Shown: positions 1 through 35,388 of the stretch, piece by piece
Layout of the letters: every line of letters begins with the position of its first letter
How positions within the stretch are numbered: position 1 is the first letter of the stretch
Source: an uncultured Myxococcales bacterium
Lineage (GTDB): Bacteria > Myxococcota_A > Polyangia > Palsa-1104 > JAEUJZ01
Direction of reading: 5' to 3'
DNA length: 35,388 nt
Assembly: GCA_937868485.1 (NCBI GenBank)
Contig: CALMML010000355.1
Location: forward strand, 1 to 35,388
Position numbers and translations under genes: made by a program
The notes under the pieces: generated by a model
Databases searched by the model: none
The model's input: the letters and a program-made list of their open reading frames with translations, nothing else
Told to the model about the DNA's origin: nothing

Positions 1-2887
<2,887 letters not shown>

Positions 2888-2903
2888 CACTAGAATCGGT
2901 GCC

Positions 2904-4823
2904 GTGAGCGATAAGCCGGACAGACCAGACGGTCCATCGGACGACGGAGTCTCTTCGTCGCAGCCCGGCGTTGACTCACGACCGCGATCGGGTTCTCGTC
3001 GACGAGGCGTGACCACATCGGGATCGTATCTTCCCGTTTCGAATCCGCGAAAGCTCCCGGTGAGTGGTCGCGTCCCGACGGGAAAGCTGGCTCGACCGTC
3101 GACGGCCAAGAACGCATCGCGACAGCGACGACGCGGCAGGCTGGCGGAGCTGGCAAGTCTCCCCGCAAAAATCCCGGAAAAGATCGGCGAAGGCATCGAG
3201 CGCGGCATCAGCGTCACGACCAACGTGCTGCGCGATCCAGTCGGCTCGGTTCAACAAGCCGTCGCAGCGCTGCCGGTGCCAAAAGGTCTGGTGCTCGGCT
3301 GGGCGATTGCGATGCTGCTGCCGGTGGCGCTGTATATCGTCGATTTGGGCGCGGGCAGCCTGTCGCAGATTGATGCCGAGGTCGCCCTGGTGATTCGCAA
3401 GGTGCTGTCGGGACTGCTTCCGTGGGAAGAGGCGTTCCGTAGCGTGCCTCCACCGACGGGAGGACCGCTTGGAGTCTTGCCGTTTGTGCTGCTCAGTCGG
3501 CTGTTTGGGATGAGCGAAGCGACGCTGCGGCTGGTTCCGGTGCTGGCTGCACTGGGCGCTGCAAGCTGTCTGCTGGCGATTGCGATTGATGTGGGCATTG
3601 GACGAAACACCGGCGGACTGGCAGGGCTGGTGCTGCTGGCGATGCCGCTGACGTATGAGCTATCCCATCGGATCGTGCCGGACATGCTGGTCGCGGTGGC
3701 GTCGGCAGGGTCGGTGGCGCTGGTCAGTCACAGCCTGCACGGTCACAAGTTTGACCGACACATCTTGCCGATGCACAAGCAGTCCGATGAGCCCGCCGCC
3801 TTGCCGCTGCGTCGACTGCCGATGCTGTTTGCGGCGCTGGGGATTGGGCTCGCGGGCGTGCTCGACGTGCGCGCGGGACTGACCGCGCTGCTGTTTGGCT
3901 TTTTCGACTGCGTGATTTCCCATCGCCACCTGCTGCGCAAGCGGCGCGTGTGGCTGATGTGGCTCGGAGGCACGCTGCTCCTTCTCGGTGCGTCGGCCAT
4001 TCACGGCGGCGCACTGCGAACGCTGTTTCACCGTCCGGCACCGGGCGTGTTTGGGCAAGCGTTCGACGCGGTCTGGCGTCAAGGGCCAACCTGGTTCGGT
4101 CGTCACGTCGGTCAGGTGGTGGTGGTGACGATGGTGTTCGGGCTGCTGCTCGGCTCGATGCGACGCGCGTCACGGCCACTGCTCGTGTGGATGATGCTGG
4201 CGACGCTGCTCACCTGGGTGGGTGGCGACTTGGCTCCGCCGCGCGGGCTGGGTCTGGTGCTACCGCCACTGGCGCTTGCGTCGGCAGTTGGTCTTCAGTC
4301 ACCGGTGCGCTGGCTGGGCTCTCTCGGCGGATTGATTACGACGCTGGCTCTGGCTGGTGTCGTTGCTGCGGTCATTGAAGGCGATCCCGTGATTCACCAA
4401 AGTGACTCGGTGAAGATCCTGATTCAGTCGCAGCGACATGCTCCACCGTCGGCCAAGCGCTGCGTGGTGGGCATCAGCGAGTCCGTTCCAGCCTATTATT
4501 CTCGACGACAGATTGAGCACTTTGAGACGGTGGCAGCACTTCGACAGCGGCTCGGCGAAAACGACCTGTTTTCGTGTCTGATCCCAAGAGAGCTGCTGCC
4601 AGAGATGAAGCGCGCGTTTGCGACGACGGCAGCGCAGCCGTCGACACCGCCAAAGAACGGGAAGCTCGATAAGACAGCGACGGGAAAACCTGCCATCAAG
4701 CCGCAACCGACCAAAGAGCCAGAGCTGGGCGAAGCGATTGGAACGGTGCTCCTGACCACGCTCGACGTCGAGGAGCCGCCGCTGGATACCAAAGGCCCGC
4801 AGCTTGTCCTGGTTTCGCGCTAG
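2904..4823 (+). CDS. GT39/ArnT-like polytopic membrane glycosyltransferase homologue
   Basis: This 639-residue protein has about 125 residues of basic, Ser/Pro-rich, probably disordered N-terminus, followed by many hydrophobic helices (about 129-490) and a soluble, Pro/Lys-rich tail. The helical part resembles PMT/ArnT-type transferases, which move sugars from polyprenyl phosphate on the outer face of the inner membrane. The acidic DAE at 157-159 follows the first helix where such enzymes keep their catalytic acid. GGPLGVLPF and ATLRLVPVLAALGA match the later family motifs, and RIVPDMLVA sits where the family conserves an acidic loop. The GTG at 2904 lies 16 bases after the RNase Y-like gene, so the two are probably co-transcribed. 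The long disordered N-terminus is unusual. Donor and acceptor cannot be told from sequence. The protein could also be a non-enzymatic membrane relative. Confidence 0.6.
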   Translation: MSDKPDRPDGPSDDGVSSSQPGVDSRPRSGSRRRGVTTSGSYLPVSNPRKLPVSGRVPTGKLARPSTAKNASRQRRRGRLAELASLPAKIPEKIGEGIERGISVTTNVLRDPVGSVQQAVAALPVPKGLVLGWAIAMLLPVALYIVDLGAGSLSQIDAEVALVIRKVLSGLLPWEEAFRSVPPPTGGPLGVLPFVLLSRLFGMSEATLRLVPVLAALGAASCLLAIAIDVGIGRNTGGLAGLVLLAMPLTYELSHRIVPDMLVAVASAGSVALVSHSLHGHKFDRHILPMHKQSDEPAALPLRRLPMLFAALGIGLAGVLDVRAGLTALLFGFFDCVISHRHLLRKRRVWLMWLGGTLLLLGASAIHGGALRTLFHRPAPGVFGQAFDAVWRQGPTWFGRHVGQVVVVTMVFGLLLGSMRRASRPLLVWMMLATLLTWVGGDLAPPRGLGLVLPPLALASAVGLQSPVRWLGSLGGLITTLALAGVVAAVIEGDPVIHQSDSVKILIQSQRHAPPSAKRCVVGISESVPAYYSRRQIEHFETVAALRQRLGENDLFSCLIPRELLPEMKRAFATTAAQPSTPPKNGKLDKTATGKPAIKPQPTKEPELGEAIGTVLLTTLDVEEPPLDTKGPQLVLVSR

Positions 4824-4868
4824 TTACCGTCGGTACGAAAGCTCGCGGCGCAGACGGTCAGGTAGGCG

Positions 4869-5576
4869 CTAGTTTTTGCTGGTAGCAGCCGCGCGGGTCA
4901 GGTCGCTTTGCGGCTCTGGAGCCGTCGCTGACGCATAGCGCGGAAGCATCGCAGCTCTCTTGAGCGAACCAAACGTATCGGTGATCTGACTCAGCGTCGC
5001 ACGATTGACCATCCAGGTCGGAATCTGTCCGCCGGGATCCATGTGCGCTTGAAATTCCACCCGAGTTTTCGTCGGAGAAAGCGCAGAAAGTCGCCAGCGT
5101 CCGTGGTTGTCTCGCATGGGCACCAGCGACGACTTGCGAGGCATACAGCCCGCAGTCCACATCTTCCACTCGCTGATGAACACGTCGCTGCGTGGGTGAG
5201 TCAAGTTGACATCCATGCAGTAATAGCGACGAGAAACGACTGGTGGATCTATCTCGATGTAATAGCTCTTGCCGCTGCCATCGGCGGACAGCTTTCGCGA
5301 CACCGACGTGGGAGGCATAAACTCGGCGTAGGACTCGATGTCCCCGAGGACCGCGAACAGCGCCACCGCCGAGACATCGTAGACCGCTTCGCCACGGACT
5401 TCATTGACCGACGAGGCACCGAAGCGCCGAAACCAGACCGAGACACCGTCTCGTACAGCCGCAAACTGCCAGCTTTCTTCGACAGCTAGAGGCGGCGCAG
5501 AGTCTTCCGCGAGCGCTGAGGTGGCGACGAGAAAAGCACAAGAAGCAGAGATCTTGACGACGGATGGGCAAGGCAT
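4869..5576 (-). CDS. Secreted SRPBCC/START-type lipid-binding-fold protein
   Basis: 235 residues starting with a clear Sec signal peptide (hydrophobic residues 8-20, likely cleavage after ALA at 23). The mature part resembles START/polyketide-cyclase-like SRPBCC domains: an N-terminal WQFAAVRDGVSVWFR strand pair, EVRGEAVYDVSAVALFAVL (the helix after the first strands), then the middle strands with YYIEIDPPVVSRRYY, and a C-terminal helix starting at GGQIPTWMVN. That last motif is typical of START-like proteins. Such folds bind hydrophobic ligands; here the ligand would be periplasmic. ATG 5576 was chosen over an upstream in-frame start because it puts the signal peptide at the N-terminus. The gene converges with the membrane glycosyltransferase homologue (45-base gap) and diverges from fumC. 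The fold is fairly sure; the role is unknown. Confidence 0.72.
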   Translation of the reverse strand: MPCPSVVKISASCAFLVATSALAEDSAPPLAVEESWQFAAVRDGVSVWFRRFGASSVNEVRGEAVYDVSAVALFAVLGDIESYAEFMPPTSVSRKLSADGSGKSYYIEIDPPVVSRRYYCMDVNLTHPRSDVFISEWKMWTAGCMPRKSSLVPMRDNHGRWRLSALSPTKTRVEFQAHMDPGGQIPTWMVNRATLSQITDTFGSLKRAAMLPRYASATAPEPQSDLTRAAATSKN

Positions 5577-5663
5577 GATTTGGCTCCGCTGATGCAATCG
5601 ACGACTGAGCGAGTGCGCCACGTTCGCCCCAAGCGGACATCGGACAGCGACGCAAGTCAAGAT

Positions 5664-5676
5664 CGACCACGAGAAT
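5664..5676. repeat. Copy 1 of a 13-base element shared with a second intergenic region
   Basis: CGACCACGAGAAT occurs here and identically at 29479-29491, each time inside a divergent intergenic region. It lies about 140 bases upstream of the plus-strand start (fumC here, the transglutaminase gene there) and about 90-100 bases upstream of the minus-strand start. The flanks are T/A-rich in both places. It may be a shared regulator site or promoter element. The only support is the exact match and the similar placement. Confidence 0.35.
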
Positions 5677-5780
5677 TTGTAGTTTTGGAAGCGCTCCGAA
5701 GGGCGAAGGAATCACAAAGACGGACGCTCGCCTTTACATCGGCGGGCCGTGTCAGCTACCGTGTCTGCCGCCCATTACGT

Positions 5781-5795
5781 CGGCCCATAAGGCCG
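5781..5795. promoter_or_regulatory. Inverted repeat in the fumC leader
   Basis: CGGCC-CATAA-GGCCG forms a 5-bp perfect stem 22 bases upstream of the fumC start codon. It could be an operator or a leader hairpin just before the ribosome site; no T-run follows. The rest of the 241-base divergent region (5577-5817) shows no strong standard promoter by eye. Confidence 0.25.
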
Positions 5796-5817
5796 CATTA
5801 GCTAAGCGAGGTCCGTC

Positions 5818-7215
5818 GTGAGCAAGACCACCCGCATTGAAAAAGACACCTTCGGGGACATCGAAGTCCCCAACGACCGTTACTACGGAGCGCAGACGCA
5901 GCGCTCGCTACAAAACTTCCGCATCGGCGGGGAGCGCTTCCCGCGTGAGTTCATCTACGCACTCGGCATCGTCAAAAAGGCCGCCGCGCGCGTAAACGTC
6001 AAGCTGGGGAAGCTCGACGGCAAGCTGCTGCCAGCGATTGAGCAAGCAGCGGACGAAGTGATCGCTGGAAAGCTCGATGATCACTTCCCGCTCGTCGTGT
6101 GGCAGACCGGATCGGGCACCCAGACCAACATGAACGCGAACGAGGTCATCGGCAACCGCGCGAGCGAGCTGCTCGGTGGCGTGCTCGGCAGCAAGAAGCC
6201 GGTTCATCCAAACGATCACGTCAACATGTCGCAGTCGACGAATGACTCGTTTCCGACGTCGATGCACGTTGCGGTGGTGGATCGCGTTCACAACGGCCTG
6301 CTGCCGGCGCTCAAGCGACTGGAAGAGGCGCTGGAAGCGAAGTCGAAGCAGTTTGCGCACATCGTCAAGATTGGTCGGACGCACCTGATGGATGCGACGC
6401 CACTCACGATGGGGCAGACGTTTTCGGGCTATGCCGCGCAGATTCGCGGAGCCGCAGCAGCAGTCCGGGCCGCGCTTCCGCAGATGTATGAGCTGGCCGC
6501 TGGTGGAACGGCGGTTGGAACGGGGCTCAACAGCCATCCGCAGTATGCCGTCGAAGTCGCGGCGGAGATTGCGAACCTAACCGGGCTGCCGTTTGTGACC
6601 GCGCCAAACAAGTTTGCGGCCCTGGCGGCGCACGATGCAGTGGTGACGCTGTCGGGCACGCTCAAGACGACGGCGGTGGCCTGTAACAAGGTCGCCAATG
6701 ACATTCGGCTGCTGGGCTCGGGTCCGCGCTGTGCGCTCGGAGAGCTGAAGCTGCCGGAAAATGAGCCGGGAAGCTCGATCATGCCGGGCAAGGTCAACCC
6801 GACGCAGTGCGAGGCCATGACGATGGTGTGCGCGCAGGTGGTTGGCAATGACACCGCCGTGGCGTTTGCGGGTGCGCAAGGACACTTCGAGCTAAACGTG
6901 TTTAAGCCAGTGCTGGCGTACGCGACGCTTCAGTCGGTGCGGTTGCTGACCGATGCGTGTCACTCGTTCGTCGACAACTGCGTGGTCGGTATCGAAGCGG
7001 ACGAAGAGCGAATCAAGGATCTGCTCGATCGCTCGCTGATGCTGGTGACGGCGCTGGCGCCGAAGCTCGGCTACGACATGGCAGCGAAGATCGCGAAGAC
7101 GGCGCACAAGCAGGGCAAGACGCTCAAGCAAGTGACGCTGGAGCTGGGCGCGCTCAGCGAATCCGAGTTCGACGCGGTGGTTCGTCCCGAAGAGATGTGC
7201 GAGCCGAAACCGTAA
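5818..7215 (+). CDS. fumC: Class II fumarate hydratase
   Basis: Fumarase C interconverts fumarate and (S)-malate in the citric acid cycle; it is cytoplasmic, a homotetramer and needs no iron-sulfur cluster. The protein has 465 residues, normal for the class. Diagnostic motifs are [17 protein letters not shown] (95-111), [14 protein letters not shown] (130-143), [12 protein letters not shown] with catalytic H189, and the superfamily signature [17 protein letters not shown] starting at 318, which holds the flexible catalytic serine. The GTG at 5818 is the start that fits family length. It is followed with no gap by the rsmB start, so rsmB is probably translationally coupled to it. All key residues are present. 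Confidence 0.98.
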
Positions 7216-8661
7216 GTGCAGACGCAAGCTCCACATAGTGAAAGTCCCAGTCCGCAGCGTCCGCTTGATGTCGCGCTGCGGGTTCTTCTGCGCGTCGAAG
7301 AAGGTGCGTACGCGACGCTGGCGCTCACCGGAGAGCTGAATCGTCACGCGCTGACCGATTCGGAAAAGGCGCTGGTGACGGAGCTGTGCTACGGGACGCT
7401 GCGGCAACAGCTCCGGCTCGATCGCGCGCTGTCAGGCCATGCGCCACGCGGGCTGCACAAGCTGGATGCGACGACGAAGACGCTGCTGCGGCTTGGTGCG
7501 TATCAGCTGCTATTTATGCAAGCGCGTCCGCACTTTGTCGTCGATGCGGTGGTCAGTACGATCAAGAAAAAGCGCGGCGCAGGTCTGTCGGGCTTTGCCA
7601 ATGCGCTCTTGCGCAAGCTGCTGACCGCCAAAGAGCCTTCGCTTCCGCCTTTTCCGTCGGAAAGTGCCCCAAAGTCAGCGTGGGTGAGCGTGCTTGCACA
7701 GCATCACAGCCTGTCGGAAGAGCTGACCGCACAGCTGTGGGACGTAGTCCAAAGTCCGACGGAGCTAGACGAGCTGTTGCGCGCGCTTGGACAGCCGGCG
7801 TCGACGTGGCTGCGCATCAACACCCTGCGCGGATCGCCAACAGAAGCACTGACGGCACTGCGCGCGGAGCTTGCGACGGCACCGACGGTTCATCCTCAGC
7901 TTCCCGAAGCGATTGAGCTGCACGGCGGTCATCCGTTTGCGGGTCCAGCGTTTGCCAAAGGACTGGTGACGGCGCAGGATCTGGGCGCACAGCTGGTGAC
8001 GCAGCTTTTGCTGTGTGACAGTCCCGACGGAAAGCTGACGCTGCCCGAGGGAGCGATTCTCGACGGCTGTGCAGGCATCGGCGGCAAGACCTGTCATCTG
8101 GCGGCGCTCTTGCAAAACCAGCGTGACATCGACGCCGTGGACATCTTGCCGCGCAAGCTGGAGCTGTGTCGCGATCACGCGCACCGACTCGGCTGTCGTC
8201 GGATTCGCACGATCCCGACGAGCCTGCTCGAGCGTCACTCGGCGCTGCGGAAGCGGTATGCGGCGGTGCTGCTCGATGCGCCATGCAGTGGATCAGGCGT
8301 TCTGCGTCGACATCCTGAAGCGCGAAGCAAGCCCCTTCACATGGACGAACTGACGACGCTGCAAGCCCAGCTTCTGGATCGCGCGGCAGAGCTGCTGGTT
8401 CCCGGCGGTGTGCTGCTCTATTCGGTGTGTAGCCTGATTGCCGCAGAAGGTCCGTCGCAGATTGCTGCGTTCTTGGCCAAACACCCGGACTTTTCGCCGC
8501 TTCCTCCGTCGCCGAGTGATCCGCTGTTTCGCTCCGGCCCGACGCCGCTATGTGAGCCGTCGTCGCCGTTTGCACTGCGGACGCTGCCGCATCGCCACAA
8601 CGCGGATGGCTTTTATGCCGTTCGTCTTCTGCGTGCTTGTACCGCGAGGCCGACGGGGTAA
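7216..8661 (+). CDS. rsmB: 16S rRNA (cytosine-5)-methyltransferase RsmB
   Basis: RsmB methylates C967 of 16S rRNA using SAM. The 481 residues hold an N-terminal NusB-like RNA-binding domain (about 15-140, with TELCYGTLR and LRLGAYQLLF) and a C-terminal Rossmann methyltransferase. Motif I reads DGCAGIGGKT (283-292), motif IV DAPCSGSGVLRRHPE with C357, and motif VI YSVCSL with the catalytic C405. Motif I normally reads DxCAAPGGKT, so GI replaces AP, but the loop glycines and both cysteines are kept. The GTG start at 7216 directly follows the fumC TAA. The C-terminal part ends with the usual DGFYAVRL-type strand (ADGFYAVRLLR). Assignment is secure at family level; the exact target cytosine is inferred from the NusB domain. 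Confidence 0.93.
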   Translation: MQTQAPHSESPSPQRPLDVALRVLLRVEEGAYATLALTGELNRHALTDSEKALVTELCYGTLRQQLRLDRALSGHAPRGLHKLDATTKTLLRLGAYQLLFMQARPHFVVDAVVSTIKKKRGAGLSGFANALLRKLLTAKEPSLPPFPSESAPKSAWVSVLAQHHSLSEELTAQLWDVVQSPTELDELLRALGQPASTWLRINTLRGSPTEALTALRAELATAPTVHPQLPEAIELHGGHPFAGPAFAKGLVTAQDLGAQLVTQLLLCDSPDGKLTLPEGAILDGCAGIGGKTCHLAALLQNQRDIDAVDILPRKLELCRDHAHRLGCRRIRTIPTSLLERHSALRKRYAAVLLDAPCSGSGVLRRHPEARSKPLHMDELTTLQAQLLDRAAELLVPGGVLLYSVCSLIAAEGPSQIAAFLAKHPDFSPLPPSPSDPLFRSGPTPLCEPSSPFALRTLPHRHNADGFYAVRLLRACTARPTG

Positions 8662-8673
8662 TATCGCGCCGTC

Positions 8674-9426
8674 ATGAAGTTGGCTCTGGTGACAGGTGGC
8701 ACGCGAGGCATCGGTCTCGCGGTGGCTCGTCGACTGGCTGCACAGGGGATGGCGGTCACGGTTACGTACGCGCACGACACAGAGGCTGCGGAACGAACCG
8801 TCGCCGAGGCTCAAGCTGAAGGTCTTTCCGTGACGGCGCTCCGCTGTGACGCAGCAGCTGCCCAAGACTGGCGCGCACTGTCGGCACCGGGCGGATTTCT
8901 GGACGGAAAGAGCATCGCGGTCCTGGTTCACGCAGCTGGCTTTACGCGCGACAAGCTGGCGATGACGATGCCGGTGCAAGACTTCGACGATGTGCTCGGC
9001 GTTCACCTGCGCGGCGGCTTTCTGGCGGCCCAAGCGGTGATGAAGGGCATGATCGCGGCGCGCTTCGGTCGCATCCTGTTCATCTGCTCGCCAAGCGCGT
9101 GGCTGGGACGACGCGGCCAGACCGCATACGGAGCCGCCAAAGCGGGACTGTACGGTCTTTCGCAGAGCCTGGTGCAGGAGCTGTCGCGCTTTCAAATCAC
9201 CTGCAACTGCGTATCGGCGGGACTTGTGGACACGGCACTGACCGCCGAGCTTCCCGACGCGGTTCGCACCGAGCTGCTATCGACCATTCCGATGGGACGA
9301 GCCGGAACCGCAAGCGAGGTCGCCGCGCTGGTGGAGTTCCTGGCGTCGAAACAAGCAGGCTACGTCACCGGACAGTGGCTGGCGGTTGATGGCGGACTGG
9401 ACTCACTCGCCGAAGACAATTTCTGA
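8674..9426 (+). CDS. fabG: FabG-type 3-oxoacyl-ACP reductase (short-chain dehydrogenase)
   Basis: This 250-residue classical SDR would reduce a 3-oxoacyl-ACP to the 3-hydroxy form with NADPH. It has the cofactor loop GGTRGIG (8-14), HAAG at 86-89, catalytic S139, and YGAAK with Y152 and K156. The C-terminus has GYVTGQWLAVDGGL. The structural asparagine of the SDR tetrad is a histidine here (H111 in VHLRGGF), a change seen in some FabG relatives. It starts 12 bases after rsmB and is followed 74 bases later by an acyl carrier protein gene, which supports an ACP-linked substrate. No ketosynthase or dehydratase is in the window, so it may serve a specialised pathway rather than housekeeping fatty acid synthesis. 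Confidence 0.85.
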   Translation: MKLALVTGGTRGIGLAVARRLAAQGMAVTVTYAHDTEAAERTVAEAQAEGLSVTALRCDAAAAQDWRALSAPGGFLDGKSIAVLVHAAGFTRDKLAMTMPVQDFDDVLGVHLRGGFLAAQAVMKGMIAARFGRILFICSPSAWLGRRGQTAYGAAKAGLYGLSQSLVQELSRFQITCNCVSAGLVDTALTAELPDAVRTELLSTIPMGRAGTASEVAALVEFLASKQAGYVTGQWLAVDGGLDSLAEDNF

Positions 9427-9500
9427 CCAAACACGAATGAATGTGCGGATCGTCCGTACCAATCGATCGTGTGAAATCGAGTGGATACGAAGAGAAACCC

Positions 9501-9755
9501 ATGACCCAAAGCAGCTTTGTTCACGAGATCAAGGAACTCATCATTTCCAGCCTGAAGCTGGACAAAAAGCCCGAAGACATCGCCGACGACGCGCCGCTGT
9601 TCGGTGGTGGACTTGGGCTCGATTCGATCGACGCGCTAGAGCTGGCCGTCGCCATCGAGCGCGCCTATCGCGTCACCATTCCCGATGAAAAGGTGGGCAA
9701 GCAGGCGTTCACCTCTGCCGCTGCGCTGGCTGACTATGTTGCGAAGAACCGTTAG
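9501..9755 (+). CDS. Acyl carrier protein
   Basis: 84 residues with the phosphopantetheine attachment motif LGLDSIDALEL; S42 is the expected modification site. Helix 1 (HEIKELIISSLKL) and the acidic loop DIADDAPLF fit the ACP fold, and FGGGLGLDSID is typical of ACPs outside the core AcpP group. The start ATG at 9501 was chosen because upstream in-frame codons from 9441 add a basic, non-ACP-like stretch. The LolA-like gene starts inside its last 20 bases, so the two are probably translationally coupled. Together with the preceding fabG it suggests a small acyl-chain pathway whose other enzymes are elsewhere. Confidence 0.9.
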   Translation: MTQSSFVHEIKELIISSLKLDKKPEDIADDAPLFGGGLGLDSIDALELAVAIERAYRVTIPDEKVGKQAFTSAAALADYVAKNR

Positions 9756-10389
9756 CCACGCTGCGCTGACGGTGGCGCTGCTGATTGGATCGGCGAGTCT
9801 TCCGGCGAGTGCGGCTCCGCTGCCGTCTCCGACAGACTTGATGAACAAGATCGATGCGGTGCAAAAAGACCTGCGCTCGCTGCGGGCAGACTTTGTCCAG
9901 CACAGTCGGGTCAAGCTGTTTCGTCAGCAGATCAGCTCGGAAGGCAGGCTTCAGTATCAAAAAGGCGAGCCGGCGAAGCTTCGCTGGGAATACCTGAAGC
10001 CCGATCCCTCGACGATGCTGCTGGTGGGCGACAAAGCGCAGCTCAAGATGGGACAAAGGCCGCCGCAGGTGATCGATACCGGCAAAGACCCGATGCTGCG
10101 AGCGATCTTTGCGCAGCTTCGACTGTGGCTCGGACAAGGTTCCCTGCGTGATGCGGAGGGAGAATACGAGATCTCCGTCGCTGGCAGCACAGAACAGCCC
10201 GCGCTGGTGCTGGTGCCCAAAGCGCAGTCGCCACTTCAGCGTGTGTTTTCGCGCATCGAGCTACATGTCGACGGCAAGACGATGCTGCTGCGACGATTGA
10301 CGATGATCGAACAGACCGGAGACGAAAAAGAGATTGTCTTCGGTAAGCTAGAACGAAATATCGAGATATCAGCTTCTCAGTTTCAGTAA
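9736..10389 (+). CDS. LolA-like periplasmic lipoprotein/lipid carrier
   Basis: 217 residues with a Sec signal peptide (cleavage likely after PASA at 26). The mature part resembles LolA/LolA-like carriers: LRSLRADFVQHSRVKLF at the front of the incomplete beta barrel, SEGRLQYQKGEPAKLRWEYL (the G-x-L...RW-Y motif of the family), and a later strand RRLTMIEQTGDEKEIVFG. LolA takes lipoproteins across the periplasm, but LolA-like proteins are also found in acyl/aryl-polyene type clusters next to ACP and FabG genes, as here. The ATG at 9736 overlaps the ACP stop by 20 bases in another frame. This linkage favours a LolA-like role in moving a product of the ACP pathway over the housekeeping LolA role, but that is inference. 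Confidence 0.78.
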   Translation: MLRRTVSHAALTVALLIGSASLPASAAPLPSPTDLMNKIDAVQKDLRSLRADFVQHSRVKLFRQQISSEGRLQYQKGEPAKLRWEYLKPDPSTMLLVGDKAQLKMGQRPPQVIDTGKDPMLRAIFAQLRLWLGQGSLRDAEGEYEISVAGSTEQPALVLVPKAQSPLQRVFSRIELHVDGKTMLLRRLTMIEQTGDEKEIVFGKLERNIEISASQFQ

Positions 10390-10620
10390 CAGACAATAAC
10401 TGGATAGCTGGATACCAATTCCCCCTACGAGAGCACAAACTCTCAAACAAAGCCCGCACCGCACCGTCGCTGACGAGCCATACCCACACAACATCCGCTA
10501 GGCAAAGCCCTTAAATCTGCATAACCTAATTCTGCAGAACTCAGGCAGGTACGTACGATGGGCCAAATACCTGCATTGAGTAGCTTTGTGCGCAACGCCG
10601 CGCTGGAAAGGGAAGTGGCT
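10390..10620. other. Intergenic leader region before the RRM gene
   Basis: 231 bases, locally richer in A+T than the surrounding genes. It holds a repeated TCTGCA (10516-10521 and 10531-10536), which together with the following G makes an inverted repeat CTGCA-N11-TGCAG (10517-10537). This could be an operator near the RRM gene promoter. No convincing -35/-10 pair was seen. An in-frame ATG at 10558 would extend the RRM protein by 21 residues, but it lacks a good ribosome site. Confidence 0.3.
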
Positions 10621-10911
10621 ATGGGAACTCGTCTTTATGTTGGTAATTTGCCTTATGGTGCGAAAGAACAAGAGATTCAGGACTTCTTTGAGCAGTCGAG
10701 CGCTCGGCAGGTGACGCAGGTCAAGATCATCACCGATCGCGAGACGGGTCGTCCGCGTGGCTTCGCGTTCGTCGAGCTGTCAGACGCCAAGATGGCCGAA
10801 AGCGCCATCGCTGAGCTTCACGGCACGCAGTTTGGTGGCCGCAAGATCGTCGTCAATCAAGCGCACACGCCCCGCAATGAATCGCGCGGCGGCGGTCGTC
10901 CTCCTCGCTAA
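10621..10911 (+). CDS. Small RRM-domain RNA-binding protein
   Basis: 96 residues, almost entirely one RNA recognition motif. RNP2 is LYVGNL (5-10) and RNP1 is RGFAFVEL (46-53), both with the aromatic residues that stack on RNA bases. A short Gly/Arg-rich tail (RGGGRPPR) ends the protein, as in bacterial Rbp proteins of cyanobacteria and some deltaproteobacteria, where they are often cold-induced. ATG 10621 was chosen because GGAAAGGGAAG lies about 6-8 bases upstream and the RRM begins at once. It stands alone, with intergenic regions on both sides. Target RNAs are unknown. Confidence 0.93.
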   Translation: MGTRLYVGNLPYGAKEQEIQDFFEQSSARQVTQVKIITDRETGRPRGFAFVELSDAKMAESAIAELHGTQFGGRKIVVNQAHTPRNESRGGGRPPR

Positions 10912-11034
10912 GCACGTCCAGTTCCCTTCGTTTTGATTGGTTTGTCGAGCGCGCCGGGTTCCGGCCTTCGCCGTGTTGTCTGGGCCCAAGCGGTGTGTTA
11001 CGTCTTACGGTGCGTGGCGTTTTCTTTTCGTCGC

Positions 11035-11409
11035 ATGATCTGCACGGTGCTGTGCCTGCTCGTTTGGGCGGGTCTGCTTCTGCCTGTGCAGGCTGCGTAT
11101 CGCTGCTCCGCGATGGAAGGCAGCCGGATGTCTGCTCCGTGCTGTCCGAGTGAGCTGGAAGCAGCGCCGCCCCAGACTGCGATCTCGCATCACTGCTGTG
11201 ATCGGCTCCAAGCGCCTACGCTGGATACAGCGGCCCCTCATCGCAGTGACAAGCTGCGTCCTGTCCTACAAAGTCCGCTGCTGCTGACCATCCTGCCTCG
11301 GCTGATCGTGCAGTCCGCAGGACGCCGGGCAGACATCCGTACGCACAAGCAGACTGCGCCCCCGATCACAAGTCCCGAACGAACAGGAACGACGGTCCTT
11401 CAGATCTGA
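11035..11409 (+). CDS. Small Cys-rich secreted protein ahead of the copper-efflux operon
   Basis: 124 residues starting with a strong signal peptide (hydrophobic 3-17, cleavage likely after VQA at 20). The mature N-terminus is rich in cysteine and histidine: YRCSAMEG, APCCPSE and HHCCDRL. The rest is basic and low in recognisable structure. No named family was recognised. Its place 52 bases before cusC, on the same strand, suggests a periplasmic metal-binding or metal-sensing helper of the Cus system. ATG 11035 was chosen because it puts the signal peptide first; the frame is open from 10933. Upstream (10912-11034) there is only a weak GCCGG-GTT-CCGGC hairpin at 10953-10965. That this is a real gene rests on the signal peptide, the clustered cysteines and the context. 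Confidence 0.62.
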   Translation: MICTVLCLLVWAGLLLPVQAAYRCSAMEGSRMSAPCCPSELEAAPPQTAISHHCCDRLQAPTLDTAAPHRSDKLRPVLQSPLLLTILPRLIVQSAGRRADIRTHKQTAPPITSPERTGTTVLQI

Positions 11410-11461
11410 TTTCTCGACGCGCTGAAGCCTTACAGACACCCAGCGTTTCGGAGGAATCAAC

Positions 11462-12721
11462 ATGTCCGTTTTGCGTGCCCTGACCATGGGCCTTGTGATC
11501 TTTTGGCAAGTTGTTGCTTGCGCAAAAGTTATAGCGACTGAAGTATCTGCGCCCGCGTTTTCCCTTGCAGAGCTACTCGCGGAAGTTGCGACGCAGAGTC
11601 CTGCGCTGCGAAGCAAGCTGCACGCCACCCACGCGGCCAAGACCCGCGCCGCGCAAGCTGGAGCGTTTGAAGATCCGATGGTGATGGTCGAGCTGTGGCA
11701 GGCTCCCACCACGCTGTCGCGACTGCCGCTGATGGTGACGCTCAGACAGCCGCTGCCGTGGCTGGGAAAGCTCAAGGCGCGTAGTCAGGTTGCGCAGCTG
11801 GATGGGCAGCGCGCGCAGCTGGAAGAAGCGCTACAGAAGCGGAGCCTGACGCTGTCGGCAGTTCGTGCGTACTATCAGCTTGCGCTCGCGCACCGGCAGC
11901 TGGAAGTACAGAAGCAGAATCAGAAGCTGCTGCAAGTGATTGTCTCGTCGGTGGATGTTCGCTATCGGGTGGGTCGGGCCGAGCTTGCAGAGCTGCTCGA
12001 TGCGCAGGAAGCAACGCACGAACAAGAGACAGTTCTGTACGAGCTTGTGCGTGAACAGGAGCTGGCAGAGACCGAGCTTCTGTCTCTGCTCGGAGAGTCT
12101 TCGCAGCGGTCGCTCGGGATTCCGCAGCTGAACACTCAGCTTGCGACGCTTCCGTCGCTGGATGTGCTGATAGAAGAAGCGATGCAGCATCGTCCAGAGC
12201 TGTTCCTGGGTGAGCTGCTCCGCAAGCAAGCACACGCGAAAGGAACGGTGGCGCGTCATGAACAAGCACCTGACTTCGCGGTATCGGCGAGTGTGATGGT
12301 TCCGGTTCGTGGCGACATGGAACAAGCATTTACCGTCGGTGTTTCATCCAGCATTCCGTCCTTTTCGCTGGTCAAAAGTCACGCCGCGCAGCGCGAAGCG
12401 GAACAGATGGAACAGACAGCGGTGCAGGATCAAAAGCAGCTTCAAGCCAGCATCACTGCGGAAGTTCGTGCTGCGTATCTGCGCGTATCGACGGTTCACA
12501 AACACCTGACGCTGCATCGGGATGATCTGATTCCTTTGTCGGATCGCGCAGTGCAAGCCGCACGCGCGGGCTATCAGAGCGGCAAGCTGGGACTGTCTCT
12601 GCTGCTGTCCGCCACGCAGCGCTTGATTCAGCAGAGACTCAGCTATGAACGCTATCTGGCGGAGTATGGACTGCGACGCGCAGAACTGGATCTGGCCGTC
12701 GGAAAGGAAGTGTCCCCATGA
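11462..12721 (+). CDS. cusC: TolC-family outer-membrane efflux channel (CusC-like)
   Basis: 419 residues with an N-terminal signal region (about 1-26) and the two internally repeated coiled-coil halves of TolC-type channels: SLAELLAEVATQSPALRSK near 33, then LPLMVTLRQPLPWLGKLKAR, the family's strand/helix junction, and a second repeat from about 220 (IEEAMQHRPEL). It forms the outer-membrane tunnel of a tripartite heavy-metal pump. A strong ribosome site GGAGG (11450-11454) lies 7 bases before the ATG. The stop overlaps the cusB start (ATGA), so the genes are co-translated. The assignment to the Cus type comes from its neighbours. No clear lipobox cysteine is placed for acylation, although C20 is in the hydrophobic region. 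Confidence 0.9.
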   Translation: MSVLRALTMGLVIFWQVVACAKVIATEVSAPAFSLAELLAEVATQSPALRSKLHATHAAKTRAAQAGAFEDPMVMVELWQAPTTLSRLPLMVTLRQPLPWLGKLKARSQVAQLDGQRAQLEEALQKRSLTLSAVRAYYQLALAHRQLEVQKQNQKLLQVIVSSVDVRYRVGRAELAELLDAQEATHEQETVLYELVREQELAETELLSLLGESSQRSLGIPQLNTQLATLPSLDVLIEEAMQHRPELFLGELLRKQAHAKGTVARHEQAPDFAVSASVMVPVRGDMEQAFTVGVSSSIPSFSLVKSHAAQREAEQMEQTAVQDQKQLQASITAEVRAAYLRVSTVHKHLTLHRDDLIPLSDRAVQAARAGYQSGKLGLSLLLSATQRLIQQRLSYERYLAEYGLRRAELDLAVGKEVSP

Positions 12722-14199
12722 GCGAACAGAGTCCGCACAACAAAGCGATCCGTGCGCGTACCGTGATGATGGGATTGCTGCTGCTTCTGCCTTCGCTTTG
12801 CGCGCTGTGGCTGTACCGTGAGCTGTCTGCGCTACAGACGAAGCGTACATCCAGTTCAACGATGAAAGGAGACGCTCAGCAAGCAGAGCTGTGGACGTGT
12901 CCGATGCATCTTCAGTATGTGCTCGATCACTTCGGAACGTGTCCGATCTGCGGCATGGATCTGGTTCCGCAAAAGAGCCTAAAGAAGACAGAGACTCCGT
13001 CGCTGCACATCGATTCCGGTCAGCAAAAACTGCTGGGACTTCGCTTTGTCAGCGTGCAGCGCGCGCCGTTTGGGCAAGCGATTCGGACAACTGGAAGGCT
13101 GGCTTATGATGAGACGCTGGTGCATCACATCCACACCAAATATGAAGCCTATGTAGAGCATCTTTTCGCAAACTACGTAGGCAAAGCGGTCAAAAAGGGA
13201 GAGCCGCTCGTATCGCTCTACAGTCCCGAGCTGTACAGCGCAGAGCAGGAATACTTGATCGCGCAGAAGGCCGGAACAGCGACGGTACATGGCGGGATCA
13301 ACTTGGTGGATGCAGCACGCGAAAAGCTGCTCTTGTGGAACCTAAGTCCGCAAGACATCGCAACGCTAGAGCGCAGCGGACGCGCGAGCCGAACCTTCAA
13401 CTTGTATGCGCCCATTGCGGGCTACGTGATTGCCAAGACAGCGGTTCACGGAATGCGGATCAAGCCGGAAGACTCGCTGTTTGACATCGTGGATCTGTCG
13501 CGCATGTGGGTGCTGGCCGATGTCTATGAATACGAGCTTCCACGCGTCAAGCTGGGACAGACAGCGACGGTCACCCTGCCCTACTGGCCGGATCGCAAGT
13601 GGCAGGGAACGATCAGCTTCATCTTCCCTTCGGTGGATCCCAAGACACGAACGGTGCGGGTGCGGATCGAAGTACACAATCCAAGCAGTGATCTCAAAGC
13701 AGACATGTTTGCGGATGTCGAGCTGAAAGTCGAAAGCAGGGAAGCGCTGGTGATTCCCGACGATGCGGTGATTGAAACAGGAAGACGGAAGCTGGTGTTC
13801 GTCAAAGACGCAGAGGGAAGCTTGCAGCAGCGCGAGATCGTCACCGCAGAGCGCTCTGGACACCTGTTTGAGGTCAGGAGCGGGCTTCAGGAGGGCGAGC
13901 TGGTGGCGCAAGGATCGAGCTTCCTGCTCGATTCCGAAGCACGGCTTCAGAGTGGATTTCTCGACGAAAAAGCAGCAGTGGATCTGGGTCCAGCGCAGCC
14001 ACAAACGGATCACAGCGCGCACATGAATCATGGCGCTGGAGCGGATCACAGCGCACACATGAATCATGGCGCTGGAGCGGATCACAGCGCGCACATGAAT
14101 CATGGCGCTGGAGCTGATCACAGCGCACACATGAATCATGGTTCTGGAGTGGATCACAGCGCGCACAAGCATCACGCGGCGCAAGGACAGACGCCATGA
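12718..14199 (+). CDS. cusB: RND periplasmic adaptor with metal-binding domain and His/Met-rich tail (CusB-like)
   Basis: 493 residues. An N-terminal membrane anchor (about 15-33) is followed by a heavy-metal-binding domain with WTCPMH and GTCPICGMDLVP (59-84), then the usual lipoyl, alpha-hairpin and barrel parts of membrane fusion proteins (about 105-425; for example NLYAPIAGYVIAK and DLSRMWVLADVYE). The C-terminus (431-485) is an unusual tandem repeat of DHSAHMNHGAGA, very rich in His and Met and suited to binding Cu or Ag. CusB links the inner-membrane pump to the outer-membrane channel and hands metal to CusA. It overlaps cusC and cusA by ATGA junctions. Adaptor and metal role are secure; the tail's metal role is inferred. 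Confidence 0.93.
   Translation: MSEQSPHNKAIRARTVMMGLLLLLPSLCALWLYRELSALQTKRTSSSTMKGDAQQAELWTCPMHLQYVLDHFGTCPICGMDLVPQKSLKKTETPSLHIDSGQQKLLGLRFVSVQRAPFGQAIRTTGRLAYDETLVHHIHTKYEAYVEHLFANYVGKAVKKGEPLVSLYSPELYSAEQEYLIAQKAGTATVHGGINLVDAAREKLLLWNLSPQDIATLERSGRASRTFNLYAPIAGYVIAKTAVHGMRIKPEDSLFDIVDLSRMWVLADVYEYELPRVKLGQTATVTLPYWPDRKWQGTISFIFPSVDPKTRTVRVRIEVHNPSSDLKADMFADVELKVESREALVIPDDAVIETGRRKLVFVKDAEGSLQQREIVTAERSGHLFEVRSGLQEGELVAQGSSFLLDSEARLQSGFLDEKAAVDLGPAQPQTDHSAHMNHGAGADHSAHMNHGAGADHSAHMNHGAGADHSAHMNHGSGVDHSAHKHHAAQGQTP
14008..14178 (+). repeat. 36-bp tandem repeats in the cusB 3' end
   Basis: Four full 36-base units start at 14008, 14044, 14080 and 14116, with a diverged partial fifth at 14152-14178. 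They are in frame and encode DHSAHMNHGAGA-like units. Units 1-3 are almost identical, and differences such as GCGCAC versus GCACAC alternate between units. The array could change length by slippage or recombination without breaking the frame. Confidence 0.95.
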
Positions 14200-17100
14200 T
14201 TGCCAAGCTGATTGCGCTGTGTGCGCGAAATCGTCTGCTGGTGGTGATGCTGTCTGCGGTGGCGTGTGTCGTCGCTGTGATGTGTCTGAAAGCGATTCCG
14301 CTCGATGCGATTCCTGATCTATCGGACACCCAAGTGATTGTCTATTCACGCTGGGAACAGAGCCCGGATCGAATCGAAGATCAGGTGACGTATCCGATCA
14401 TTACGTCGTTGCTCGGTGCGCCAAAAGTGAAGGGAATCCGCGGCTTTAGTGACTTCGGCTATTCCTACGTGTACGTCCTGTTTGAAGACGGAACCGACAT
14501 CTACTGGGCGCGCTCGCGGGTGCTGGAATATCTGTCGAAGATCAAGTCGAAGCTGCCCAAAGAAGTGTCCACAGAGCTGGGTCCAGATGCCACCGGCGTA
14601 GGCTGGGTGTTTCAGTACGCGCTCGTCGATGAGAGTGGGAAAAACTCCCTGTCGGATCTGCGTTCCTATCAAGACTGGTTTCTGCGCTTTGCGGTGCAGT
14701 CTGTTCCCGGTGTCGCAGAGGTCGCAACGGTGGGAGGCGCGGTCAAACAGTATCAAGTCACGGTCGATCCCAATCGCTTGCAATCGTACGGAATCAGCCT
14801 GGCGGAAGTCGCAGAAGCGCTGCGCAAGAGCAACGCAGAAGTGGGCGGCAGGCTGGTGGAGATCTCTGGAAAAGAGTTCATGGTGCGCGGTCGTGGCTAC
14901 GTCAAGTCGATCGCGGATCTGGAACAGGTGGTGCTGCGCACAAACGATCTGGGAACGCCGCTGCGGATTGCCGATATTGGTCGTGTCAGCCTCGGTCCAG
15001 AGCTTCGCAGAGGCGTCGCAGATTTAGACGGACGCGGTGAAGTGGTGGGCGGAATTGTGGTGATGCGAATGGGCGAACATGCGCTGTCTGTGATTGAGCG
15101 CGTGAAGGATCGGCTGCATCAGCTAGAACCTTCCCTACCGAAAGGAGTCCGCATTGTCACAACCTATGATCGGTCCGAATTGATCCTGCGCGCGATCGAT
15201 ACGCTGCGTCATGAGCTGATGGTGGAAATCGCGGTGGTGTCGATCATCATCTTGCTGTTTCTGTGGCACATTCCGTCGGCGATTGTTCCGATTGTGACCA
15301 TTCCGGTTGCGGTCCTTCTGTCGTTTGTGCCGCTGTATCTGCTCGGTGTTCCGGCCAACCTAATGTCTCTGTCCGGCATTGCGATCTCGATCGGAGTCCT
15401 GGTCGATGGCGCGATCGTGGAAGTCGAAAACGCGTATCGCAAGATTCAGAAGTGGCAGGAGTCGGGTTCCCAAGAAGACTTCGGACTGGTTCGTCTGCGT
15501 GCCTTGCAAGAGGTCGGCCCGTCGGTGTTTTTCTCTCTGCTGGTGATTGCGGTGGCGTTTTTGCCGGTCTTTACGCTGGTCGATCAAGAAGGTCGGCTGT
15601 TTCGTCCGCTCGCGCTGAGCAAGAACCTGGCGATGGCAATTGCTGCGATCTTGGCGGTCACACTCGATCCAGCGCTGCGCATGATGCTGTCACGGATTAC
15701 GCCGTATCGATTCCGTCCCGCGCTGCTCGCCTCACTGTGTAACAGAGTGCTGGTCGGAACCTATCATCGCGAAGAAGATCATCCGATCAGTCGCGTGCTG
15801 TTTCGCGTCTATGATCCGGTCTGTCGCTTTGTCCTTCATCATCCCAAGAGCGTGATCTTGGGTGCGCTGTTTCTGACGCTGAGCACGATTCCCATCTATC
15901 AGCGCTTGGGATCAGAGTTTATGCCTCCGCTGCATGAAGGAAGCATTCTGTACATGCCAACCACGCTGCCCGGAGTGTCTGCGCAAGAAGCACAAAGGAT
16001 CCTAACGATTCAAGACAGGGTGCTGCATGAGTTTCCTGAAGTGCAGTCTGTGTTTGGGAAAGCAGGACGCGCAGATACGTCGACGGACCCCGCGCCTCTG
16101 TCGATGATGGAGACGACGATTGTGCTCCATCCCGAGTCGCGCTGGCGCAAAAAGCCGCGCTTTTATTCGGGCTGGTCATGGCTTCCCAATGTGATGAAAG
16201 ACGAGCTGCGATCTCTGTGGCCGGATCACATCACGCATGAAGAGCTGGTGACAGAGCTAGACAGAGCGCTGCGGATCGCAGGAACCACCAATGCGTGGAC
16301 GATGCCGATCAAGGCGCGACTGGACATGTTATCGACGGGAGTTCGCACACCGATTGGCATCAAGATCTTCGGACAGAGTCCCAAAGAGCTGGATCAGCTG
16401 GGTGCGCAGATTGAAGCGATTGTGCGCACAGTGGAAGGAACGCGATCGGTCTTTGCAGAGCGCACAACCGGCGGATACTTTCTGGACTTTACGCTGCACA
16501 GAGAAGCGCTGAGCCGCTACGGACTGTCTGTGGAAGATGCCAACAGCGTGATCGCGCAAGCCATCGGCGGAGAGTCTGTCACGACGACGATTGAAGGAAG
16601 GGAGCGCTACGCTGTAAGCCTTCGTTATCCGCGTGAGCTGCGCCAAGATCTGAAAGAGCTTTCGCGTGCGCTGATTCCGATTCCGAGCGGTGGCAGCATT
16701 CCGATTGGACAAGTCGCAGCGCTTTCACTGACCACGGGACCGTCCATGCTGCGCGATGAAAACGGAATGCTCGCAGCGTATGTCTACGTAGACTTTGATA
16801 CGTCGCAAAGAGACATCGGAAGCTATGTCGAGGAAGCCCGAAGTGCCGTCGCTGCGAAGCTGAGTCTGCCGAGTGGCTATCGCTTGGAGTGGAGCGGTCA
16901 GTTTGAAAACATGCTGCGCGTCAAAGAGCGACTTCGGCTGGTGGTTCCTCTTACGATCTTGCTGATCTTTTTGCTGCTCTACGCGAGCACACAGAGCGCA
17001 TGGAAAGCGACGATTGTGATGCTGGCGGTTCCGTTTTCTGCGGTGGGTGCAATCTGGCTGCTCTATCTGCTCGGCTACAACACGTCGGTGGCGGTCTGGG

Positions 17101-17471
17101 TTGGGGTGATTGCGCTGCTCGGGCTCGATGCAGAGACAGGCGTGTTCATGCTGATGTACTTGGATCTGTCCTACGAAGAAGCGAAGCAGGAAGGACGGCT
17201 GCGAAACAGACTCGATCTGATCGAAGCGGTGGTTCACGGAGCGGTCAAGAGAGTGCGTCCCAAAGCAATGACGGTGCTGGCGGCGCTGCTCGGACTGCTG
17301 CCTATTTTGTGGTCGCACGGAACGGGCGCGGATGTGATGAAGCGAATCGCAGCCCCGATGGTGGGAGGACTCGCAACATCGTTTCTGCTGGAGCTGATTG
17401 TCTATCCGCCGATCTATCTGCTCTGGAAACAGCGCGAGGTGCAAACACAGATCGAACCAAGCGAGACGTAG
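14196..17471 (+). CDS. cusA: Cu(I)/Ag(I) RND efflux pump, CusA type
   Basis: 1091 residues, a full-length heavy-metal RND inner-membrane pump driven by protons. TM1 carries the AIPLDAIPDLSDTQVIV start typical of CusA/CzcA. TM4 has the proton-relay aspartate D404 in GVLVDGAIVEVENAYRK. The three methionines that carry Cu(I)/Ag(I) in E. coli CusA have counterparts: M587 (ILYMPTTLPG), M637/M638 (PLSMMET) and M711 (LDMLSTG). That points to a monovalent-metal pump rather than a Czc-type Zn/Co/Cd pump. It ends the cusCBA operon, starting inside the cusB stop (ATGA). The stop is 15 bases before the converging acetyltransferase gene. No truncation or frameshift is seen. Confidence 0.96.
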   Translation: MIAKLIALCARNRLLVVMLSAVACVVAVMCLKAIPLDAIPDLSDTQVIVYSRWEQSPDRIEDQVTYPIITSLLGAPKVKGIRGFSDFGYSYVYVLFEDGTDIYWARSRVLEYLSKIKSKLPKEVSTELGPDATGVGWVFQYALVDESGKNSLSDLRSYQDWFLRFAVQSVPGVAEVATVGGAVKQYQVTVDPNRLQSYGISLAEVAEALRKSNAEVGGRLVEISGKEFMVRGRGYVKSIADLEQVVLRTNDLGTPLRIADIGRVSLGPELRRGVADLDGRGEVVGGIVVMRMGEHALSVIERVKDRLHQLEPSLPKGVRIVTTYDRSELILRAIDTLRHELMVEIAVVSIIILLFLWHIPSAIVPIVTIPVAVLLSFVPLYLLGVPANLMSLSGIAISIGVLVDGAIVEVENAYRKIQKWQESGSQEDFGLVRLRALQEVGPSVFFSLLVIAVAFLPVFTLVDQEGRLFRPLALSKNLAMAIAAILAVTLDPALRMMLSRITPYRFRPALLASLCNRVLVGTYHREEDHPISRVLFRVYDPVCRFVLHHPKSVILGALFLTLSTIPIYQRLGSEFMPPLHEGSILYMPTTLPGVSAQEAQRILTIQDRVLHEFPEVQSVFGKAGRADTSTDPAPLSMMETTIVLHPESRWRKKPRFYSGWSWLPNVMKDELRSLWPDHITHEELVTELDRALRIAGTTNAWTMPIKARLDMLSTGVRTPIGIKIFGQSPKELDQLGAQIEAIVRTVEGTRSVFAERTTGGYFLDFTLHREALSRYGLSVEDANSVIAQAIGGESVTTTIEGRERYAVSLRYPRELRQDLKELSRALIPIPSGGSIPIGQVAALSLTTGPSMLRDENGMLAAYVYVDFDTSQRDIGSYVEEARSAVAAKLSLPSGYRLEWSGQFENMLRVKERLRLVVPLTILLIFLLLYASTQSAWKATIVMLAVPFSAVGAIWLLYLLGYNTSVAVWVGVIALLGLDAETGVFMLMYLDLSYEEAKQEGRLRNRLDLIEAVVHGAVKRVRPKAMTVLAALLGLLPILWSHGTGADVMKRIAAPMVGGLATSFLLELIVYPPIYLLWKQREVQTQIEPSET

Positions 17472-17486
17472 GCGCTGTGTGCTGCG

Positions 17487-18641
17487 CTAAAAAAAGCGCC
17501 ACAGAGAATCGACCGGAGTCTGGGACTTAAACCGCTGATACGCGCGACAGGCGAAGTACAGCGGAATCAGTCCCAGCAGCCACACCAGATAGGTCACGGG
17601 CAGACTCGCTCCTTTGCGGAAGAAGAGAGATCCAATTCCGCAAAACAGAAACAGGTGGAGCAGATAGTAGAACAGCGGAACCTGACCAAACGTCGAGAGG
17701 ATCTGGCTTACGCGCGGCAGCTTGTCTGCGATTCGATTCCACAAAGAAAGCAGCAGCAGGTTCGTTCCGACAAACAGAAGCAGGAACACCAGCGACGGCG
17801 GATACTTGATTAGGTTGAAGAACTCAATGACGCTGGAATCGCGCGGAAGACGCAGGTTTCCGGGGCCTCCCACTGCACGAAGCGTGAGCGCGGAAAGAAC
17901 CATCGCAAGACCCAGCCATGGAAGCTTGCGCAGCACGGGCGCTGCATGCGCGTGAAGCTGTCGTCCCAGCACGATTCCCCACAGCGCAACACCGCTCCAC
18001 GGAATGATCGGATACAGCACGAATCCGGTGCCGCTGTGTCCCGGCAGAAACAGCAGCCGCAGCGCAAGTCCATAGGAGTCGCGCAGGTGCGCAGGACCGG
18101 GCGTCAGGATCGCAGAAGCCACGATGACAAGGGTCGCAACAATCGCCAGATAGCGTGTCCGCAGACGCAGCAGCAGCGACGACAAAATCAGCGCCATTCC
18201 CAGTCCGCTCAGCACCGAAAAGACGAGCACCATCGGACCGGAAGGACCCGGCCACGGACCATCAGGAATCGCGGGCGGAGCCGCTTCGCTATAGCGAAAT
18301 CCCAGCGTCCACGCACGATTTTCAATGAGCTGATTGAGAAGGAGGAGCAGCAGTCCGCGCTTGCACAAAAAGCGTCGCGCCTCGGAATCGGACCAGCCTT
18401 GCTCGATGCGTGACTCGAGCAGCAGAGCAACCCCGCAGCCCATCAGCAAAAAGAATCCGGGCGCGCACAGATGCGTCACAAGCCGCGTCACAAACGGCTG
18501 CCACGCGGTGTAGCGCGTCCAGGCTCCCGCCCAGACTTCCGACGGATGATAGCGATAGACGAACGCGACGACATGGTCGAGCGCCATCAGCATCATGATG
18601 AGTCCACGCTGCACATCGAGCGCGGCCAGTCGCTTCGCCAT
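17487..18641 (-). CDS. DUF1624/HGSNAT-like membrane N-acetyltransferase
   Basis: 384 residues with about ten hydrophobic helices. The start RLAALDVQRGLIMMLMALDHV matches the heparan-alpha-glucosaminide N-acetyltransferase catalytic-domain family (DUF1624), in which the D-x-x-RG and DH pairs are conserved. HLCAPGFFLLMGCGVAL and PIIPWSGVALWGIVLG are further family landmarks. The human relative moves acetyl groups across a membrane to glucosamine; bacterial members are thought to acetylate envelope sugars, with substrates mostly unknown. It starts 27 bases after the penicillin-acylase-family gene on the same strand, so the two form a probable operon. It converges on cusA. Family is fairly sure; substrate is unknown. 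Confidence 0.8.
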   Translation of the reverse strand: MAKRLAALDVQRGLIMMLMALDHVVAFVYRYHPSEVWAGAWTRYTAWQPFVTRLVTHLCAPGFFLLMGCGVALLLESRIEQGWSDSEARRFLCKRGLLLLLLNQLIENRAWTLGFRYSEAAPPAIPDGPWPGPSGPMVLVFSVLSGLGMALILSSLLLRLRTRYLAIVATLVIVASAILTPGPAHLRDSYGLALRLLFLPGHSGTGFVLYPIIPWSGVALWGIVLGRQLHAHAAPVLRKLPWLGLAMVLSALTLRAVGGPGNLRLPRDSSVIEFFNLIKYPPSLVFLLLFVGTNLLLLSLWNRIADKLPRVSQILSTFGQVPLFYYLLHLFLFCGIGSLFFRKGASLPVTYLVWLLGLIPLYFACRAYQRFKSQTPVDSLWRFF

Positions 18642-18668
18642 GTGTCGCCTCGCTAGGTTGCGTCGCGC

Positions 18669-21236
18669 TTAGTTCACCGATCCGTCACGACGAAGCAGCA
18701 GCTTTTCCGCCAGGTTCGCTTCCACTTCCGATCGATCGAACAGCATCTTTTCCTGCTTTCCATCGAGCCAGTTTTGATGCGTGTTGCCGTAGAACGGACT
18801 CTGTGGATCACCGGAGTTTCCGCGTGGGAAGTTGACCATCGCCGACGGAACACCCGTTCCATCAAACGTCACGATCATGCGGAACAGAGATCCCTGACGC
18901 GCGCTCCACGTCTGCTTGAGCTTGCCCGCCGCATCGCTCATCGAAGACGAGGAAACATTCACCGTTCCCACCGATCCATCGACCGGGAAGTTGCCCGCGT
19001 TCCACTTGTCTCCGAGCGGATGATCGAACGCAGCGGAGTGAACATCCTTCCACTGATACGGCATCGTCTGCGACGGGAGCGTCGATCCAAAGCGCTGCTT
19101 GAGCCAGTCCGCCGCATCCGCCAGTCCTGCCATCAGGATGTAGTTGCGGTTTGCACCAATCAGCGGCTCTGCTTCCTTCACTTTGCGCAGCGCCAGACGC
19201 ATCGGCTTGTACGCAAACGCGGGCTCCAGATCGAACAGCTTGGGAAGCAGCGGACCCAGCTCATCGGACAGCGCGCGCGTCGTCACAAAGTGAGCGAACG
19301 CAAAGAACATCACCGCTTCCGAAGACTTGCGGCGCATCTGCCGGTCCCACGAAGACATCTGCGTAAACATCCCGAGCAGCTCGGGACGATTTCGGAACGA
19401 GGCCAGGCTGGAATCGGTTCCCAGCTCGGCAATCGCTTGCGCCAGCGCCGGAAGCAGATCATCGGCCAGCGTCGATCGCGCGTCCCACTGAAGCTCTGCC
19501 ATGTCTGCCGGCGTGATCTTGCCGCGCTTCACCAGTCGCTCTAGCTCGGACTCAATCCGCGCCGCGCGATCACCCGGATCGTAGAAGTATCCGTAGTAGT
19601 ACGGATCGTTGTCGACGCGACCATCGGCGGTAAAGCCAAACGGCTCGTTGTTCGCAGTCGCCAGATAGCCACGCTCTGGATCGCGAGCCTGCGGCAGCTT
19701 GTCTTCCGAAAGGAACTTGCCCGTCCACACCGTACGCGGATCGGTTCCGTTCATCAGCTTCCACGGCTGGATTCCCTGCTTGTGCGCCATGCCGCGATCT
19801 GGAACCTGCGCATGCACGCGATAGCGAATGTTCTTCTGATCCGCCGCAACCAGGTTCACCGCGCCCACTTCTTGTCGCTTCGCTGCGCCTTCCCAGTCAT
19901 TGAGCGTCTTGCTGCGATCGAGTCCCAGATACATCGCCGCTTCATGCGTCGCCGCAAAGCCCGTCCACGCAAACAGAATCTGGTTCGGGGTCAGGATCGC
20001 GCGCGGCACCGGAAGCAGATCATCGGGAAGCAGGACGCCCACGCCGGGAACGTCGGTGATCTGGAACTCGCGCACATCGGTCATGTCATCCGCTGAAGGA
20101 ACCTTGCCACCGACGGACCGAATCCGAATCTTTTCGTTGCGGAGCTTGACCTCGCGATCGTTGCCTCCATACGAGATCTTGTTATTCGACGGCGCACCGA
20201 CTTCAAACAGATCCATCACGTCCGCAAAGTTGGTCGTCGCAGCCCACGCGACGTTGCGGTTGTGTCCAAGCTGCACGCCCGGCGTTCCCGCAAAGCCAAA
20301 GCCCACCACGTCGAGCGCTCCGCCCTTGTCCGCAGAGTTTATGTGCTGCGCAAAGAAGCGAATCGGACTTCCGTACGGCTGATGCGGATCGCCCGCCAGG
20401 ATCGGAGTCCCCGTCGCTGTCGTCTTTGCCGCCACCGCCCAGTTGTTGCTTCCCAGCTCGGGGGCCAGCTTGTCTGCTTGCGACAGCTGCGAAAGCGCCT
20501 GCGCCCGCAGCGCCGGTGAAATCGAAGGCTGCGACGGCAGACCTTGCGGTGCGACCTGCGGACCGGCGATTCCCTGCGGCACGGCCCCCGGCATCGTGAA
20601 GGCATTGCGCGTCGGCATGCACATCGGAAAATCCGTCGGAAACATCGGCGTCAGCACCTTCAGCACCGAGGCCAGCAGCTCGCTATCAATGCTCGACGAC
20701 ATGCCAAACGACAGCATCTTGCCGACGATGTAGGGATCGTCATCGCTCCACTCTGTCGGCACAAAGTCGAGCGCATCCTTGGCCATCTCTGGCGGCAGCG
20801 ACGCTTCCCCTTTCTTCACCCGCGAGATGTAGTGATTGATGCCGCGCACAAACGCTTCGATCAGCTGCGCTTCATCGGGATAGTCCTGTCGCATTGCCTC
20901 GCGAGAGCGCCGTCCCCACTCCGCAAACGCAAACGTCCGCGCCAGGAGGTCGCCGCGCAGTCCTTTTTCACCGACCACTTCCGACTGCGTTCCGTACGCT
21001 TGTCGTCGCACCATCTCTAGCTGGAACAGGCGCAGCTTCGCCATCACGTACCCCGACGCAAACAGCGCGTCTCGGTCGCTCGCTGCGTAGATGTGCGGAA
21101 TGCCCATCTGGTCGATCAGCACTTCGGTATCTGCACCCAGCGGAAGATCGATCGTCGTAGGGCTACAAGCCGGAACCGACAGCGCCAGGGCCAAAGCGGG
21201 ACCCAGACGCCACGCAGACAGGAACTTGGTCTTCAT
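18669..21236 (-). CDS. Penicillin-acylase-family Ntn hydrolase, secreted/lipoprotein
   Basis: 855 residues, the size of penicillin G/AHL acylase precursors. A signal peptide ends in VPAC (C24), a lipobox-like but imperfect site, so it may be a lipoprotein. The N-terminal chain (about 30-200) starts with VLIDQMGIPHIYAASDRDALF. The family self-cleaves before a serine that becomes the nucleophile; here ELGSNNWAV gives G262-S263, the expected cut, preceded by a Pro/Gln-rich linker. Later GDPHQPYGSPIRFF (281-294) and the conserved TANNEPFGF asparagine region support an active Ntn hydrolase. Known substrates of the family include penicillins, homoserine lactones and acyl amino acids; which applies here is open. 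It lies upstream of the HGSNAT-like gene (27-base gap). Confidence 0.9.
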   Translation of the reverse strand: MKTKFLSAWRLGPALALALSVPACSPTTIDLPLGADTEVLIDQMGIPHIYAASDRDALFASGYVMAKLRLFQLEMVRRQAYGTQSEVVGEKGLRGDLLARTFAFAEWGRRSREAMRQDYPDEAQLIEAFVRGINHYISRVKKGEASLPPEMAKDALDFVPTEWSDDDPYIVGKMLSFGMSSSIDSELLASVLKVLTPMFPTDFPMCMPTRNAFTMPGAVPQGIAGPQVAPQGLPSQPSISPALRAQALSQLSQADKLAPELGSNNWAVAAKTTATGTPILAGDPHQPYGSPIRFFAQHINSADKGGALDVVGFGFAGTPGVQLGHNRNVAWAATTNFADVMDLFEVGAPSNNKISYGGNDREVKLRNEKIRIRSVGGKVPSADDMTDVREFQITDVPGVGVLLPDDLLPVPRAILTPNQILFAWTGFAATHEAAMYLGLDRSKTLNDWEGAAKRQEVGAVNLVAADQKNIRYRVHAQVPDRGMAHKQGIQPWKLMNGTDPRTVWTGKFLSEDKLPQARDPERGYLATANNEPFGFTADGRVDNDPYYYGYFYDPGDRAARIESELERLVKRGKITPADMAELQWDARSTLADDLLPALAQAIAELGTDSSLASFRNRPELLGMFTQMSSWDRQMRRKSSEAVMFFAFAHFVTTRALSDELGPLLPKLFDLEPAFAYKPMRLALRKVKEAEPLIGANRNYILMAGLADAADWLKQRFGSTLPSQTMPYQWKDVHSAAFDHPLGDKWNAGNFPVDGSVGTVNVSSSSMSDAAGKLKQTWSARQGSLFRMIVTFDGTGVPSAMVNFPRGNSGDPQSPFYGNTHQNWLDGKQEKMLFDRSEVEANLAEKLLLRRDGSVN

Positions 21237-21316
21237 ACGCGGAACATAACAGCAATTGTCCGTGCCTGGTCAACAGCACCGTGGCGTAACACTGCATGTA
21301 TGGTAGGGTCCGTTTC

Positions 21317-22369
21317 GTGCAAGTGGTTCGTAAGCTCGCTTCTCCTCTCGTGTCCGCTGCGGCGCTCGTCCTTCTTCTGACAGCGCTGCTCGGAGCGTCG
21401 TCGTCGTCACTCGGTTCGTCGTCACTTGGTTCGTCGCTGCCCGTTGCTTCGCCGACTGTCCCGAACGCGCCAACGCCTGCCGCTTCACCTGCGTCCGATG
21501 CCGAAGCGCCCGCGCCCAGCCAGACCTTCTTGGGAATGGACGACGAGCTACTGCTTCACCGTCTACGCCACGCCGACATTCGCAGCGTTCACTTCAGCAA
21601 AGGCGGCAGCTCGCTGGTCCTGCGCATCGAGTTTTCCGACGGAAGCCGCGCCGCGTTTAAGCCTGAGCAGATCAATCCTCAGTCGGTTCCGCGCAAAGAA
21701 GCAGCGGCGTATCAGCTGTCGCGAAAGCTGGGAATTGCAGCGGTTCCACCGACGGTGATGCGAGCCATCTCGCGAGATGAGCTGGTGCAAAAGCTGGATG
21801 CCGAGTCGCAGTGGGTCCGTCCGAGGCTGCTACGCGAAGCGATCTTCAGCGCCGAAGGAATGACCGTCGGTTCGATGATGTATTGGGTGCCAAGCCTGGC
21901 GGATCTCCGTCTGGACAGCGACGAAGCCATCCGAGCCTGGACCGTCGAGCTAAGCCAGCAAGGTGAGCTGTCCGACGAGCGAACGACGCTGCTTGCTCAG
22001 CTCTCGACGCTGCTTGCGTTTGACTTCATCCAAAACAACTCCGATCGCTTTTCCGGCGGCAACATCGTTGGATCCCGCGATCGTCGCACCCTGTTTTTCA
22101 TCGACAACGCGTTCGGCTTCCAAACCGATCCGCACGGGCACCTGCGCGCGCTCGGCTACTTGCAGCGCTGTCAGAAGTTTTCGCGTCGGCTGTGGACTTC
22201 TCTTCAGCTTCTGTCCGACGAAGACTTGGTGTTTCACGATCCGCTGACGGGACCGCTGCTGTCGCCCGATGAGGTGTCGGCACTGCGCAGCCGTCGCGAT
22301 CGTGTCGTGCGCTATCTGACGCAGCTCATCCGCAGCCACGGTGAAGACGCGGTGCTGGCCTTCCGCTAG
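21317..22369 (+). CDS. Predicted extracytoplasmic FAM20/HipA/PI4K-like kinase
   Basis: 350 residues if started at GTG 21317, chosen because TAGGG lies 8 bases upstream and the signal peptide then begins at once; ATG 21296 would add seven residues without a ribosome site. A signal peptide (to about 26) is followed by a Ser/Leu/Gly and Ala/Pro-rich linker coded partly by a 15-base direct repeat (21404-21433). The kinase-like part shows AAFKPEQ (K115), RKEAAAYQL (E128), VPPTVMR, GSMMYWVPS (hinge), FIQNNSDRFSGGNI (D243, N249) and FFIDNAFGF (D263). These match the order of ion-pair Lys, helix Glu, catalytic Asp and metal-binding Asp in atypical FAM20/HipA/PI4K-like kinases. All key residues seem kept. 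The substrate is unknown; location is probably periplasmic or surface. Confidence 0.62.
   Translation: MQVVRKLASPLVSAAALVLLLTALLGASSSSLGSSSLGSSLPVASPTVPNAPTPAASPASDAEAPAPSQTFLGMDDELLLHRLRHADIRSVHFSKGGSSLVLRIEFSDGSRAAFKPEQINPQSVPRKEAAAYQLSRKLGIAAVPPTVMRAISRDELVQKLDAESQWVRPRLLREAIFSAEGMTVGSMMYWVPSLADLRLDSDEAIRAWTVELSQQGELSDERTTLLAQLSTLLAFDFIQNNSDRFSGGNIVGSRDRRTLFFIDNAFGFQTDPHGHLRALGYLQRCQKFSRRLWTSLQLLSDEDLVFHDPLTGPLLSPDEVSALRSRRDRVVRYLTQLIRSHGEDAVLAFR
22366..22369. other. CTAG palindrome serving as stop codon for two converging genes
   Basis: The kinase gene ends with TAG at 22367-22369, and the phosphatase gene on the other strand ends with TAG read from 22368-22366. The palindrome CTAG therefore stops both, giving a 4-base convergent overlap with no room for a separate terminator. 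Confidence 0.95.
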
Positions 22370-23907
22370 CTCGGGCGACGGATCGCCACGATCGCAAAGT
22401 CGTTGTCGCGTAGGCTCGGATAGCGACGACGCAGCCACGCAGCCACTTCGTCCAGCACGCGCTCTGGGTTCGACTCCTGAGCCCGCAGCGTCGCAGCCAG
22501 CGCTGCTTCGTCCCGCGCACGCTCCTCGGGCAGTTCACGACCGGCGCTCATACACAGCAGCGTCGATCCCAGCGGAATCGTTCCCGACGAGCGATACAGC
22601 GGACCGACGATGCCGGGCGGAAGCTCCGACTCCATCGGCAGAAGCCGAGGCTGCTCCGTCACTGGCTGATCAAACAGCAGAAGCTGCGTCTTTTCACCGA
22701 GCAGCGCCTCGAACGAACCACTTGGCTCGACACGCAGAAGCAGCAGTCCAATCGGCCTTGTCAGCGGAATTTCCGTCGTCGCAGCCCCGAGAAGCCCAGC
22801 CTGCACATCGAGTCCCAGCGAGCCTTGCGCGCGAAAACACTTGAGGATGTGAAGTCCGATCGACGCTGCATCAATGCCATCACCGTCGGGATCAGCCACC
22901 AGAACTTCCGCATGTCCGTCGCAGATTCGCGTATCAAAGACCATGCCATCGACGGCTTCTTTGGCCTGATCGACCTGTCCGGTAATCGTCAGCGACGATC
23001 CATCCGACGGAAGCGACAGCGACTCTTTGCGCATCGCATCGAAGATCGCCAGCTTGGCCGCTGCGTAGCGACGACCGACATCCAAAAGCCGCAGCTTGTC
23101 CCGTCGCGCCGTGATGCTCTGAATCAGGATCAGTGCGACGAAGAACACGATCATCCCAAGCCCTTTGAGGTACTTGGTGCGCACCGAGCCATTCACCCTC
23201 GACATATCGAAGGCAATCAGCAGCGCGCCCACCTGCGAAGATCCCGTCGCAGACTCAGTGAGCAGCGGAACCAGCGCCCATGTCGTGGTGTCGTCTCGTC
23301 GACGATTTTCATCACGCAGTCGGTCTTGATACACGATCTGCGCACGCAGCGGCGGCAGCGGACTCGGCGTCACAAACCAGCCCACCACCTGCCCGAGAAC
23401 ATCGTTGTAGATCTGCGGCAAGTCCCGGTAGCGACTGGCCGAGAGCCGCTGCTTAAATCCGTCGGGATCGAACAGGATGCCGCGCAGGTCGCGATCCAGC
23501 CAGTGTCCGTAGTGATCGCCAAATGATCCTTTTCCCCGTCGCAGATAGTCCAGCTCGAAGCGCTGATCGATTCGCTCGTAGACCGTCTTGCCCGACTGAT
23601 CGACCACACGCAAAAACACCGCATCTTCGTCGTCGAGCACACCGGACGCGAGCCGTTCCAGCATCTTGTGATCACGTCGGACCAGTGGATCGACGATGGC
23701 TCGCTCGAGGATGCCCGCATAGTTCAGACCCTTTTGACGGATCTGATCACGCAGGACGTTGACCTCGAACAGCGTCTGGTTCCAGTCGACCAAGACCTCG
23801 ACGCCGCACGCGACAATCAGACCGAGCAAGAAGAACTGGCTGCTGTGTGCCAGCCGTTCGGACAGTCGAGCGCGCCAGGCGGCAAAGCGCGACGGCTGCC
23901 TCGGCAT
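22366..23907 (-). CDS. Membrane sensor with eroded SpoIIE-like PP2C phosphatase domain
   Basis: 513 residues. Two membrane helices (about 24-42 and 247-265) enclose a periplasmic sensor region with LDDEDAVFLRVVDQSGKTVYERID, typical of extracytoplasmic sensor folds. The cytoplasmic part (about 275-513) follows the SpoIIE/RsbU layout: VDGMVFD, VLVADPDGDGIDAASIG, IPLGSTLLCMSAGRELPEERA, and LRDNDFAIVAIRRP. In active members the third motif reads close to YTDG and the last has DD; here they are MSAG and DN, so at least one metal ligand is lost. It may be a weak or regulatory pseudo-phosphatase. The start lies one base after the stop of the sugar transferase, so both are in one operon, suggesting a link to polysaccharide control. 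Confidence 0.65.
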   Translation of the reverse strand: MPRQPSRFAAWRARLSERLAHSSQFFLLGLIVACGVEVLVDWNQTLFEVNVLRDQIRQKGLNYAGILERAIVDPLVRRDHKMLERLASGVLDDEDAVFLRVVDQSGKTVYERIDQRFELDYLRRGKGSFGDHYGHWLDRDLRGILFDPDGFKQRLSASRYRDLPQIYNDVLGQVVGWFVTPSPLPPLRAQIVYQDRLRDENRRRDDTTTWALVPLLTESATGSSQVGALLIAFDMSRVNGSVRTKYLKGLGMIVFFVALILIQSITARRDKLRLLDVGRRYAAAKLAIFDAMRKESLSLPSDGSSLTITGQVDQAKEAVDGMVFDTRICDGHAEVLVADPDGDGIDAASIGLHILKCFRAQGSLGLDVQAGLLGAATTEIPLTRPIGLLLLRVEPSGSFEALLGEKTQLLLFDQPVTEQPRLLPMESELPPGIVGPLYRSSGTIPLGSTLLCMSAGRELPEERARDEAALAATLRAQESNPERVLDEVAAWLRRRYPSLRDNDFAIVAIRRPS

Positions 23908-23908
23908 G

Positions 23909-25315
23909 TCAGCGAGCCCCGATCTTCAGCAGCACAACCTTGACGGTATCAATCAGGATCGACAGGTCAAACGCGAGCGACATGTTCTTTTGATAATACA
24001 AGTCGTACTTGAGCCGCTCACGCGCTTCGCTCAGTGTCGTGGCTGCGCCGAAGCGAACCTGGCCCAAGCTGGTGATGCCGGGACGGATGGCGTGGCGCTG
24101 ATCGTAAAACGGCAGCGTCTGACGAAGATCTTTGACGGAGCTTTCGACCTCGGGACGCGGACCGACCAGGCTCATGTCCCCGAGGAGCACGTTGAAAAAC
24201 TGCGGAAGCTCGTCGATGCGATGCAGGCGAATGAAGCGCCCTACCCTCGTCACGCGATCGTCGTTGTGCGACGTCAGACGCATCGGCTCGCCAGGCTTCG
24301 ACACACGCATCGAGCGAAACTTGTAGATGGTAAACAGCTTGCCGCGCAGTCCGACGCGCGCCTGCTTGTACAGCGCCGGACCCGGACTATCGAGCCGAAT
24401 CAGGATCGCAACAATCAGCAAGATCGGCGACACCAGCACGAGCGCAATCAGACTCAGTACAACATCGCTTAAGCGCTTGAGCGCGACGGTCCACTTCGAC
24501 GGCGTAAAGCCCGCATCGAAGACCACGTCGGCGGGATGCAGCAGCTCAATCGGCAGCGAGTGCGTAAGCTCGGCGGTAAACGAAAGCGCGCTCCAGACCT
24601 CGATGCCGGTGACTTTCACCGACAAAAGACGGCTCATCAGCGCATCGTTGCTGCGAGAGTCTTCCAGCGAATAGACCACGTCGGTGATGTTGTGACGCTG
24701 AATCGCGTCGCTGATCTCTTGATAGCTGCCGAGGACGGGCCGACCGCAGATCGTCTGAGCCATCTCGGGCTCTTGTGGGGACAGAAACCCAGCCAGCTCG
24801 TAGCCCGCGCCAGGACGCGACAGCAGCCAGCGACCAATTTGCTGCGCCAGTCCGCCCGTCCCCAGCAACAGCACGCGACGACGCCAGTTTCCAGTGAGCA
24901 GGACTTCTTCAAAGTGACAGCGCAGCGAAAACAGCAGCCACTGACCGATCCCGAGGCTGAGCAGCAGCGCCAGGCGCTGAAGCCGCACACCCGGAAAGAC
25001 GTAGAACAGAAGCGCCAGCGCCACGCCCGCGACGAAGTGCGCCATATGAATCCGAACCAGAAGCTGCGTGCGTGAACCCGGCGGGGTGTCGGCGTACAGT
25101 CCCAGATAGTACATCGCAAGCTGAACAGCGACGGGAATCGCGATGCCAGCCAGCAGCGCTTCTTTCCAGTACGCCCACAGCTCGATCATCGGTGGAACAC
25201 CGGGATAACCCGATCCAATCCGTAGACGGACGCACAGGACGGCTACCAGAAAGAGCAGCACAGTCTCGGCGAGGAACAATCGGCGCAGACGAGCCGATTG
25301 AAAGATTTCCCACAT
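23909..25315 (-). CDS. Polyprenyl-phosphate glycosyl-1-phosphate transferase (initiates exopolysaccharide synthesis)
   Basis: 468 residues in the WbaP/WcaJ/EpsB layout. Four or five N-terminal helices (about 12-130) are followed by a Rossmann-like cytoplasmic domain (RRRVLLLGTGGLAQQIGRWL near 146) and a C-terminal sugar transferase domain (about 278-465). Motifs there are KRLSDVVLSLIALVLVSPIL, YKFRSMR, LHRIDELPQFFNVLLGDMS with the catalytic D368-E369, and LVGPRPEVE. It moves a sugar-1-phosphate onto undecaprenyl phosphate, the first step of exopolysaccharide or capsule repeat assembly. No other polysaccharide genes are in the window. ATG 25315 is preceded by a poor ribosome site. The SpoIIE-like gene follows after one base. 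Confidence 0.93.
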   Translation of the reverse strand: MWEIFQSARLRRLFLAETVLLFLVAVLCVRLRIGSGYPGVPPMIELWAYWKEALLAGIAIPVAVQLAMYYLGLYADTPPGSRTQLLVRIHMAHFVAGVALALLFYVFPGVRLQRLALLLSLGIGQWLLFSLRCHFEEVLLTGNWRRRVLLLGTGGLAQQIGRWLLSRPGAGYELAGFLSPQEPEMAQTICGRPVLGSYQEISDAIQRHNITDVVYSLEDSRSNDALMSRLLSVKVTGIEVWSALSFTAELTHSLPIELLHPADVVFDAGFTPSKWTVALKRLSDVVLSLIALVLVSPILLIVAILIRLDSPGPALYKQARVGLRGKLFTIYKFRSMRVSKPGEPMRLTSHNDDRVTRVGRFIRLHRIDELPQFFNVLLGDMSLVGPRPEVESSVKDLRQTLPFYDQRHAIRPGITSLGQVRFGAATTLSEARERLKYDLYYQKNMSLAFDLSILIDTVKVVLLKIGAR

Positions 25316-25370
25316 ATTTTGGTGGTGCCAGTTTACTGCAAGAACGGCTCACGGAATCGAGAGGAAACCG

Positions 25371-25415
25371 CAACAAAACATCGGCTCGCAGCGAGATTTG
25401 CCGTCGAGCCGATGT
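25371..25415 (-). terminator. Intrinsic terminator of the DUF1501 operon
   Basis: An 11-bp perfect stem pairs 25405-25415 with 25378-25388 (ACATCGGCTCG on the minus strand and its complement), with a 16-base loop. On the minus strand it is followed by TTTTGTTG. It begins three bases after the DUF1501 stop codon (25418), as expected for a Rho-independent terminator. The following 25316-25370 bases hold no gene and lead into the sugar transferase gene on the same strand. Confidence 0.85.
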
Positions 25416-25417
25416 GG

Positions 25418-26776
25418 TTAGCGCAGGATCTCGGTCAGGACCTCACCATCACGCAGGTACTTGCGCGGATCGACCCCATGCGCGGACACAAACGTCGCCA
25501 GTACGTCTGCCGGTGACACCGGACGCTGACCGTCGGAAAACGTCTTGGCTGGCAGCGACAGAAGCTGCTCAGGGTCGGACGATCCGAAGCTCATGTTGCC
25601 TTTGAACTTGGGCGAGATGATGAGCGACGAGTTGTTCGGATAGTGATCACGACCCTGTGCGGCGTTGATGTTCGGCGTCCGACAGAAGTCGCTCACGACC
25701 AAGATGTGCGTGTGATCGGACAGCTTGTCGGCGCTCTTCGTCGGATGTGGGATCTGATCCAAGTAGTCGAGCATGATCGCGAGCAGATCGAACAGGTTTT
25801 GCTGAAGCAGCGCCTGGTTGCGATAGTTCGTAAAGTGCGTGTCGAAGCTGCCGTACGCGAAGCTGACGCAGCGCGAGGCATTGCGCGACAGCGACTCCAG
25901 GGCAAACGCTGCGTTTACCGATGCGCTCATCGTCGAGTAGGCAAAGTTTGTGTACTTGCCGCGCAGATAGCTGTCGGTAAACAGGTTGATCAGGTTTTCC
26001 TGATTCATCCTGCGCAGACCCTCGAACTGAAGGTGCATGCCGGTCATCACGTCGGGATTGGCCGACATCTTGGCCAGATCGAGCGCTTCCTGACTGAGCA
26101 TCACGGTCACGCCATCACGCGCCGCCGCCGATTCATACAGGGTTGCGCGACGCAGCGACGCAGCCAGCGTACCGATGCCCGCGATGGTCAGCGGCACCGC
26201 GCGACGATCAAGACCTTGACCGACGAAGCTCGACGGATAGTTGATCGACACAGCAGGCAGAAGCTGACCGAGGCCGAAGCTGTTGGCCATCATCGTGTCG
26301 ATGCTCGGACCCGACGTCTTGGTTCCCGCCAGGTGTCGTCCCGTCGCTGAAAACGCAGTTCCGTCCTGGTGACTGACGGTGTTCATCGCGATTCCGTTGA
26401 CGACGGTGAGCCGGTTGTAGTGACGAAGCAGGTCACCAATCGCCGGTCCAAACACAAGCGGTCCCGAGGCTGGACGAACCAGCTCGAACGAATAACCCGA
26501 AGCCGCGGTCGTTCCATCAAGCGGCGTGGTTCGACTGACCCACTTCTTGAGCGGCGCGATGTCGATGGTGTTGGTCGATCCGGGCTCGATCAAGCCGACG
26601 CGCTCGTTACGCGGATCGAGTCCGACGGTGATGTCCCACGCGCCTTGGGCATGAATGAAGATGAAAAACTCATCGGTGGATACTTCCGGGCCAGCAAACG
26701 CTTGGAACAGAGGCGTTCCGAGCGCCGCAGCAGCGGAGCCACCGACGATGGACTGGATGAAATTCCGACGGTTCAT
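25418..26776 (-). CDS. DUF1501 protein with Tat signal
   Basis: 452 residues with a twin-arginine leader (MNRRNFIQSIVGGSAAAALG), so export in folded form through Tat is likely. DUF1501 proteins are related to the alkaline phosphatase/sulfatase fold. Family marks here are HAQGAWD (about 43-49), YGSFDTH, and VSDFCRTPNINAAQGRDHYP, where the usual motif is EFGRTP...GRDHxP; Asp and His residues there probably bind metal. No activity has been shown for the family as far as I know. A GGGAGGG ribosome site lies 6 bases before the ATG. It is the last gene of a three-gene operon with a lipoprotein (13-base gap) and a DUF1549/DUF1588/DUF1585 protein, a pairing common in planctomycetes and myxobacteria. 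Confidence 0.9.
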   Translation of the reverse strand: MNRRNFIQSIVGGSAAAALGTPLFQAFAGPEVSTDEFFIFIHAQGAWDITVGLDPRNERVGLIEPGSTNTIDIAPLKKWVSRTTPLDGTTAASGYSFELVRPASGPLVFGPAIGDLLRHYNRLTVVNGIAMNTVSHQDGTAFSATGRHLAGTKTSGPSIDTMMANSFGLGQLLPAVSINYPSSFVGQGLDRRAVPLTIAGIGTLAASLRRATLYESAAARDGVTVMLSQEALDLAKMSANPDVMTGMHLQFEGLRRMNQENLINLFTDSYLRGKYTNFAYSTMSASVNAAFALESLSRNASRCVSFAYGSFDTHFTNYRNQALLQQNLFDLLAIMLDYLDQIPHPTKSADKLSDHTHILVVSDFCRTPNINAAQGRDHYPNNSSLIISPKFKGNMSFGSSDPEQLLSLPAKTFSDGQRPVSPADVLATFVSAHGVDPRKYLRDGEVLTEILR

Positions 26777-26789
26777 CTGCGGCCCTCCC

Positions 26790-27476
26790 TTAGTAAAGCT
26801 GGAACTCGGGGTGACGAATCAGTCCCTGACAGACCGTCGCCCAGCCCGCCTCCACCGCAGTGAAGCGCGAGCCCGTCGGGTTGTGGTTCTTGATGGTTTC
26901 GTTATAGAGCGCAAAAAACCGCGTCGTCCGATCCGTCGGAGCCAGCTTGGCCGGATAACCGAGGAACTTGCGATGCAGCACCGCGAAGCGATCCGCAAAG
27001 CCAGCCGCATCCACCGCCGTCTGTGGAACATCGAAGTTGTAGATCAGTCGACTTCCCACCGCGACCTGCGGCGTGCTCTTCAAATCCTTTTCGAGCGCTT
27101 TGTCACACAGCGCCACGCCGAGCCGCTCAAAGTTGGCAATCATCAGCGAGTTGGTCTGCGTGTTTCGCGCCATGTCCGTCGAGTAGTTCGGCAGTCCGAG
27201 CGCGCCCAGATAGGCCGTCCAGGTATCAAACAGACCACTTCCGCCCGCCGTCAGCTGTGTCTGCGCTTGCAGAGCCGTCAGACCGCCAAACAGCGTCAGA
27301 TAGGTTCGGATATACGCTTCCGCAGGAACCAGACGCGGAGATTCCTTGTGCGTGGTGTCTTGCGCGAGCGACTCGTGACCTGGAACCTGATCCAGCGTCA
27401 GCGAAGGAACGTCTTGTCCTTTGCAGGAAGCGGACAACAAAAGCGCGCCACAAAGAAACGTCAGCTTGGTGTTCAT
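26790..27476 (-). CDS. Lipoprotein of unknown function, DUF1501 operon
   Basis: 228 residues starting MNTKLTFLCGALLLSASCKG; the cysteine after LSAS is the probable lipidated residue, though the box is not perfect. The mature part is mostly helical by composition. Landmarks are AYIRTYLTLFGGL, FDTWTAYLGALGLPNYSTD, and RFFALYNETIKNHNP, with ending VCQGLIRHPEFQLY. The last piece resembles the end of proteins in the DUF1549/1585 group, where a residual 'L..SPEFL.' tail is common. No named family was recognised. The ATG overlaps the upstream stop codon (ATGA), so translation is coupled, and the DUF1501 gene follows after 13 bases. It probably works with both partners at the membrane or cell surface. 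Confidence 0.82.
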   Translation of the reverse strand: MNTKLTFLCGALLLSASCKGQDVPSLTLDQVPGHESLAQDTTHKESPRLVPAEAYIRTYLTLFGGLTALQAQTQLTAGGSGLFDTWTAYLGALGLPNYSTDMARNTQTNSLMIANFERLGVALCDKALEKDLKSTPQVAVGSRLIYNFDVPQTAVDAAGFADRFAVLHRKFLGYPAKLAPTDRTTRFFALYNETIKNHNPTGSRFTAVEAGWATVCQGLIRHPEFQLY

Positions 27477-29377
27477 GGCGTAACTCCGCTTCTCCACACC
27501 GTGGACGAAAGGTTGTTGGCAGACCGATACTGCTGCGACTTGAGCAGCACCTTGACGAGCGGCTTTACGCGATAGCCACCCTCGACAAGCGCCGTCGTCA
27601 TTTGGTCACGCAGTGCGCTGTCTTCCGTCCCAAGGGATCGACCAAGGAAGCTCTCTGCAACGTTCTGCGCCACGCACGGAGCAAAGTCCGCACGATGCGT
27701 CAGGTATTCGCCCATTCCCTTTGCGCCAAGGTCCGTGTTTTCCACCGAGGCATAGGCTCCGCGCAGCATGCCAGTCGTCGGCGTCGAAAAGATGTTGTCG
27801 TAGCGCGTGTTGCACGAAGCCGGAATCTTGCCTCCGACCTGCTTGCACGCATCGCTCTGCGCCGGATACTGCTTCGGATCGAGATAGCTCCAGTCGTTTT
27901 CCACCCAGCGCGCAAAGTAGGCCGACAGCGGCTCCAGCGTCTGATGGCACGCCGCGCAGCCTTCGCGCTTCATCAGATCCGATTCCTTCGAGGGCGGCAG
28001 CAGAAGTCCCGCTGGTGCCACGAAGTCTCGACACAGGAACATGTTGTAGACCGCGTGTGCACGCGAGCGTCGGGTCGCGTACTTGAACAGAAACAGAGGC
28101 ATCGTCAAGATGCCTGCCGACGACGATCCCGCATCGACTTTCTGCCAGTTCATCAGGTCTTGCGGAAGCAGGTTCGCGGGCATCGCATCCGGGGATGGCA
28201 GCGACGTTGAGCCCAGATCCTTGTCGTTCCAGTTCGATCGCGAAGACAGCTTGTAGAACTGCGCGAGCGGACCGTTTACGTAGGTGTACTTGGCCGACAC
28301 CACCTCGCGGAAGTCACGGTCTTCCAAGAACAGGTTGTAGAAGAACACTTGCGGCTCTTCCGCGACCCACAATGACTGCCACGTTCGGTATTCAAACGCC
28401 TGCGCATCCGTCGGATCATCCACACCCAGCAGCGTGTTGCGCGAAGACACAAACGCCGCGCGCGGCTGGGATGCAAGGAAGTTGGCCGCCGGCATGCACA
28501 GCTCTAGACCGGGACCGCAGCCGCACCCTTGCGAGTTCGACACACCGTAACCCGTACGGCAGTCGAGCGTCGTCGTTGGTGCCGTGTCCATCGGAGCCGA
28601 CGCCACCGTGTTCGCTTCTTCTTTGCAGACGCGAATCTGCATCGTATCGGTCTTGGTATCCGATTCCTTCAGCAGCTCGTTGTTCAGCGTGTAGCCCGGA
28701 AAGCGCGCCGGCCACGTCGTCGCGTTGTAACGATCCGCCGGGCTTGAGCTCTTGTAATCGGAATACAGCCACCACGGCTTGACCACCACCGTGTACTGAT
28801 CCAGCACCGCTTTGTCGACGGGCTTGGCCGTTCCCGTAGGAGGCAGCGCCGCATTCACATCGGGATACTTCAGACCCGTTTCCGATTCGAGCAGACAGAA
28901 GCCAGCCTTCACCAGGTTGTTCCACTGCGGATAGGTCGGATCGGTGGTCTTGGGGACTTGCGCATGACGCGCTCGTCGCTGACCCGGACGATAGTAGACC
29001 CAGGTATCCTTCCCGGTATCGTCTTTCACAAGGATGCGCGCCAAGGTGTTGCGATTGGTTCCCACCTGGAACGACACCGTCTGCGGTCGCAACAGATCCG
29101 AGTAGATTCGGGTCAGTCGGTCGGCATAGGTATCACCGCTCAGGTGTGTGTCAATCCATGACTCCAGGTTGAAGTCGGAGCGCTCGAACTCCTGTAGGTC
29201 TTGCTCCGTCGGCATCCGTCCGAGCAAGTCGATGCACAAGGTTCGGAAGTACTTGTAATCGAGAAGTGTCTTTTCTGCGGTTGCAGCCTGGCTCTGTCCA
29301 CCAAACAGACAGAGTCCCAAAAGCAGGCTCGCGACCACTGTGGGCCGTCGGGAAAGCGAAGTCTGCGCGTGTCGCAT
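27473..29377 (-). CDS. DUF1549/DUF1588/DUF1585-like secreted protein, partner of DUF1501
   Basis: 634 residues with a Sec signal peptide (hydrophobic LLLGLCLFGG, cleavage likely after SQA at 31). The N-terminal YFRTLCIDLLGRMPTEQDL resembles DUF1549. A middle Cys-rich insert holds GCGCGPGLELC. A C-terminal DUF1588-like part has RRSRAHAVYNMFLCRDF and REGCAACHQTLEPL (CAACH at 474-478), then a DUF1585-like end FAPCVAQNVAESFLGRSLG. The CxxCH may bind heme, but in DUF1588 it is usually called a conserved Cys motif, so heme is not certain. ATG 29377 was chosen for the AGGAGGG ribosome site just before it and for the signal peptide. It is the first gene of the operon and diverges from the transglutaminase gene. 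Confidence 0.82.
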   Translation of the reverse strand: MRHAQTSLSRRPTVVASLLLGLCLFGGQSQAATAEKTLLDYKYFRTLCIDLLGRMPTEQDLQEFERSDFNLESWIDTHLSGDTYADRLTRIYSDLLRPQTVSFQVGTNRNTLARILVKDDTGKDTWVYYRPGQRRARHAQVPKTTDPTYPQWNNLVKAGFCLLESETGLKYPDVNAALPPTGTAKPVDKAVLDQYTVVVKPWWLYSDYKSSSPADRYNATTWPARFPGYTLNNELLKESDTKTDTMQIRVCKEEANTVASAPMDTAPTTTLDCRTGYGVSNSQGCGCGPGLELCMPAANFLASQPRAAFVSSRNTLLGVDDPTDAQAFEYRTWQSLWVAEEPQVFFYNLFLEDRDFREVVSAKYTYVNGPLAQFYKLSSRSNWNDKDLGSTSLPSPDAMPANLLPQDLMNWQKVDAGSSSAGILTMPLFLFKYATRRSRAHAVYNMFLCRDFVAPAGLLLPPSKESDLMKREGCAACHQTLEPLSAYFARWVENDWSYLDPKQYPAQSDACKQVGGKIPASCNTRYDNIFSTPTTGMLRGAYASVENTDLGAKGMGEYLTHRADFAPCVAQNVAESFLGRSLGTEDSALRDQMTTALVEGGYRVKPLVKVLLKSQQYRSANNLSSTVWRSGVTP

Positions 29378-29478
29378 GATCCCTCCTGTCAACACAAGAC
29401 ATTCCCAGATCTGCACGTAGAATCAACAGCAATCACGACGGCATCGGAAGCACGTAGAGCGATTGTGTTTCCTCGGTC

Positions 29479-29491
29479 CGACCACGAGAAT
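29479..29491. repeat. Copy 2 of the 13-base shared intergenic element
   Basis: CGACCACGAGAAT, identical to 5664-5676, lies in the divergent region between the DUF1549 operon and the transglutaminase gene. It directly follows, in minus-strand reading, the candidate -10 of the DUF1549 operon promoter, so it would cover the transcription start area. Confidence 0.35.
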
Positions 29492-29518
29492 CTACAAATT
29501 CAGCATGTTGAATGTCAG
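29491..29518 (-). promoter_or_regulatory. Candidate promoter of the DUF1549-lipoprotein-DUF1501 operon
   Basis: On the minus strand CTGACA (29518-29513, five of six matches to TTGACA) is followed after 16 bases by TGTAGA (29496-29491), a weak -10. The whole spacer region is filled by the near-palindrome TTCAGCATGTTGAA (29499-29512). It would start transcription about 105 bases before the ATG at 29377. The call rests on eye matching only. Confidence 0.3.
29498..29509 (+). repeat. Operator-like repeat ATTCAGCATGTT, copy 1
   Basis: A 12-base sequence repeated exactly at 29594-29605. This copy is part of a 14-base near-palindrome, TTCA-R-CATG-Y-TGAA form (29499-29512), and lies within the spacer of the candidate minus-strand promoter. 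That is a place where a repressor or MerR-like activator often binds. Confidence 0.4.
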
Positions 29519-29593
29519 TACAAAAGGGAAATACGTCACACCATGCAGTCCCAGCGGCTGACCGTCATAGCCCAGAGTAAAGTAGGGATGTCG

Positions 29594-29605
29594 ATTCAGC
29601 ATGTT
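29594..29605 (+). repeat. Operator-like repeat ATTCAGCATGTT, copy 2
   Basis: The second exact copy, 26 bases upstream of the transglutaminase start codon. The right half continues as TTCA instead of TGAA, so the dyad is less perfect here. A protein bound here would block the ribosome site or promoter of the plus-strand genes. Confidence 0.4.
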
Positions 29606-29631
29606 TCATCCGAGGAAGGACAAAAAGGCCG

Positions 29632-31173
29632 ATGACCGACTATCTGTACCGAGGAGAAGCGACACATCCAGCCTGGTCGGGATACTGGTGGCCGATGCTC
29701 ACCAATCGCGATCGCAGCGACTACATGAACCTGTATGACGACGGTGGACCGCTCGATAAGTACGATCAGTACTGCGTCGCGTGTGGCTTTCCCAACCCTC
29801 GCAGCAAAGAGTTTGAAGGCTGGCGACACTTTGCGGACAAGCGACTCGAAGAAGCGACCGGGTTTGCCGCCTTTTGGTGGGGACACTGCAACGGCTGGGC
29901 AGCGGCCTCTGTGCTCGAAGATGAACCGACGACGGAACGCGAAGCCAGTGGCATCCACTTTCAAGTCGGCGATCAAAAAGGACTCCTCACGGTCTGTCAC
30001 AACGGGGATCCCGTCGACATCATTCGCAAGCTCGGAGAAAACGACGCGCACCTGTTTCACTCGACGCTGATTCAGTCGATTGGCAAGGAAAAGCGCGGGC
30101 TCATCTTCGATACCAAGCTCGATCCGATTGATCCCGCAACCGGCGAACCACGACGAGAAGTCTGGAACTATCCCGCGTATCGTTATCAGTTTGACTACAG
30201 CGAAGCCGGACCAAGCACCTGGGATGTGACCGCGCAGGTCTGGTTTGCCAACGATGCCGTGATGCCAAACTTCGTCGGTGTCAAGAACTGGCCGATGGAT
30301 GAAAGACCGAAGGTGTATGCCTATCGGATTGTCGGCAGCCAGGAATACCCGCAGAGCGGATACTGGATTGGCGGATCACGGCTCGATCATCCCGACTTGA
30401 TGTGGCGACCGCAGCCGCTGACGGTACAAAACGCGGCGGAGACGCGCAGTCCGGGGTCCAGCCAGACCAACTTCCATCCGACGCTGCGGACCTTGGTGTA
30501 CTCGATCATCGCGGGTGAGCAGGCCACCGTGTCGCAGACCGTCGTCGCGCACTACCAGAGCCTGGATCTGCACTGGGTGGTCACGCAAGACGAAGAAGCC
30601 GCGTATCCGCCACCGCTCTCTGTTGGAGACTACTGGCGCTATGCAGTGACGACGCAGGACACCATCGGCAACTGGACGCGACCGTTTCTGCTTCACGTCG
30701 AAGTGGTCGGCTGGGACAAAGACGACTGGGTGTTCGAGGTTGGCGCGATTCACACAGGCGATGTGATTCCTGAACGTCACGTCCTGTACTTCGACAAACA
30801 GACACGGATGCTGTCCGATGCGTCTCCCTATCCGGGCGGCTATGCGTACACGCTGCGGCAAGACAAAGAGACCAAAGCGTTTACGCGCAGCGACGATCCA
30901 GCGCTGTGGGAAAACAGTCCGTTGCGACGCCTCCTGACGCAGGTTCCCTATGCGTGGGATCGCGCCGGAATGGAGCCCGTGATTCAAGTAACGCTCAAGT
31001 CGCTCGCGAAGGAACCGATTGCGTGTCGCAAGCTCGCGGTGTCCAAAGGAGTCCAGACCTGGGCCGATCACTGCGTCAGCAGTCCGCGCGGAAACCTGCG
31101 AGGCATGTTCTTGACGGCGGATCTCGACAAGGTATCTGCGCAGCTTATCGATCTCGGTCACAAGACCACCTAA
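29632..31173 (+). CDS. Elicitor-type transglutaminase-like protein
   Basis: 513 residues. The N-terminal part matches the transglutaminase-elicitor family, known from Phytophthora GP42 and also found in some bacteria. It has WSGYWWPML, then DDGGPLDKYDQY, and the active-site-like FWWGHCNGWAAAS with C86. Further on are FHSTLIQSIG (H143), GLIFD (D160) and EVWNYPAYRYQF, in the order Cys-His-Asp of papain-like transglutaminases. The region after about 290 is a separate, mostly beta domain without a recognised family. There is no signal peptide, so it is cytoplasmic or leaves by another route. An AAGGACAAAAAGG stretch precedes the ATG. A methyltransferase follows after 15 bases. Crosslinking or deamidating activity is inferred; it could also be a Cys protease. 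Confidence 0.7.
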   Translation: MTDYLYRGEATHPAWSGYWWPMLTNRDRSDYMNLYDDGGPLDKYDQYCVACGFPNPRSKEFEGWRHFADKRLEEATGFAAFWWGHCNGWAAASVLEDEPTTEREASGIHFQVGDQKGLLTVCHNGDPVDIIRKLGENDAHLFHSTLIQSIGKEKRGLIFDTKLDPIDPATGEPRREVWNYPAYRYQFDYSEAGPSTWDVTAQVWFANDAVMPNFVGVKNWPMDERPKVYAYRIVGSQEYPQSGYWIGGSRLDHPDLMWRPQPLTVQNAAETRSPGSSQTNFHPTLRTLVYSIIAGEQATVSQTVVAHYQSLDLHWVVTQDEEAAYPPPLSVGDYWRYAVTTQDTIGNWTRPFLLHVEVVGWDKDDWVFEVGAIHTGDVIPERHVLYFDKQTRMLSDASPYPGGYAYTLRQDKETKAFTRSDDPALWENSPLRRLLTQVPYAWDRAGMEPVIQVTLKSLAKEPIACRKLAVSKGVQTWADHCVSSPRGNLRGMFLTADLDKVSAQLIDLGHKTT

Positions 31174-31188
31174 CGCGGACGACGCGCC

Positions 31189-32007
31189 ATGTCACACGAT
31201 CCCTTCTCCGGTCTTCCCTCACAGCTTCCCAGCGACGACATCAAGCAGCTTGCAAAGGCACAGTTTGCGGGCTCTGCAGAGCGCTTTGTTGCAAGTCCTT
31301 TGCATCGCTTGGGAGACGATCTTCTGCAGATGGTTTCGCTCGCGAAGCTGTCAGGAACCGAGCGCGTGCTGGATGTCGCAACAGGAGGCGGACACACAGC
31401 GCTCGCGTTTTCACGACACGCAAAGGAAGTGGTGGCGTCGGATCTGACGCCGCGCATGCTCGAAGTGGCCGCGCAGTTTGTCGCAGAACACCAGCAAGAC
31501 AACGTGCGATTTGTCTTGGCGGATGCCGAAGCGCTGCCGTTTCCCGACGCAGACTTTGATGTGGTCACAGCCAGACTCGCGCCGCATCACTTTCCTTCGC
31601 CTGCGCGCTTTGTGCAGCAAGTAGCGCGCGTGCTCCGTCCCGGTGGTCGCTTCATTCTCGACGACAACATGGCGCCTGAAGACGATGAGCTGGATGCGTT
31701 TATGGACCGCTTCGAGCGCTGGCGCGATCCCAGTCACGTCCGGGCCCATCGCATGTCAGCGTGGCGAACGCTCTGTGAGTCCGTCGGTCTGCGCATCACG
31801 GAAGTCACTCCGCTCGCGAAGAAAGTCTATCCGTTTGATGAATGGACCGAGCGGATGCGGCTTCCCTCGCAGCAGACGCGCGCGCTGTCCGACTGGCTGT
31901 TGCAAGCGTCCGCGCACTGTAGAGACTTCTTCGATGTCCGTGAGAGCGACGGAAAAGTAGTCTCTCTGTGCGCGACGTTCGGAATCCTGGTCGCGACCAA
32001 GCCCTGA
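31189..32007 (+). CDS. Class I SAM-dependent methyltransferase (UbiE/Methyltransf_11 type)
   Basis: 272 residues. The SAM loop is VLDVATGGGHTALAF (about 60-74), followed by the acidic residue after strand 2 (VVASDLTPRML), the ADAEALPFPDADFDVVTARLAPHHF stretch split over motifs II and III, and RVLRPGGRFILDDN. This is the pattern of small-molecule C- or O-methyltransferases such as UbiE-like enzymes. The C-terminal part has a helical cap (FDEWTERMRLPSQQTRALSDWL) seen in several UbiE-like proteins. It starts 15 bases after the transglutaminase gene, so the two are probably one transcript. It ends 17 bases before the converging metH. The substrate is not predictable. Confidence 0.88.
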   Translation: MSHDPFSGLPSQLPSDDIKQLAKAQFAGSAERFVASPLHRLGDDLLQMVSLAKLSGTERVLDVATGGGHTALAFSRHAKEVVASDLTPRMLEVAAQFVAEHQQDNVRFVLADAEALPFPDADFDVVTARLAPHHFPSPARFVQQVARVLRPGGRFILDDNMAPEDDELDAFMDRFERWRDPSHVRAHRMSAWRTLCESVGLRITEVTPLAKKVYPFDEWTERMRLPSQQTRALSDWLLQASAHCRDFFDVRESDGKVVSLCATFGILVATKP

Positions 32008-32024
32008 TCCCAAACCGCTACGTA

Positions 32025-35000
32025 CTAACCGCCCGTGATGCTGAAGTAGCGCGCATCGGTGTGATGACTGATGATCGCGGCGGTCGACTGCTCTGGAACG
32101 ATCTGGAACTCTTCAGACAGCGCAACCCCGATCCGCTCCGCCCCAAGCAAGCGGAACATCTGAACGTGATCTTCCAGGCGCGGACACGCAGGATATCCGA
32201 AGCTGTAGCGGCTCCCTTGATAGCCTTGCTGGAACAGATGCTCGACGAGCGGAGCGTCCGCCGCGCTGATTCCTAGCTCCTGACGAATGCGCTTGTGCAG
32301 CCACTCTGCGAGCGCTTCCGTCGCTTCCACCGCCAGTCCGTGAAAGTGCAGATAGTCATCGTAGCGATGCTTGGCAAACATCTCTGCTTCCACCAGCGAC
32401 GGTGTATCGCCCATCGTCACCAGCGTAATCGGCAGCACATCGAACCCTTCCGAAAGTGCCTTGTCTTTGCGACGGAAAAAGTCCGAAATACACAGTCGCT
32501 TGCCTTGCGGCTGACGCGGAAAGGTAAAGCGCTCTGCTTCGGTAAACTGGTTCGGAGTCCCCGGCGGATGCAGCACCACCAAGCTGTTTTCGTCCGAGTA
32601 GCACGGGAAGTAGCCATATAGCAGCCGAGGCCGCAGCAGTCGACGCTCCAGCGCGCGCTCGCACCACCTGTAGAACTTCGGCTCGACCGTCTCCGACACA
32701 AAGTGACGATATTCCTCTTCCGAGCGACGACCGCGACGGTACTGCCACTGACCCCGGAACAGCACCAAGCGATTGATGTAACCAAACACATCGCGCAGGT
32801 TGATCTGTCCCCCTTCGAGCAGCTTCGTCCCCCAAAACGGCGGCTGCGGAACCTGCGCAAGCTGCGAGACATCCGACGGAACATACTCCATCGCCGCTTG
32901 CATCGCTTCGACCCGCAGCTCGGCTTTGTTTAGCTCGCTCTGAATCCGCTGTCCCGCCAGCTTCTTTCGTCCCGGTCCCGTCAGCGTGCGATCTTCGGGC
33001 TTGATGTGTCCGCACAGCTCGTCCATCAGCCGCAGACCCGAAAACGCATCGACACCGTAATACACTTCGCCACCGCGATACGACGATGCCAGCGGACCTT
33101 CGACATACGCACGATTGAGCGCCGCACCACCACACAGCACCGGAATCGACCAGCCGCGCGTGGTCATCAGCTCCAGGTTTTCCTTCATCACCACCGTCGA
33201 CTTCACCAGCAGTCCAGACATTCCGATCGCATCGGCTTTGTGCTGCTCTGCCGCTTCCAAGATCGCGTCAATCGGCTGCTTGATTCCCAGGTTGACTACC
33301 CGATAGCCGTTGTTCGATAGGATGATATCGACGAGGTTTTTGCCAATGTCGTGAACGTCTCCCTTCACCGTTCCAAGCACGATCACGCCCTTTTCGGACC
33401 CGCTCGACTTGTCCATAAACGGCTCCAGGTACGCCACCGCCGCTTTCATCGTCTCTGCCGACTGGAGCACAAACGGAAGCTGCATCTGTCCCGAACCGAA
33501 CAGCTCACCGACGGTCTTCATGCCTTCCAGCAGGATCTCGTTGATGATTCCAAGCGGCTTGTGTCCCTCGTTGAGCGCTTCTTCCAGCAGCTTGTCGATT
33601 CCGACTTTCTTTCCGTCGATGATGCGTCGCTGAAGTCGCTCTGCCAGCGTTCCTGTCTCGCTCCGCTGCGTGCTCGTGTCCGTCGACTCTCCGCCAAAGC
33701 GCTCGACGAACTTGAACAGCGGATCGTAGCCCGGTGACCGACGGTCGTAGATCAGATCCCGCGCCAGATCGACATCCGCAGCCTTGAGCTTCGACAGCGG
33801 CAAGATCTTGGCCGGACTGACAATCGCTGCGTCGAGTCCGTTTAAGATCGCCTCCGACAGAAACACCGAGTTTAAGACCTGTCGCGCAAACGGCTTGAGG
33901 CCAAAGCTCACGTTCGACAGACCGAGCAGCGTCAGCGCCCCCGGCAGCGTCTCTTTGATCAGCCGAATGCCCGACAGCGTCTCGACGGCAGCGTTGCGAC
34001 TGTCTTCATCGCCCGAGCCAATCGTAAACGTCAGTGGATCAAACAGCAGCGACGATGGAGCCAGTCCGTGTCCGTCCACCGCCAGGTTGTAGATGCGCCG
34101 AGCGACTTCCAGCTTGCGATCTGCCGTCTTGGCCATTCCGTCTTCGTCGATGGTCAGGACCACCAGCGAAGCGCCATAGCGACGAGCCAGCGCACAGATT
34201 CGGTTGGCCTTTTCTTCGCCATCTTCCAAGTTGACGGAGTTGATGACCGCGCGTCCCCCGAGCAGCTTCAGCGACTCCTCCAGCACATCAAGCTGCGTCG
34301 TATCAATCACCAGCGGCTGGGTAATCTGCGTGGCATAGCGACGGAGCACTTCACGCATATCACGCACTTCATCGCGTCCCACATACGCCGTGCAGACATC
34401 GATAAGGTGCGCTCCTTCGGCCACTTGCTCGCGACCGACTTCGACGAGTCCTTCAAAGTCTTCCCGCAGCAGCAGCTCGCGGAACTTCTTGCTGCCGTTG
34501 GCGTTGCTGCGCTCTCCGATGATGAGCGGCGGCGGTTCCTGAAGCAGCGGCACCGACATATACAGCGACGACGCCTGTCCACCTGTCTTGTATTCGGGAC
34601 GCGGTCTTCCGTAAAACGCCCGCACCGGCTCACTGCGCACGCGACTCGCCACCGCAGAAATGTGCGACGGAGTCGTTCCGCAGCAGCCACCGACCAGCGA
34701 GATCCCGAACTCTTTGACAAAGCGCTCTTGGAAGTCCGCCAGCATCTCCGGCTTTAGGTCATACGTCGCAACGCCACCTTCATTGCGAGGCAGACCCGCA
34801 TTCGGCTGCACCGCGACGAAGCGACTCGCGTTTTGACCGAAAAACCGAACGTGCTCTTGCATCAAGTCCGGTCCCGTCGCGCAGTTGAGTCCAATTCCGT
34901 CCGGCTCAATCGCTTCCAGCGCAGGCAGCGCCGCCGCGACATCGGTTCCGACCAGCATCGTCCCGGTCGTCTCGATCGTAAGCTGCGTAAAGATCGGAAC

Positions 35001-35388
35001 TTCTCGTCCCGCGATCTCCATCGCTCGCCGGGCTGCCAGCACGCCGCACTTGACGCCCAGCAGATCCTGCGCCGTCTCAATCAGGATCAGATCCGCGCCA
35101 CCCTCGATAAGTCCCTGCATCTGCGTGCAGTACGAATCGAACAGCTCATTCCACGAGGTATGCCCGAGCGTCACCAGCTTGGTCGTCGGTCCCACCGATC
35201 CAGCGACGAAGCGCGGCCACTCTGGCGTCGAAAAGGAATCGGCCACCTGACGGGCAATCTGCGCGGATCGTCGTGACAAGTCGAGCGCGCGATCGGCAAT
35301 CTGATATTCCGCCAGCACCAGCGACGTCGAGCCAAAGCTGTTCGTCTCGACGATGTCCGCACCTGCCGCATAGTACGCCGCGTGAACG
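32025..35388 (-). CDS. metH: Cobalamin-dependent methionine synthase (N-terminus beyond window)
   Basis: About 1120 residues are visible; roughly the first 50-100 are missing at the right edge. MetH moves a methyl group from methyltetrahydrofolate through cobalamin to homocysteine. The domains follow in order. The homocysteine domain has ETNSFGSTS, GLNCATGP and GGCCGTTPSH, the last two holding the zinc cysteines. The folate domain has PLLIxGERSNANGSKKF-like and FDPLTFTIGSGDEDSR. The cobalamin domain has DVHDIGKNLVDIIL, with the lower-ligand His, and MSGLLVKSTVVM. The C-terminal activation domain has RYSFGYPACPRLED and PEQSTAAIISHH. So the reactivation module is complete. Any leader, including a cobalamin riboswitch, would lie outside. 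The frame is intact throughout. Confidence 0.97.
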   Translation of the reverse strand, partial: VHAAYYAAGADIVETNSFGSTSLVLAEYQIADRALDLSRRSAQIARQVADSFSTPEWPRFVAGSVGPTTKLVTLGHTSWNELFDSYCTQMQGLIEGGADLILIETAQDLLGVKCGVLAARRAMEIAGREVPIFTQLTIETTGTMLVGTDVAAALPALEAIEPDGIGLNCATGPDLMQEHVRFFGQNASRFVAVQPNAGLPRNEGGVATYDLKPEMLADFQERFVKEFGISLVGGCCGTTPSHISAVASRVRSEPVRAFYGRPRPEYKTGGQASSLYMSVPLLQEPPPLIIGERSNANGSKKFRELLLREDFEGLVEVGREQVAEGAHLIDVCTAYVGRDEVRDMREVLRRYATQITQPLVIDTTQLDVLEESLKLLGGRAVINSVNLEDGEEKANRICALARRYGASLVVLTIDEDGMAKTADRKLEVARRIYNLAVDGHGLAPSSLLFDPLTFTIGSGDEDSRNAAVETLSGIRLIKETLPGALTLLGLSNVSFGLKPFARQVLNSVFLSEAILNGLDAAIVSPAKILPLSKLKAADVDLARDLIYDRRSPGYDPLFKFVERFGGESTDTSTQRSETGTLAERLQRRIIDGKKVGIDKLLEEALNEGHKPLGIINEILLEGMKTVGELFGSGQMQLPFVLQSAETMKAAVAYLEPFMDKSSGSEKGVIVLGTVKGDVHDIGKNLVDIILSNNGYRVVNLGIKQPIDAILEAAEQHKADAIGMSGLLVKSTVVMKENLELMTTRGWSIPVLCGGAALNRAYVEGPLASSYRGGEVYYGVDAFSGLRLMDELCGHIKPEDRTLTGPGRKKLAGQRIQSELNKAELRVEAMQAAMEYVPSDVSQLAQVPQPPFWGTKLLEGGQINLRDVFGYINRLVLFRGQWQYRRGRRSEEEYRHFVSETVEPKFYRWCERALERRLLRPRLLYGYFPCYSDENSLVVLHPPGTPNQFTEAERFTFPRQPQGKRLCISDFFRRKDKALSEGFDVLPITLVTMGDTPSLVEAEMFAKHRYDDYLHFHGLAVEATEALAEWLHKRIRQELGISAADAPLVEHLFQQGYQGSRYSFGYPACPRLEDHVQMFRLLGAERIGVALSEEFQIVPEQSTAAIISHHTDARYFSITGG

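Follow-up and report, generated by a model that had tools for sequence, protein, structure and literature searches.

The window, a stretch of 35,388 nucleotides from an uncultured Myxococcales bacterium, carries a conserved gene for a Fam20-like kinase that belongs to a bacterial branch beside the animal Fam20 kinases and is not itself a Fam20 (Table 1). We consider it likely that the product is an atypical, Fam20-type kinase, either tethered to the membrane or secreted, with its catalytic domain outside the cytoplasm, in the periplasm or on the cell surface of the myxobacterium. The reading frame is a real gene and no chance ORF, because orthologs occur across the order and the class and dN/dS is low. 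A tblastn-type search found orthologs in 13 of the 14 genomes of the order. At class level relatives turned up in 100 of 144 genomes, or in 60 of 91 when only high-quality genomes are counted, with up to six copies per genome. Comparison of the kinase domain among same-genus orthologs from three genomes gave dN/dS values of 0.105–0.121, indicating purifying selection at about 0.12. An antisense reading of the stretch was rejected since stops interrupt the frame. A search for a plasmid or viral origin returned no match, and comparison with a viral structure library gave general kinase matches only.

Table 1. Features of the kinase gene and of other genes in the window (counts out of 96 refer to non-identical family members; A1 is the 31-sequence alignment)
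Feature	Position	Strand	Details
Predicted exported Fam20-like kinase, coding sequence	21317..22369	+	350 aa, GTG start, TAG stop included; orthologs, selection, promoter
Alternative TAnnnT match, TATGGT, overlapping TAGGGT	21299-21304	+	
Putative -10 element TAGGGT of a leaderless promoter	21304..21309	+	TAnnnT conserved among orthologs
Hydrophobic segment, residues 7-25 (LASPLVSAAALVLLLTALL), preceded by R5-K6	21335..21391	+	putative signal anchor or signal peptide; mean KD 2.31
Ser/Ala/Pro-rich low-complexity linker, residues about 27-69	21395..21523	+	sequence; pLDDT 42-64
Fam20-like kinase domain, residues about 70-350	21524..22366	+	pLDDT mostly 95-99; Foldseek; PDB profile search
K115, beta3-type Lys	21659..21661	+	aligns with Lys of ALFKP in human FAM20C; invariant in A1; 90/96
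E128, helix-C-type Glu	21698..21700	+	aligns with Glu of NAEIAAF in FAM20C; invariant in A1; 92/96
D243, catalytic Asp of NSDR	22043..22045	+	aligns with Asp of NMDRHH in FAM20C; 95/96
N249, candidate metal-binding Asn	22061..22063	+	no Asn at the FAM20C equivalent; 93/96
D263, DFG-type Asp of DNAFGF	22103..22105	+	aligns with Asp of LDNGRGFG in FAM20C; 95/96
CusCBA-like heavy-metal efflux set	11462-17471	+	
Penicillin-amidase/PvdQ-type acylase	18669-21236	-	Pfam 1.9e-144
SpoIIE-like phosphatase	22366-23907	-	stop codon overlaps kinase stop

The first-pass annotation had proposed a structure prediction and a comparison with FAM20C, CotH and HipA. AlphaFold2, run on an alignment of 31 family members (A1), returned a model with a mean pLDDT of 88.3 that has a kinase fold, with Fam20C, Fam20A and Fam20B as its closest PDB chains, and the sequence profiles agree. 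Foldseek ranks 1–28 against the PDB are all Fam20 proteins (Fam20C, Fam20A/B, the C. elegans Golgi casein kinase and hydra Fam20; E = 4e-15 to 3e-9), followed by type II phosphatidylinositol 4-kinase (PI4KII; 2e-7) and then by PI3K-type kinases. TM-scores against Fam20 are near 0.6, with a maximum of 0.63, in part because the query length counts the disordered N-terminus. At the sequence level, the A1 profile retrieved human and zebrafish FAM20C, FAM20A and hydra Fam20B from the PDB at E = 6.4e-23 to 3.9e-11, the first value belonging to human FAM20C, which was matched over both lobes. The alignments to Fam20 form two colinear stretches, one with the Lys-Glu region and the other with the catalytic region. 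FAM20C was also recovered with a single distant bacterial member as the query (1.8e-18) and with the window protein alone (1.2e-7). The Pfam Fam20C model (PF06702, cut-off 26.8 bits) matches 23 of the 31 A1 members and scores 66.6 and 63.5 bits in two distant family members; for the window protein a direct scan gave 25.0 bits (1.8e-5) and a six-frame search reported 26.8, with neighbouring matches in frame.

The bacterial family shares with Fam20A/B/C the order of elements, namely a Gly-rich loop, the FKP Lys, the helix-C Glu, D-x4-N-x-D-R, DN-x-x-(G)F and a long C-terminal helix, and the four catalytic residues (Lys, Glu, DR Asp and DN Asp) align between the two. The Fam20 domain works outside the cytosol, and the same is predicted for the bacterial one. 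Fam20 kinases possess four conserved disulfides (PMC5865150), whereas the window protein has one Cys and hence none of them. Further differences are DRFS...N in the window copy (DR[FWY]S in most relatives) versus DRHH in Fam20, the extra Asn of the bacterial family (N249), and bacterial N-terminal anchor or lipoprotein signals versus Golgi targeting. We use the label Fam20-like because the fold and the catalytic residues agree with Fam20, the disulfides and the DRHH motif are missing, and the Pfam score is borderline. The window copy scores higher against NCBIfam TIGR03843 (SCO1664) than against Pfam Fam20C, with a significant match over residues 125-332 (4e-10, 39.5 bits) that nevertheless lies below that model's cut-off of 172.4; to our knowledge, SCO1664 proteins carry no export signal.

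The protein had initially been described as FAM20/HipA-like, and only the former half of this description is borne out by the profiles and the fold. The HipA half proved unspecific, as HipA_2 matched 6 of the 31 A1 members weakly (best E 0.006), and neither HipA_C nor the HipA N-terminal domain gave a Pfam match in the window protein or the 31 A1 members. The window protein shares the kinase superfamily with HipA-like toxins and CotH-like coat kinases, and the HipA_2 matches would fit the former. We rejected membership in either group, since the defining domains are unmatched (Pfam CotH at E up to 1 in the 31 A1 members), no HipB-like gene was identified among the neighbours in the clusters examined, and Fam20 structures are far closer; the chance that either identity is correct is negligible. 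CotH, the spore-coat kinase of Bacillus, is likewise bacterial and atypical and has been likened to Fam20C (PMC12189002), but its gene setting and location also differ from those of the window family.

The kinase motifs read from the sequence at the outset (Lys, Glu, N-x-SDR...GN and DNAFGF) could all be assigned by residue, numbered from the GTG: K115 in AAFKP, E128 in RKEAAAY, N241-N-S-D243-R-F-S-G-G-N249 and D263-N-A-F-G-F. K115, E128, N241, D243, R244, N249 and D263 are invariant across A1. K115, E128, D243, N249 and D263 are jointly kept in 86 of the 96 non-identical family members, and all five are intact in both paralogs of the source genome, the second of which (C455:15056-15994) is 32–33% identical to the first. 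In one very distant member (L109), the active site is seemingly missing. ATP and Mn or Mg would be bound via K115-E128, N249 and D263, and D243 would serve as the base that moves the gamma-phosphate onto a substrate that is secreted or part of the envelope, with a protein Ser or Thr as the likeliest acceptor. Since N249 is without a FAM20C counterpart, metal binding may differ from that of Fam20. Computation supports the homology and fold, the intact site, the conservation and the family-wide export signals; from these we infer that the domain would be catalytically active on such a substrate, with ATP or another phosphate donor locally at hand.

Two alternatives bear on this chemistry. In one, the kinase fold serves another end, either as a pseudokinase activator like Fam20A or in an enzyme for the transfer of AMP or some other group. 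Fam20A and SelO-type proteins are precedents (PMC7948968), and a paralog in the source genome is what an activator/enzyme pair would lead one to expect; the joint retention of the five catalytic residues and the strong purifying selection speak against this reading, to which we assign a low probability. In the other, the exported kinase acts on a non-protein substrate, either an envelope-glycan sugar, by analogy with Fam20B, or a lipid, by analogy with PI4KII. PI4KII is the nearest structure after Fam20, at a TM-score of 0.46 versus up to 0.63, and its E in the A1 profile search of the PDB is only 0.03. The metal-binding Asn of N-x-S-D-R-x4-N, absent in FAM20C, is presumably present in PI4KII, and we count it for a glycan or lipid substrate. 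Fam20B phosphorylates xylose, and a case has been made for it as the ancestral Fam20 (PMC7948968); however, the His that follows DR in the Fam20B sugar site (His301 in hydra Fam20, PMC5865150) is Phe in the window copy, and the conserved neighbours of the kinase include no glycan- or lipid-synthesis gene. In our estimation a non-protein substrate is rather unlikely, and a protein substrate is preferred.

The first-pass annotation had also described a signal peptide followed by a low-complexity linker. The linker is evident as a Ser/Pro/Ala-rich region with pLDDT below 65, and the hydrophobic N-terminus, which forms a helix over residues 14-26 in the AlphaFold2 model, looks like a genuine export or anchor signal, given the charge across it and the lipoprotein or cleavable signals in divergent members; it may be an uncleaved anchor rather than a cleavable signal peptide. 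The kinase reading thus withstood both objections foreseen at the outset, an unrelated fold and an N-terminus that does not serve export. The charge in the window copy is +3 on the N side (amine counted) and 0 on the C side, and the positive-inside rule predicts from these values that the kinase domain lies outside. Sec export of the chain would rely on the positive N-terminus and hydrophobic helix, and the flexible Ser/Pro linker would hold the kinase domain off the membrane. The periplasm is not expected to contain ATP at a useful concentration, and no ATP or nucleotide transporter linked to the kinase gene was found. One may speculate that ATP comes from leakage or from lysis of neighbours or prey, or that another donor takes its place.

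This ATP problem would vanish if the helix were inserted as a reverse anchor, N-terminus outside and C-terminus inside, so that the kinase domain faced the cytoplasm and used the ATP there. In several orthologs of the clade (e.g., L008, L027 and L029) the 15 residues past the helix match the N side in positive charge, and topology from charge alone is therefore ambiguous. Against a reverse anchor stand the charges of the window genus (+3 versus 0), the lipoprotein and cleavable signals within the family, including a cleavable-signal clade that is nested within the anchor clade in the tree, and proteins of other classes that likewise place the domain outside behind a zinc ribbon and one transmembrane helix. 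We see only a slim chance of a cytoplasm-facing domain, and an extracytoplasmic one remains our preferred reading.

Across the family, the export signals are diverse. The 96 members comprise 28 with a Glu-bearing transmembrane anchor, 27 of lipoprotein type, 13 of cleavable type and 28 others or unassigned, as called by a simple home-made classifier that picks among start codons and was re-labelled for Glu-bearing anchors; the gene starts of distant members are set by this classifier, so individual signal calls may be wrong. As a control, 1 of 27 cytosolic neighbours was called. Clear lipoboxes are seen in L106 (FLFGVLSLS/CSGT), in L105 (LIAALSLLA/CGRK) and in PMLLRAVPLVLALG/CWAT. The N-terminus of the wider anchor clade reads M[RK]L....(Y/C)...E, whereas that of the window genus is M-Q-V-V-R-K-L. 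The Glu conserved inside the N-terminal hydrophobic helix of clade A is lost from the window genus.

We extended the search to the phylum (141 genomes). In its other classes, eight long proteins (L134-L137, L141-L143 and L149) have exactly one transmembrane helix (8/8) and a C-terminal kinase domain, and a zinc ribbon was matched in all except L141 (7/8); Pfam did not recognise the Fam20-like domain in the scanned zinc-ribbon proteins of these classes. Further members there are lipoprotein-like. Phylum-wide, the family thus uses four export architectures: the Glu-bearing membrane anchor, the cleavable signal, the lipoprotein signal, and the cytoplasmic zinc ribbon with one transmembrane helix. 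These different devices share a single predicted outcome, which argues that the kinase domain is placed outside, and an extracytoplasmic location is well supported by the signals and topologies predicted for the four architectures. One 747-residue member (L081, G043:C12) has its Fam20-like domain after a polytopic membrane part.

The reading frame is open for 350 residues from the GTG at 21317; an ATG in frame at 21296 would extend it to 357. To compare promoters, the upstream DNA of 33 loci from the clade of the window copy was aligned on the start giving M-[RK]-L. A TAnnnT hexamer ends 6–12 nt 5' of the start codon at 32 of these 33 loci, which are kin and do not represent independent events, versus 0–4 of 33 in control windows (other 7-nt windows upstream); a Shine-Dalgarno core was present at 0 of 33. 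The simplest reading would be a leaderless mRNA that is conserved across the clade, with its 5' end at or adjacent to the start codon. Because the spacing of TAnnnT is conserved and the Shine-Dalgarno sequence is absent, the GTG is favoured over the ATG and is likely the true start, and the position of the hexamer in 32 of 33 orthologs backs the start coordinate originally annotated. A generic sigma-70 scan found no promoter at the kinase gene, the -10 signal being visible by comparison only, and a search for RNA elements found none.

FAM20 has been placed among eukaryotic- or Metazoa-specific clusters (PMC9758233), and Fam20 has been traced from sponge to mammals (PMC7948968). We found no described case of a bacterial Fam20 or a periplasmic kinase in the literature, of which our coverage was partial, making this weak evidence. 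A large, ancient and catalytically intact family with several independent export signals is a candidate root for the animal Fam20 kinases. The occurrence in 60 of 91 high-quality genomes, with as many as six copies, argues for a general envelope role of the bacterial Fam20-like kinase rather than a single-genome curiosity. More boldly, myxobacteria may practice broad extracytoplasmic ATP-dependent phosphorylation through a family that is the bacterial sister of Fam20, and the animal secretory-pathway kinases may descend from an exported bacterial kinase of this sort; we regard this proposal as unlikely, and tentative at best. The family makes it testable in bacteria whether ATP phosphorylation proceeds beyond the cytoplasm and where the ATP originates.

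Over much of the class, the kinase gene sits on one strand in the order CoaX, an unnamed gene, a ResA/TlpA-like redoxin, the kinase, (a HEAT-repeat protein), an MFS transporter and RimO. The MFS gene lies 3' of the kinase in many relatives but was not found in the source genome, and we therefore rejected it as an obligate partner. In the window genus the kinase is relocated, with the penicillin-amidase-type acylase divergent upstream, where it is conserved in the genus, and the SpoIIE-like gene convergent downstream. Functional pairing with the SpoIIE-like phosphatase was likewise rejected: the order differs in the other two genomes of the genus, with a short near-identical piece of the gene near one of the orthologs L003 and L045 and a 61% match near the other, and the gene is absent from the wider synteny. 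Hence, we claim no functional link. In each of the four genomes of the family in which the surroundings of the second paralog were read (L064-L067), it divergently adjoins a gene whose product has an IgGFc_binding domain (PF17517), making this protein a candidate substrate of the paralog and no more. Elsewhere in the window, the heavy-metal efflux set consists of an outer-membrane factor, a membrane-fusion protein with a metal-binding domain, and an RND pump.
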